Shown piece after piece: positions 1-64,000 of a DNA stretch of 64,000 nt. A model generated the notes under the pieces. It ran no database searches and was not told the origin of the DNA. It worked only from the letters and a program-made list of their open reading frames with translations. Within the stretch, counting starts at the first letter, position 1, and each line of letters begins with the position of its first letter. The position numbers and the translations under genes are program-made. The stretch lies in contig CAMWNT010000001.1 of NCBI GenBank assembly GCA_947175695.1, positions 1 through 64,000 of the forward strand, read 5' to 3'. Origin of the DNA: an uncultured Porphyromonadaceae bacterium. GTDB lineage: Bacteria > Bacteroidota > Bacteroidia > Bacteroidales > Muribaculaceae.

Positions 1-252
1 CGCGATTTTTTTGCCTTCTGCCCCGATTTTCTTCGTTTTTTTCCTCCGCCGAGGCTGTTTTTTAGTGTTTTTCCGAAGTTTTTCGACTCTCGGGAGTCAC
101 CCAACGCAAAAAACGGACAGAGCGTGGCAAAATCTTAATGATTTCACCACGCTCCGGTCATCTAATATATAACAATCCTGAATGGGGTATTGTTTCAGAG
201 CTTTTCCGAGGCCTTAATGAAGCGAACTGACGAACTCGGCCTCCGGATCAAA

Positions 253-747
253 TCACCACGGCGCACCTCTGACAGCAGAATAGACGTAGGTCTGCACACC
301 GTTGTACGACTTCCATTGAAGATAGAGTATATTGCCGCCGGCGGCAAACCAGTAGTTCATCGTTGTCGGCGAGCCGCTGGTCTCATATTGAAGGTTGATC
401 TGATAATAGCTGTTTCCCGACACAGCCTCTTGACACCAATATGCGGTATTCTCCCACATACGCCGGCCATCGCTATAATAATAATACTTGCCGCGACCAC
501 CGCCATTGAAGTAAAGGAAATTCACGTCATATCCCGTCACCGTCGCGCCATTGATCTGCACAAGCTGCCAATAACCATTGAGAGACTGGTCGTAGAACGT
601 ATTATTCCATCCATAAGGAGGCGACGGCGACCAACCACTTTCGACATAACAACCGGACAACAAAAGGGCGCAAGCCACACATACCATAGCAAGCACCAAC
701 TTGGCCGACTTCACAGATGCGACCACTCGGGAGCAGAACTTTTTCAT
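253..747 (-). CDS. Putative lipoprotein, unknown function
   Basis: Signal peptide with lipobox LLLSGC; start reassigned to MKKFCSRV within ORF 253..780. Confidence 0.6.
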   Translation of the reverse strand: MKKFCSRVVASVKSAKLVLAMVCVACALLLSGCYVESGWSPSPPYGWNNTFYDQSLNGYWQLVQINGATVTGYDVNFLYFNGGGRGKYYYYSDGRRMWENTAYWCQEAVSGNSYYQINLQYETSGSPTTMNYWFAAGGNILYLQWKSYNGVQTYVYSAVRGAPW

Positions 748-982
748 AAAACTGGCGTTTTTGGATGAATCCGCAGCCACCCCTGTGGATCGCCGGGTTC
801 GAGTTTAGATAGTGGAAAAATGCGTCAGTTTGGAAGTCAAAAACTTTCACTCACATAATTGAACCGACGTTTACCTATATTAACGCTTGGAGGTCGTCGA
901 AGTTCACGCCGCGCGCCGGCCGGCATTCGGCAGCCCCAACGCCCACTCCGGCATCTCATCACTGCTCAAAAAGCCGAACAGA

Positions 983-1480
983 TCAGAATTCCGTAAAGCA
1001 GAACGGGAGCAACGATGCCACCGACGGAAGCACCAACACTTCATCTCGCCCATAAAGCAACACCTCTATCGGCCCATACATCGCCTCATACTCGAGAAGC
1101 GCCTGGCGACATGCGCCACACGGACTGATCGGCGCCGTCTGGAAATAATCTTCATAATCCAGGCCCTCGGGCTTACCCTCCTTGGTCCATGCAGCGATGG
1201 CAATCTTCTTCATTGGTACTCCCGGATAACGCGCCGACGCATAAAAACAAGCCGACCGCTCGGCACATGTGCCCGACGAAAAAGCGGCGTTCTCCTGATT
1301 CGCGCCCTCGACAATCTCGCCATTATCCATCAATATGGCCGCGCCGACATGGAAATGCGAATATGTGGCCAGACTGTTGCGGGTGGCATTCTTTGCACAT
1401 TCCACAAGGTGACGGTCCTGCTCCGAAAGCTCATCGAGCCCGCAGCTCTTCATGCGAATTACAATCTCTTTATCTTTCAT
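983..1480 (-). CDS. cdd: Cytidine deaminase
   Basis: Motifs HVGAAIL, CAERSA and SPCGACRQ typical of cytidine deaminases. Confidence 0.9.
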   Translation of the reverse strand: MKDKEIVIRMKSCGLDELSEQDRHLVECAKNATRNSLATYSHFHVGAAILMDNGEIVEGANQENAAFSSGTCAERSACFYASARYPGVPMKKIAIAAWTKEGKPEGLDYEDYFQTAPISPCGACRQALLEYEAMYGPIEVLLYGRDEVLVLPSVASLLPFCFTEF

Positions 1481-1673
1481 AAGTTTTAGATTATTCGGTT
1501 TTTCAATCTCTTTATATATAATTAAGGTGTAACACCACTCGACGCGCCATAGTTCGGATCCCCGAAGGAGATCATTCCGTAAACCATTTAAGCGACATTT
1601 ATGTAGTAATGGCGGCGCAACTTCAAATTTACGAAAAAATTTAGTAATTTCGCAACATTACAGAAAAAAACTG

Positions 1674-2582
1674 ATGAAACACTACCGCACATCATTTCTG
1701 CGACGCACGATCCTTATGGCGGCTCTCCTGCCATTATTCTCCCCCGCCGTCGCTCCGGCCGCAAATGCCTACGAAGACTATATCGAGCAATACTCCGAAA
1801 TGGCCATGGAGCAGATGCGAGCCTACGGCGTACCCGCCTCGATCACACTCGCACAAGGCCTACTGGAAAGTGCCGCCGGAAGATCCACTCTTGCCCGCGA
1901 AGGCAACAACCACTTTGGCATCAAATGCCATGCCGACTGGCAGGGCGACACTATGCTCCGCAACGATGACGCCCCCGACGAATGCTTCAGAGTCTATGGC
2001 AACGTAGCCGACAGCTTTCGCGACCACTCCCTGTTCCTCCGCCGCAAACGATATGCAGAACTCTTCGACCTCGACCCTACAGATTACACAGCCTGGGCTC
2101 AAGGTCTGAAAAAATGCGGCTACGCCACCGACCCCAACTACGCCGCACGACTCATATCCATCATCGAGCTATACTCCCTGCAGCGATTCGACGATCCGAC
2201 CCATAAAGTCAACGAAGAAATGGCCGCATTCATCCATCAGACCCTCTGCAACACCCACGTCATCCGCAAAAACCGCGGACTCCACTACGTCATCGCCCAG
2301 CCGGGCGACACCTATGGCAGCATCGCCAAAGAACTGAAAATCAAGAAATCGACACTCCTCAAATACAACGATCGCGTCACCGACCGCGAAATCAAAGCCT
2401 GGGAAGAAGTCTACCTCCAGGAAAAATCCGACGTTGCCCCCGAAGGGGTTAGCCGAGCTACAATCGGCGACGGAGAATCCATCCATTCCATAGCCCAACG
2501 CTACGGCATGAAGACCGAATCGATCCGACGACTAAACCCCGACACTCCCGACACTCCCGGCCAGACGCTCCGACTGCGCTGA
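1674..2582 (+). CDS. Glucosaminidase (N-acetylmuramidase-like) with C-terminal LysM repeats
   Basis: PASITLAQGLLESAAGRSTLAREGNNHFGIKC motif; LysM-like HYVIAQPGDTYGSIAKELKI and second repeat. Confidence 0.85.
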   Translation: MKHYRTSFLRRTILMAALLPLFSPAVAPAANAYEDYIEQYSEMAMEQMRAYGVPASITLAQGLLESAAGRSTLAREGNNHFGIKCHADWQGDTMLRNDDAPDECFRVYGNVADSFRDHSLFLRRKRYAELFDLDPTDYTAWAQGLKKCGYATDPNYAARLISIIELYSLQRFDDPTHKVNEEMAAFIHQTLCNTHVIRKNRGLHYVIAQPGDTYGSIAKELKIKKSTLLKYNDRVTDREIKAWEEVYLQEKSDVAPEGVSRATIGDGESIHSIAQRYGMKTESIRRLNPDTPDTPGQTLRLR

Positions 2583-2646
2583 CAGACCCCACAACCCGGC
2601 GAATGTTAAAACCCGTTAAAATTCAATCCCGCGCGCCATTCCCATA

Positions 2647-2677
2647 TTGAAAAATTTGGGAAATGTAGTTATATTTG
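2647..2677 (+). promoter_or_regulatory. Bacteroidetes-type promoter for tRNA-Arg
   Basis: TTG at 2647-2649, 20-nt spacer, TATATTTG (TAnnTTTG) at 2670-2677, about 18 nt before the tRNA. Confidence 0.65.
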
Positions 2678-2694
2678 CATTTAATTAAGCAAAC

Positions 2695-2769
2695 GCCTCT
2701 GTAGTTCAACGGATAGAATAGAAGTTTCCTAAACTTTAGATAGGAGTTCGATTCTCCTCGGAGGTACCA
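2695..2769 (+). tRNA. tRNA-Arg (anticodon CCT)
   Basis: Cloverleaf: acceptor GCCTCTG/CGGAGGT, anticodon loop TTCCTAA, T arm AGGAG-TTCGATT-CTCCT, encoded CCA. Confidence 0.9.
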
Positions 2770-2938
2770 CGGCATGTCGGCGCACGACTCCCCCCGATCC
2801 GGAATAGGGATGTCGCCGCGCCGCGGCTATAATAAACACAGCCCGACATTTGAATCCGGAAATCCGCTAACCTCTCCGGCTGCCGGGCACACCTCTCTAC
2901 ATCACCGCCACCATATTTAACCAGCATCACATATTGAA

Positions 2939-5062
2939 ATGGACATGAGAAAATTATACGCATTGGCAGCCCTGGCAGCCATACCTGTCGCAGCTCTTGC
3001 ACGTCCGGCCACTCCCGAAATCGGACGCCACACCAATCCCGACGGCCAAGTGATCGAATACCGTGTACACGGCAACGAACACTTCCATTATATCACCACC
3101 GCCGACAACTCCAGCATCCTCGAGCTCAACGGAAAGACAATGAGCCCCATGATGCGCAACGGCGTCACCCTCACTCCGACCGAAGCAACTCTCTCAATGC
3201 TTCGCGCCGAACTCCCCGAAGACCCCGCATGCTCCCACACAGCTGCATCATCCGGCAAAGTCAACCGCATGGCCGCCCTTGATGGCAACGGCCGCTCCAC
3301 ATATCCGACTATCGGCGAAATCCACGCCTGCGTCATCCTCCTCGAATATCCCGACACCCCGTTCTCCTTCGACAACCCCAAAGAGCTTTACGAACGCCTC
3401 TGCAACGAAAAAGGATACTCCGATTTCCAGTCAAAAGGCTCAGCCAAAGACTACTATGAAGCTTGCTCCGGAGGTAAGTTCTCGCCCACATTCGACGTCT
3501 ACGGCCCCATTCGCCTCGAACACGAAGCAAAATGGTATGTAGGCGACGACGACCCGACAATCAACGGCTACCACCACAACGCCCGCTTCGGAGTCGCTAT
3601 CAAAGAAGCACTTGAAGCGCTTGACCCCGACGTTGACTTCTCCCAATACGACTACGACAACAACGGCGAAATCGACAGCATATTCTTCTACTACTCAGGC
3701 TACGGACAGGCCGACCTTATCGCCGTCGACCCCGTCGCCGCCGCTCTCACAGTATGGCCCCACCAGGCCGACTTCGCCCGCTACACAACCGAATATTCCG
3801 GCACAATAGGCCTCGACCCGATCTACGTCGACGGCAAACGCATGGGCCCCTACGCATGCTCCAACGAGCTCAACGCCTCGGCCAAAATCCCCGCCGACCA
3901 AAAGCCATGGCTCGACGGAATCGGCGCATTCTGCCACGAATACGGCCATGTGCTCGGCCTCCCCGACCTCTACGACGTCTCAAACTCCGGCACTCCCACC
4001 CCCGGATCATACACCGTCATGGACACCGGCTCATACAACAGCCTCTCCACTTGCCCGCCCCTCTATTCAGCCTACGAAAAATGGGTCTGCAACTGGCTTG
4101 AATACACCGACCCCGTCGACAACACCGCCTACACCCTCAACCCCCAGACCGGCGCCGACGCCAATGCACTCCGACTCCGTGTGCCACGCCCCGGCAACCG
4201 ATACTACGGCGAATACTACGTGCTCGAATGCCGCGACAACACTTCATGGGACGCCAGCCTCCCCAGCAACGGCCTCCTCATCTGGCGCATCAACTACTCC
4301 AACAACGCATGGACATGGAACAACGTCAATGTCAACGGCACTCCCAACATTGAGCTCATCGGCCCCTCGTCGGCCACAACCCTCAAAGGTTGGCCCGGAC
4401 TCGACGGCCTCGCCACATACATCAGCCCTGCAAGCGCTAAACTCACGCCCGCTTGTCTCGGCGGAAAAACGCCCCTCGACTGCGTCATCACCAACATCGC
4501 TTTCGACTACGACAACCCCGAAGGTTGCCCCGTGACCCTCGAATACAACGTCTATGGCGAAAACAACGCCACCACCTTGCTCCACAGCAACGTCGAAAAC
4601 GACCAGGCCGCACGCACCCTCACATTCCACTGGGATGAAGTCGAAGGAGCCACCAACTACCAGCTGACCGTCAAACGCCGCGACAGCAGCGGACGCGAAA
4701 TGGTCGTAGGCGACCTTGACGAAACCCCCGTCGGCAACGTCAATCAATACCTCCTGCGCAACATTTCCGCCCTCCAGTGGAGCCAGACATTCACGGTCTA
4801 CGTACGCCCCGTCATCGGCATCCCCTCCACCGTGACAAGCAACGTGCTGACATTTGTCCCCGCCGACCTCCCCGAATACAACTCCGTAGCGGAAATCGAC
4901 CTTGACAACGTCATCATCCGTGGCGGCAAAGGCGAGATCATCGCTCCCGAAGGCGCACGCGTATTCAACCTCAGCGGCGTCGAGACCGGACTGACCGGAC
5001 TCCCCGCAGGCGTCTACATCGTGACCCTCAACGGAGCCTCGGCAAAGGTTGTCGTAAAATAA
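2939..5062 (+). CDS. M6 family (InhA-like) secreted metalloprotease
   Basis: Signal peptide; zinc motif HEYGHVLGLPDLYD; C-terminal ARVFNLSGVETGLTGLPAGVYIVTLNGASAKVVVK tail. Confidence 0.85.
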   Translation: MDMRKLYALAALAAIPVAALARPATPEIGRHTNPDGQVIEYRVHGNEHFHYITTADNSSILELNGKTMSPMMRNGVTLTPTEATLSMLRAELPEDPACSHTAASSGKVNRMAALDGNGRSTYPTIGEIHACVILLEYPDTPFSFDNPKELYERLCNEKGYSDFQSKGSAKDYYEACSGGKFSPTFDVYGPIRLEHEAKWYVGDDDPTINGYHHNARFGVAIKEALEALDPDVDFSQYDYDNNGEIDSIFFYYSGYGQADLIAVDPVAAALTVWPHQADFARYTTEYSGTIGLDPIYVDGKRMGPYACSNELNASAKIPADQKPWLDGIGAFCHEYGHVLGLPDLYDVSNSGTPTPGSYTVMDTGSYNSLSTCPPLYSAYEKWVCNWLEYTDPVDNTAYTLNPQTGADANALRLRVPRPGNRYYGEYYVLECRDNTSWDASLPSNGLLIWRINYSNNAWTWNNVNVNGTPNIELIGPSSATTLKGWPGLDGLATYISPASAKLTPACLGGKTPLDCVITNIAFDYDNPEGCPVTLEYNVYGENNATTLLHSNVENDQAARTLTFHWDEVEGATNYQLTVKRRDSSGREMVVGDLDETPVGNVNQYLLRNISALQWSQTFTVYVRPVIGIPSTVTSNVLTFVPADLPEYNSVAEIDLDNVIIRGGKGEIIAPEGARVFNLSGVETGLTGLPAGVYIVTLNGASAKVVVK

Positions 5063-5175
5063 AACTTCAACCTCCCGATACCCCTCCGACAGGGATTATG
5101 AGCCCCCCGACAAGAGGAAAAGCACCTAAAAATAGGGTTTTACACCCTCGAAAATAAAAAAAGTGCCCAAAGTAG

Positions 5176-5206
5176 TTGGTAATTATCTTAAAACTAACTA
5201 TCTTTG
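5176..5206 (+). promoter_or_regulatory. Bacteroidetes-type promoter upstream of DUF177/rpmF
   Basis: TTG 5176-5178, 20-nt spacer, TATCTTTG 5199-5206. Confidence 0.6.
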
Positions 5207-5234
5207 TGGCACTTTTTAAATTTATTGCATTACT

Positions 5235-5765
5235 GTGGGAAAATTCTCAGCGTTTAAAGTGCAACTCGCTCAGCTGCCCGACGGGCATTTCGAGCAGGAT
5301 TTCGTATGCGACACGGAGTTTTTCAAGAACATGGAGCACCCCGGCATTCACTCGGCCGACGTCAAAGTGCACCTTGATCTTGAGAAGCGCCATGACGTCT
5401 ACGACTGCACGTTTCATTGCAAAGGAGTCGTACAAGTGCCCTGCGACCGATGCCTTGACCTTCTTGACATCGACATCGACACGGAATATCACATCATCGT
5501 CAAATATGGCGAAAGCTATAACGACGAAAGCGACGACATCCTTGTCATCCCATACAGCAACCCCTACCTGAACGTAGCCTACATGCTCTACGACACGATT
5601 GTGCTCTGCATCCCCCTCCGCCACGTTCATCCCATGGGCAAATGCAATCGCGCAATGGCCGCCGCGCTCAACCGCCACAAGGCCACTTCCGCCGACGACG
5701 AATTCGACATCGACGAAATCGAAAACGAAGCCGAAGACGCCGCCGCAGCCGACTCCGAAGATTGA
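5235..5765 (+). CDS. DUF177 (YceD) family protein
   Basis: CDRCLD motif and position immediately before rpmF; probable GTG start. Confidence 0.8.
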   Translation: MGKFSAFKVQLAQLPDGHFEQDFVCDTEFFKNMEHPGIHSADVKVHLDLEKRHDVYDCTFHCKGVVQVPCDRCLDLLDIDIDTEYHIIVKYGESYNDESDDILVIPYSNPYLNVAYMLYDTIVLCIPLRHVHPMGKCNRAMAAALNRHKATSADDEFDIDEIENEAEDAAAADSED

Positions 5766-5835
5766 CCTCAATCCCGGCTCCGGCCTTTCACGGAGTCCGA
5801 CCAAACATAAAATCAACTAAAAAGAACATAGAAAA

Positions 5836-6024
5836 ATGGCACATCCTAAACGCAGACAATCGCACACCAGAACAGCGAAACGTCGCACACACGACAAAGC
5901 CCTCATCCCCACTCTCGCTATCTGCCCCAACTGCGGCGCATGGCACGTATATCACACTGTTTGCGGTGAATGCGGTTACTATCGCGGCAAACTCGTGATC
6001 GAAAAAGACACAGTGACTGTCTGA
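5836..6024 (+). CDS. rpmF: 50S ribosomal protein L32
   Basis: MAHPKRRQSHTRTAKRRTH; zinc ribbon CPNC...CGEC. Confidence 0.95.
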   Translation: MAHPKRRQSHTRTAKRRTHDKALIPTLAICPNCGAWHVYHTVCGECGYYRGKLVIEKDTVTV

Positions 6025-6379
6025 TCCCGATCGGCCCGGAAGCCATCTCTCAAATTGGCTTCAAGGGGACGGCCCGACATGCTAACAGCGCGCCCATTCC
6101 AGGCCCGCGGCCCGACAATCCCGGCCGTGTGCCACTGACTCGGCCCGCAACCTTACAGATTGTCTAATCCTCTCCGAAGTTTCGACAGCCGAGCGCCTCG
6201 GAAGACATTAGGCAATCTTTCTTTTTCCCCTATCCCCCTCTCTCCGGAGATATTCATTTTCATTCATGCCCCTTACCCCCATCGATGACCCCTGAGGATA
6301 CGGAGCAATCGGAATATTTACCCTCCAGAATAGAGGACGCCATGCTCCCGGGGATGTCGCCCTCTTAATTATCCCTATT

Positions 6380-7372
6380 ATGCAAAACGCAATCATCAGC
6401 GGTATCGCATCTTATGTCCCCGACGACATCCTCGACAACGAGATGCTCTCTAAAATGGTGGACACCAACGACGAATGGATCACTACCCGCGTCGGCATCA
6501 AGCAGCGTCGCATCCTACACGCCGAAGGAAAAGGTTCGAGCTTCCTCGGCGCTAAAGCCGTCGAAAAACTGCTCTCCGAAACAGGCACTAACCCGGAAGA
6601 GATCGACCTCCTGATCTGCGCCACCTCCAACCCGGACTACCGCTTCCCCTCGACTGCAAGCGTCATCATCCACGACACTGATCTCAAAAACGCTTACGGC
6701 TTCGACATCCAGGCCGCTTGCGCCGGGTTCATCGTCGCTATGCAGGCCGCAAGAGCCTACATCTCCGCCGGCCTCTACAAAAAGGTCATCGTCGTTTGCG
6801 CCGAGAAAATGTCGAGCATGACAAACTATAACGACCGCGCGACTTGCCCCCTTTTCGGCGACGCCGCCGCAGCTGTAATCGTCGAGCCTTCCGACCAAAA
6901 CCTCGGTGTGATCGATGGTGAATTCCATGTCGACGGATCCGGCCTGCCCCACCTCCTCATGAAAGCCGGCGGAAGTGTCGCGCCCGCATCACACGCTACT
7001 GTCGATGCCGAGGAACACTTCATCTATCAGGAGGGTCGCGCCGTCTATAAACACGCTGTCAGCGACATGCTCAACTCTTCGCTCAGCGTCATGAACCGCA
7101 ACGGCCTCTCGACCGACGACATCGACTGGTTTGTGCCTCATCAGGCAAACCTCCGTATCATCGAAGCTGTCGGCCAAAGAATCAAAATCCCCGCTGAGAA
7201 GACTCTCGTCAATATCGAGCACTTCGGCAATACTTCCGCCGCATCTATTCCTCTCTGTCTTGACGAATACAAAAACAAACTCCATAAAGGCGACAAAGTG
7301 TTGCTGACTGCCTTCGGCGCCGGCTTCACCTGGGGCGCAATGTATCTTATCTGGGCTATCGATCCCAAATAA
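6380..7372 (+). CDS. fabH: 3-oxoacyl-ACP synthase III (FabH)
   Basis: Active-site QAACAGF, VPHQANLRI, NIEHFGNTSAASIP. Confidence 0.95.
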   Translation: MQNAIISGIASYVPDDILDNEMLSKMVDTNDEWITTRVGIKQRRILHAEGKGSSFLGAKAVEKLLSETGTNPEEIDLLICATSNPDYRFPSTASVIIHDTDLKNAYGFDIQAACAGFIVAMQAARAYISAGLYKKVIVVCAEKMSSMTNYNDRATCPLFGDAAAAVIVEPSDQNLGVIDGEFHVDGSGLPHLLMKAGGSVAPASHATVDAEEHFIYQEGRAVYKHAVSDMLNSSLSVMNRNGLSTDDIDWFVPHQANLRIIEAVGQRIKIPAEKTLVNIEHFGNTSAASIPLCLDEYKNKLHKGDKVLLTAFGAGFTWGAMYLIWAIDPK

Positions 7373-7740
7373 TATCACTCGCCCCCCGTCCATCAAATTA
7401 TCGACACTCCGGCTGCCGACTCGCCTATCACGGCGCAGCCGACAGCCGGATGTCGCTTTTTACACCCTTAACCACGCTTGACACCCATCACGCGCAACAA
7501 TAGTCGTTATTAACACCTGTTAATACACCCAACCATCTGACTACCCGAATATTGCCGCTTACCTACGAACTCCAAAGCGCTGCAATTCGTTGTAAAATTG
7601 TCAATACGTGTGTCTCGACCATTCTACCCGTCCGGATGATCACGACGCCCCCTTGACGACTCACAACCAAATCAATCCCAAAACCCATCCCGGAAGCGGC
7701 TCCGGACGCCACCAGCTTCCCCGACGACAATTCTTTTATA

Positions 7741-8664
7741 ATGGAAAACGAAATCAACAACGCCCAGGCGCAACCGTCGGCCTCCCACCGCGCCGGATTC
7801 GTAAATATCGTAGGCAACCCCAATGTAGGCAAATCAACTCTGATGAACGATCTTGTCGGCGAACGAATTTCGATCATCACCAACAAAGCTCAGACAACTC
7901 GCCATCGAATCATGGGCATCGTCAACACCCCGGAATATCAGATCGTATATTCCGACACTCCCGGCGTGCTCAAACCAAAATACAAACTCCAGGAGTCGAT
8001 GCTCGAATTCTCTGAAGGCGCACTGACCGACGCCGACATTCTTCTCTATGTCACCGACGTCGTTGAAGACCCCGAGAAAAACGCCGACTTCCTCGATCGT
8101 GTCGCAAAAGAGAAAATCCCCGTGCTCCTCGTCATCAATAAAGTCGACCTCCTAAAAGGCAACGACCAGCTCGAAGAGCTCGTCGCTCGCTGGAAAAAGC
8201 GTCTCCCCAACGCCGAAATCTTCCCGACTTCAGCCACTGAAAAATTCAACGTCGACAACCTCAAGGCACGCATCGTCGAGCTCCTTCCCGTCGCGCCCCC
8301 TTATTTCGGGAAAGACGCTCTGACCGATAAGCCCGCGCGATTCTTCGTCACCGAAATCATACGCGAAAAACTCCTTCTCAACTACGACAAGGAAATTCCT
8401 TACAGCACGGAAGTGCTCGTCGAAAAATTCGAAGAGAAGGAGAATGCCATCCATATCATGACGGTCATCTACGTCGAACGCGACTCCCAGAAAGGTATCA
8501 TCATCGGCAAAGGGGGCGAAAAGATCAAGAAAGTCGGCATTGAAGCTCGCCACGATATCGAGAAGTTCTTCGACAAAAAGGTATTCCTCGAAATCTTTGT
8601 CAAAGTCGAAAAAGACTGGCGCAACCGCGAAAACAAACTCAAGCAATTCGGATACATGGATTGA
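7741..8664 (+). CDS. era: GTPase Era
   Basis: [28 protein letters not shown]-terminal KH region GIIIGKGGEKIKKVG. Confidence 0.95.
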   Translation: MENEINNAQAQPSASHRAGFVNIVGNPNVGKSTLMNDLVGERISIITNKAQTTRHRIMGIVNTPEYQIVYSDTPGVLKPKYKLQESMLEFSEGALTDADILLYVTDVVEDPEKNADFLDRVAKEKIPVLLVINKVDLLKGNDQLEELVARWKKRLPNAEIFPTSATEKFNVDNLKARIVELLPVAPPYFGKDALTDKPARFFVTEIIREKLLLNYDKEIPYSTEVLVEKFEEKENAIHIMTVIYVERDSQKGIIIGKGGEKIKKVGIEARHDIEKFFDKKVFLEIFVKVEKDWRNRENKLKQFGYMD

Positions 8665-8821
8665 TCTCTGCCCGGCTTCCGCCATCCAACCACCCCGGAT
8701 GACGACGGCCGGCGGAAATCCCGCTCCGAACAACATCAACTTATAAACCCGATCGGGAGAACCACCGCCGGAATACACTCCTACCCGACAGCCGGCCCGG
8801 ACGCTCCCCCCAACTTACAAA

Positions 8822-10138
8822 ATGAGCAGATTAGTAGCAATAGTAGGGCGGCCTAACGTGGGAAAATCCACGTTGTTCAACCGTTTGACGCAGACGCGCT
8901 CAGCAATCGTCGACGACACTGCGGGCACAACCCGCGACCGCCAATATGGTAAAGTAGACTGGAACGGACAAGAATTCTCAATCGTCGACACCGGCGGATG
9001 GGTCGTCAACTCCGATGATATCTTTGAAGAGGAGATCAACAAGCAAGTCGAAATCGCCATCCAAGAGGCCGATGTCATCCTTTTTGTCGTCGACGCTTCT
9101 GTCGGAGTGACCGATCTCGACGACAAAGTGGCCGCGATCCTGCGCCGTTCCAAAAAGCCGGTAGTGCTCGTGGCAAATAAAGAAGACAAAGGCGACGCCC
9201 GCTTCAATGTGCCCGAATTCTACTCCCTCGGACTCGGCGACCCGATCGAAGTGTCTTCGGCCAACGGTGCCGGCACAGGCGACCTCCTCGACATCGTCGT
9301 GGCCGATATGCCTGACCCCTCCGACGACGACGCTCCCGAAGAGAACATCGCCAAATTCGCAATCGTCGGCCGACCAAACGCCGGAAAATCATCGTTGATC
9401 AACGCTTTCATCGGCGAAGAACGGCATATTGTGACCGACATCGCAGGTACTACACGCGACTCGATCTATCACCGCTATAATAAATTCGGCTTCGATTTCT
9501 ATCTGGTCGACACGGCCGGTATCCGTAAAAAGCAGAAAGTCAACGAAGATATCGAGTATTACAGCGTCATTCGTTCGATCCGCGCAATCGAGGCTTCCGA
9601 CGTGTGCATCCTGATGATCGACGCCACTCGCGGCATCGAATCGCAAGACGCCAACATCTTCAGCCTCATCCAGCGCAATAAGAAGGGGCTCGTCGTATGC
9701 GTCAACAAATGGGACCTCGTAGCCGATCGCTCGCTCGAAACCCAGAAACGCTACGAAGCCGCTATCCGCGACCGCTTCGCTCCTTTCACTGACTTCCCCA
9801 TTCTCTTCACATCGGCGCTGACCAAGGAACGCATCTACCGTGTGCTCGAGACAGCCACAAAAGTATATGCCAACCGCCGCCGCGTCATCCCGACGTCGCA
9901 GCTCAACACCTATATGCTTGAGCAGATCGCGATCACTCCCCCTCCATCCAACAAAGGAAAATTCGTCAAGATCAAATATGTCACAATGCTTAAAGACGCA
10001 TTTGTGCCCACTTTTGTATTCTTCTGCAATCTTCCGCAATGGGTAAAGGAGCCCTATCGCCGCTTCCTCGAAAACAAGATTCGCGACAAATGGGATTTCA
10101 ACGGAACTCCGATACAGATCTTCATGCGCGATAAATAA
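8822..10138 (+). CDS. der: GTPase Der (EngA), tandem G domains
   Basis: Two G1 motifs [14 protein letters not shown] and [19 protein letters not shown]. Confidence 0.95.
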
Positions 10139-10205
10139 TTAAATAACTCTCCACGCCGTTCTCTTTATGTCAATCATATGGAGAACGGCTTAATTCTCTG
10201 ACATC

Positions 10206-10694
10206 ATGTGGTATATCATCTACAACGGACAGCAGGTCGGTCCGCTCTCTAAAAACGACCTCCTCAACTACGGACTGACACCCGACTCGATGGTCTGGGC
10301 CAACGGCATGCCCGATTGGACCCGCGCCGGCTCATGCCCCGATCTGGCCGACCTTTTCGCCGCCCCGAATCCCGGCTACGGCAACAACACCGCGCCCGGC
10401 TACTCCGTGCCGCCACAACAGCCTTATGCGCCTTACGGATGCAAGCCCACTCCATATCCCGACAAGTCCAAGATCGCTGCCGGACTGCTCGCCATCTTCC
10501 TCGGTGGCCTGGGCATCCATTATTTCTATCTCGGCAAGACCTCAGCCGGCTTGATATGTCTGCTGCTGACATTATGCTCATGCGGCGGATGGGAACTCCT
10601 GACTTTCGCGCAGGGAATCTACATGCTCTGCATCAGCGACGAAGAGTTCTACCAAAAATACGTCTATACCACTAAAACATTCCCCCTGTTTTAG
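10206..10694 (+). CDS. GYF_2-like + TM2 domain membrane protein
   Basis: N-terminal MWYIIYNGQQVGPLSKNDLL...VWANGMPDW; C-terminal KSKIAAGLLAIFLGGLGIHYFYLGK (TM2). Confidence 0.8.
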   Translation: MWYIIYNGQQVGPLSKNDLLNYGLTPDSMVWANGMPDWTRAGSCPDLADLFAAPNPGYGNNTAPGYSVPPQQPYAPYGCKPTPYPDKSKIAAGLLAIFLGGLGIHYFYLGKTSAGLICLLLTLCSCGGWELLTFAQGIYMLCISDEEFYQKYVYTTKTFPLF

Positions 10695-10903
10695 GGGTTA
10701 GGTTTTAGACTTTAGGTTTTAGGTTTTAGGCCTATCAAGATAAATCCCGATTAATCATGCTAAATCATGATTAATCGGGATTATTCGTAATGGGGAGTAA
10801 AGTCCTTAAAGTCCCTAAAGCCCTTAGAGTTCTTAAAGTCCTTAAAGTCCTTAAAGTCCCTAAAACCTAAAACCTAATTCCTAAAACCTAAAACCTAATA
10901 AAA
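10690..10903. repeat. Composite intergenic repeat: GGTTTTAGG array, palindrome, 9-bp AGTCCTTAA array, CCTAAAACC array
   Basis: Seven 9-bp units at 10801-10863; AATCCCGATTAATCATG-ctaaat-CATGATTAATCGGGATT; flanking arrays are mutually reverse complementary. Confidence 0.9.
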
Positions 10904-10906
10904 AAA

Positions 10907-12121
10907 TCACTCCTCGATCTCTACCTCGAAGTCATCGCCGAAGAGATCCTGGCGACCGCCGTCGGCTCCGTCGAAAAACGAATCGTCGTCGCCTTCCGAA
11001 TCATCACGCTCTTCATCATCCAATGTGTCGCGCACTGTCTCCTTGCCGGGAAGGAAAGGATTGGGCTGCTGCTTCTCCGACGCACTGGATTCGGCAAGTT
11101 GAGCGCGTACTTTGGCGGAAAGCTCGTCCATCAATTCGGGATTATCCTGGATCACACGCTTCACAGCATCCCGGCCTTGGCCGAGTTTAGAGCCGTTATA
11201 ACTGAACCACGCTCCCGACTTCTTGACAATACCCATTGCCACGGCCATGTCGAGCACCTCGCCCGATCGAGAGATGCCCTCGCCGAACATTATATCGAAC
11301 TCCGCCTTCTTGAAGGGGGGAGCAACCTTGTTCTTGACCACCTTCACCTTTACAAGACGGCCTACCGGATTATCGCCATCCTTGATGATCTGACCCGGAC
11401 GGATATCGATTCTGACAGAAGCATAGAACTTCAGTGCATTACCGCCCGTAGTCGTCTCCGGATTGCCAAACATCACGCCGATCTTCTCACGCATCTGGTT
11501 GATAAAGATGCAACATGTGCGTGTGCGCGAGATCGAACCCGTCAGCTTACGCATCGCCTGGCTCATCAGGCGGGCGTGGAGGCCGACATTCTTCTCTCCC
11601 ATCTCACCCTCGATCTCCGCTTTCGGAGTCAGAGCCGCGACAGAGTCGATCACAAGCACATCGATCGCGCCCGAATTAATCAGCTGCTCTGCAATGTCGA
11701 GAGCCTGCTCGCCATTGTCGGGCTGTGCAATCCAGAGATTGTTGACATCGACGCCAAGCTTCTCGGCATAGAAACGGTCGAATGCATGCTCGGCATCAAT
11801 GATCGCACAGATGCCACCCTGCTTCTGCGCCTCTGCAATGACATGGATCGCAAGTGTGGTCTTACCCGACGACTCCGGTCCATAGATCTCTGTAATACGA
11901 CCGCGCGGCAGGCCGCCGATACCAAGTGCGAAGTCCAGGCCGATCGAGCCCGTAGAGATCGACTCCACATCCTGCACCTTATCGTCGCCAAGACGCATGA
12001 TCGCTCCCGATCCGAAATCCTTCTCGAGATGAGCCATTGTCATGCTCAGCGCCTTCTTCTTCGCCTCCAGATCGCTGATCCGGCCGGCTGCTGCCTTATT
12101 ATCTACTTTCTTCTTTGCCAT
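10907..12121 (-). CDS. recA: Recombinase RecA
   Basis: [29 protein letters not shown]; acidic C terminus. Confidence 0.97.
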
Positions 12122-12310
12122 TATATCGTAGTTTTATTATTTGTATCGTGGTTTGTTTTTTGCAAAATTACAAATCTGCGCGGCAATATCCTAATTTATC
12201 AATGATTAAATTCATCCTATCCCACTTAAATATTCTTAAATTTTAGCACTCTACTGCCAAATTCTTGCAGTCACTGCAACTATATTGCAGTGACCCCTTT
12301 TCAAAAAAAA

Positions 12311-12334
12311 GACGACGGCAATGATGCCGTCGTC
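12311..12334 (-). terminator. Intrinsic terminator downstream of pgi
   Basis: 10-bp perfect stem GACGACGGCA/TGCCGTCGTC followed on the minus strand by T8. Confidence 0.85.
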
Positions 12335-12406
12335 TCAGTTATAACTTATTCACGACTTTATCCGGCGCTGCGCGGGCAAAACCACACGGCGACAGATTCT
12401 TTCGGA

Positions 12407-13762
12407 TCAGAGTTTTGCCTTGATGGCCTCGGTCTCTTTTTCATAACCGGGCTTTTCGAGAAGAGCAAACATGTTCTTCTTGTAGGCCTCCACACCGGGC
12501 TGATTGAAGGGGTTGACACCCAGCATATAGCCGCTGATGCCGCAAGCCTTCTCGAAGAAGTAGATCAGCTGGCCGAGCACAAACTCATCGAGCTTGTCGA
12601 GCTTGATCTGCATATTGGGCACTCCACCCTCGACGTGAGCGATCTTTGTGCCGAGTTCGGCCATCTTGTTGACTTCGTCGATATTCTTGCCTGCGAGATA
12701 GTTGATGCCGTCGAGATTCTCTGCATTCTCAGGAACACGCACCGACACTGCGGGCTTATTGACTGAAAGCACTGTCTCGAAGATCGAACGCTCGCCCTCC
12801 TGGATCCACTGGCCCATCGAGTGAAGGTCGGTTGTATTGTCGACGCTTGCGGGGAAAATACCCTTGCCATCCTTGCCCTCGCTCTCGCCATAGAGCTGCT
12901 TCCACCATTCTGCGAAGTAATGGAGCTTCGGATTGTAGTTGACAAGGAGCTCGATCTTCTTGCCCGACTGATAAAGAGCGTTACGCACGCGGGCATATGT
13001 CATTGCGATGTTGTCTTCGCCGGGATGCGCAGTGGATTTCTCCATCTCTGCGGCGCCTTCGATCAGCTTGGCGATATCGTGGCCGGCGACAGCGATCGGG
13101 AGCAGACCTACGGGAGTCAGCACCGAGAAACGTCCGCCGACATTGTCGGGGATGACGTAAGTCTCATAACCCTCCTTATCGGCCATGGCGCGGAGTGCGC
13201 CCTTGTTGGCGTCGGTGATAGCCACGATGAGATCCTTCGCAGCATCCTTGCCGGCCTGCTTCTCAAGCTGATCCTTAAGGATACGGAATGCGATGGCGGG
13301 TTCGGTGGTTGTGCCCGACTTGGAGATCACGATGATACCGAATTTCTTGCCTTCGAGGAGCTTCTGGAGTTCGGCTGTGTATTCCTCGCCGATATTCTGT
13401 CCGGCATAGAGGAGCTTCGGCTCCTTCGGACGCGGAGCATAGAAGTCGGCGAAGCTGTCGGAAAGAGCCGTAGTGACGGCCTTCGCGCCGAGATAGCTGC
13501 CGCCGATGCCGATGCACACTACATAATCGCAGTTCTCACGAAGGCGAGCGGCTGTAGCGTTGATGCGGTCGATGAGTTCGTTTGAAGTCTCGGAAGGAAG
13601 ATTGACCCAGCCGATAAAATCGGAACCCTCGCCCGAACCCTCGGCGAGCTTGGTGATTGCCTCTACAGCAGCCGCTTCGTTGGCCTTGAACTGAGCGTCA
13701 GCGAAATAGACTGCGTCCTGAATATTCAGATTGATTGATTTCATAATTTCTATATCTGTCAA
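12407..13762 (-). CDS. pgi: Glucose-6-phosphate isomerase
   Basis: [38 protein letters not shown]. Confidence 0.95.
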
Positions 13763-13889
13763 AATAAAGATTTATATACATTAATAACGTCCCCCCTCTG
13801 CGGGCGACTCTGTGATTGTCGGCTCTTAACGCCCCCCTGTCAGATATTCTCTGGCGAGGGTCCTCACCGATATCGATGAGGGCGCGGCG

Positions 13890-14894
13890 TCAGGAGAAGG
13901 TGTCGGTGATACGGTCGATCGCACGGCGTCCGGAGCGTCCCTCATAAAGGATGGAATACATGCAGTCGAGAATAGGCATCTCGACACGCACCGAATCGCG
14001 ATTGATTTCATAGATACACTTTGTGCCGTAATATCCTTCGGCCACCATAGCCATCTCCATCATTGCCGCCTTCACGCTATACCCCTTTCCGATCATCGAG
14101 CCGAAATTGTGGTTGCGCGAGAATTTGCTGTAGGCCGTGACAAGCAAATCGCCCAGATATGCCGAGCGGTCGATATCACGATCGGGCATCGGGGAGATTG
14201 CATCCACAAAACGCCTCATCTCGCGGATGGCGTTACACACCAGCATTGCCATGAAGTTATCTCCGGCCTTCATGCCGTTGACTATGCCTCCGGCGATGGC
14301 GTAGACATTCTTCAGCACCGCGCCATATTCAATTCCCGCGACATCCGACGATATGATCGTCTTCAGCTTCGGGCCCGCAATAAGCGAGGCGAACTCACGG
14401 CTATGGGTGGTGTTGTGGCAGCCGATCGTCAGATAGCTCAGACGTTCGAGCGCCACTTCCTCGGCGTGGCATGGGCCTCCGATGACCATCAGATGCTCAT
14501 CATCGCAGTCAAACCGCGATGCGAAATAATCGGTCACGATCATATTCTCATCGGGCACGATCCCCTTCACCGCCGACACGATATATTTCTTCGATATATC
14601 GCGGCGTATGTCGTCGGCGATACCTTTCAGATAGGGCGACGGGAGCGCCACAACCAGTGTGTCGGCCATATCGCAGGCCTCATTGATATCAGAGGTGAAA
14701 TCAATTCTTTCGATATCAAAACTGACATCCGAGAGATACACCGGATTATGGCGATAGCGGATGAAATCGTCAATGCGGTCCTGACGATGGATATACCACA
14801 CGATACGATCGCAATTTTTCAGCAGGAGCTTGGCCAATGCCGTGGCCCAGCTTCCGCCGCCGATAACTCCTATTTTGCCTAATTCTCTGTTCAT
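13890..14894 (-). CDS. gpsA: NAD(P)H-dependent glycerol-3-phosphate dehydrogenase
   Basis: GVIGGGSWATALAKLL, GPCHAEEV, LKNVYAIAGGI; start reassigned to MNRELGK. Confidence 0.92.
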   Translation of the reverse strand: MNRELGKIGVIGGGSWATALAKLLLKNCDRIVWYIHRQDRIDDFIRYRHNPVYLSDVSFDIERIDFTSDINEACDMADTLVVALPSPYLKGIADDIRRDISKKYIVSAVKGIVPDENMIVTDYFASRFDCDDEHLMVIGGPCHAEEVALERLSYLTIGCHNTTHSREFASLIAGPKLKTIISSDVAGIEYGAVLKNVYAIAGGIVNGMKAGDNFMAMLVCNAIREMRRFVDAISPMPDRDIDRSAYLGDLLVTAYSKFSRNHNFGSMIGKGYSVKAAMMEMAMVAEGYYGTKCIYEINRDSVRVEMPILDCMYSILYEGRSGRRAIDRITDTFS

Positions 14895-15139
14895 TTCCAA
14901 GAGTATGCGTTGCGGGCCGCGAGGTGTCGCGCGGGGGGACACTCCCTCCGCCGCTATCGGATACCCTCTCAATCGAACAACATTCAGAATATCCGGAATG
15001 TTGCTCCCTCCGGCGCCTTAATTGCCGGAGGGTGTCACTATTTAACACGATTCAAGGAATCGTAACATCCGTTTCACGATGCGCATCAGAGCGCTCTGCC
15101 TGATGCGGGCGCGTCGGGCGCGACCTTGGGTTAGTTCGA

Positions 15140-16702
15140 TCAGACTTCCTCAGAATCGGGATTCTCTCCCTCTTCCTCCTTGGAGCTCTTCTTTTCAGGA
15201 CGCATCTGCGGGAAGAGAAGCACTTCCTGAATCGTCGACTGGCCTGTCAGCAGCATTGCGAGGCGATCCATGCCGATGCCCATACCCGATGTCGGGGGCA
15301 TGCCATATTCGAGCGCGCGGATAAAGTCGGCGTCGATGATCATTGCCTCGTCGTCGCCCTTGTCGGCGAGTCGCATCTGCTCTACGAAGCGTTCATACTG
15401 ATCGATCGGATCGTTGAGCTCGGAATAGGCGTTGGCAAGCTCCTTGCCGTTGACCATCAGCTCGAAGCGTTCGGTCAGCTCGGGATTGTCGCGATGGCGC
15501 TTTGTCAGCGGCGACATCTCGATCGGATAGTCGATGATGAATGTCGGCTGGATAAACGAGCCCTCGCATTTCTCGCCGAAGATCTCGTCGATCAGTTTTC
15601 CCTTGCCCATCGAAGGCTCGACTTCGATGCCGTTTTCCTTGCAGAATGCGCGGAGTTCATCCTCGCTCTTGCCGGTGATGTCGAAGCCGGTGGCGTCGAG
15701 AATCGCCTGAGTCATAGTGACTCTCTTATAGGGAGCCTTGAAATCGATCTCGCGGTCGCCGACTGTGACTTTGGTTGTGCCGTTGACATCGAGAGCGATC
15801 TTTTCAAGCATCTTCTCGGTGAAGGCCATCATCCAGTTATAGTCTTTATAGGGCACATAGATCTCCATGCAGGTGAACTCCGGATTATGGGTGCGGTCCA
15901 TGCCTTCGTTGCGGAAGTTGCGCGAGAATTCATAGACTCCGTCGAAGCCGCCGACAATAAGGCGCTTGAGATAGAGTTCGTTAGCGATGCGGAGATAGAG
16001 GGGAATGTCGAGCGCGTTGTGATGAGTGATGAAGGGGCGCGCGGCGGCTCCGCCCGGAATCGACTGAAGCACCGGAGTGTCAACCTCCAGATAGCCATGG
16101 CCGTTGAAATATTCGCGCATCGAATTGAACATGCGCGTGCGCTTCTCGAAGATCTCCTTCACACCCTTGTTGACCACCAGGTCGACATAGCGGCGACGAT
16201 AGCGCATCTCCGGATCGGTGAAGGCGTCATAAGCCTTGCCATCCTTCATTTTGACCACCGGCAGCGGCCGGAGGCTCTTGCCGAGGAAGGTGATCTTGCG
16301 GGCATGGATAGTGATCTCGCCCATCTGGGTGCGGAACACAAAACCCTCGACGCCGATGAAATCACCGATATCCATCAGCTTCTTGAACACCACGTTATAG
16401 AAATCCTTATCCTCGCCCGGACAGAGTTCGTCGCGGCTCACATAGACCTGGATACGACCGCGGGCATCCTGCAGCTCCATAAACGAAGCCTTGCCCATGA
16501 TGCGGCGGCTCATGATTCGGCCGGCCACACGCACCTCGCGCGGAGGAGTCAGATCGTCGGAAAAGTTCTCGCGGATTTCGTCGGTATGACCCGTCACTTC
16601 ATATTCCGCAGCGGGAAACGGGTCGATTCCTCGTTCGCGGAGCGCTTCCATTGATCGGCGGCGCACTAATTCCTGTTCGCTTAATTCCTGATTGTTTGCC
16701 AT
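15140..16702 (-). CDS. lysS: Lysyl-tRNA synthetase (class II)
   Basis: FRNEGMDRTHNPEFTCMEIY; GMPPTSGMGIGMDRLAMLLT. Confidence 0.96.
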   Translation of the reverse strand: MANNQELSEQELVRRRSMEALRERGIDPFPAAEYEVTGHTDEIRENFSDDLTPPREVRVAGRIMSRRIMGKASFMELQDARGRIQVYVSRDELCPGEDKDFYNVVFKKLMDIGDFIGVEGFVFRTQMGEITIHARKITFLGKSLRPLPVVKMKDGKAYDAFTDPEMRYRRRYVDLVVNKGVKEIFEKRTRMFNSMREYFNGHGYLEVDTPVLQSIPGGAAARPFITHHNALDIPLYLRIANELYLKRLIVGGFDGVYEFSRNFRNEGMDRTHNPEFTCMEIYVPYKDYNWMMAFTEKMLEKIALDVNGTTKVTVGDREIDFKAPYKRVTMTQAILDATGFDITGKSEDELRAFCKENGIEVEPSMGKGKLIDEIFGEKCEGSFIQPTFIIDYPIEMSPLTKRHRDNPELTERFELMVNGKELANAYSELNDPIDQYERFVEQMRLADKGDDEAMIIDADFIRALEYGMPPTSGMGIGMDRLAMLLTGQSTIQEVLLFPQMRPEKKSSKEEEGENPDSEEV

Positions 16703-16764
16703 TGTGATATCTTATGATGGCAGCGCGGCTTGGGTAGGCCGGCCGCAAATTTGCGAATTTTCTA

Positions 16765-16796
16765 CAAAATTACTAAAAATTTCGCGCATAGGCAAA
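16765..16796 (-). promoter_or_regulatory. Candidate lysS promoter (proximal copy)
   Basis: Minus strand TTTG(CC) then ~20 nt then TAATTTTG (TAnnTTTG); identical copy at 16852-16883. Confidence 0.6.
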
Positions 16797-16897
16797 TAGC
16801 GCATGTCGGCCAAAGGCCGGTGCGCGGTGCCGGAGGCAATTTGACCTATCGCAAAATTACTAAAAATTTCGCGCATAGGCAAATAGCGCATGTCGGC
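16765..16897. repeat. Two perfect 46-bp direct repeats (16765-16810, 16852-16897), period 87 bp
   Basis: caaaattactaaaaatttcgcgcataggcaaatagcgcatgtcggc is identical in both copies. Confidence 0.95.
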
Positions 16898-16916
16898 GCG
16901 GTGCCTTTCTGAGTGA

Positions 16917-17717
16917 TTACTGTCTTGACGACTCCACAGCCGCGGCGATGCGGATAAAATCCTCCACATCAAGCCGCTCGGGACGCAATTCCATGATCGG
17001 ATCCGACATGAAGGGATTATCGGCCCCAAGCAATCCGCGCAGCGAATTGCGAAGAGTCTTGCGACGCTGCCCGAAACTCGTCTTGACAACATTCTTAAAC
17101 ACCTTCTCGTCGACTCCGAGCGTCGTGCGACTGTTGCGAGTCAGACGCAACACGCCGCTCATCACCTTCGGCGGTGGCGCAAACACCCCCGGCGGCACAC
17201 TGAACAGATACTCACATTCATACCATGCGCGAAGCAATACCGACAAAATGCCGTATACCTTCGATCCCGGGCCACTGCATATACGCTCCGCCACTTCCTT
17301 CTGCAACATACCCGCGACAACCGGAATGCGATCGCGATTGTCGAGCACCTTAAAGAAAATCTGCGACGAAATATTATAGGGATAATTGCCTATCAACGCG
17401 AACTCCTTCCCGTCGGCCAGCGAATCGAGATCAAGCTTCAGGAAATCAGCCTCCACCACATTGAGCGTCGGCATCTCACGCGATAGATACTCCACACTTT
17501 CAGAATCGAGTTCGACGGCTGTCACTTCGCGGCCCGAATCCACCAAAAACCGGGTGAGCACACCCATTCCGGGGCCGATCTCTACAACGGGAATCCCCCC
17601 CCACTCCCCGGCGTGAGCGCCGAGTTGTGAAGGGGAGATTGTAGCTGCGATTCGTGCCGCGATGTTAAGATCGGTCAGAAAATGCTGACCGAGATTTTTC
17701 TTGGCTCTTACCTGCAT
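16917..17717 (-). CDS. rsmA: 16S rRNA (adenine1518/1519) dimethyltransferase
   Basis: KKNLGQHFLTD, EIGPGMGVLTRFL, GNYPYNISSQI. Confidence 0.95.
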   Translation of the reverse strand: MQVRAKKNLGQHFLTDLNIAARIAATISPSQLGAHAGEWGGIPVVEIGPGMGVLTRFLVDSGREVTAVELDSESVEYLSREMPTLNVVEADFLKLDLDSLADGKEFALIGNYPYNISSQIFFKVLDNRDRIPVVAGMLQKEVAERICSGPGSKVYGILSVLLRAWYECEYLFSVPPGVFAPPPKVMSGVLRLTRNSRTTLGVDEKVFKNVVKTSFGQRRKTLRNSLRGLLGADNPFMSDPIMELRPERLDVEDFIRIAAAVESSRQ

Positions 17718-17770
17718 ATCAAGTTGTTTATGTCCGAATCCGGCGTTTGGTCAGGCATCAGAGGCCACTA

Positions 17771-17881
17771 AGCTCCTAAAGTCATTAAAGCCCTTAGAGT
17801 CCTTAAAGACCCTAACCCCTCCCATTCATGATTAATCATGATAACCCTAACGCCTAACACCTAAAACCTAACACCTAAAAC
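17771..17881. repeat. Second composite intergenic repeat (AGTCCTTAA-type 9-bp units, TCATGATTAATCATGA palindrome, CCTAAAA repeats)
   Basis: Five 9-bp units at 17771-17815; modules shared with 10690-10903. Confidence 0.85.
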
Positions 17882-17882
17882 C

Positions 17883-19103
17883 TCACTTGAGTTTTTTGGC
17901 GATGTCCTTGGGGAGCGCGTCGCGATTGACCACGATGCTGATTGTCTTTTCAAGGAAATATGGCTCGGAGACATAGAAATAGCCGTCATAGATCTGATTG
18001 GTATCCCAGGAGTTTTTCACCTTATAAAAGCGGTTGCCTTCCTGATCGGTGGCGATGCCCACGATCTCCATGCCATGGTCGTCGGTAGTCTCGAGATTGT
18101 CGAATGTGCGCTGACGGTCGGCCTGAGTGATCTCACGCTCTTTGACCGGACCCTGCACTTTGTTTTTCTCCTTCTCGCGGTCGGCGTCGGAGAGATGCAC
18201 CCAGCGCGCGAGCTCAGTGCCATCCATATCGGCCTCGGTGCGCTCCACGGGAAGCACAGCATAGCCCGACTTCCAGTTGAATGTCGGCTCCGACACGTCG
18301 GCGGCCCAAGCGATTGTGTAGCCATTCTCAAGAGCATGATCGAGCACCTGCTTGAAATCCTCGATCGGCACATTCCAGCTCTGGCTCCAACGCCAGTTGT
18401 CGGCGATCTCCATCGCGAAGGGGCGATAGAAGGGGTGATGCGTATAGCTTGTCAGGCTGATGAAATCCGCCGGCTTCAAGCCGAGCGATGCCGCATATTC
18501 GGCGGGAGTCCATGTCTTGCCTTCATATTGGAAAGTCTCGGGGAGCTTGCCGAAGTAAGCGTCGAGAATACCGTCGACGCCCGCTTCCCAGGCTGTCGAA
18601 AGATGCTTGTTGGGATTGGTCAGGATCGCGTCGAGATAAGCCTTGAGCGCGGCGGCGAGCTCATAATGGGAATGCTTCTTCTCGCCATAGTTCAGTCCGT
18701 CGTAGACCTCCTCGGGCACAATACCGTAATCCTCCACGGCGCCGAGCACATCGGCGAATCCGCCACCCTGGGCGAAGTTGATCTGACCCCCTGTGCGGAT
18801 ATATTTGCGCGCCTTCTCCTTATAATTATGGCGCACGATAAACATTTCGGAGAGATCTGTCTCCTTTCCGCCGCGACGGAGGATATCACTCTCAAGCTGC
18901 GCCACGCCGGAGAATGCCCAGCATGTGCCGGATTTGTTCTGATCCTTCACAGGAGTGTGGGGAAGGATCTTGACATCGGTGAATACAAAGCCCGCGCTGT
19001 CCGGGGCGAGGGGTTCTTCGTCCATGGCCGGAGCCTCCATGTAGGTGGCCGTCGCCGAAAGTGCCGGCAGGAGCAGAACCATCGGAAATAGTTTTGCGTT
19101 CAT
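17883..19103 (-). CDS. C1 family peptidase (PepC/bleomycin hydrolase-like)
   Basis: NKSGTCWAFSGVAQLESD catalytic Cys; DDHGMEIVG catalytic His; VKNSWD catalytic Asn. Confidence 0.9.
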   Translation of the reverse strand: MNAKLFPMVLLLPALSATATYMEAPAMDEEPLAPDSAGFVFTDVKILPHTPVKDQNKSGTCWAFSGVAQLESDILRRGGKETDLSEMFIVRHNYKEKARKYIRTGGQINFAQGGGFADVLGAVEDYGIVPEEVYDGLNYGEKKHSHYELAAALKAYLDAILTNPNKHLSTAWEAGVDGILDAYFGKLPETFQYEGKTWTPAEYAASLGLKPADFISLTSYTHHPFYRPFAMEIADNWRWSQSWNVPIEDFKQVLDHALENGYTIAWAADVSEPTFNWKSGYAVLPVERTEADMDGTELARWVHLSDADREKEKNKVQGPVKEREITQADRQRTFDNLETTDDHGMEIVGIATDQEGNRFYKVKNSWDTNQIYDGYFYVSEPYFLEKTISIVVNRDALPKDIAKKLK

Positions 19104-19412
19104 ATGGTAGATATAACTTTTATTTTGCTAAATTAATATATTTTATCGTGACTGCCAAAAAAAACGCATCTACCGATTTTTTCACCGGATTCTCGCCCGT
19201 GAAAGACTATATTGACATTTTGGAAAGAAAAAAATGGATGCGACTCTGATGGCTGCATTTATTTATGGCAAAATGTCAGACTCTGAAAACTATGTTTTAT
19301 AACATGGTTATTCGACCGTATCAATTTGAAAGTAAAAAAACTAACGATTTTTAATATTTGAGCGATTTTTCGCAAAAATTTTTAAACTTTCTTAAGAAAA
19401 ATCGCCTCAAGA

Positions 19413-19444
19413 TTGTTAATATTAAGGATATTTTAGTAACTTTG
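19413..19444 (+). promoter_or_regulatory. Bacteroidetes-type promoter for the susCD operon
   Basis: TTG 19413-19415, 21-nt spacer, TAACTTTG 19437-19444; about 240-nt leader. Confidence 0.65.
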
Positions 19445-19687
19445 CGGTGTCATAAAATATTTTTGGCGCCGAATTTCAATAGGTAGCAATTAGGTAGAGG
19501 CTCCTCTTTTGCTTCATTAGCTTACTGAAATAACCCGATCTCATCCTCTCCCTCCGGACCAAGGCATTCCATTCCGATGGCGCCTGATTCCGATTCCACT
19601 CCTCTCAGAGCTCGCGCGGCCGGTCTCATCCCGCGATAGCTCCGACAATCGAACTAAATGGTAACACAGAAATAATATGGTAAAAGT

Positions 19688-22600
19688 ATGAGAAAATTAG
19701 CAGCTCTTCTGATGACGCTTGTAGCGCTGTGTAGCTTCAGTGCGCTTGCTCAGACAATGACCTACCACGGAACGGTAGTTGACGCGGCCAATAATGAGCC
19801 GCTTATCGGAGTGACTGTAATGCCTATCGGCGGCGGCCAGGGCACAGTCACCGACATCGACGGCAACTTCGACATCTCGGTGCCTTCGAATGTACACAAA
19901 GCAAAATTCTCCTATGTCGGCTACAACCCTCAGGATGTGACCCTTTCCAACAACATGGTTGTGAAGCTCGCTTCCGAGACAAGCAACCTCGACGAAGTGA
20001 TCGTCGTGGCCTACGGCACAGCCAAGAAGTCGGCCTACACCGGCTCGGCTTCCGTTGTGAAGGCCGACGCGCTGGAGACTTCTCTCGTATCCAACGCTAC
20101 TGACGCTCTTAGCGGCAAGGTTGCCGGCGTCCAGATCCAGAGCTACAACGGCCAGCCGGGCACTTCGCCGACTGTCCTTATCCGCGGTGTCGGCTCGCTC
20201 AGCGCTTCCAACACTCCGCTCTATGTGGTCGACGGTATCCCCTACGACGGCGAAGTAGCCGACATCAACACTCAGGACATCGAGTCGATGACCGTGCTTA
20301 AAGACGCTGCCGCGGCAGCGCTCTATGGCGCCCGCGGCGCCAACGGCGTCATCCTCATCACTACCAAGAAGGGCCAGGCAGGCGCTCCCCGCGTCAATGT
20401 CGACATGCGTTGGGGCGCAAATTCCCGCGCTGTGCCCAACTATGACGTGATCAAGTCGACCGACTCATATGTCGAGCAGGTCTACAAATCGCTCTTCAAC
20501 GGCTTCTACTACAACAACTCTCAGACTGCGGATGCAGCCTATGCCACAGCCAACAGCATGATCGTGCCCCGTCTCGGCTATCAGGTCTACACTCTCCCCA
20601 ACGGCGAGAACCTCATTATGCCCTCCGGCAAGATCAACCCCAACGCGACTCTCGGCTATAACGACGGCTCCTATTATTATACTCCCGACGACTGGAACAA
20701 ACTCCAGCTCCGCAACGGCCTCCGCCAGGAATACAACCTCAGCGTAAACGGCGGTACCGACAAACTGACTTACTACCTCTCCGCAGCATATCTCGGCGAT
20801 GAAGGCCTCATGGAAGGCTCTCACTTCGACCGCTTCAGCACCCGCGCTTCTGTCGACTATCAGATCAAGGATTGGTTGAAGATCGGATCTTCGCTCAACT
20901 ACACCTACACCAACTCCGGTTATCCCGACGATCAGACCACTTCCAACTCTTCGGGCAACGCCTTCCTCATGGCCGACCAGATCGCTCCCTACTATCCGAT
21001 GTATGTGCGCGACGCAAACGGCAATATCATGACCAACGCCCAGACCGGTCTCCCCATCTATGACTACGGCAACGGCGACGGCTATGATCTCCTTTCCGCC
21101 GACGCCCGCCCCTTCCGCAACTGGATGAGCCAGTCGAACCCCCGCGGCGACCTCGCCTACAACACTGAAGACTATCTCTCCGACATCTTCAACGGCAAGT
21201 GGTATGTGCAGCTGACTCCCGTTGAGGGCCTCACACTGACCGGCACCGCCGGCCTCTACCTCAAGAACGAACGCTATCACGGCCTCGGCAACCCCTACTA
21301 CGGCCAGAGCTCGCAATATGGCGGCTCCGCTGTGCAGATGAACAACCGCTATCGCGCTCTCAACTTCCAGGGCCTCGCCCAGTATGCCCGCACATTCGCC
21401 GAAAAGCATGACTTCGATGTGCTCGTCGGCTATGAAAGCTACGACATGAACGCCGAAGTCCTCGAAGGTGTAGGCTACAACCTCTACATCCCCGATTCGT
21501 TCATGATGAACAACACCATCGACAACAAAGCAGTCTATGGATATGGCTACGATTACGCGACACGCGGTATCTTCGGCCGACTCAACTATACATTCGACAA
21601 CCGCTATTTCTTCAGCGCAAGTGTGCGCCGCGACGCTTCCTCAGTGTTCGCTCCCGGCCACCGCTGGGGTACTTTCTGGTCGGTTTCGGGCGCCTGGAAC
21701 ATTGCCGGCGAGCCCTTCATGGCCAACACAACCAACTGGCTCGATCAGTTGAAGCTCAAAGTTTCGTTCGGTCAGCAGGGTAACGACAACCTCGGCCGCG
21801 ACGACGAAACCAACCAGTATGCAATCTGCAAATACTACGCATGGGCCGACCAGTATAAGATCACCGGCGCCAACGGCGTATGGTCTGACGGCGAACTCGT
21901 CTACAAAGGCAATCCCGACATCACTTGGGAGACTTCCAACAACTTCAACGTCGGCGTTGACTTCAGCTTCCTGAAGGGCCTCGTAAGCGGTACGCTCGAA
22001 TACTTCAACCGCCAGACTTCCGACATGCTCTACAACAAGCCTGTCAGCCCCTCGCTCGGCTACACCACTCTTCCGATGAACATCGGCTCGATGCGCAACA
22101 ACGGCGTTGAACTCGAACTCAACGTCCGCCCCATCTCCAACCGCAACGTCACCTGGGACATCAACTTCAACATCACTACGGTCAACAACAAGGTGCTCAA
22201 GCTTCACCCCGACCTCCGCGGACAGCTCATCAGCGCCAACCGCATCTATCGTGAAGGCGAGTCGATGTATCAGCTCTATCTCGTCGACTACGCCGGCGTT
22301 GATCCCGCGACAGGTCTCGCTCTCTACTGGGACGCTGATCCCGTGCTCGACGCCGACGGCAACCAGCAGACCGACTCCTACGGCAATGTCATCGTAGGTG
22401 AAGAATACCTCTCGACCGACGCTTCCCACGCTTATAGCTACAACCGCAAATCTTCGGGCAACCTTATGCCCAAGGCCTATGGCGGCTTCGGCACTACCGT
22501 GAAGTTCTTCGGCTTCGACGTCACTCTCGCTTTCGCATATCAGTTCGGCGGCAAGATCTGGGACTACACTTACCAGGACCTCATGCACGGCGGCTCGACC

Positions 22601-22957
22601 AACGACCTCGGCCAGAACTGGCACACCGACATCTACAACGCCTGGACTCCGACCAACACAATCACAGACGTTCCCCGTCTCGACGGCCAGGATTCCTACA
22701 CAAACTATAGCTCAACCCGCTGGCTCACTTCGAGCAACTATCTCTCGCTCAATAACGTGACCATCGGCTATACATTCCCCGACCGTATCGTGGCAAAACT
22801 CGGCCTCACCAACCTCCGCATCTACGCCGCCGGCGAAAACATCTTCCTCTGGTCGGCTCGCAAGGGTCTGGATCCCCGTCAGGGCTACGCCACTTCCGAC
22901 GCTGCTACCTATGGAGCTGCGCGCTGCATCTCGGGCGGTGTGAGATTCGAATTTTAA
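19688..22957 (+). CDS. SusC/RagA family TonB-linked outer membrane protein
   Basis: Carboxypeptidase-like N-terminal domain, plug [59 protein letters not shown]. Confidence 0.96.
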   Translation: [1089 protein letters not shown]

Positions 22958-23098
22958 TCCACGCCTTCCCGACAAATCTCCCGGACAAAAAAACACTTGT
23001 CAGTCCGGAAACGAACGAATGCTAATCACTTCTCATAGGAATCGCCCCGAAAGCTGAATCCGACGCTGAAAGGCGACCCGCAAAAGCAGGCTCCGGCC

Positions 23099-23123
23099 GG
23101 GCGGGATCAGATTGATCCCGCCC
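23099..23123 (+). terminator. Intercistronic hairpin between susC and susD
   Basis: GGGCGGGATCA-gat-TGATCCCGCCC, perfect 11-bp stem. Confidence 0.6.
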
Positions 23124-23182
23124 CCGGAAGCCAATCGGGAAGTAAGCTTCAATTTAAAAACCCACATTAAGATCAATCCGCA

Positions 23183-24784
23183 ATGAAACATACATTAAAA
23201 ATCTTTGCAGCATGCGCTTTCGGCTCGGTATTGGCTTCGACAACGCTCACATCCTGCAACGATCTCGACACTCAGCCCGATAACTATTATGTGACTTCGC
23301 AGGAGAAGGAGGATGCAATCGCATCACGCCCGGAGCTCGCTAAAGCCGGCGTGGTCGGCATCTCTTCGACCTACAACCAGTATATGGCCGTCTATTCAAC
23401 CGCTCACTGCGACTTCGGCTGGCCCGGCGCAATGATGATGATCGAAAGCTCGGGCATCGACATGGTGGCTCCCAACACAGGCTATAACTGGTTCGCTTCC
23501 GCAGGCGCATACAACTTCGGCAACAACAACAACTATGCCAACAACCTCTCATGGTATTACGCATATAAGGTGATCAACTCGGCCAACACAGTGCTCAGCA
23601 CAATCGACGCCGACACCACCGACCCCGAGCTGCAGCTCTATGCCGCCCAGGCCTACGCCAACCGCGCTTACATCTACTTCACTCTGGCGCAGCTCTTCCA
23701 ATACACCTATGTCGGTCATGAGTCGCTCCCATGTGTGCCCATCCTGACTGAAGAGAATTCCGACGAAGCCGCTGTCAACGGCGCTCCCCGCGCTACAGTG
23801 CAGGCTGTCTACGACCGGATCATGGCCGACCTCGACAAAGCTATCCAGCTTCTGACCGACTCCGGCCTCGATGTCACCCGCATCGCCGACACAGGCACCA
23901 CCCGCTTCGTTTCGCTCGGCACTGCCTACGGCCTCCGCGCACGCGTCAACCTCGTCATGAACAAATGGCAGGCAGCTGCCGACGACGCAGCCAACGCGAT
24001 CGCCAAATCAAGCTGCACCCCCTATTCCATCGCCGAGGCTTCACAGCCCGCATTCAACTCCGCTTCCGACCACAACCTCATGTGGTGTGTATTCATCCAG
24101 GAAAACGACCGCGTCGTGACCTCCGGCATCGTCAACTGGGCCTCCCACATGGGTTCGCTCAATTACGGCTACGCTTCCGTAGGCGGTTGGCGCATGATCA
24201 ACAAAGCCCTCTTCAACACCATCCCCGACACTGACTGCCGCAAGGGCTGGTGGCTTGACGGCAACCGTGAGAGCGCCAATCTTTCCGCTGCACAGAAAGA
24301 GCAGGCCATGGCCTACGGCGCGCCGGCCTACACTCAGATGAAATTCGCCCCCTATCAGAATGTGCTCGCCACTACAACCAACGCCACTTCCTTCATCCTG
24401 ATGCGTATCGAGGAAATGTATCTCATCCAGGCCGAGGCAACTGCAATGGCCGGCGGCGACGGCAAGTCGATCCTCGAAAATTTCGTCAAGACTTATCGTG
24501 ATCCTTCCTACACTTGCCCCGCTTCTTCGGGTCAGGCTTTCCAGGACGAAGTATGGCGCCAGCGTCGAATCGAGCTCTGGGGTGAATGCCTCTCTTACTT
24601 CGACCTTCTCCGCCTCAACAAACCCCTCGACCGTCGCGGCGGCGGATGGGACGTCGACTGGGTATATAACGTGCCCGCTCCCCTCAAGCCTCTCCTTATC
24701 CCCAACGGCGAAGTGCAGGCCAACAACGCTCTCGGAGCTAACAACGACACCTGGAGCAAACCGAATGCCGTAAGCGACTATTGA
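23183..24784 (+). CDS. SusD/RagB family nutrient-binding lipoprotein
   Basis: LTSCNDLDTQP lipobox; YANRAYIYFTLAQLFQYTY; VWRQRRIELWGECLSYFDLLRLNKPL. Confidence 0.93.
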   Translation: MKHTLKIFAACAFGSVLASTTLTSCNDLDTQPDNYYVTSQEKEDAIASRPELAKAGVVGISSTYNQYMAVYSTAHCDFGWPGAMMMIESSGIDMVAPNTGYNWFASAGAYNFGNNNNYANNLSWYYAYKVINSANTVLSTIDADTTDPELQLYAAQAYANRAYIYFTLAQLFQYTYVGHESLPCVPILTEENSDEAAVNGAPRATVQAVYDRIMADLDKAIQLLTDSGLDVTRIADTGTTRFVSLGTAYGLRARVNLVMNKWQAAADDAANAIAKSSCTPYSIAEASQPAFNSASDHNLMWCVFIQENDRVVTSGIVNWASHMGSLNYGYASVGGWRMINKALFNTIPDTDCRKGWWLDGNRESANLSAAQKEQAMAYGAPAYTQMKFAPYQNVLATTTNATSFILMRIEEMYLIQAEATAMAGGDGKSILENFVKTYRDPSYTCPASSGQAFQDEVWRQRRIELWGECLSYFDLLRLNKPLDRRGGGWDVDWVYNVPAPLKPLLIPNGEVQANNALGANNDTWSKPNAVSDY

Positions 24785-24804
24785 TAACATTAATCCGCCG
24801 GACC

Positions 24805-24838
24805 ATCCCTCCCGGCACAGCTTTACTCCGGGAGGGAT
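24805..24838 (+). terminator. Hairpin between susD and downstream lipoprotein gene
   Basis: ATCCCTCCCGG/CCGGGAGGGAT perfect 11-bp stem. Confidence 0.55.
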
Positions 24839-24890
24839 AATCCGGGTCAACCGACAATTCAATCCACATTAACTTTTAATTGCATCCGAT

Positions 24891-25748
24891 ATGAAACTCA
24901 ATATAGCTTATGCCGTCCTGGCATCTCTCGCCACCCTGGCACTCGGCTCCTGCTCCGAAGGGAAATACTGGAACGAACCCGACAACTATGGCAAGGAAGT
25001 GGCTTTCACAAAACCCGCAGTCGAAATCAAAGTCGGCTCGGGCGAAGAAGCGCCAGCCTCATACGTCGTCACCCTTAACCGCACAAACTCCGACGCCGCT
25101 CAGACTGTCGATGTCAATTTCACCACTGATTATCCCGACGTGCTCTCCGGCGAGCCGACCGTCACCTTCGAAGCCGGAAAAAGCTCTGCCGAATATGTCA
25201 TCAATATCGGCACTCTCGTGCCCGGCCTGACATACAAAGCCTCCCTTTCTGTGGAAAATCCCGAGAATTCATTCGTTCATGTCGACTCCCAAAATCTCTC
25301 TTTCTCATTTTCTATCTCTTCCGAGTTGACATGGACTTCCGCAGGCACCGCGCAAGTCACTTCCCTCAGCTGGGTAGAAGGCGTGAGCGGAACAGTGAGT
25401 GTCGAAGAGGGCAACTGGCCCGTCGAAGGCCAACGTCTATTCCGTCTGCTCAACGTCTATCACGTGCTTGAACCCGATTATGCCGAAGCCGGCACAGAGC
25501 TCCGCTTCCTCACCGACGACGCCGGCAACGCCCTCGGGATGTTCCAGGCCTGGTCATATATCGGCGAGACCAACGATGGCGAATACTGCATGTTCGGCTG
25601 CCCTGCCCAGTATGGCGGCTCTTTCACCAACTCCGGCAACAATTATATCATGGACGGCGTCATCGGCACAGCCGCGTCGCTGACCGGAGCCGTAACCCCC
25701 GGATGGTATGAGACTCTCGAATTCGTATGGAACTGCCCTACGAAATGA
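24891..25748 (+). CDS. SusCD-associated lipoprotein with Calx-beta-like region
   Basis: Lipobox LALGSCSEG; third gene in operon; VNFTTDYPDVLSGEPTVTFEAGKSSAEYVINI. Confidence 0.6.
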   Translation: MKLNIAYAVLASLATLALGSCSEGKYWNEPDNYGKEVAFTKPAVEIKVGSGEEAPASYVVTLNRTNSDAAQTVDVNFTTDYPDVLSGEPTVTFEAGKSSAEYVINIGTLVPGLTYKASLSVENPENSFVHVDSQNLSFSFSISSELTWTSAGTAQVTSLSWVEGVSGTVSVEEGNWPVEGQRLFRLLNVYHVLEPDYAEAGTELRFLTDDAGNALGMFQAWSYIGETNDGEYCMFGCPAQYGGSFTNSGNNYIMDGVIGTAASLTGAVTPGWYETLEFVWNCPTK

Positions 25749-25839
25749 CACTGATCCTCTATTCTCTACATACCTCAGCCCCGTGCCCGCGACCTGAATG
25801 ATCTCGCGCGGACCGGAAAAGGCATCAATGACACGACGA

Positions 25840-25875
25840 CAGCGGAGCGAATGAAAATCGCTCCGCTGTTTTTTT
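25840..25875 (+). terminator. Intrinsic terminator of the susCD operon
   Basis: CAGCGGAGCGA-atgaaaa-TCGCTCCGCTG followed by T7. Confidence 0.92.
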
Positions 25876-25917
25876 ATCCCTCCCCCACTCCGCAATCATG
25901 CGAAGATTGTTGTTGTA

Positions 25918-27978
25918 TTGAATATGAAACATTCGAATCGACATAATCCCGCAACTATCGACCGCCCCGCAGACGCCGCTATATCGGCGACTCCCCCGGC
26001 CACTGCCTCGACAGCCGACATCCACCGACGCGTGACGCCGGCGACTCTGATCGTGGCCATCGGCATCGTATTTGGCGACATAGGCACTTCGCCTCTCTAC
26101 GTAATGAAGGCCATCACCGGAGCCAACCCTACCTACGACCGCGCATATATTCTCGGAGCGGTGTCTTGCATATTCTGGACGCTGACCCTTCAGACGACTC
26201 TCAAATATGTGGTCATCGCGCTCCACGCCGACAATCGCGGCGAAGGGGGCATACTCGCCCTCTTCTCTCTGCTGCGCCACTCGCGATGGCGCTGGCTATA
26301 TATCCCCGCCGCCATCGGAGCCGGCACTCTGATAGCCGACGGCGTCATCACCCCGGCCGTCACGGTCACCTCGGCCGCCGAGGGACTGCGTGATCTCTAT
26401 CCCGGCGCGCCGGTGGTAGCCATCGTCCTGATTATAATCACGCTGATATTCATGCTCCAGTGCCGGGGCACAGGATCGATCGGACGGCTCTTCGGCCCGG
26501 TGATGCTGTTGTGGTTCACTATGCTCGGTGTGTTGGGACTCTGTTCGATCCATCTCGCACCGGGCATTCTTGCCGCGTTCAATCCGATATACGCCGTGAG
26601 ACTGCTGTCGATGAGCCCTGAATGGTTTCTAATCCTTGGAGCCGTGTTTCTATGCACCACCGGCGCCGAGGCGCTTTACTCCGATCTCGGCCACTGCGGC
26701 CGCTTCAATATCACGTGGGCCTGGGCTTTTGTCAAAGTTATGCTCATGCTCAATTATCTCGGTCAGGGAGCATGGCTGCTTTGGCTCCACTCCGGAACCG
26801 GACTCATGAAAGCAACAACGGCGCTTCCTCCGGCCAACCCCTTCTACGGAATAATGCCATCATGGTTTCTGCCTATCGGCATCATTATGTCGACTCTGGC
26901 CGCAATCATCGCCAGCCAGGCCCTCCTCAGCGGATCGTTCACCCTCTTCAGCGAGGCCATCGGCCTCGATTTCTGGCCACGCCTGAAAATCAACTATCCC
27001 TCCCCCCTCAAAGGGCAACTTTATATCCCGCTGATCAACACTTTCCTTTATGCGGGATGCATCGTCACAGTGCTTCTCTTCCGAACATCGTCGGCGATGG
27101 AAGCAGCCTATGGACTGGCCATCACCATCACCATGCTGATGACTACTCTCTTGCTGACATTCTGGATGCACCGCCGCCGCGTGCCGACATGGCTATGCGT
27201 CATATTCGCCACTGTGTTCACTCTGATTGAAGGGGTGTTTCTGATTGCCAATCTCTCGAAATTCATGCATGGCGGATGGTACACTCTCATGATCGCCGCC
27301 GCCGTGACTGCTATCATGCTCCTCTGGCGACGCGCCAACATTGTGCGAAACAAGCATATCGACTTCGTCGATTTCAGCGAGAGCTATCCTCTCCTACGCG
27401 ACATCGCGGCCGACCGCGAAATCCCGAAATATGCCTCCAATCTCGTATTCTTCAGCAAATCCCCCGCGGCCGATAAAGTGGAAAGCAAACTGATCTATTC
27501 AATAGTCAGGAAAACTCCCAAACGTGCCGATCGCTATTGGATCGTCAGAATCGTGGCCGACGACGCGCCCGACACTCTCGAATATGACTACGACATCCTT
27601 ATCCCCGGCCTGCTCGTCAGCATCGAGATGAGGATCGGTTATCGCGTGGCGCCACAAGTGAATGTCTATCTCCGACAAGTGATCAACGAGATGGTGGAGG
27701 CCGGCGAAGTGAAGCTGACAAGCGGCTACCCCTCGTTAGCCGGACGCGACATACCCGGCGATTTCCGCTTTGTCCTCATCCACCGCGTCTTCTCGCCATC
27801 GAGCAACTGCTCCCCCTCCGACCGCCGCGCCATGACAGCCTATGAATGGATCGGCCGCATGTCGGTCACTCCCGAAAAAGCCATGGGGCTCGACACCAGT
27901 TCGCTGACACGCGAGACTGTGCCGCTGATCATCAATACTCAGTCGCCGCGCCAAATCCGCCGCGTCATCCGACGTTGA
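25918..27978 (+). CDS. kup: KUP/Trk family potassium uptake protein
   Basis: GIVFGDIGTSPLYVMK; ALHADNRGEGGILALFSLL. Confidence 0.95.
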   Translation: MNMKHSNRHNPATIDRPADAAISATPPATASTADIHRRVTPATLIVAIGIVFGDIGTSPLYVMKAITGANPTYDRAYILGAVSCIFWTLTLQTTLKYVVIALHADNRGEGGILALFSLLRHSRWRWLYIPAAIGAGTLIADGVITPAVTVTSAAEGLRDLYPGAPVVAIVLIIITLIFMLQCRGTGSIGRLFGPVMLLWFTMLGVLGLCSIHLAPGILAAFNPIYAVRLLSMSPEWFLILGAVFLCTTGAEALYSDLGHCGRFNITWAWAFVKVMLMLNYLGQGAWLLWLHSGTGLMKATTALPPANPFYGIMPSWFLPIGIIMSTLAAIIASQALLSGSFTLFSEAIGLDFWPRLKINYPSPLKGQLYIPLINTFLYAGCIVTVLLFRTSSAMEAAYGLAITITMLMTTLLLTFWMHRRRVPTWLCVIFATVFTLIEGVFLIANLSKFMHGGWYTLMIAAAVTAIMLLWRRANIVRNKHIDFVDFSESYPLLRDIAADREIPKYASNLVFFSKSPAADKVESKLIYSIVRKTPKRADRYWIVRIVADDAPDTLEYDYDILIPGLLVSIEMRIGYRVAPQVNVYLRQVINEMVEAGEVKLTSGYPSLAGRDIPGDFRFVLIHRVFSPSSNCSPSDRRAMTAYEWIGRMSVTPEKAMGLDTSSLTRETVPLIINTQSPRQIRRVIRR

Positions 27979-28022
27979 TCGCGGCTGAACGACCGATTAC
28001 TCCCCCACCCTTGAAAAACGAC

Positions 28023-28056
28023 AAGCGCGGACATGGATCGCTCCATATCCGCGCTT
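28023..28056. terminator. Terminator hairpin between kup and the convergent M6 protease gene
   Basis: AAGCGCGGAcATGGA-tcgc-TCCATaTCCGCGCTT. Confidence 0.75.
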
Positions 28057-28075
28057 TCTAATATATTTTTATTAT

Positions 28076-30481
28076 TCATTTCATAATCGTCAGCTTCTCG
28101 GCTTTGCCGCCTGCGACTCTGACGTAGATTCCGCTTTCGGTCGGACGCCCCGACAGGCGGACGCCCTGGAGCGTATACCATTCAGCTTCAGCCGAAGCGT
28201 CGACCGCTTTCAGCGCAACGCCCGACACGAGCGACAGATCGAGTCGCTCGGGCGATGTCCATTCCGATGCGGAATAGGATTCCTTATCGGCCGGCACAGC
28301 CTGGATGCGATAGTCGTAGATGCCGCCGCTCTCGAGCCCGCTGACGGTATAGGAATTGCCTGTGATGCCGGAGAATGTCAGCTTCTTGGCCGCCGCGCGA
28401 CGGTCGGCGGGAAGATATTCCTTCACTGATGCGTCGCCGCTATAGATGTCGACACTGCGGATATAGAGACGCTTTTTCTTGGCAAGGGTCTCGAAACGCA
28501 CTTTGAAAAGGGTTGATTCAGGCAGATCGAACACAACATTGTATGTCGCGTAGCTACCCGTCAGCGTCACCTGGCGGCTGGCGATGTTGTTTCCCTTGGA
28601 GTCGACAAGACACACATTGACCTGACTGCCGTCGTTGCTGTAGTATTTCGCATCAAACTCTACAGTCACGCAGTCGTGGCCTTCAGCCACGGCATATTCG
28701 GCCGAAGTCAGTTTGCCAAGCTGGTTGCCGGAGCCGAGGCGTATGCCCTCTTCAGCCTCTTCGACGCCGGTATAGCCCTCGCCGATCCAGCCATGTGAAG
28801 TGGAATTGAATAGCGTGCTGCCGAGAGCGATATATGCATTTTCAACATAAGGCATCAGTTCGATAGTGTAGGAAGCCGTGTTCGGATCGCTTCCCTCCCA
28901 TTTGATCAGAGCCGATGTCGAGCTGAGGACAGTGTGGGAAGGATTCTGCGGAGTTTCGACTGCCGGAAGCGGTGCTTTCATCACCCAGAAGGAAATCGTG
29001 GAATCGTCGTTGCGAGTGATTTCAGTGACGGGCTTCGACATGTAGCCTCCCGTATTGACCTTTGCGGCCGGAGTGGAGGAGTCGGTCAGTTCGGTGGCAT
29101 AGCTCTGCGGCCAGAGATCGGTCAGCAGACTCGCTTCGTTGATATAGTAATACTTCTCGCCATAATATGTCTCGACATCGAGCAGGAGGTTGTTGTCGGC
29201 GGGGATGACGGTGGCACGCTGGAGGTCGTAGTCATTGACCTCGTTGAGCTCCCATGCCGATGCGTCATATGTGAAGTGGGTGATAAGCAAGCCTTCGGCG
29301 GGCATATACGCGTCCCAACCCTGGCGTTTGCGGTTTTCGAGAATATAATATTCGTCGGAATCGGCGTCGTTGGTCAGGCGCACAGCCATGTCGGTCGCAG
29401 CCGATCCGAGGTTCATGGGAGTCAGGAGATAGTTGGTGTTCTCCTCCCCTTCGGGGATATTGATCCAGCTCATGAACTCTTTTTCATAAGCCGAATAGCC
29501 GATGGGGGTGTAGCAGTCGTTGTTGTAGCTGCCGGTGTCCATCAGCGACCATACGCCCATTCCGAAGTGCGGGCCGTATTGAGTGTCGTAGAAGTCGGGC
29601 AGACCGAGGCAGTGAGAGAATTCGTGGCAGAATGTGCCGACGCCATCGATGCGGGAGAGGTCGGATCCGTTGAGTTCGTTGAACACTGCGAAGAGGTCGA
29701 CCTTGGTGTTGTCGAGAGTAAGCGATTTGCCATAATCCGAAGAATCGAGACTCCACTGGCAGGGCCATACTGCGTCTTCGCAATCATCATCGTAGGAGGA
29801 TGCCTCGCCGTCGCCGGCATAGAGCACGATGACCACGTCGCATTCGCCGTCGCCGTCGTTGTCGTAGACGCTGAAGTCGATCGAGGAATCAAGGCCGAGG
29901 CAACCTTCGGCCACCATTCGGCCGACCCCCTTGTCGTAGCCTTCGTAGTCATTGCCGCCGTAGTCGGAGCGTTTGCCGGTCAGAGTGATCGGCCCGTAGA
30001 CATCGAATTCGGGAGTGAATGCGCCGTTCGACTGGTCGGTGAAGTATTGACGCGCGGAAGTGGAGCCGGATTCGAAGAAGCTGTTGAATGTGGCGAGCGG
30101 ATCGGCGTCTTTGAATTTATAGTCGGAGTATTGCACCAACAGCACCGGCACACGCGGCGAACCGACATGGGGCACCTGGCTCTGATTCTCCGAAGCCGCA
30201 CGCTGGGGAAGATTACGACGGCCGCGACGACGCGCGCCTTCGGCCTTGATTTTTGCGGCTTCCGCCTCATCTACGGGAAGTATCCAGCCGTCGGCGTTGC
30301 GGACACACTGTTGGCCGTCGGCATTGACGATGCGATGATAAAACTCATCACCGATGATGTTTACGCGGATTTCGGAGCCATCAGGCTGCGTCAGTGTGCG
30401 CCAGCCCGGTCGCGCGGGCACGGCCCAGGAAGAGATCACGGCTGCCGAAGCAAGCAATGCAATGGGTAGTTTTTTAGTCAT
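28076..30481 (-). CDS. Second M6 family secreted metalloprotease
   Basis: HEFSHCLGLPDFYD; signal peptide; fibronectin-III-like region; C-terminal WYTLQGVRLSGRPTESGIYVRVAGGKAEKLTIMK. Confidence 0.87.
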   Translation of the reverse strand: MTKKLPIALLASAAVISSWAVPARPGWRTLTQPDGSEIRVNIIGDEFYHRIVNADGQQCVRNADGWILPVDEAEAAKIKAEGARRRGRRNLPQRAASENQSQVPHVGSPRVPVLLVQYSDYKFKDADPLATFNSFFESGSTSARQYFTDQSNGAFTPEFDVYGPITLTGKRSDYGGNDYEGYDKGVGRMVAEGCLGLDSSIDFSVYDNDGDGECDVVIVLYAGDGEASSYDDDCEDAVWPCQWSLDSSDYGKSLTLDNTKVDLFAVFNELNGSDLSRIDGVGTFCHEFSHCLGLPDFYDTQYGPHFGMGVWSLMDTGSYNNDCYTPIGYSAYEKEFMSWINIPEGEENTNYLLTPMNLGSAATDMAVRLTNDADSDEYYILENRKRQGWDAYMPAEGLLITHFTYDASAWELNEVNDYDLQRATVIPADNNLLLDVETYYGEKYYYINEASLLTDLWPQSYATELTDSSTPAAKVNTGGYMSKPVTEITRNDDSTISFWVMKAPLPAVETPQNPSHTVLSSTSALIKWEGSDPNTASYTIELMPYVENAYIALGSTLFNSTSHGWIGEGYTGVEEAEEGIRLGSGNQLGKLTSAEYAVAEGHDCVTVEFDAKYYSNDGSQVNVCLVDSKGNNIASRQVTLTGSYATYNVVFDLPESTLFKVRFETLAKKKRLYIRSVDIYSGDASVKEYLPADRRAAAKKLTFSGITGNSYTVSGLESGGIYDYRIQAVPADKESYSASEWTSPERLDLSLVSGVALKAVDASAEAEWYTLQGVRLSGRPTESGIYVRVAGGKAEKLTIMK

Positions 30482-30722
30482 TCTATCAGTAAGTTTAGCC
30501 AGTCGGCCGAAGGCGATACAAATCGAATCCGGCGCCTTATGAAGTATTTGAATACGTTGTTGGTAATGCTAACCGATGCGAAGATACAAAAAAATAGCTA
30601 AAAAGAGGGAAAATATTTGGAAAAAGCAAAAAAAGATATTAACTTTGCAGTCGCTAAGGGAGTCGGACTCCGATATTCCGAGGCTCCATCCTATCGTCGA
30701 CCCCATCGGGGCGACACAATAA

Positions 30723-30809
30723 GGAGAGGTGGGTGAGTGGCTGAAACCACCAGTTTGCTAAACTGACGTAGGAGCAATCCTACCACGGGTTCGAATCCCG
30801 TCCTCTCCG
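30723..30809 (+). tRNA. tRNA-Ser (anticodon GCT)
   Basis: Acceptor GGAGAGG/CCTCTCC, anticodon loop TTGCTAA, variable arm, T arm CGGGTTCGAATCCCG; CCA not encoded. Confidence 0.9.
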
Positions 30810-30813
30810 CTCC

Positions 30814-30858
30814 AATGACAGCGCCCTGCAATCTTTCAGATTGCAGGGCGCTGTCATT
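30814..30858 (+). terminator. Perfect 21-bp hairpin immediately after tRNA-Ser
   Basis: aatgacagcgccctgcaatct-ttc-agattgcagggcgctgtcatt. Confidence 0.7.
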
Positions 30859-30978
30859 TCCATCCAGCTCCCCTCACTCCCCTTATGTCGGATGATATCT
30901 TGGATGGAAAGATTCCCTCCGAAGAGTCAACTTCCTTTAATCGTGTTAAATTCAAACACCCTCTTAATTTGCTAACGA

Positions 30979-31245
30979 TTATCCAACAATAATTATCGGC
31001 TGACCGAAGAATGAGGAAAGCATAGCAAGGGTGGAGATCGTGAAATTGTGTTGCCCGCTTAGCCACTTGGTGACTTCACACGGACGTTTTCCAAGAGCAT
31101 CGGCAAACTGTTTCTTCGAAAGACCGCGCTCCTGCATCAAATTATAGATGCGGTCAGATATTTGAAATGAAAGATCGACCTCCCGCTGTATCCGCTCCGG
31201 GATAGAACCTAACATTTCTTCAAGAGATTTGGCAGTCCTCTTCAT
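30979..31245 (-). CDS. XRE-family HTH protein (HigA-like antitoxin candidate)
   Basis: HTH RGLSKKQFADALGKRPCEVTKWLSGQHNFTISTLAMLSSFFG; overlaps the upstream gene by 4 nt. Confidence 0.75.
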   Translation of the reverse strand: MKRTAKSLEEMLGSIPERIQREVDLSFQISDRIYNLMQERGLSKKQFADALGKRPCEVTKWLSGQHNFTISTLAMLSSFFGQPIIIVG

Positions 31246-31712
31246 AGCTCAAAAATATTATCGGTTTCTATTGTGGATTCAGTGATATTTACGTTGCCGT
31301 CTGCCACTCCCTGCCTAAGAAGTTCCTCAAACTTTTGTAGCGTCATGACATAGCCACTTAATATGGGGTCATCCTCGTAACGACGCGTTTTTTTGATTCC
31401 TCCGTTGCCAAGTACAAGAATTTTGTCGGAAAGACGTAGACAATAGAGCCGTAGTTTTGACGATGTGACAGGGAGGGCTACAACCGAGTCGCTCATTTTG
31501 CCTTCGTTTCGGAAGTAACGCTCCAACGCTCCGGTCTGCGCTATACGTGTCACAAAAGCCGCAATGCGGGCGTAATCCTCACTATATTCGGCATCATCCC
31601 TGAATTTGGTAATGAATTTCTCAAATTCGGATTCCATATCCCGGAGGAATTGCAATGTGTAGATGGTGCAATTCTCTCCGTCATTTATCAGGAAAAGTTC
31701 AACTTCACTCAT
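31242..31712 (-). CDS. Hypothetical protein, possible toxin partner of the HTH protein
   Basis: Compact basic/acidic protein directly upstream of and overlapping the XRE gene; start reassigned to MSEVELFLIND. Confidence 0.5.
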   Translation of the reverse strand: MSEVELFLINDGENCTIYTLQFLRDMESEFEKFITKFRDDAEYSEDYARIAAFVTRIAQTGALERYFRNEGKMSDSVVALPVTSSKLRLYCLRLSDKILVLGNGGIKKTRRYEDDPILSGYVMTLQKFEELLRQGVADGNVNITESTIETDNIFEL

Positions 31713-31912
31713 ATTGTAGTTTATTGCGTTTGTTATTATAACGCCAAGATACGGCAAATATTTTACTTAAAAATAAAACATTGCAAAAACTTTCGCAGTG
31801 GAGCCCAAAGTGCTCTCTGTAAAGAATTCGGATAGAAAGCACCGAAAATGACCTTTGGGTGGATGGAATAATAACAGTATTTGTCTCCGCGTGACACATC
31901 CGCGATAATAAA

Positions 31913-31948
31913 ACGGGCCTTTCACGCCTATAGTGCGGAAAGGCCCGT
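31913..31948 (-). terminator. Terminator downstream of the beta-barrel protein gene
   Basis: ACGGGCCTTTC/GAAAGGCCCGT stem; minus-strand T-rich tail. Confidence 0.8.
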
Positions 31949-31969
31949 AATGGGAAGACGTCAATAGGG

Positions 31970-32671
31970 TCAGAAGTCCCAACCAAGCAGGATGCTGAAC
32001 ATGCTGCCTTTCAAATCCAGTTTGTTTTTGTCTTTGCGATTATTATTGCTACTGCTGTAGTAGTTGATTAGTCCAAGATCGTACTTGATACCCAGATAGG
32101 CGTGTTTGTATTCGGCACCCACGCCGAATGTAAGACCACATGCAAAGTTGCTGTCCTTGTCAGAGAACGTGTCACTCTTGCCATGAGTGCCACCACCCGT
32201 AGAAACGTAGCTTTCTGACTTTCCGGCGCCTACTCTATACTCCAAATAGGGGCCGAAAAGCGCCTGCACATTCACTACCTTGAAGTTGTAATGATAGCCG
32301 AGTTCCACCGGAAGCTGGAGGTACATGGCCTTTATGTCAAGATTGCGTTTGGTCGATGAACTGTTTGCGTTGACTCCTTCAAAAGTAGAGTGGCGCTCAG
32401 TGAACCAAAGACCGGTCTGCATGGAAAGGCCCCATCTGCGATACACGGGAATGTCGACAATAGCACCGACATTGTAAGTGACTTTACGCTTGTTGTCAAT
32501 GTTCCAGTTACTTGCACTTGTACCACCAAGCAGTCGATAAGCGTCAGACGATGAAAATCCACCGAATCCCATTCCGGCTCTAAGGCCGAACGTAGTCTTT
32601 TCGCCAAGCTGTGCCGATGCCGCGAAAGCAACGCTCACCATAACGAAAATTAAGATAAAAAGTTTTCTCAT
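31970..32671 (-). CDS. Porin-family outer membrane beta-barrel protein
   Basis: Signal peptide MRKLFILIFVMVSVAFAASAQ; alternating strands; C-terminal aromatic GWDF. Confidence 0.75.
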   Translation of the reverse strand: MRKLFILIFVMVSVAFAASAQLGEKTTFGLRAGMGFGGFSSSDAYRLLGGTSASNWNIDNKRKVTYNVGAIVDIPVYRRWGLSMQTGLWFTERHSTFEGVNANSSSTKRNLDIKAMYLQLPVELGYHYNFKVVNVQALFGPYLEYRVGAGKSESYVSTGGGTHGKSDTFSDKDSNFACGLTFGVGAEYKHAYLGIKYDLGLINYYSSSNNNRKDKNKLDLKGSMFSILLGWDF

Positions 32672-33003
32672 ACACGATGTTATGATTAGTGGTCTTACAG
32701 TCCCATCGACCGGGAATAATAGGATAAAAAAACGTGGACTGGTCCGCCACATCTCCAAAAGAGGGTCCTGAGAAAACCGTGTACGCGAGATATGAAAGTG
32801 CAGCCCACGCTATATAGCGCGAGAACCGCCTTGTTATCTCTTGCGTACGTTGAAAATTTCTCAGGTTTTCTTTTGCAAGATAAGCAAAACGTTCTTTGTT
32901 TACCGATATGTCTTTGTCAGTCCGTGGAATGACACTGCAAAAATAAGCCAAATCCTTGAACTGTGCAAATTAAAGTAATTCAAATCTTGAACACTTACTT
33001 GCA

Positions 33004-34212
33004 TCAATAAAGAAAGCCAAAGAGCCACATGGGTATTTTGTTGCCGAAGCCGGTCTCCGTGTCATCGGCAATCACATAGCTATCCGGCAAACCGGCAATC
33101 TGCTTATATTGTTTGTTTTTGCCTCCTATTTCAAACAGATACTTTTCATCTACAAATAGATCACCGACTTGCGGCTCGTTCACTTTATGGTCGGCGACAA
33201 GCATCGACGCCACGAATGTCTCGCGCACTGTGCCAATCTCATTCAAGCTGCTCAAAGCTGCCATTATGTCGGTGTTGTCAAACAGTATTTTCTCCGGCTT
33301 TGCAACTGATTTTGGAGAACGCCAGCCGCTATGAAGACTCCGGAGCACCGCACCCTTGTCAAGCAACTCAAACATACGGATTATCGTATTGCGCGACACC
33401 TGTATCTTCAGACTCAGCGACTGCACATTAAGACTGAACGGCACTTCGGTCGACATGACGTAAAGCAACTTCCGAAGCTTGTAAAGTGTCTCATATTCAA
33501 GAGACTCTGCCGCAGGAAGATCGCGCATGATTGTAGTATCAACACTTCGCTCTACGCGACCATAATAGCTCCCCTCCTCACTGACTGCCTTAAAATAAGG
33601 GTAATACCCTTTTCCAAGATATTGCTCAAACAATGACAACACCTTTCTATCGCCAAGCTCACCCATTATATCCCATGCTATTTTGGTATGGGCGCACAAT
33701 ATATTCTCCAGACTGACCCGATCTATATCCGCTATTCCCATAAATTTCAACCATTCTCTGAATGACAGCCCATAAAGACGATATGGGAGGCAACGGCGGC
33801 TAAGATCAGCCAGAGCCGCGTCAAGGTGTATGATGGAGCTGCCCGTGAAGACAACATGGTAGTTCGGATAACTGTCATAGATGTTTTTAAGTTCCCGCTG
33901 CCAGTTGCCTTCATAGAGATGTATCTCGTCAAGGAAAAGATGGGTGCCTCCGTGTGACTCATGCCATTCCACAAGACTAAGAAGACTGTTGTCGGTAAAC
34001 CACATATTGTCGCAAGAGACATATAAAGCCTTCTCGGAAAGTCCGAACTGCTCCTTTATCCTTTGTAGCAACATTGTGGTTTTGCCAACGCCTCGCGCAC
34101 CTTTAATCATTACCAGCTTTGCGTCCCAACTAATTTGGTCATAAAGATAGCGATGGAGTGTGGTATCAATCTGACTTACAAGTCTATGCGATATGCGTAT
34201 TAGATTTTCCAT
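33004..34212 (-). CDS. AAA ATPase with DUF4143-like C-terminal domain
   Basis: Walker A GARGVGKTTMLLQ; HLFLDEIHLYEGNWQRELKNIYDSYPNYHVVFTGSS; ALADLSRRCLPYRLYGLSFREWL. Confidence 0.85.
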   Translation of the reverse strand: MENLIRISHRLVSQIDTTLHRYLYDQISWDAKLVMIKGARGVGKTTMLLQRIKEQFGLSEKALYVSCDNMWFTDNSLLSLVEWHESHGGTHLFLDEIHLYEGNWQRELKNIYDSYPNYHVVFTGSSIIHLDAALADLSRRCLPYRLYGLSFREWLKFMGIADIDRVSLENILCAHTKIAWDIMGELGDRKVLSLFEQYLGKGYYPYFKAVSEEGSYYGRVERSVDTTIMRDLPAAESLEYETLYKLRKLLYVMSTEVPFSLNVQSLSLKIQVSRNTIIRMFELLDKGAVLRSLHSGWRSPKSVAKPEKILFDNTDIMAALSSLNEIGTVRETFVASMLVADHKVNEPQVGDLFVDEKYLFEIGGKNKQYKQIAGLPDSYVIADDTETGFGNKIPMWLFGFLY

Positions 34213-34225
34213 TTCAATTTTTTTG

Positions 34226-34233
34226 CAAATTTA
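34226..34233 (-). promoter_or_regulatory. -7 box of the ATPase promoter (TAAATTTG on minus strand)
   Basis: TAnnTTTG 13 nt before the ATG; TTG 20 nt upstream lies inside the 34241-34259 repeat unit. Confidence 0.55.
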
Positions 34234-34240
34234 GCAAAAA

Positions 34241-34336
34241 TGCTCTTTCCAAACAACACTTTTACCCCAAAAGTGTTGTTTGGAAAGAGCATTTTCATCC
34301 GAAAGTGCTCTCTCCAAAGAGCACTTTCAACCAAAA
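34241..34336. repeat. Three-unit 32-bp repeat array with alternating orientation
   Basis: 19-20 nt units at 34241, 34273 and 34305 separated by T3-4-N-A3-4 spacers. Confidence 0.9.
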
Positions 34337-34452
34337 TTGAATGTATTCGACTTAAAATCGCCGGCACGGCATGGCTTTTTGCCGATACTGACGGCCGCGA
34401 TCGATATAACATGCAAAGCAGCTGTCGCGATCGGATCCCGGAGCAGCCGGGC

Positions 34453-34495
34453 GAAAAAAAAGCGGCAACACCTCGCGGTGTGGTCGCTTTTTTTG
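34453..34495. terminator. Bidirectional terminator-like hairpin
   Basis: aaaaaaaagcggcaacaccTCGCggtgtggtcgctttttttt. Confidence 0.6.
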
Positions 34496-35245
34496 TATCG
34501 TCGCCGTTGACGATAATCCCGTTTTGGATATCGGCCCTCATAGCGGCCGACGGCGATACTCTTACCAATATTCAACCAAACAATCATTCGGTCGGAGAAT
34601 TGACCCCATTCACAGACTCTCGGCAGGAGAGTCCGGAATGAGCGTCAATTAAACCAAATGAGGCTATTCTGTATCCCACAGTTTTAAAATTTGCCTTGAA
34701 TCAATATCTATAAAGCCATTCATTACCACCCCCGGGCCAAACTATTGTTGCTATTGACAAATGACCAAATCTTTAATCAGGTTGCCGGCAATTACTGTGC
34801 GTGATTGCCTTTGGCCGGAGGGGTGAGTCACATTACCAATGCAAATATCATAAAAATTTTACTAATTGCAAAACTTTTTAACTGAAAAATGTTATATAAC
34901 ATAATAATTTTTATCATTAAATTAAAAATTGGGCACTTTTCCACAATATTATATCATTTTGAAAGTTGGCATTTTGTCAGCTTTTCCATGTCGCTTGCAT
35001 TATATTTGCTTTGCATGTCATGACGCGCATATAGTCTGCACGTATAATCGCCATGTGTTGAATAGGCATTTTGGTTGCTTTTTGTCAATTCGGAGCAATT
35101 TTGGTCATTTCGGGCTCCGGCACACTCAGCAGAGAAGAGGATTTTTAATGTAATCGGCAACTGTTTTAAGTAGCACATCGGCGAGTTGACCGGAATGGGA
35201 GTAGGATCGGAGCCGGCTTTCATCGCCGCGGCAAGACGCAAAAAA

Positions 35246-35276
35246 AAAGCGCTCTCACCCGAAGGCGGAGCGCTTT
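35246..35276 (-). terminator. Terminator of gap
   Basis: AAAGCGCTC/GAGCGCTTT stem with minus-strand T9. Confidence 0.85.
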
Positions 35277-35297
35277 CTTTAGATTGGTTGAGGCTGA

Positions 35298-36323
<1,026 letters not shown>

Positions 36324-36575
36324 TTATTTGGGTTTGTTTGGGTCTTGATTTGGATGTTTATCGTTTTATCGCGTTTTCTTTGCGTCGCTCCGATATTTTC
36401 GGATTTTGATTGTTATATATTTAGCTTCTCATCCTGAGACAGAGTGCGGACAAGCTTTGCTTTTCAGCTGCATCTCAGTTTGTTAAGCTGCCTTCAAATA
36501 TCTGAGGCGATGCGGAAGCGGATTTTTTTACCTGAATTCTTCGTAAGCGCGAGGACATTCTTCGGCTTACAACTG

Positions 36576-36583
36576 CAAAATTA
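36576..36583 (-). promoter_or_regulatory. Candidate gap promoter -7 box (TAATTTTG)
   Basis: TAnnTTTG on the minus strand about 265 nt upstream of the start codon. Confidence 0.45.
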
Positions 36584-36771
36584 GCAAAAATTTTTCTATT
36601 TTCGCAGTCTGAAGTTAAAAATTTCCGTTTCGGGAAGCCGGAGGCGGGTTTTTATCCCGCTTTAGGGGGGGATGGCCGGGGAGCGGCGGGGCGCTATGGC
36701 CCCATTGCTTTCCGGCATGCGCCGGTAGCCTCCCATTGCTATAACTAATTTCTAACTAAAGTTATCGTCAT

Positions 36772-37212
36772 ATGAGTAAATTTTTAAGTGATTTTAAGGA
36801 TTTTGCCCTTAAGGGCAATGTGATCGACATGGCTGTCGGCGTTATCGTCGGCGGCGCGTTTGGCAAGATTGTGTCGTCGTTGGTCAATGACATCATCATG
36901 CCTGTCATCTCGCTTTGCACCGGCGGCTCCGGATATAAGAATCTGAAGTATGTCATCACGGCGGCGCAGCCGGCCCGCGACGGCGTGGCAGCTGTCGAAG
37001 AAGTCGCCGTCAATTACGGCCTCTTTATCCAGAATGTGGTGGATTTCTTTATCATCGCCTTCTCGATCTTCATTGCTCTCCGTTTTGCAATGAAGCTTAA
37101 GAAGAAGGAGGCCGAGCCCACTCCCGAGCCGGAGCCCGCTCCGACCAAGGAGGAAGTACTCCTGACCGAGATCCGCGATATCCTCAAGAAGGATTCGGAA
37201 GCCGGCAAGTAA
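36772..37212 (+). CDS. mscL: Large-conductance mechanosensitive channel
   Basis: FKDFALKGNVIDMAVGVIVGGAFGKIVSSLVNDIIMP. Confidence 0.96.
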   Translation: MSKFLSDFKDFALKGNVIDMAVGVIVGGAFGKIVSSLVNDIIMPVISLCTGGSGYKNLKYVITAAQPARDGVAAVEEVAVNYGLFIQNVVDFFIIAFSIFIALRFAMKLKKKEAEPTPEPEPAPTKEEVLLTEIRDILKKDSEAGK

Positions 37213-37240
37213 GCTTCGTCATCGCTTTGGAATATTATAA

Positions 37241-37274
37241 AAGCGCGTCAGCTCCATGCGGGACTGACGCGCTT
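37241..37274. terminator. Terminator between mscL and the convergent ychF
   Basis: AAGCGCGTCAG/CTGACGCGCTT perfect 11-bp stem. Confidence 0.85.
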
Positions 37275-37333
37275 GTTTTGTATTCAACGGTGTCGCCGAC
37301 AGATCGTTGGCGCCGGGACGTTAGCGTTGATAA

Positions 37334-38437
37334 TCACACATTGAAGCGGAAGTGCATGATGTCGCCGTCGTTGACCACATATTCTTTCCCTTCGACGGCC
37401 ATTTTGCCGGCTTCTTTGACAGCTGTCTCCGATCCGAGAGCTACAAAGTCGTCGTATTTGATCACTTCGGCGCGGATGAAGCCTTTCTCAAAGTCGGTGT
37501 GGATAATGCCGGCGGCCTGCGGAGCCTTTGTGCCGCGCATGAAGGTCCAGGCGCGAACTTCGTCCGGACCGGCCGTGAAGTAGGTCTGAAGATCGAGCAG
37601 GCGGTAGGCCGCGCGGATCAGACGGCTGACGCCGGATTCTTCCAATCCGATCTCCTGCAGGAATTCGGCGCGTTCTTCCCAGGTGTCGAGCTCGGCGATC
37701 TCGCTCTCTGTCTTGGCGGCTACGATCATCAGGTCGGAGTCGGTGCCGGCGATCGCCTGACGCACTCGCTCCACATATTCGTTGCCGCTGACGGCCGATG
37801 CGTCGTCGACGTTGCAGACGTAGAGCACCGGCTTATTGGTCAGCAGGAAGAGTTCGCGGGCGTATTTCTCTTCATCTTTGGTCTCGAAGCTCACGCTGCG
37901 GGCCGGGCGGCCCTGCTCGAGCGCCTCTTTATAGGCGCGGAGCACTTCGGTCTGGAGTTTTGCAGTCTTGTCGCCACCGGTCTTGGCGGCCTTTTCTGTC
38001 TTTGCGAGGCGATTGTCGATTGTCTCGAGGTCTTTGATCTGGAGCTCATAGTTGATGATCTCCATGTCGCGCACAGGATCGACTGTAGTGTCGACGTGAG
38101 TGATATTGTCGTCGTCGAAGCAGCGAAGCACGTGCAATATGGCGTCGGTCTCGCGGATATTGGCAAGGAATTTATTGCCAAGGCCCTCCCCTTTCGACGC
38201 TCCCTTGACGAGGCCGGCGATGTCGACGATCTCCACCGTAGCGGGCACCGTCGATTTCGGATTACACATCTCGACGAGCTTCGTCAGTCGGTCGTCGGGC
38301 ACTGTGATCACCCCGACATTCGGTTCGATCGTGCAGAAAGGGAAGTTAGCAGACTGTGCCTTAGCGTTGCTCAGGCAGTTGAAAAGAGTGGATTTGCCGA
38401 CATTGGGCAAACCTACGATTCCACATTTTAAAGCCAC
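37334..38437 (-). CDS. ychF: Redox-regulated ATPase YchF
   Basis: [57 protein letters not shown]. Confidence 0.96.
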
Positions 38438-38556
38438 TGTATATTGATTTTATTTAAGTTTCTAAAGCTTATATTGTCGGATATTTACACCTTGCAGCGC
38501 CGCGCCAAGGCGCTGCAACGCGTATCATCCACACTCATTGACCGCCGCTTCGGTTG

Positions 38557-39837
38557 CTATTCTTTTTCGGAGTCGGAAGCGGGCGCAACGCCTTTGGGAG
38601 CGACGGGCTCCCAGAGATAGAGACGGTCGGAGAGGCGGATCTTTTCGGGCACAGGCATTGCGAAGACATCCCCTTTTTTGACCACTGCCACAGGATCGTA
38701 TTCGAGTCGCAGCTCTTCGGCCTTGAAGATGAGCGCACCGGTGGTGGGGCCGGTGATGATCACTTCGTCGCCGGGGCGGAGTTCGCCGCTGAGCATCGTG
38801 AATTCGCCGACGCCGAGGCGCGGGAAATAGCGGTTGACCTTGGCGATATAGCGCTTGACTCGGGTGGCCGAGGAGCCGTATTTGGAGCTCCATTCGCCGA
38901 GACGCTGCCCCATGTAGTAGCCATCCCAGAATCCGCGGTTGAAGATCCGCGCGAGGCGCGAGTCCCATTCGGCGATTTTATCTTCGGAGTATGTGCCGTC
39001 GCAGATGGCGGTCAGCGCCTCGGAGTAGCAGCGGGTGGCCTCGGCCACATATTCCGGTCCGCGCGCGCGTCCTTCGATCTTGAACACACTCACTCCGGCG
39101 TCGACCATCTTGTTGAGGAAATGGATCGTCTTCAGATCCTTGGGCGACATGATATATTGGTTTTCGACGGCCAATTGTTCGCCTGTCTCACGATCGGTCA
39201 CTTCATACGATCGACGGCATATCTGATTGCATGCGCCGCGATTGGCCGATGAATTCATCTGATGCAGGCTCATATAGCATTTTCCGCTGACAGCCATGCA
39301 GAGAGCGCCGTGGCAGAACATCTCCAGGCGAACTCTTTCGCCCGAGGGGCCACAGATATTCTCGCTGCGGATGGCATCGGAGATTGCCTTCACCTGCTCC
39401 ATCGAGAGTTCGCGGGCGAGCACCATCACGTCGGCATAGCGGGCGTAGAATCTGACTGCCTCTATATTCGAGATATTCACTTGCGTCGAGATATGCACAT
39501 CCTGTCCGATCTCGCGGGCATACATGATGGCGGCGATATCGGATGCGATGATCGCGGATATGCCGGCCTCTTTGGCGGCGTCGATGATGGAGCGCATTTT
39601 CTCCATGTCGGCGTCGTAGACTATAGTGTTGACTGTCAGATAAGTCTTCACTCCCGCGGCGTCACACTGCGCGGCGATGCGGCGCATGTCGTCGATGGTG
39701 AAGTTGGAGCTCGATCGCGAGCGCATGTTGAGGCCTTCGATGCCGAAGTAGATGGCATCGGCGCCGGCCGCTATGGCGGCGCTCAATGATTCCTCGCTCC
39801 CTACGGGAGCCATTATTTCAAAGTCCTTGCGATTCAT
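38557..39837 (-). CDS. Peptidase U32 family protein
   Basis: APVGSEESLSAAIAAGADAIYFG; FCHGALCMAVSGKCYMS; start reassigned to MNRKDFE. Confidence 0.9.
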   Translation of the reverse strand: MNRKDFEIMAPVGSEESLSAAIAAGADAIYFGIEGLNMRSRSSSNFTIDDMRRIAAQCDAAGVKTYLTVNTIVYDADMEKMRSIIDAAKEAGISAIIASDIAAIMYAREIGQDVHISTQVNISNIEAVRFYARYADVMVLARELSMEQVKAISDAIRSENICGPSGERVRLEMFCHGALCMAVSGKCYMSLHQMNSSANRGACNQICRRSYEVTDRETGEQLAVENQYIMSPKDLKTIHFLNKMVDAGVSVFKIEGRARGPEYVAEATRCYSEALTAICDGTYSEDKIAEWDSRLARIFNRGFWDGYYMGQRLGEWSSKYGSSATRVKRYIAKVNRYFPRLGVGEFTMLSGELRPGDEVIITGPTTGALIFKAEELRLEYDPVAVVKKGDVFAMPVPEKIRLSDRLYLWEPVAPKGVAPASDSEKE

Positions 39838-39910
39838 TTCGTTTGGTTGATCCGGGAATTGCCGCCCCGCTGCGGACGCGACATATCCCCCGGGAATTGG
39901 CAGCGCGCCG

Positions 39911-40726
39911 TCAGGGGCGGCGCGCCGTATATATCGTGACGACTCCCGGAATGAGCGATTTCCATTCGGCGCCGACAAATCCGGCACGGCTCATAATCGA
40001 AGTCATCGCATCGCGCTGCGGAGCAGCTTCTATGCTTTCGTGAAGATAGGAATATGCGCGAGGGTCGCCACTGACAATGCGTCCGGCCAGCGGAATGACG
40101 CCGCGTGTATAGGCCTTATAGAAAAGAAGCGGCAGAGCCGAAGCGGGCATCGACAGCTCGACCACACAGATGACGCCGCCCGGCCTGAGCACACGCAACA
40201 TTTCGGAGTAACCCTTTTCGAGATTCTCGAAATTGCGAACGCCATAGGCCACAGTGACAAGATCGAACGACGCGTCGGCGTAGCCGATCGCAAGCGAGTC
40301 GCCCTGGCGGAACTCGATATTTTCCGAGCCTTGGATTTCTTTGGATTTTTCGCGGGCGATGCGCAGCATCCCTTCGGAAAGATCTATGCCGGAGATGCGG
40401 GCTTCCGGATAGCGCGCGTGGAGGGCGAAGGCCACATCGCCTGTGCCGGTGGCGACATCCAGAATGCTCCGTGGCGAGGCGTCCATAATCCGCGCCGCCA
40501 TGTCAAGTGCGCGGTTGCGCCAGCGCACACACATGCCGAGACTCATGATGGTGTTCATCAGGTCGTAGGCCGGGGCGATCGAATCAAACATCGTCTCCAC
40601 CTGCTTCCCCTTTGACTCGGATTCATCATAGGGCATTACGCTTTCCGCGCCCGAACGCGTCGGACGTTCACGCCGCGCCGATAGATCGCCAACACTTCCG
40701 GCCGATGACTTCTTACTGCTGCTCAT
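39911..40726 (-). CDS. ubiE: Demethylmenaquinone methyltransferase (UbiE/MenG)
   Basis: MFDSIAPAYDLMNTIMSLGMCVRWRNRA; LDVATGTGD. Confidence 0.92.
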   Translation of the reverse strand: MSSSKKSSAGSVGDLSARRERPTRSGAESVMPYDESESKGKQVETMFDSIAPAYDLMNTIMSLGMCVRWRNRALDMAARIMDASPRSILDVATGTGDVAFALHARYPEARISGIDLSEGMLRIAREKSKEIQGSENIEFRQGDSLAIGYADASFDLVTVAYGVRNFENLEKGYSEMLRVLRPGGVICVVELSMPASALPLLFYKAYTRGVIPLAGRIVSGDPRAYSYLHESIEAAPQRDAMTSIMSRAGFVGAEWKSLIPGVVTIYTARRP

Positions 40727-40738
40727 GTCGCGACGGGA

Positions 40739-41866
40739 TCATAGATGTTTGACAAATGAGCGACGGCGCTTGTGAAGCTTCGGATTGAAAGCCTCCCATT
40801 GATTCTGCACTTTCGCGTTGGTCTCCATCTCCGGATTGGATTCGGCAAATTTGAATCCTTTTTTCTGATATTGCGGAATGAGGTCGACAAATAGCAGCGC
40901 GTTGACCCCTTTCGACTGATATTCGGGGCGTATGCCGACAAGCAGGAGATCGACACGGTCGTTTTTACCCTTCAGCCCTTTCAGCAGATGATACCATCCG
41001 AGCGGGAAGAAGCGGCCTTTCGATTTCTGAAGCGCGCGGCTCATCGAGGGCATCGAGATGCCGACGCCGACAAGCTCGTCGGCGCTGTCGACTATAAGCG
41101 TCACCAGGTCAAGGTCGAGCAGATTGAGATATTCGTCGATATATTTGTCGATCTGGCGCTCCGAGAGGCGCGAGAACTGATAGAGATCCTTATAGGCGTC
41201 GTTGATGAGATGGAAGAGTTTGCGACCATAGTCGTCTTTGAGCTTCTTGCGCGAAGTGTATTTGACAACTCTGAGGCCGAATTTCTTCTTGACGATCTCG
41301 GCTATTCTGAGATGCTTTTCGGGGATGCTGTCGGGGATGGCGATAAGAAATTCCACCCAGTCGGATTCCTTTTTATATCCGAGCTTTTCGATATGACGCG
41401 AATAGTAGGGGTAGTTGTAGATCGTAGCCATCGTGGAGAGCTGGTCGAATCCTTCAATAAGACACCCTTCTTTATCAAGATCGGTGAACGACAGCGGGCC
41501 GATCACTTTCTTCATTCCCTTTGCCTTGGCCCAGACTTCGACAGCGGTCAGCAGGGCGCGGCTGACATCCTCATCGTCGATAAAATCGATGAATCCGAAG
41601 CGGGCCGCTTTTTCGCCCGACGATTCGTTGACCTGATGATTGATGATCGCGGCGATGCGGCCGGCAGGCTTACCGTCGCGATAGGCCATGAAGTAATCGG
41701 CTTCGCAGAAGTCGAATGCGGGATTGCGGGAAGGATCGAGTGTGGCAAGCTCGTCGATGACTAGCGGCGGAACGAAAAATTCATTCCCCTTATAAAGATC
41801 AATGCCGAACTTGACAAATTTCGACAAACTCTTCCTGTCGGTATTTAATTGCTTTATTTCAATCAT
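40739..41866 (-). CDS. GNAT-like acyltransferase family protein, unknown substrate
   Basis: FVPPLVIDELATLDPSRNPAF; GIRPEYQSKGVNALLFVDLI. Confidence 0.6.
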   Translation of the reverse strand: MIEIKQLNTDRKSLSKFVKFGIDLYKGNEFFVPPLVIDELATLDPSRNPAFDFCEADYFMAYRDGKPAGRIAAIINHQVNESSGEKAARFGFIDFIDDEDVSRALLTAVEVWAKAKGMKKVIGPLSFTDLDKEGCLIEGFDQLSTMATIYNYPYYSRHIEKLGYKKESDWVEFLIAIPDSIPEKHLRIAEIVKKKFGLRVVKYTSRKKLKDDYGRKLFHLINDAYKDLYQFSRLSERQIDKYIDEYLNLLDLDLVTLIVDSADELVGVGISMPSMSRALQKSKGRFFPLGWYHLLKGLKGKNDRVDLLLVGIRPEYQSKGVNALLFVDLIPQYQKKGFKFAESNPEMETNAKVQNQWEAFNPKLHKRRRSFVKHL

Positions 41867-41912
41867 TTAAGCGATTATAAGAAACAGTTTCGGATTCAAC
41901 CGTTTCTGAATA

Positions 41913-42695
41913 TTATCGTGACACTAAGAAAAACACGAGGAGGAGAATAATGACTATGAACGCGGCCAGAAGCAAATAGACCACCGTCGACGAGCGACGA
42001 TGCATATCGAGTTGCAGATCCATTATGCTCTTGTAGGGATGGCTGCGGTCGAGCGCCTTGTTGGCCACACGCCGCAGATGCGGCAGCGACTCGGGGAGAT
42101 TGTCGAGCACTTCAAGGAGCACTTTGCCATAGCTTTCGATATCACTCTGAGTGTCTTGCTCGGAGAGGGAATCCATCTGGTCGTAGCCGACGTTGATGAG
42201 CTTGAGGTTTTCGTTATATTCGGTGAATATGATCGAATCGGGAGTGATCGGATAGTGCACTATATGATTCTCCTGGATATAGTCAAGAGCGTCGAGCAAC
42301 TGGGTGCGGAGGCGATGCACGATTCTGGGCGTCAGTCGCTTCTCATCGATCAGGCGTCGCAGGCTATAGCCGTAGACGTCGTCGGTGATGATAGCCGTCC
42401 CGAGCCCCGGTATCTCCTCGAAGTCGTTGACCATCACAATATTCGGATGGGCAAGATTATAGCGTGTCTCAAACTCTTTCTCGAGCATCTCTCGATAGGC
42501 GGGGTCATTGGCAAACTCTTTTTTGAGAGCCTTGAGCATGACCCACTTGCCATGTTTCTTGACCGTATAGATGTCATAGAACTTCTCCTCCCATTCGGGC
42601 AGGAGGGTGAGGTCGGTCCATTTTCCGGAGGGATCGTCGATGGGAATCTTCTTTTCCTCCTTGGAGATGTAGCGGGGATAGTTGTTGTCGCTCAT
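41913..42695 (-). CDS. Protein-kinase-like membrane-anchored protein (probable pseudokinase)
   Basis: Kinase-like fold with VMLKALKKEF but HYPITPDS in place of HRDxKxxN and NVG in place of DFG; C-terminal TM helix. Confidence 0.7.
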   Translation of the reverse strand: MSDNNYPRYISKEEKKIPIDDPSGKWTDLTLLPEWEEKFYDIYTVKKHGKWVMLKALKKEFANDPAYREMLEKEFETRYNLAHPNIVMVNDFEEIPGLGTAIITDDVYGYSLRRLIDEKRLTPRIVHRLRTQLLDALDYIQENHIVHYPITPDSIIFTEYNENLKLINVGYDQMDSLSEQDTQSDIESYGKVLLEVLDNLPESLPHLRRVANKALDRSHPYKSIMDLQLDMHRRSSTVVYLLLAAFIVIILLLVFFLVSR

Positions 42696-42773
42696 AGTCG
42701 TATCGTTTTTCCGGCAGTGGAGGCGCGAGGAGTTGCTCCCGGCGCTTCCATGCCGATATTAGCGTTGGGCGGC

Positions 42774-44045
42774 TCAGTTGATGATGTCGAAGCCTGTGTA
42801 TTTGCGCAGACACTCGGGGACGATGATTCCCTCGGGAGTCTGGTTGTTTTCAAGCAACGCGGCCATGATGCGGGGAAGCGCGAGGGCCGAGCCGTTGAGT
42901 GTGTGGCAGAGGTGGATTTTCTTCTGAGAGTCACGATAACGGCATTTCAGACGATTGGCCTGGTAGGTCTCGAAGTTTGACACACTCGACACTTCGAGCC
43001 ATCTCTTCTGAGCGCCGCTCCACACTTCGAAGTCGAATGTGATGGCCGATGTGAACGACATGTCGCCTCCGCAGAGACGAAGTATATGCCAGGGGAGGCC
43101 GAGACGATCGAGAAGGCTCTGCACATGGGCTTTCATATCTTCGAGGGCGGCATAGGAATTCTCCGGCTTTTCGATGCGTACAATCTCCACTTTGTCAAAC
43201 TGATGGAGGCGGTTGAGGCCGCGCACATCTTTGCCGTAGCTGCCGGCCTCTCGACGCCAGCAGGGAGAATAGGCGCAGTTCATCTTGGGAAGTTCAGCCT
43301 CGGGGATGATCACGTCGCGATAGATGTTGGTGACGGGCACTTCGGCTGTCGGGATGAGGTAGAGATCGTCGACTGTGACGTGATACATCTGTCCTTCTTT
43401 GTCGGGGAGCTGGCCTGTGCCATAACCCGATGCGGCGTTGACCACATAGGGAGGCTCGACCTCCGTGTAGCCCGCTTCGCCGGCCGAGTCGAGGAAGAAT
43501 TGGATCAGGGCGCGCTGCAGACGCGCTCCCTTGCCGATATAGAAGGGGAAGCCGGCGCCTGTCACTTTCACGCCCAACTCGAAATCAATCAGATTGTATT
43601 TCTTGGCCAGTTCCCAGTGGGGAAGTGCGTCGTCGCCAAGTTCGGGCATGGGGCCGCCGGTGGCCTCTACCACGTTGTCGTCGGCTGTCAGTCCGGCAGG
43701 CACGGCGTCGCAGGGAAGGTTGGGCACAGTCAGCAGAAGATCGATCTGCTTCACGCGGCATTCCTCAAGACGATCCTGCAGCCCTTTGGTGGCACCCTTG
43801 ATGCGGGCCACTTCCTGCTTGGCTTCCTCGGCCTTTTCCTTTTCGCCGGCTTTCATATGCATAGCGATCGAAGCGGCAAGTTTCTTGAGTTCCGACGCGT
43901 CGGAATCGGTCTTTGCCTGAAGACGACGACGCTCGGCGTCGATTTCGAGGATTTCGGCGATGACCGCACGGCCGTCGAATCCCTTGACGGCAAGTCGCTC
44001 GATGACAAATTCGGGATTCTCTTTTATAGTCTGAAGTGTAAGCAC
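42774..44045 (-). CDS. serS: Seryl-tRNA synthetase
   Basis: N-terminal coiled coil; YLIPTAEVPVTNIY; FDFEVWSGAQKRWLEVSSVSNFETYQANRLKCRYR. Confidence 0.96.
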   Translation of the reverse strand: MLTLQTIKENPEFVIERLAVKGFDGRAVIAEILEIDAERRRLQAKTDSDASELKKLAASIAMHMKAGEKEKAEEAKQEVARIKGATKGLQDRLEECRVKQIDLLLTVPNLPCDAVPAGLTADDNVVEATGGPMPELGDDALPHWELAKKYNLIDFELGVKVTGAGFPFYIGKGARLQRALIQFFLDSAGEAGYTEVEPPYVVNAASGYGTGQLPDKEGQMYHVTVDDLYLIPTAEVPVTNIYRDVIIPEAELPKMNCAYSPCWRREAGSYGKDVRGLNRLHQFDKVEIVRIEKPENSYAALEDMKAHVQSLLDRLGLPWHILRLCGGDMSFTSAITFDFEVWSGAQKRWLEVSSVSNFETYQANRLKCRYRDSQKKIHLCHTLNGSALALPRIMAALLENNQTPEGIIVPECLRKYTGFDIIN

Positions 44046-44117
44046 TTTCTTATTTCGTATAAATCAGTTATTACATTGCGCCTCTTGAGAGCGAAGCTCC
44101 CCGCGGGGCGGTTTCAC

Positions 44118-44573
44118 TCACGAAAGCAGTTCTTTGACGGCTGCATTGATTGCCTTGCCCTCGGCGCGGCCGGCGAGACGCTTCGAGGCGACGCCCATCA
44201 CCTTGCCCATCTGGGCCATTGACTCGGCGCCGGTCTCGGCGATGATCGCGCGAAGTTCCTCCTTGAGTTCGTCGGCTGAAAGCTGACGCGGGAGATATTC
44301 TTCGATCACAGCCGCTTCGGCAAGCTCGTTGTCGGCCAGTTCCTGACGGGAGTTGGCGGCGTAGATGGCCGCGCTTTCCTTGCGCTGCTTCACCATCTTC
44401 ACAAGAATTTTCATCGCAGTGTCGTCGGAGAGCTCTCCGTTGGCACCTTTGGCCGTCTTGGCCTCGAGGAATTCTTTCTTGATTCCACGAAGCGCCTCAA
44501 GACGCACCTTCTCGCGGGCGAGCATCGCCGCGCGGATATCTTCGCTGACTTTGTCGAAAAGATTTGTTGCCAT
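44118..44573 (-). CDS. GatB/YqeY domain protein
   Basis: DIRAAMLAREKVRLEALRGIKKEFLEAKTAKG; MGKVMGVASKRLAGRAEGKAINAAVKELL. Confidence 0.9.
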   Translation of the reverse strand: MATNLFDKVSEDIRAAMLAREKVRLEALRGIKKEFLEAKTAKGANGELSDDTAMKILVKMVKQRKESAAIYAANSRQELADNELAEAAVIEEYLPRQLSADELKEELRAIIAETGAESMAQMGKVMGVASKRLAGRAEGKAINAAVKELLS

Positions 44574-45037
44574 ATCTATTTTTTGTTTGCAGGGCGTCAG
44601 AGCTGTGAGTGATGCCTGTAGTAAACTAAATATCAGATGTTTGATTAAAAATTTGAAAGTCGCATCGGGCAATGCGGACCTCCGGCGCACACCCCGTTGA
44701 GGGGAATGCGCCGATAATTTTAAATGCAAAAATAATTTAAATTTGTGTGAATGACAAATTTATCTTATATTTGAGAAAAATTTTCCATTCACGGGTCCGG
44801 TTTTCCCACCCCATCAGTGCGACTGCGCCCTCATTCGGAGTGGCGCTCCGTTTTTGGGGATACTCTCCATCACCCCGGCTCCGGAATGACGGATTTTCCG
44901 ACAAAGAAACGGTTTTGAATTTTATCACGATTAAATAAAAAACCGCTTCTTTAACGAGAATCTTTCCATCCTCCCAAAGCTCCCAAAGCTCTTTGAGCGG
45001 ATGAAAGTTAAACTTAAACTGTTTCTATCTGACTTTA

Positions 45038-45895
45038 ATGTTTAAGATTGTGAGCCGGCGCGATCTCGCGCCCAACATTACGGAGATGCGGGTCGAGGCC
45101 CCGCTCGTGGCGGCTTCGGCGCTGCCGGGGCAGTTCGTCATCGTGCGTGTCGACGAAGAGTCTGAACGTATCCCGCTGACAATTTGCGACTATGACCCCG
45201 AAGCCGGGACTGTCACCATCGTCACGCAGTCTGTCGGCTATTCTTCCCAAAAGATAAATTCCCTCGCGGAAGGCGACTGCTTCCTGGATTTCACAGGCCC
45301 GCTCGGCCGCCCTTCGGATCTGATCGATATCGATCCGGAGAAGCTCCGCGATATGAAGATCCTTTTTGTGGCCGGAGGTGTGGGCACAGCCCCCGTCTAT
45401 CCCCAGGCAAAATGGCTGCATGAGCATGGCGTCACTCCGGAAGTCATCATCGGCGCCCGCAGCAAGGATCTGTTCACGTATGTCGATGAGATGGAGAAAG
45501 TGGCCGAAGTGCATCTCGCCACCGACGACGGCTCGGCCGGATATCACGGCCTTGTCACCGGGCTTATCCGCAAACTTATCGATGAAGAGGGGCGCCATTA
45601 CGACCATTGCGTCATCATCGGCCCCATGATCATGATGAAATTCGCGGCAATGACCACCAAAGAATATGAGATCCCGACGATGGTGTCGCTCAACGCTTTG
45701 ATGGTCGACGGCACGGGAATGTGCGGCGCTTGCCGCGTGACTGTCGACGGGCAGACACGCTTCACGTGTGTCGAAGGCCCGGAGTTCGACGGCCATAAAG
45801 TGGATTTCGACGAGGCTATGCGCCGCCAGAATATGTATCGCGAAAATCCGAAGACCAAACGTAATCTCAATCATAAATGCACGTGCCATGGCTGA
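45038..45895 (+). CDS. FAD/NAD-binding reductase, NfnA/SudB-like (sulfide dehydrogenase beta-type)
   Basis: PGQFVIVRVDEESERIPLTI; GVGTAPVYPQAKWL; GTGMCGACRVTV. Confidence 0.88.
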   Translation: MFKIVSRRDLAPNITEMRVEAPLVAASALPGQFVIVRVDEESERIPLTICDYDPEAGTVTIVTQSVGYSSQKINSLAEGDCFLDFTGPLGRPSDLIDIDPEKLRDMKILFVAGGVGTAPVYPQAKWLHEHGVTPEVIIGARSKDLFTYVDEMEKVAEVHLATDDGSAGYHGLVTGLIRKLIDEEGRHYDHCVIIGPMIMMKFAAMTTKEYEIPTMVSLNALMVDGTGMCGACRVTVDGQTRFTCVEGPEFDGHKVDFDEAMRRQNMYRENPKTKRNLNHKCTCHG

Positions 45896-47288
45896 AAGAA
45901 TACCTCGCACCCCCGTGCGCGAACAGGATCCGGAAGTCCGCGCCCGTAATTTTGAAGAAGTTTGCCTCGGCTATGACGCCGGGGAGGCTCGCCGCGAAGC
46001 GTCGCGATGCCTGAATTGCAAGATAGCCCGATGCCAGCAGCATTGTCCGGTGCATGTCGACATCCCCGGCTTCATCAGCCGCCTCGCCGCAGGCGATGAG
46101 GCGGGAGCCGCCGAAGTGATCGCCCGCGACAGCAGCCTCCCCTCTGTGTGCGGTCGCGTTTGCCCTCAGGAGTCGCAATGCGAGGGAGCCTGCGTGCTCG
46201 GCATTAAGTCGGAGCCTGTCGGCATCGGCAAACTGGAGCGCTATGTCGGCGACTGGAGCATCGCCCACGCCGATGAACGCCAAGTGGAGATCCCGGCCCC
46301 CAACGGAAGGAAGGTGGCTATCGTCGGAAGCGGACCCGCCGGCCTGGCATGCGCCTCTGATCTCGCCCGCCTCGGATATGAGGTCACAGTGTTTGAAGCG
46401 CTCCATAAGATCGGCGGTGTGCTCGTCTATGGCATCCCGGAGTTCAGATTGCCGAAGGATCGTATCGTGGCTCGAGAGGTGGAAGCCGTCAAGCGGCTGG
46501 GCGTGAAATTTATGACCGATGTGGTCATCGGACGCACAATGACGGTCGACGATCTGCTCGACCGAATGGGATTCGACGCCGTGTTTGTCGGTTCGGGAGC
46601 CGGACTCCCCCGCTTTATGGGAATCGAAGGAGAAAACCTCAACGGCGTTTTCTCAGCCAATGAGTTTCTGACCCGCGCCAATCTGATGCATGCATATGAC
46701 GAAGCCTATGACACTCCGGTCTATGCCGGCAGCCGCGCCGTCATCGTCGGCGGCGGCAATGTGGCCATGGACGCTGTGCGCACGGCCCGGCGCCTCGGCG
46801 CGGAAGCGGTCATCGTCTATCGCCGTTCGGAAGCGGAATTGCCCGCTCGCGTCGAGGAGGTGCATCATGCCCGCGAGGAGGGCATCGTCTTCCGGATGCT
46901 GACCAACCCTGTGCGCATTCTCGCCGACGAGCAGGGATGGGTCAAAGGTATCGAATGCGTCGAGATGGAACTCGGCGAGCCCGATGAGTCGGGACGCCGC
47001 AGTCCGGTGGTCAAGGAGGGAAGCAATTTCACAATTGACTGCGATGTGGTCATTATGGCCCTCGGCACAAGCCCCAACCCGCTGATCCGCGACACAACAT
47101 CCGGACTCGACACCAATCGCCGCGGCTGCATCGTGGCCGACGACAACGGCGCGACCTCACGCCCGGGTGTCTTTGCCGGCGGCGACGCCGTCACCGGCGC
47201 CGCCACAGTCATCCTCGCCATGGGTGCAGGCCGAAAAGCCGCCCGCGCTATCCACGATTACATCAGCGCAGGCTCTCAAGACAACTGA
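45888..47288 (+). CDS. gltA: NADPH-dependent glutamate synthase-type oxidoreductase (NfnB/GltA-like)
   Basis: CLNCKIARCQQHCPVHVDIPGFI; VAIVGSGPAGLACASDL; overlaps NfnA-like gene by 8 nt; start reassigned to MAERIPRTPV. Confidence 0.9.
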   Translation: MAERIPRTPVREQDPEVRARNFEEVCLGYDAGEARREASRCLNCKIARCQQHCPVHVDIPGFISRLAAGDEAGAAEVIARDSSLPSVCGRVCPQESQCEGACVLGIKSEPVGIGKLERYVGDWSIAHADERQVEIPAPNGRKVAIVGSGPAGLACASDLARLGYEVTVFEALHKIGGVLVYGIPEFRLPKDRIVAREVEAVKRLGVKFMTDVVIGRTMTVDDLLDRMGFDAVFVGSGAGLPRFMGIEGENLNGVFSANEFLTRANLMHAYDEAYDTPVYAGSRAVIVGGGNVAMDAVRTARRLGAEAVIVYRRSEAELPARVEEVHHAREEGIVFRMLTNPVRILADEQGWVKGIECVEMELGEPDESGRRSPVVKEGSNFTIDCDVVIMALGTSPNPLIRDTTSGLDTNRRGCIVADDNGATSRPGVFAGGDAVTGAATVILAMGAGRKAARAIHDYISAGSQDN

Positions 47289-47343
47289 CAGACTCCGCTG
47301 TCAACGACAATAACTATTTTCAATATCCAATATTCCGAAAGAA

Positions 47344-47952
47344 GTGAACGCTACCGAAGCCTACTCTATATTTGAACGCAGTGTGAGAGATTATCATGTG
47401 GCCGATAATGTCGACCATCCGATTGCAAATCCCTATCCCGAGGGGAGCATCGAAGCCACGTTGTATGCAAAAAACTGGGTCGATGCCGTGCAGTGGCATC
47501 TGGAAGACATCATCCGCGATCCGGAGATCGATCCTGTAGCCGCTCTCGCCCTCAAACGCAGAATCGACCGATCAAATCAGGTGCGCACCGACATGGTCGA
47601 GCAACTCGATTCCTATCTCCGGGATGTGCAATATGCCGACGTCACTCCCCTCCCCGACGCCGCCATCAACACCGAATCTCCCGCATGGGCCCTCGACCGA
47701 CTCTCGATCCTCGCTCTCAAGATCTGGCATATGACAGAAGAGACCGAACGACCCGACGCAGCCGACGACCATATCGCGCGATGCCGCGCCAAACTGGATG
47801 TACTCCTCGAACAGCGCACTGACCTCACCTCGGCCATCGATTCATTGCTCGATGATATCGCCCACGGCCGAAAATACATGAAGGTCTATCGACAGATGAA
47901 AATGTATAACGATCCGGCCACCAATCCGGTGCTTTATGGCAAAAAAGACTGA
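47344..47952 (+). CDS. DUF4254 domain protein
   Basis: WHLEDIIRDPEIDP...LKRRIDRSNQVRTDMVEQLD; adjacent to GT9; probable GTG start. Confidence 0.75.
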   Translation: MNATEAYSIFERSVRDYHVADNVDHPIANPYPEGSIEATLYAKNWVDAVQWHLEDIIRDPEIDPVAALALKRRIDRSNQVRTDMVEQLDSYLRDVQYADVTPLPDAAINTESPAWALDRLSILALKIWHMTEETERPDAADDHIARCRAKLDVLLEQRTDLTSAIDSLLDDIAHGRKYMKVYRQMKMYNDPATNPVLYGKKD

Positions 47953-49060
47953 TCACATATTGTCTGACATTGTCCCTGCTCCGGCCCGGGGCAGGGACAT
48001 CCTTGTCAGCAGGTTTTCGGCTCTGGGAGATGTGGCCATGACCCTTCCCCCGCTCTACGACGCATGCCTGTCGAATCCCGACCGGCGCTTCATCATGCTG
48101 ACGCGGCAGCATCCGGCCTCTATATTCATCAATCCGCCGGTGAATCTGGTGATCCACCCGATCGACACGGCCGATTATCCCGGCCTCGCCGGAATGCGAC
48201 GGCTATATCGCGAATTGCGCGATAAATACGACATCGGCGCATATGCCGACCTCCACGACGTGTTGCGCACTCAAATGCTGCGGCTGTTTTTCCGGCTCGG
48301 CGGCGTGAAAGTGACAAAGGTCGACAAAGGACGACTCGACCGCTATCGGCTGACCCGCTCATCCAATAAGCATCTTGTCGAACTGACCCCAATGGGCCAA
48401 CGGTATGCGGCGACTCTGGCCGCAGCCGGCGCACGTGGACAAGGCCGTTTTAAATCGGTGTTCCCTACTCTTCCCGATCCGGAGATTTTCGCCAATGCCA
48501 TCCTCCCGCGCCGCGACGGAGAGAAATGGATCGCCATCGCTCCCTTCGCCCGACATCCGGGAAAGGTCTACCCCGAAAAATATATGGTGTTGGCTCTCGC
48601 CCATATGATGAATAAAATCTATGGCTGCCGACTGATCCTGTTCGGATTCGGCCCCGAGGAAGAAGCCACCATCGAAAAATGGCGCGATATCCTCAGCTCC
48701 GAATTTCCTTTCAAGCCGGAAAGCATCGTCAACATGGCCTCGGCGAGAATCGGACTCCCTGCCGAAATGGCTCTGATCGCACACTGCGACGTGATGCTTT
48801 CGATGGATTCGGCCAATATGCATCTCGCCACTTTGGTCGGCACCCGGGTCGTCAGCATCTGGGGCGCTACCCACCCCTACTGCGGATTCCGGCCGGCCGC
48901 CCTCAGAGATTCCGACATCATCCAGCTCGACATGACATGCCGGCCTTGCTCGGTGTTTGGCAATCGCCCCTGCATGCAGGGCGACTATTATTGCCTGAAA
49001 GGAATATCTTCTGAAAGAGTAGCCGAAGTCGTACGCGACGCCTGCAATGACGACGCCTGA
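47936..49060 (+). CDS. Glycosyltransferase family 9 (heptosyltransferase-like)
   Basis: RGRDILVSRFSALGDVAMTLP; CDVMLSMDSANMHLATLVGTRVVSIWGATHP. Confidence 0.9.
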   Translation: MAKKTDHILSDIVPAPARGRDILVSRFSALGDVAMTLPPLYDACLSNPDRRFIMLTRQHPASIFINPPVNLVIHPIDTADYPGLAGMRRLYRELRDKYDIGAYADLHDVLRTQMLRLFFRLGGVKVTKVDKGRLDRYRLTRSSNKHLVELTPMGQRYAATLAAAGARGQGRFKSVFPTLPDPEIFANAILPRRDGEKWIAIAPFARHPGKVYPEKYMVLALAHMMNKIYGCRLILFGFGPEEEATIEKWRDILSSEFPFKPESIVNMASARIGLPAEMALIAHCDVMLSMDSANMHLATLVGTRVVSIWGATHPYCGFRPAALRDSDIIQLDMTCRPCSVFGNRPCMQGDYYCLKGISSERVAEVVRDACNDDA

Positions 49061-49166
49061 CTCCCGCCGATGCGCAATATTTTAAAATTCAACCGTTTTT
49101 TAAGAAACTGCTGAAAACCGGGCAATTTCACCCGTTTATGACAGTTCTTTACCAAATCCGGAAAAA

Positions 49167-52091
49167 TTGAGACATATATATATTCCAGCCATATTGCTGG
49201 CGGCTTCATTATCAGCTTCGGCCTTTCCTCCGGCCGATCCCGCAGTCGCGGTCGACGCCGCGCCGCGTGCCGTCGCTTCCTCGACTCTCGGCAGTCGGCT
49301 CCGCCTGGCCGCCGAACTTTATGACAAAGGAAATTATCGAGCTACAGTCGACGAACTCCGCGCTGTGGCCACAGCTTCCGAGCTTCCTCTTCCCCCCGAA
49401 GAGATGCAGGATTTTCTATTCCTTCTCGGAAGCGCCTGCTTCAAGGCTGATCTCCCCGAGGGATGCGAGATACTTGAAGAGTATATCACCCGATATCCCG
49501 CCTCCAAAGACGCGACCGATGCTCGACTAATCACAGCCGACTTCCATTTCTTCGCTCATGAATGGAGCGACGCGCTGGAGATCTATAAAGCTATCGATCT
49601 GACTGTGCTCGATGCCGACAGCCGCGATCTCTACACGTTCCGCGAAGCCCTCTGCATGATCAAATGCGGATTCTATGAGGAAGCCCTCCCGCTGCTTGAC
49701 TCGATATCGAAGTCGGGCGATTGCGCTCTGCAGGCACGCTTCTATAAAGCTTATATATATTATGTGGAGGGCGCCGATTCAAAGGCCCTCGACCTCTTCT
49801 CCGAGCTGAATCGGGTGATCTCCCCGGCCGACCGCCGACAAGGAATGGATCCGGATTATTACATCGCCCAGATCTATTTCCGAAAAGGGGAATGGAAAAA
49901 GGCCGCTTCCATGGCCGCCTCTCTCCTCGAGGCCGACACAGCGCCCGAACTCGCTCTGCCGACTCTCCGAATCCTCGGCATGAGCCGATATGAAATGAAG
50001 GATTATTCCCGCGCACGCAAGGATTTGCAAAAATATGTGGATCAGGCCGGCGACGACGCTTCCCACGACGCACTCTATGCTCTTGGTGTTTGCCTCTACG
50101 ACAATTCCGATCTGCAGAAAGCCCGCGCTTGCTTCGAGCGTATTGTGGCCGACACCGACGCCATCGGCCAGGGCGCGTCGCTATATCTCGGACAGATATT
50201 CGCCGCCGAACATGATCCCTCGGCCGCCGCTATCAATTTCGAGCGCGCCTATCGCATGAACTACGACAACCGCGTCGCCGAAAAGGCTCTCTATAACTAT
50301 GTCGCGGCCAGAGCCGGCGGGGGAAATATCCCCTTTGACTCGAATGTCGGCATGCTGGAGGAATTTATCCGCAATTATCCGGATTCGGAATATGCTCCGG
50401 TCATCGAACGCCATCTTTCGACTCTTTATTTCAACAACGGCGACTACGACAACGCCCTGCGTGTCGCCGAACGTATACGCCGTCCGTCGGACGACGACAA
50501 TCGTCGGCTGCAGTCGATCCTCTACGCCGGAGGCACATCGCAGCTTTCAGCCGGAAATCCGGCCAAGGCCTCGCGGCTGTTGCGCCGCTGCGTCGACATC
50601 TCCGGCGCCGATCAGGGAGTGAGAACCCAGGCAATGATTTGGCTCGGCGACGCTCTCTATGATCTCGGCGAATATGCTGAAGCCGAAAAATATCTCGCGC
50701 AGGCCGACCGCTCGGGACGCGCGGCCGAAAACGCGGCTCACACTAAGTATTCGCTGGGCTATGCCCGACTGATGCAGAATAAGTTCCGCGATGCTTCAAC
50801 TGCGTTTTCCTCGTTGCTCGGATCTTCGGTCAATCTACCCTCCGACATGAAGCGCGACGCGCTCCTTCGCATTGCCGACTGCAAATATTATGCCGGTGAT
50901 TACGCCGGGGCGAAACAGGATTTCGCCTCTCTCCGCTCGGAGGGTCAAGGGGCTGATTACGCCACCTACCGCTATGCCCAGATTCTCGGAATCGAAGGCA
51001 ATCTATCGGGCAAGATCAATGAGCTCAAGCGATTCGAAAGCATCTATGCCGATTCGCGATGGCTCCCCAACGCTCTGACCGAACTTGCCGACACATACGT
51101 GGCCGACAACCGCAACGCCGAAGCCGCCGCAGCCTACGGTCGGATGCTCGACCTCTACCCCGTCGATCCCGCCGCGCCTCGCGCACGCCTCGGTATGGGC
51201 GCGGCGCTGACCGCCTCGGGCGATGCCGATGGCGGTGCCGAAGCCTATCGCGAAGTGATGCGCCGTTGGCCATCGTCGGAGCAGGCCCGGATCGCCGACC
51301 GCGAACTGCGCGATTATTATGCCGACCGCCATCGTCTCGGTGAATACGCCGATTTCCTTTCTACAATACCCGGGTTCTCCGTCGATGCCTCCGAACTCGA
51401 TTCTCTCGCCTATAATGTGGCGGAGCGCGAGTATCTCGACAACCCGTCGTCGATCGCCCCGCTTAAAGGATATCTCGACGATTATCCCGACGGCCTCCAC
51501 AGCCCGGAGGCGTGGTCGATGATCGCTCGCCATTATTATGACGCCAATGACTCGCGCAACGCATTGGCCGCTTATCGTGAGCTCGAAAAACGTGGCGGCG
51601 CAGAATATTCCACCGAAGCCTATATCGGAATCATGCGCACCGCCGACAACTCGGGCGTGCGCACCGACTATGCCCGACGCCTGCGCGACTCCGGCGGAGC
51701 ACCGGCAGATGCCGTCGAGGAGGCCGATTTCTATCTCGCGGAAGCCGATCTGCACGAGGGTAACGCCTCTCGCCGAAAAGCGGCCGAAAAGAAGTTGCGC
51801 GAGCTCGCAGCCAATCCTTGGTCGGAATTCGGAGCGCGAAGCGCCGTCGCTCTCGGAGAATGGCTGCTCGAATCAGACCGACCACAAGAGGCTCTCGATT
51901 TCATAAAAGAATTCACCGAATCCGGCACCGGACAGACCTATTGGCTCGCTCGCGGATTTATCGTCCAGGCCGACGCCTATACAGCTCTCGGACAAGAAGC
52001 CACAGCCAGAGAATATCTCCGCAGTCTGCGCCGCAATTATCCGGGTGATGAACCCGACATCACCCGCGAGATCGACAATCGACTCAAATAA
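49167..52091 (+). CDS. Large tetratricopeptide-repeat protein, exported
   Basis: N-terminal hydrophobic signal and repeated TPR-like helices over the full length. Confidence 0.8.
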   Translation: MRHIYIPAILLAASLSASAFPPADPAVAVDAAPRAVASSTLGSRLRLAAELYDKGNYRATVDELRAVATASELPLPPEEMQDFLFLLGSACFKADLPEGCEILEEYITRYPASKDATDARLITADFHFFAHEWSDALEIYKAIDLTVLDADSRDLYTFREALCMIKCGFYEEALPLLDSISKSGDCALQARFYKAYIYYVEGADSKALDLFSELNRVISPADRRQGMDPDYYIAQIYFRKGEWKKAASMAASLLEADTAPELALPTLRILGMSRYEMKDYSRARKDLQKYVDQAGDDASHDALYALGVCLYDNSDLQKARACFERIVADTDAIGQGASLYLGQIFAAEHDPSAAAINFERAYRMNYDNRVAEKALYNYVAARAGGGNIPFDSNVGMLEEFIRNYPDSEYAPVIERHLSTLYFNNGDYDNALRVAERIRRPSDDDNRRLQSILYAGGTSQLSAGNPAKASRLLRRCVDISGADQGVRTQAMIWLGDALYDLGEYAEAEKYLAQADRSGRAAENAAHTKYSLGYARLMQNKFRDASTAFSSLLGSSVNLPSDMKRDALLRIADCKYYAGDYAGAKQDFASLRSEGQGADYATYRYAQILGIEGNLSGKINELKRFESIYADSRWLPNALTELADTYVADNRNAEAAAAYGRMLDLYPVDPAAPRARLGMGAALTASGDADGGAEAYREVMRRWPSSEQARIADRELRDYYADRHRLGEYADFLSTIPGFSVDASELDSLAYNVAEREYLDNPSSIAPLKGYLDDYPDGLHSPEAWSMIARHYYDANDSRNALAAYRELEKRGGAEYSTEAYIGIMRTADNSGVRTDYARRLRDSGGAPADAVEEADFYLAEADLHEGNASRRKAAEKKLRELAANPWSEFGARSAVALGEWLLESDRPQEALDFIKEFTESGTGQTYWLARGFIVQADAYTALGQEATAREYLRSLRRNYPGDEPDITREIDNRLK

Positions 52092-52124
52092 TCACCTCTC
52101 TTCTCCCTATTCTTCTATCCGCAT

Positions 52125-54062
52125 ATGTCAATCATTCCAGTCAATACGATATATCTCCCCAAGAGAATCGCCGCTTCCATGGCGGCGGTCGCCGCCATTC
52201 TCACCCCTTCCATCGCCGATGCCCAGCTTAAGGAGTCGCTGGAAGTAGAGGGCACTTATAATAAGGAGATACTCTATCCCGACAAACTCTCCCGACTCCC
52301 GGAACGCCGACGATTGTCGACCCTCGAAAGTGACGTGCCTTACGAACTTTCCGGCACTGAAGCCAATTTCTATCCCTCCGGGGTCGCCATCCCGGCGACT
52401 GCATATGGCGCGAACCGCACCGACATTCCCCCGCGCGGTTATCTCGACCTGCGGCTCGGAAGCTGGCTCAACGCTTCGCTTCAAGCCGGATATGAGGCAA
52501 TCTCTTCCGAACAACGCACCCTCGGAATTTGGCTGCGCCATAACTCCACCTCACTATGGAATCCGGCCACAGCCGACAAAGCATGGTCGCCCGCTCCGAT
52601 GCCCGATGATTATCCCGGCTTCAAACGCTTCAGCTATCAGGAAGCTATCGGTGCCCGTTTCTCGGAAAACTTCACCGGCATAGGGCGCCTCGAAGCCGGA
52701 GTGAGATATCGACTCGGATGGTTCAATTATTACAGCGCCATCCCGACCCTCCGGCCTGACGGCGATTGGACAAAAATGCCCACCCAGACACTCAACGACG
52801 CATCGTTCAATGTCGGATTCATTTCACGCCGCGATCTGTCGTCAGTCAATCTCTGGAATGCCAATCTCGCTTTCCGACACGTCGCTTTCCGCACCGCCAC
52901 TCGCGAGTCATCGCTGCGCCTTGACGGAGCCTACACGCGCCGACTCGCCGAAGGATCCGATCTCGGAGCCGACGCATCGCTGCAATGCCTCTTCTATTCT
53001 GCCGCCGATGATGCGAAAGCCGTCGACAATTACGGCAATTTACGTCTATCACCCTTCTATCGCTGGCGAAGCGGAATGGTCACTCTCCGCGCCGGAGCCA
53101 ACCTCGACTTTACATTCAACGCCGATGCCACCACTCCCGACGAGCATTACGCCCTGTTTCACGTGTCGCCCGATGTCAGATTCGATATCTACGGCAACCG
53201 GGCCACAGGATGGATCCATGTCACAGGCGGCCAGGAACTTCATACCCTCGCGTCGGCGGTAGATGCCAATCTCTATTGCCTGCCTGAGTTGCAGTCAACC
53301 ACCCCGGTGTTCTCTCCCCTCGACGCCAGAATAGGCACATCGCTCAAGCCCTTCGGAGGCTTCAACGCCGAAGTGGAGCTGCAGTATAAAATCACTCGCA
53401 ATGTGGCCGGCGACGGATGGAGCTTGCTCCTGCTCCGCAGCAATCCCCTCTACGGCAATATTCCGCTTCCCGAACTTCGCGACCCTGCGACAGACGTTGC
53501 GACCTATGGACTCGGACGCGAACGCTATAATATATCCGGCCTCTCGGCGGCCGTCAGACTCGCCTACACCCCGGCTTATTGGCTCGATATCAAGGCCGAC
53601 GGATCATATACGCCGCAGAATGCCACAACGGGTGTCTACAACGGCCCCGACCGACCGCGATGGATACTTGACGCCGGATTTACCGTGCGCCCGATCAAGT
53701 CGCTCGCCATCGGAGTCGGCTATGAATATCGCGGCGTCCGCCGCATATGGTCGCCGATGATTGCCGCCGACACATCCACAAGAGCCGGAGGCATATCGCA
53801 GGGTTCGGGATCGGGCATATCCGGAGGCGGCAACACCGGAGCCGCGGCATCCTCGCCGAAGGCCGACCCCGCGTCACTCCGCCTGCCCGACATCACATGT
53901 CTCAACGCCGACATCGAATGGCAACTTCCCGAAATGAAGGGCGTCAAGAATGTCATACTGGGCGTGCACGCCCGCAATATCCTGGGCCACAACGAGATCA
54001 TTCTTCCGGGATTGCCCTCTGAGGGCATGACTCTCAGCGGCTCGCTCCAGATTCTCTTCTGA
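52125..54062 (+). CDS. Outer membrane beta-barrel protein (TonB-receptor-like barrel without an evident plug)
   Basis: Many amphipathic beta strands and terminal LQILF; directly after TPR gene. Confidence 0.65.
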   Translation: MSIIPVNTIYLPKRIAASMAAVAAILTPSIADAQLKESLEVEGTYNKEILYPDKLSRLPERRRLSTLESDVPYELSGTEANFYPSGVAIPATAYGANRTDIPPRGYLDLRLGSWLNASLQAGYEAISSEQRTLGIWLRHNSTSLWNPATADKAWSPAPMPDDYPGFKRFSYQEAIGARFSENFTGIGRLEAGVRYRLGWFNYYSAIPTLRPDGDWTKMPTQTLNDASFNVGFISRRDLSSVNLWNANLAFRHVAFRTATRESSLRLDGAYTRRLAEGSDLGADASLQCLFYSAADDAKAVDNYGNLRLSPFYRWRSGMVTLRAGANLDFTFNADATTPDEHYALFHVSPDVRFDIYGNRATGWIHVTGGQELHTLASAVDANLYCLPELQSTTPVFSPLDARIGTSLKPFGGFNAEVELQYKITRNVAGDGWSLLLLRSNPLYGNIPLPELRDPATDVATYGLGRERYNISGLSAAVRLAYTPAYWLDIKADGSYTPQNATTGVYNGPDRPRWILDAGFTVRPIKSLAIGVGYEYRGVRRIWSPMIAADTSTRAGGISQGSGSGISGGGNTGAAASSPKADPASLRLPDITCLNADIEWQLPEMKGVKNVILGVHARNILGHNEIILPGLPSEGMTLSGSLQILF

Positions 54063-54175
54063 TGCCGAGCCGATTCGGATATGTAAAACATACTGACCCT
54101 CAATCGCGTTTTAATATATAGGCGCTATGACTCTCGTCATAGCGCCCACTTTGCAAAACAAAAACAGCAACGATT

Positions 54176-54691
54176 ATGACACTATCATATAGCAATGAAG
54201 ACGATCGCGCCTACGGACTCGCCGGAATGGCAATCTCCCTGGCCGGACTCGACGCCCTCGACAGCATCGTCGACATCTCGCTTGATGCCGACGGCCCGAT
54301 GGTGAATTTCTCTCAGCAGTATTATTACTCTCTTTCGCCGGCTGTATCCCCGAAGTCGGTATGGGAGAATCTTATACGCAATTTCCATATCACGGCTTCA
54401 ATGGTGGTCGGCAATGTGCTCGCCCGCTCTATGGTCAGACTCCACGAAGACCTCCCCGCCGAGGTCGAACGTGAAATCTATTCCGAGATCGCTGCCGAGG
54501 GGGCCGATTCGTGCGGTCTTGAAAAGGATGAGACGGAGGTGCTCTATCGCCGCATCATGAGCCAACACCGGCGCATATTCGGCAACCCCCGCCTTCATCC
54601 GGCCATCACCGAGCTGGCGCGCATAATCTCTCGCCGGCGCACCCTCTCGGGGCTGGAGCTTCGCGAGGAGCTCGCCTATCTCCAACTCTGA
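54176..54691 (+). CDS. Hypothetical protein
   Basis: 171-aa ORF between the barrel gene and ruvB with matching codon usage. Confidence 0.6.
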   Translation: MTLSYSNEDDRAYGLAGMAISLAGLDALDSIVDISLDADGPMVNFSQQYYYSLSPAVSPKSVWENLIRNFHITASMVVGNVLARSMVRLHEDLPAEVEREIYSEIAAEGADSCGLEKDETEVLYRRIMSQHRRIFGNPRLHPAITELARIISRRRTLSGLELREELAYLQL

Positions 54692-54825
54692 TCTCATTGC
54701 CATTTGCTACCCCGGGCCTCGCAGCCTGAAGCAGCGCATTCTGAAACGGCTGAAATTCAACACAGTCTGATAAAACTGTTGATTGACCCACCCCCGCTTC
54801 ACGATCTCATAATTAAACTATCCTG

Positions 54826-55869
54826 ATGTCTGATAATTTCAATATCCACGACCAGCAATATCCCGATGCCGACAGCCGGGGAGGCGATATAGAAAAAGCC
54901 TTGCGTCCTCTCGAATTCGACGATTTTGCAGGTCAGGAAAAGATTATATCCAATCTGCGCATCTTCGTGCAGGCCGCGCGCCTGCGCGGCGAAGCGCTCG
55001 ACCATACACTCCTGCATGGCCCCCCCGGACTCGGAAAGACCACCCTTTCGAATATAGTGGCCAACGAACTCGGCGTCGGGTTTAAGGTGACGTCGGGGCC
55101 GGTGCTCGACAAGCCTGGCGATCTCGCCGGCATTCTTATGAGTCTCGAGCCCCACGATGTGCTATTTATCGATGAGATTCATCGTCTTCATCCGATTGTC
55201 GAAGAATATCTCTATTCGGCGATGGAAGACTATCGAATCGATATCCTTCTCGATAAGGGCCCGGGAGCGAAGAGCGTGCAGCTGACTCTCTCCCCTTTCA
55301 CTCTGATCGGCGCCACCACTCGCAGCGGCCTGCTTACGTCGCCACTCCGCGCGCGCTTCGGAATCAATTGTCATCTTGAATATTACGATCATGAGGTGCT
55401 TCGCGGAATCGTGATTCGTTCGGCCCGGCTGCTGAAGGCGGGCATCGATGAGGACGCCGCTCTCGAAATCGCTCTCCGAAGTCGCGGCACACCGCGTATC
55501 GCCAACGCACTGCTCCGACGTGTGCGCGATTTCGCAATGGTGATGGGCGACGGCCGCATCACCCTCTCGATAGCCCGCACAGCCCTCGAGGCACTCAATA
55601 TCGACCGCTACGGACTCGATGAAATCGACAATAAGATTCTCCTTACAATCATCGATAAATTTCGCGGCGGACCGGTCGGACTGTCGACGATCGCCACGGC
55701 GCTTGGTGAGGATGCCGGCACAATCGAGGAGGTGTATGAGCCATATCTGATCAAAGAGGGATTCATCAAGCGCACCCCCCGCGGACGCGAAGTGACCCCG
55801 ATGGCCTATGCCCATCTCGGACGCACCCCGCTCTCTTCTCCCGACTCCCTCTTCGGCGACAGCATTTGA
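54826..55869 (+). CDS. ruvB: Holliday junction helicase RuvB
   Basis: [59 protein letters not shown]. Confidence 0.97.
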
Positions 55870-55935
55870 TCTGACTTATAAACGGTTTAAATTCAAACAC
55901 TCTCTTAAACCGTTTCTTAATATAAATTCCACTAT

Positions 55936-58464
55936 ATGGCGGGTATAAAATCGCTGGTAAAAGACACTGCCGTCTACGGACTCAGCAGCATCGTGGGGCG
56001 TTTCCTCAACTGGATTCTCGTCCCACTCTACGTATATCTCTTCCCGGCCAATGAATATGGCATCGTCAGCTATCTTTATAGCTTCACGGCCGTGGCTCTC
56101 GTGATTCTTAACTATGGACTGGAGACAGGCTTTTTTCGGTTTGCCAACCGCTCCGACGATCCCGACCGCGTCTATACGACGGCGTTGTGGTCGGTCGGAG
56201 TGTCGTCGGTGGCGTTTATCGCTCTCCTTTCCCTTTTCCTCCCTTCTATAGCCGATGCGATTCTTCTCCCGAAGCATCCCGAATATGTATGGATGCTCGG
56301 CTTCACTGTGGCCATTGACGCTTTTTCGAATATCCCTTTCGCCTATCTGCGCTATAGCAACCGCGCCTGGACTTTCGCCGGGATAAAATTCCTCAATATC
56401 GGAGTCAATATACTGCTCAACATTTTCTTTATCCTTGTGTGTCCCTGGCTCGAACGGGTGTGTCCGGCTTCGATCAATTGGTTTTACACTCCGATGGGGG
56501 GCATCGGCTATGGTATCGGATGGATATTCGTGGCCAATGTCATCTCTTCAATCACGGTCATTCTCGCGCTGACCCCGTTCTTTATCCGCAAGCGATGGAG
56601 GTTTGACGCCTCGCTGCTTGGCAAGATGCTCAATTATAGCTGGCCGCTGCTCATCCTGGGTGTGGCCGGAATTGCCAGCCAGAATATGGGGCAGATGATT
56701 ATCCCATATATCTTCCGCGGCAGCGAGGAGGCGGCGCGCACTATGGTGGGCATCTATGGCGCCAATATCAAGATCGCCGTGGTGATGGTGATGTTCACCC
56801 AGGCATTCCGCTATGCCTATGAGCCTTTTATCTTCGCCCAGGCCCGCGCCGGCGGAGAAGACCGTAAGAGCGCCTATTGCGACGCAATGAAATATTTCGT
56901 CATCTTCGGATTGCTCATTTTCCTGGCCGTGATGTATTTCATTCCGGTGTTGCGCCACTTCATTTCGCCGGGATATTGGAGCGGACTGCGGATTGTGCCG
57001 ATAATGATGATGGCGGATCTCTTTTTCGGAGTCTTTTTCAATCTCTCGCTATGGTATAAACTGACCGACCGCACTCGCTGGGGAATGTATTTCTCGCTCC
57101 TTTGCTTCGCCCTGATGCTCGGATTAAACCTTTGGCTTGTTCCGGCCATCGGCATTCCCGACGGCTATATCGGCTCGGCTTGGGCGGCTTTCATCAGCTA
57201 TTTCGCAGTGATGATGCTGAGCTGGATTGTCGGAAAGTATTATTATCCTCTCCCCTATCAGACCGGTCGCATGGCGCTCTACACGCTTCTTGCCGTCGCG
57301 CTCTATTTCATAGGGGAGAATACGGAATATCCCTCGGCCATGTGGCTGACCTATCTTATCCGTGTGCTGCTCCTCGCGGGCTATCTTTGCGTTGTGGCGT
57401 TCTATGAGAATATCCCGATGGTCAGCGGCCGGATGCGCAATGCCGTCCATAGGGTTGTGCCCCGCCGCGCGGTGGGTCGCAAGCGCAGCAATCCGGCACG
57501 CGTGGCCGACGCGTGGCTCCGTATGGCCGCGCCTCGCGGAATGAACATCAATCGTCGCGCCATGATACTCGCCGATTGGGAGAATCGCCATGACGCCGAC
57601 ATCATCCGCGACCGCGTGGATTATTACTGCCGTCGCAGCCGCAACGACAGCGCCATGCAGGAGATAGCGGCTGTTGCGACTCCCGGAGCCTCCGCTGATC
57701 CTGAGGCTATGCCGGTGCGTTCCACGACAGTCGGCGACGTGCGCCCCTGGAAGTATCGCTCGCAGTATGTCTACGACCTCAATCGCTGGATCGATTATGC
57801 CGATCCTTCGGAAAGAATATGCTTTGTGGATGGAGATAATCTTTTCAATCCGTCGGTGGCCGCTCTGGTGAAGACTCGCCGCATGGATTCTCCGGGCGTT
57901 GAAAACGGCGTGGTGCTCAATCTCAATTCGCGCCGTCATTTTCTGAAGGTCTATGATCCTATTCCTTTCAAATATAAAATGCCGAAACTCATTTTCCGGG
58001 GAGAGTGCCGCTTCAAGCCCGACCGTCAGGCATTTATCGAACGCTGGAAAGATTCTCCGCTGATGGATATCGCCGACACCGGACGACCCTATGATGCGCC
58101 CGGACATTCTCGCCCCATATCTATCACCGACCATTACCGATATCGCTATATCCTCGCACTCGAGGGGAATGACGTCTGCTCGGCTCTCTATTGGATCATG
58201 GCTTCGGGATGCATCCCTGTCATGCCGCGTCCGAAGGTGGAGGGTTGGCTGATGCACGGCCGGTTGCAGCCGGGGGTGCATTACATTGAGATTGCGCCCG
58301 ATTTCTCCGATGTAGAGGAGAAGATACGCTATTATAATTCTCATCCAGAAGAGGCGGAGAAGATCGCCAAGGCCTCGACTGAATGGGCGCGTCAGTTTGC
58401 CGACCCCGACCGTGAGGCTATTATTTCTTATCTTGTAGTCGACCGCTATTTCGGCAAGAAGTGA
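55936..58464 (+). CDS. Fusion: N-terminal polysaccharide flippase and C-terminal GT90/CAP10-like glycosyltransferase
   Basis: About 12-14 TM segments to ~residue 485; C-terminal KLIFRGECRFKPDRQAFIERW and HYRYRYILALEGNDVCSALYWIMASGCIPVMPRP. Confidence 0.82.
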   Translation: MAGIKSLVKDTAVYGLSSIVGRFLNWILVPLYVYLFPANEYGIVSYLYSFTAVALVILNYGLETGFFRFANRSDDPDRVYTTALWSVGVSSVAFIALLSLFLPSIADAILLPKHPEYVWMLGFTVAIDAFSNIPFAYLRYSNRAWTFAGIKFLNIGVNILLNIFFILVCPWLERVCPASINWFYTPMGGIGYGIGWIFVANVISSITVILALTPFFIRKRWRFDASLLGKMLNYSWPLLILGVAGIASQNMGQMIIPYIFRGSEEAARTMVGIYGANIKIAVVMVMFTQAFRYAYEPFIFAQARAGGEDRKSAYCDAMKYFVIFGLLIFLAVMYFIPVLRHFISPGYWSGLRIVPIMMMADLFFGVFFNLSLWYKLTDRTRWGMYFSLLCFALMLGLNLWLVPAIGIPDGYIGSAWAAFISYFAVMMLSWIVGKYYYPLPYQTGRMALYTLLAVALYFIGENTEYPSAMWLTYLIRVLLLAGYLCVVAFYENIPMVSGRMRNAVHRVVPRRAVGRKRSNPARVADAWLRMAAPRGMNINRRAMILADWENRHDADIIRDRVDYYCRRSRNDSAMQEIAAVATPGASADPEAMPVRSTTVGDVRPWKYRSQYVYDLNRWIDYADPSERICFVDGDNLFNPSVAALVKTRRMDSPGVENGVVLNLNSRRHFLKVYDPIPFKYKMPKLIFRGECRFKPDRQAFIERWKDSPLMDIADTGRPYDAPGHSRPISITDHYRYRYILALEGNDVCSALYWIMASGCIPVMPRPKVEGWLMHGRLQPGVHYIEIAPDFSDVEEKIRYYNSHPEEAEKIAKASTEWARQFADPDREAIISYLVVDRYFGKK

Positions 58465-58492
58465 GTGTCGACTTTTATCGTGAAAATTTATT

Positions 58493-59020
58493 ATGGAATC
58501 AGCCAACAACAATATAATCTCCGGCCAGCCGATTGATGGCGCTGCCGATAGCAAAGCCTCATCGTCGGCCGACGCGAGACTTACATTTCCCAAATCGGAG
58601 CGTCTGCGCCACAAGATACTCGTGGATTCGCTTTTCGCAAAGGGGAAGTCGGTCTATGAGTATCCTTTCCGCGTCGTGTGTCGCACATTGACCGACGCCG
58701 AGCTTGCCGAAGCATTCAGCATCGGCATCCCCGATCGCATCGCCCCTCTTCAAGTATTGATCACTATCCCGAAGAAAAAGCGCCGGCATGCAGTCGACCG
58801 CGTCTTGATGCGTCGCCGCATCCGCGATATCTGGCGTCGGCATCGCCGACCGCTGCGCGCCGTCATCGAGGCTGCTCCGGAACTGCGCACGATGTCGGTG
58901 GCCATAATCTATATGAGCAACGAAAATATTCCCTCGGCCACACTCGAACGCAAACTGACTCGCCTCATCGGGAAGCTGATCGCGCGGGTTGATGCGGAGT
59001 CCGCTCCGGATCCCGTCTAA
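58493..59020 (+). CDS. rnpA: Ribonuclease P protein component
   Basis: LTFPKSERLRHKILVDSLFAKGKS; KKKRRHAVDRVLMRRRIRDIWRRHR. Confidence 0.85.
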   Translation: MESANNNIISGQPIDGAADSKASSSADARLTFPKSERLRHKILVDSLFAKGKSVYEYPFRVVCRTLTDAELAEAFSIGIPDRIAPLQVLITIPKKKRRHAVDRVLMRRRIRDIWRRHRRPLRAVIEAAPELRTMSVAIIYMSNENIPSATLERKLTRLIGKLIARVDAESAPDPV

Positions 59021-59074
59021 CCTTAATATCTGTTAAGGAATCGGGATAGATAGCAGATGCGGTATTAAATTCTG

Positions 59075-59249
59075 TTAAAGATGGAGGGGTTCGGGCAAAC
59101 CATTCGACAGATGACGTGTTATAGTAGTAAAGAAAGATGAAAATCGTTTCATGATGTTAGGTTAGTTCGAAAAAGTATTATGGAAAAACTTTGCGTCCGC
59201 GATCCCCTGTGAAGGGCATCGCGGACGTTTTCGTTATGCTTGATCCTCG
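59075..59249 (-). repeat. Copy 1 of inverted-pair element (hairpin + 63-nt core + MKRFSSFF mini-ORF)
   Basis: Reverse complement closely matches 63833-63998. Confidence 0.92.
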
Positions 59250-59257
59250 GGTTGGAC

Positions 59258-60271
59258 TTATTTCGATTTCCCGGCGCCAAACGCCAGAAGGGGCGTCGCG
59301 AGAAGCGCCGCAAGGGCGCCTATGCGATTCTTGAAGCGCACACGCGGGTTGCGAAGCTCGCGCGCTGAGTGACGGCGAATGTAGGCGCAGCATTCGGCCA
59401 GGCAAGCGCGATAGCGCCGACGCGTCGCATCGTCGGGATAGTCGGCGCGACGCAATGCGCGCAGAAGCAACAGCAGCATGTTGAAATTGGCCGAATAGCG
59501 ACGGTCGACTGCAGCAGCCCGAAGTTCGGGATAGATGGCGGCGACAGTCTCCTCTATGCGGCGTGTGACATCAAGCACTATAAGCCGATCGCTATTGAAG
59601 GAGTGGATAATGCTCCCTTCGCGTTGGCGATAGAGATAGACAGTCACGCGCGAATCAACATATCGCCGACACCGCGCCACAACCCTGTGAAACATATCCA
59701 GATCTTCATATAGCATCCCTTCGCTGAAACGCTCGTTGCCGATCACATCCCGACGATAAAGCTTGCCACATAAAGAAGCTTCTACCCCGCTCTGGTAAAG
59801 ACTCTCTTCCAGAGCCTGCTTTCCGCTCATCACGCGCACTCCCCTCTCGCTTTCCGATCCGCTATTCCATTCGCGCTCGCACGACTGCATCACACGCGCC
59901 TCTCGTCCATCGGCGAAGCGCAAGAGGCTCCCCCCGGCGATCCCCGCGTCATGACGCTCGATAAGACTTATCAACCATTCGAGCGCATACGGTGGCCAGA
60001 GATCGTCGCTGTCGATGAACGCTAAATATTCTCCACGCGCGGCGTCGATGCCGGCGTTGCGCGCCGCCGCCACTCCGGAATGCGGGATGCCCACATAGCG
60101 GATCCGAGAGTCGGCCTGCGCCAGACGCTCTATAATATCGCGCGTCGGGTCGGTGCTTCCGTCATCTACCACAATCACCTCCCAATCGGCAAACGTCTGG
60201 CTACGGATCGCATCTACGACCGACCCGATCCACTGCGCGCTCTCATAAGCGGGGATCACTATGCTAACCAT
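59258..60271 (-). CDS. Glycosyltransferase family 2
   Basis: VSIVIPAYESAQWIGSVVDAIRSQTFADWEVIVVDDGSTDPT; DSDD. Confidence 0.93.
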   Translation of the reverse strand: MVSIVIPAYESAQWIGSVVDAIRSQTFADWEVIVVDDGSTDPTRDIIERLAQADSRIRYVGIPHSGVAAARNAGIDAARGEYLAFIDSDDLWPPYALEWLISLIERHDAGIAGGSLLRFADGREARVMQSCEREWNSGSESERGVRVMSGKQALEESLYQSGVEASLCGKLYRRDVIGNERFSEGMLYEDLDMFHRVVARCRRYVDSRVTVYLYRQREGSIIHSFNSDRLIVLDVTRRIEETVAAIYPELRAAAVDRRYSANFNMLLLLLRALRRADYPDDATRRRYRACLAECCAYIRRHSARELRNPRVRFKNRIGALAALLATPLLAFGAGKSK

Positions 60272-60809
60272 TCACACACTTATAAATTTCCCATAACGCG
60301 ATTCCGGCGCTCACGCTGACGTTGAGCGAGTGCTTGATGCCATGCATCGGTATCTCAAGAGCCACGTCGGCCATATCGACAATCCGCTGATCGACGCCAT
60401 TGACCTCATTGCCCACCACGAGCAGCATCTCGCGCCCCTCGCCGATGCGTGCATACACATCGGCGAAATCCTGAAGCGACACACTGTCGTGGATCTGCTC
60501 GAGAACAATCACCAGCACACCCTTCGCCTTGAGCCGCGCCACTTCCGTGCAGGCGTCTTCTACATGACGCCATGCGACACTATCTTCCGCGCCCAGCGAA
60601 CTCTTGGAGATCTCCGGCGACGGAGGCACAGCCGATATGCCGGCCATCACCACTTCCTTCACCTTGAATGCGTCGGATGTGCGCAGCATCGCTCCTATAT
60701 TGGAGGCCGAACGCACATTATCGGCCATCAGCCGGAGCGGCAGCTTGTCGAGCCGGCGATAGTCGTCGCATGAGATGCGGGTGAGCTCTATAATATTCTT
60801 CTTCTTCAC
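60264..60809 (-). CDS. TrmH/SpoU family RNA methyltransferase
   Basis: NVRSASNIGAMLRTSDAF; VVGNEVNGVDQ; LEIPMHGIKHSLNVSVSAGIALWE. Confidence 0.92.
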   Translation of the reverse strand: MKKKNIIELTRISCDDYRRLDKLPLRLMADNVRSASNIGAMLRTSDAFKVKEVVMAGISAVPPSPEISKSSLGAEDSVAWRHVEDACTEVARLKAKGVLVIVLEQIHDSVSLQDFADVYARIGEGREMLLVVGNEVNGVDQRIVDMADVALEIPMHGIKHSLNVSVSAGIALWEIYKCVNG

Positions 60810-60827
60810 GAATCAGGGATTGACGAA

Positions 60828-61811
60828 TCATGAAAGTTCGAGCATACGCAGAATCGGTCGGATCGCTTTCTCGGCCAATGAGGGCTCGACGATGATCTCG
60901 GGCTGCTCGTCGCGCAAAGCGAGATACACCTTCTCCAGAGTATTCATCTTCATATAGTCGCAGAGATTGCACTGACACTCGGCGTCGTCGGCCGGAGCCG
61001 CGAGGAATGTCTTCTCCGGACACTGCTTGCGCATCTCGAAGAGAATGCCGCTTTCGGTCACTACTATATATACCGGGGCATCGTCTTGAGCGGCGAAGTC
61101 GAGCAGGGCGGCAGTGCTGCCCACCTTGTCGGCGATCAGCTGCAGCGGTCGCTTACACTCGGGATGCACGAGTATCTTGGCGCCGGGGTTGGTCTTCTTC
61201 ATCTCCAGGATGCGCTCCATCGAGAAGCGTTCGTGGACATGGCATGCGCCGTTCCAAAGGAGCATTTCGCGCCCGGTCACACTATTTATATATTCGCCGA
61301 GATTGCGGTCGGGGCCGAAGATGATCTTCTCATCCTTCGGGAGAGCTTCGATCACCTTGCGGGCATTGCCGGATGTGACGACAATGTCGGTGTGGGCCTT
61401 GACGGCGGCCGATGTATTCACGTAGCTGACCACAGTATGATCGGGGTGCGCCTCGACGAAGCGTGCGAATTCCTCGGGATCGCAGCTGTCGGCCAACGAG
61501 CATCCGGCCTCGGCGTCGGGCACAACCACCTTCTTGTCGGGGCATAGAATCTTGGCGGTCTCTCCCATGAAATGGACTCCACACATGACTATCATGCGAG
61601 CGTCGGTCGCGGCCGCCTTACGGGCCAGGGCGAGCGAGTCGCCGATGAAATCCGCGATCTCCTGGATTTCGTCGCGTTGATAATAATGCGCCATGATCAG
61701 GGCGTTTTTCTCCTTCTTCAAGCGGGCGATCTCGCTCTTGAGCTGAGCGACGGAAAGATCGGTTTTCGACGGGCAGACAGTGCCGCAATTCGCTGACAGA
61801 TTCTCGGCCAT
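60828..61811 (-). CDS. nadA: Quinolinate synthase A
   Basis: AHYYQRDEIQEIADFIGDSLALAR; GVHFMGETAKIL; ECQCNLCDYMKMNTLEK. Confidence 0.95.
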   Translation of the reverse strand: MAENLSANCGTVCPSKTDLSVAQLKSEIARLKKEKNALIMAHYYQRDEIQEIADFIGDSLALARKAAATDARMIVMCGVHFMGETAKILCPDKKVVVPDAEAGCSLADSCDPEEFARFVEAHPDHTVVSYVNTSAAVKAHTDIVVTSGNARKVIEALPKDEKIIFGPDRNLGEYINSVTGREMLLWNGACHVHERFSMERILEMKKTNPGAKILVHPECKRPLQLIADKVGSTAALLDFAAQDDAPVYIVVTESGILFEMRKQCPEKTFLAAPADDAECQCNLCDYMKMNTLEKVYLALRDEQPEIIVEPSLAEKAIRPILRMLELS

Positions 61812-62306
61812 TTTTTTATTTTTTATAGAAGTTTGGTAGAATTTTAAAATTAAAAATTTTCACCTCAAAATATAACCACAACAATAAAGCCTGTCAATAA
61901 CAGGCAATAACTTTCCGCCTGAAAATTTGGAAATCTCGGTTATTAGTGTCCGGGTTGACCTTATTAACATGTTATCGACAAGTCGCTATCCTCATTCTCA
62001 TGCAGATATGGCGGTTATTGACATTTTGTCGGGGATGGCAAAGTTAATAAATTTTATCGAGTCGGAGGGCGTTTTCTTGTCGAAAAAGCGGCAAAAGCTG
62101 TTAAAATAGCTGTCAATCCGGAGCCGGGTTGTCGACAACCCTCCCGACTGCAGGCGCCTTCGAGGGGGGACGTAAAAATTTTCTTATTTTCCAAAAATAT
62201 GGCTATATAGTAATTAATGAGTTATTTACATAGTTTTCGACCGGTTTTTGAGGGCTTTTCAACAGGTTTTTGACAAGTTTTTGACAGCCTCGGGCGCGCT
62301 TTTCGG

Positions 62307-62337
62307 TTGCAAAGTTGGGAAAGTTGAGTTATATTTG
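62307..62337 (+). promoter_or_regulatory. Bacteroidetes-type promoter upstream of pyrH
   Basis: TTG 62307-62309, 20-nt spacer, TATATTTG 62330-62337. Confidence 0.6.
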
Positions 62338-62476
62338 TGGAAAATTTATAACCTGTTTGCCGCCATGAATCCGAGTTGCGGAAGCTTGGTATTTTCACTC
62401 CGTAATGATAGTCGGATTGGGAAGCGTGTCGACGCTTTCGGCCGGCCGGGAGCAGGGAGTTTTTTATCAACCGAAA

Positions 62477-63184
62477 ATGAAATTCAAGAGAATACTTTTA
62501 AAGCTCTCCGGAGAATCGTTGATGGGAGAGCAGGGATATGGCATCGACAGCCGTCGGCTCGAGTCGTATGCGCGTCAGATAAAGGAAGCCGTGGAGGCGG
62601 GAGTCGAGGTGGCGATCGTCATCGGCGGCGGCAATATCTTCCGCGGACTGAGCGGCGCCTCGAAGGGGTTCGACCGTGTCAAGGGCGACCAGATGGGCAT
62701 GCTTGCGACGGTCATCAATTCGCTTGCCCTTAGCTCGGCTCTGGAGGCGATCGGCCAGCCGGCCGGGGTGCTGACCGCTATCGGCATGTTCCCTATCGGC
62801 GAGCCTTATTCGAAGTGGAAGGCCATCGACATGCTCCGTCAGGGGAAGGTGGCCATCATCAGCGGAGGCACCGGCAACCCCTATTTCACGACCGACACAG
62901 GCTCGGCTCTTCGTGCGATCGAGACCGAGGCCGACGTCATGCTCAAGGGCACACGCGTCGACGGAGTCTATACAGCCGATCCGGAGAAGGATCCTTCGGC
63001 TGAAAAATTCGACACTATCTCTTATGATGAAATCCTCGGCCGCAATCTGAAAGTGATGGATCTGACGGCTACAGCGCTCTGCAAGGAGAATTCTATGCCT
63101 ATCTACGTATTCAATATGGATGTGGAGGGCAACCTGGCCAAAATGCTGGCCGGCGAAAATGTCGGAACATTCGTTCACCCTTAA
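62477..63184 (+). CDS. pyrH: UMP kinase
   Basis: [29 protein letters not shown]; start reassigned to MKFKRILLK. Confidence 0.95.
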
Positions 63185-63231
63185 TGTCTCCTAATATCTC
63201 CGCGAAAAAAATTAAAAAACTACAATATAAA

Positions 63232-63792
63232 ATGGAATTAAACGAATATCTTCAGAATGCAGAAGAGTCCATGCAGCTCGCTGTGGAATATCTCGACGAG
63301 ACGTTATCGCATATCCGTGCGGGCAAGGCTTCTGCAAAGCTTCTCGACGGCATCCGCGTGGATTATTACGGATCGCAGGCGCCCATCTCTAATGTGGCCA
63401 ATGTCAGTGTGCCCGATGCGCGCACTATCATGATCACTCCCTGGGAGAAGTCGATGTTTAAAGAGATCGAGAAGGCTATCATCAATTCGGATCTCGGAAT
63501 CATGCCGGAGAATAATGGCGAGGTGATCCGTCTTGGTATTCCCCCTTTGACAGAGGATCGTCGTAAGGCGCTTGTAAAGCAGTGTAAGGCTGAGGCCGAG
63601 ACCGCGAAAGTGTCGGTGCGCAACGCCCGTCGCGACACAATCGATTCGCTCAAGAAGGAAGTCAAGAGCAACGGCATGAGCGAGGATGTGCAGAAGGATG
63701 GCGAAGCCTCTGTGCAGAAACTCCACGACCGCTACATCAAGAAGATCGACGAGACATTCGCCGAGAAGGAAAAGGAGATCCTGACAGTGTAA
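63232..63792 (+). CDS. frr: Ribosome recycling factor
   Basis: [49 protein letters not shown]; start reassigned to MELNEYLQ. Confidence 0.96.
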
Positions 63793-63832
63793 GATCTCGA
63801 ATTAGCCCAATAAGTCCAATTAGCCTCACACT

Positions 63833-63998
63833 CGAGGCTCAAGCATAACGAAAACGTCCGCTATGCCCTTCACAGGGAATAGCGGACGTAAAGTTTTTCC
63901 ATAATACTTTTTCGAACTAACCTAACATCATGAAACGATTTTCATCTTTCTTCGATAATATAACAGTGTCGGCTCGAAAATGGTTTATGGCCGAATAA
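63833..63998 (+). repeat. Copy 2 of inverted-pair element
   Basis: Hairpin 63854-63889, identical 63-nt core, mini-ORF MKRFSSFFDNITVSARKWFMAE at 63930-63998. Confidence 0.92.
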
Positions 63999-64000
63999 AA

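Follow-up and report, generated by a model that had tools for sequence, protein, structure and literature searches.

In Bacteroides, base-pairing small RNAs (sRNAs) encoded in multiple copies have recently been described as a layer of gene control, and the driver of their coordinated expression is an open question. The FopS family of B. thetaiotaomicron comprises 14 paralogous sRNAs of ~65-70 nt, each consisting of a single-stranded seed and a terminator, which are expressed from sigma-ABfr promoters, bind the start regions of susC mRNAs and are themselves bound and antagonised by the RRM protein RbpB; an unknown regulator acting during bile stress has been posited by the same authors (PMC11697453). 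A single-copy relative, GibS (RF04182), is ~145 nt long and carries a second seed, R2, and a PM2 promoter (PMC7366714). Our searches of an open-access library found no sRNA work on gut Muribaculaceae, the family to which the sequence analyzed here belongs.

The window, that is, the whole stretch of 64,000 nt under analysis, contains an inverted pair of repeats with arms at 59117-59252 and 63830-63965 (136 nt, 93% complementary). The sequence-only reading had reported this pair together with a hairpin in which G:C in one copy becomes T:A in the other, and both were found as claimed; the two hairpins were much more stable than shuffled sequences, with folding z values of -5.6 and -6.7. The repeat is thus real, although two copies proved too few: BLAST of the unit against its own genome yielded five (C1:59k, C1:63.9k, C1:70.1k, C7:32.7k and C74:4.9k), in surroundings as unlike as rnpA/GT2, korC-like/frr, yidD/mutS and others (gene names assigned by eye). 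The earlier suggestion of a small structured RNA was correct as to kind but wrong as to strand, because the gene lies on the plus strand for copy 1 and on the minus strand for copy 2. On this strand, opposite to that of the first reading, each copy of what we denote type 1 shows the same order of promoter, fixed stretch, hairpin and T-rich tail. In copy 1 (plus strand), the -35 box AAACC at 59097..59101 (family consensus GAAC[C/T], with AAC near-invariant) is followed 15 nt later by the -10 box TGTTATA at 59117..59123. The predicted sRNA of ~104 nt at 59130..59233, its start placed 6-8 nt past the -10 box and its end after the T tract, includes the near-invariant seed region TCGTTTCATGATGTTAGGTTAGTT (59144..59167), which is single-stranded in that conserved pairing is not predicted, and a terminator hairpin (59194..59227) with a GTGA (GNRA) tetraloop at 59209-59212, then TTTT at 59228-59231. 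Copy 2 (minus strand) has its -35 box AAACC at 63982..63986 (GGTTT on the plus strand) and, 16 nt away, the -10 box TGTTATA at 63959..63965 (TATAACA on the plus strand); the sRNA is predicted at 63848..63953, with the 5' end inferred near 63953 and the 3' end near 63848, and contains the seed region (complement of AACTAACCTAACATCATGAAACGA) at 63915..63938 and the terminator hairpin, again with a GTGA tetraloop, at 63854..63889. What had been described as a diverging tail that still aligns indeed does so, and holds the -35 box of the opposite-strand promoter (AAACC / GGTTT).

Several other repeats were seen elsewhere in the window: degenerate 9-base tandem repeats at 10782-10881 and 17752-17824 (AAGTCCTTA and relatives), together with inverted arms of CCTAAAACCTAA at 10691-10730/10859-10898, a 46-nt direct repeat in two identical copies 87 bases apart (16765-16810 and 16852-16897), and a pair of 65-nt inverted repeats, 77% complementary and 25.6 kb apart (3912-3976 / 29585-29649).

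The near-invariant single-stranded stretch of the type 1 sRNA, the family to which the window copies belong, reads UCGUUUCAUGAUGUUAGGUUAGUU. Part of the set of 153 copies was fetched with an exact 22-mer, and the invariance of the seed was therefore judged on copies fetched by BLAST or by a covariance model, among which it is also near complete. The covariation claimed from two copies extends to an alignment of 52 sequences, for which the score was 0.872; shuffles scored 0.249, and slid controls no more than 0.204. RNAalifold predicts only one helix from this alignment, with two-sided changes at 14/14 pairs and 93.8% of the cells pairing. Because the alignment fold shows no conserved pairing 5' of the hairpin, the seed is taken to be single-stranded. 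A 5' stem suspected by eye, UUUCAUGAU/AUUAUGGAAA, received no support from this fold, and its 3' arm is absent in some copies. Five copies (L061, L126, L146, L153 and L156) carry an additional hairpin at the 5' end, starting where transcription is expected to start, which supports the inferred start of the sRNA. Of 141 copies, 120 have a strict GNRA tetraloop at the terminator and ~17 others have GNRA with one extra base, whereas only 4 of 34 other terminator-like hairpins in the loci of the same genomes have a GNRA loop. Since this loop is legible as GNRA on the sRNA strand only, it is evidence for that strand. Counts of T tracts against A tracts did not separate the strands; the GNRA loop and the promoter did. 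In certain copies, such as c5, the T tract is weak.

Type 1 copies behave as autonomous genes, as follows from three observations: 151 of 153 overlap no open reading frame (ORF) of at least 80 codons, the 130 copies with both neighbours occur in all four combinations of neighbour orientation (50/31/25/24), and tandem arrays are built of complete type 1 genes. Judged from anatomy, strand and covariation at the sequence level, the type 1 element is a predicted stand-alone sRNA gene, its RNA ~85-105 nt long. On the spread of orientations we rejected a cis-acting leader or attenuator, and the earlier observation that each copy begins just past the stop codon of a same-strand gene is a local accident. 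If the strand first read carried a structured 5' leader or a leader-peptide module, with a translated MKRF... peptide, this would account for the preservation of ATGAAACGA in nearly every copy. However, across 152 copies the ORF varies from 2 to more than 30 codons, its length not being kept, and the spacer to the promoter box is spread over three frames (19/36/54). Moreover, the conserved promoter of the sRNA, on the other strand, sits within this ORF, the GNRA loops are legible on that other strand only, and the downstream neighbours occur in either orientation, so that we find a leader hardly credible. In the MKRF mini-ORF one sees the seed stretch in antisense, and it looks like the start of a gene because the sRNA is complementary to AUGAAA start regions (seed complement, AACUAACCUAACAUCAUGAAACGA).

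Type 1 copies were detected in 36 of 36 genomes of the same genus in our first set, with 1-14 copies each, some of them in tandem, at unrelated intergenic places, and in none of 24 members of the order from other families. Among the carriers are two cultured members of the genus, Isolate-036 and Isolate-037 (Harlan). A covariance model built from type 1 (R1) and run against 297 genomes of the family strongly matched every listed genome of the same genus; matches in other genera were weak, but several were real and exposed a second sRNA, type 2. No Rfam family matched type 1 at threshold, and a known family was accordingly rejected; BTnc231 weakly resembles type 2 only. The multiplication of copies at non-orthologous sites, together with a complete type 1 copy (L178) on an IMG/VR contig classed as viral, is what one would expect of a non-autonomous mobile element or of a repeat without cellular function. 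Against this stand the promoter and terminator that bound each unit, the covarying stem and fixed seed, which imply selection on an RNA, the presence of a copy in every same-genus genome searched, and its retention, in single-copy genomes, beside one ECF sigma gene (6/7). The mobile element considered in the earlier reading also lacks coding capacity, and an unsystematic look at the edges noticed no conserved ends outside the promoter-to-terminator gene. We regard this alternative as very improbable.

The promoter of type 1, GAACY-N15/16-TGTTATAAT, is of the ECF-sigma type. A score of at least 10 out of 12 for GAACY-N-TGTTATA was reached by 131 of 153 copies compared to 9 of 153 shuffled ones, and a housekeeping TAnnTTTG box was present within 60 nt upstream of only 2 of the 153. 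An ortholog of one ECF sigma gene (orthologs mostly 65-75% identical) lies less than 1 kb from 23 of 171 distinct type 1 copies, in three arrangements. The link is most apparent in genomes with a sole copy: among the seven for which the copy locus was fetched, single-copy status being assigned by search with the R1 model, the copy adjoins the ECF sigma gene in six (G090, G158, G304, G325, G341 and G344), G023 being the exception. In G090, a genome of the same genus, the distance is 275 nt, and the sigma gene has 192 codons and encodes the domains Sigma70_r2 and r4. Neither the gene nor an ortholog was found in the stretches fetched around the five copies of the window genome. As far as the compared sequences go, the promoter class and its linkage to one ECF sigma gene are established. 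Between the genes of G090, the promoter pattern occurs 14 times compared to 2 for the reversed pattern. Among the downstream genes are those for trigger factor, a probable FKBP-type isomerase, a rubrerythrin-like protein and a lipoprotein (assigned by eye except for trigger factor), which suggests a stress regulon. In the window genome, an exact GAACY probe returned four matches, at least three of them within ORFs; the sRNA copies, with -35 boxes that read nAAC[C/A], were not among them. Also beside the ECF sigma gene of G090 (L154, G090:C18:83389-84366) are genes for a protein with a single TM segment and for a periplasmic one, the latter matching the heavy-metal-resistance domain PF13801 below threshold; the two are perhaps the sensing module of the sigma factor.

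The type 2 sRNA of Muribaculaceae (TTATGTTAGGTTTGT), found through the R1 model with E values of about 1e-4, has the core AUGUUAGGUUUGUU and is present in 84 of the 297 genomes of the family, spread over 13 of its 30 genera; the window genome encodes it on the minus strand at G000:C22:14005-14088 (L217). It matched no Rfam family at threshold, the similarity to BTnc231 being weak. With type 1 it has in common the core AUGUUAGGUU[A/U]GUU and the GNRA terminator, whereas it differs in its greater length, its usually single copy per genome, its housekeeping TAnnTTTG promoter and an additional upstream AGGGUUAG block.

Canonical FopS genes coexist with both. Using the Rfam GibS model, we read them in a Bacteroides-like genome (G484) as GTGTTTTTCAT[A/G]GTATTAGATTTAAGG..., each after TAnnTTTG. 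The window genome has two in tandem on the minus strand (L569; G000:C38:1668-1761 and 1917-2064), G090 also has two, and others occur in several more Bacteroidales families (L571-L580). FopS had previously been reported for Bacteroidaceae, and its range is hereby extended to other families of the order, with the window genome among them. The type 1 seed UUUCAUGAUGUUAGGUU matches FopS UUUCAUGGUAUUAGAUU at 14 of 17 positions, the mismatches all being A/G, a likeness equalled by 15 of 5000 shuffles. FopS loci were the top matches of the R1 model in a small set (E 0.009-0.05), the best two alignments being in the register of the seed and the third out of register. In the reverse direction, a FopS covariance model (model R2) matched no tested type 1 copy with default filters and, when run unfiltered, gave no credible in-register match to the tested type 1 loci. 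The seed likeness and the weak R1 matches, taken with the failure of the FopS model, indicate that type 1 is likely a divergent relative of FopS and not a member; it would then be a divergent branch of a superfamily with the R1 seed, sharing ancestry with FopS.

Targets were sought in G090, assembled from stretches that cover 1.83 of about 2.1 Mb. In its sense 5' UTRs, AACTAACC occurs 12 times compared to 1.8 expected and once in antisense, and AACTAACCT, which is complementary to the seed AGGUUAGUU, was counted 9 times compared to 0.55 expected (13 genome-wide). Because AACTAACC ranks only 68th among the enriched 8-mers of these UTRs, the enrichment alone is moderate evidence. Other strongly enriched 8-mers, among them TCATCAAC, TGATGGTT and GTTGATAG, suggest that there are more families of intergenic repeats or more regulatory motifs. 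When the 3' half of the seed was shuffled 60 times with the start-codon half fixed, the real seed gave stronger duplexes with the start regions of G090 at ranks 5, 10 and 20, where it was equalled by 0, 0 and 1 of the 60 shuffles, respectively. The provisional candidates include urocanate hydratase, NuoN, a glutamine synthetase, a Dcp-like peptidase, a type I asparaginase and an epimerase-family dehydrogenase, which would point to amino-acid and nitrogen metabolism and not to SusC; no SusC bias was seen among the targets in G090, where only two SusC-like genes were recognised. In the window genome, both AACTAACCT sites outside the sRNAs lie just upstream of an ATG, and one belongs to the ortholog of the epimerase gene. 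Across the genus this site is mostly not kept, being exact only in G090, in the window genome and in one further genome among the 22 inspected, so that a single conserved target was rejected. Pooled loci of the same genus and an outgroup showed no excess of the seed complement.

Such weak conservation of targets between species, the many copies and tandem arrays, and the unpaired invariant motif would also suit a sponge or protein decoy, whose GUUAGGUUAG copies would mainly soak up an RNA-binding protein or a different RNA, for example the type 2 sRNA or its targets, instead of directly repressing mRNAs; RbpB, after all, binds FopS RNAs (PMC11697453). However, the seed matches AUGAAA start contexts, shuffled versions of its 3' half pair less well with start regions than the real one, and two RNA classes with clearly unlike surroundings keep related seeds. 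Furthermore, no RRM protein (RRM_1, PF00076) was found in the 88%-complete genome of the window, the control, Bacteroides ihuae, being positive. We consider a sponge unlikely.

Our preferred reading, which we hold to be quite probable, is that type 1 is an ECF-sigma-driven, FopS-like branch of trans-acting sRNAs that would act at translation starts. The linked ECF sigma factor would recognise GAACY-N15/16-TGTTATAAT and, under a stress signal, transcribe the type 1 siblings. Near-identical siblings would be co-produced from scattered sites, so that their outputs add up and copy number sets dose and speed. The seed, antisense to start-codon regions (complement CUAACCUAACAUCAUGAAA; seed/target pair AGGUUAGUU/AACUAACCU), would most probably pair with a target mRNA across its 5' UTR and start codon and block the entry of ribosomes, a mode of repression that would parallel that of FopS and GibS in Bacteroides, where start-codon pairing blocks translation. 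We further lean towards the view that, in this genus of Muribaculaceae, an ECF sigma factor controls a regulon of multicopy FopS-like sRNAs that is the counterpart in Bacteroidota of sigma-E with MicA and RybB, and that it arose when an sRNA with the R1 seed, no longer under its housekeeping promoter, came to be linked to the sigma gene, altered its seed and then spread as siblings, canonical FopS staying in place. A FopS-related branch whose copies have a common ECF promoter and adjoin a specific sigma gene would make the question of coordinated expression testable in gut Muribaculaceae.

FopS and type 1 have the same architecture. Both are multicopy (14 in B. thetaiotaomicron; 1-14 for type 1, with 5 in the window genome) and mostly intergenic, and both occur on a phage contig; both combine an unpaired conserved 5' seed with a variable Rho-independent terminator hairpin as the only structure; and both have a seed antisense to AUG-AAA start regions, with the core UUUCAUG-R-U-R-UUAG-R-UU in common (14/17). 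They also differ. FopS starts with GUGUUUUUCAU[A/G]GUAUUAGAUUUAAGG, whereas the type 1 seed is extended to GUUAGGUUAGUU and the RNA is longer; the R1' seed of FopS, GUGUUUUUCAU[A/G]GUAUUAGAUUU, is not found in type 1, the 14/17 likeness being confined to UUUCAUGRURUUAGRUU; the promoter is sigma-ABfr (TAnnTTTG) in FopS but ECF-type in type 1; and FopS targets susC, which was not seen for type 1 in G090. GibS likewise combines a related R1 seed at its 5' end with a long stretch of unpaired 5' sequence and a terminator, and is set apart by its single copy, length of ~145 nt, R2 seed and PM2 promoter; the best score of the GibS model (RF04182) at a window copy was 20.4 bits against a gathering threshold of 115. 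In enterobacteria, an ECF sigma factor, sigma-E, drives the base-pairing sRNAs MicA and RybB. These have no sequence relation to type 1, and the parallel drawn here does not extend to Hfq dependence or OMP targeting; the layout, that of an ECF-driven base-pairing sRNA, is the one proposed here for type 1.
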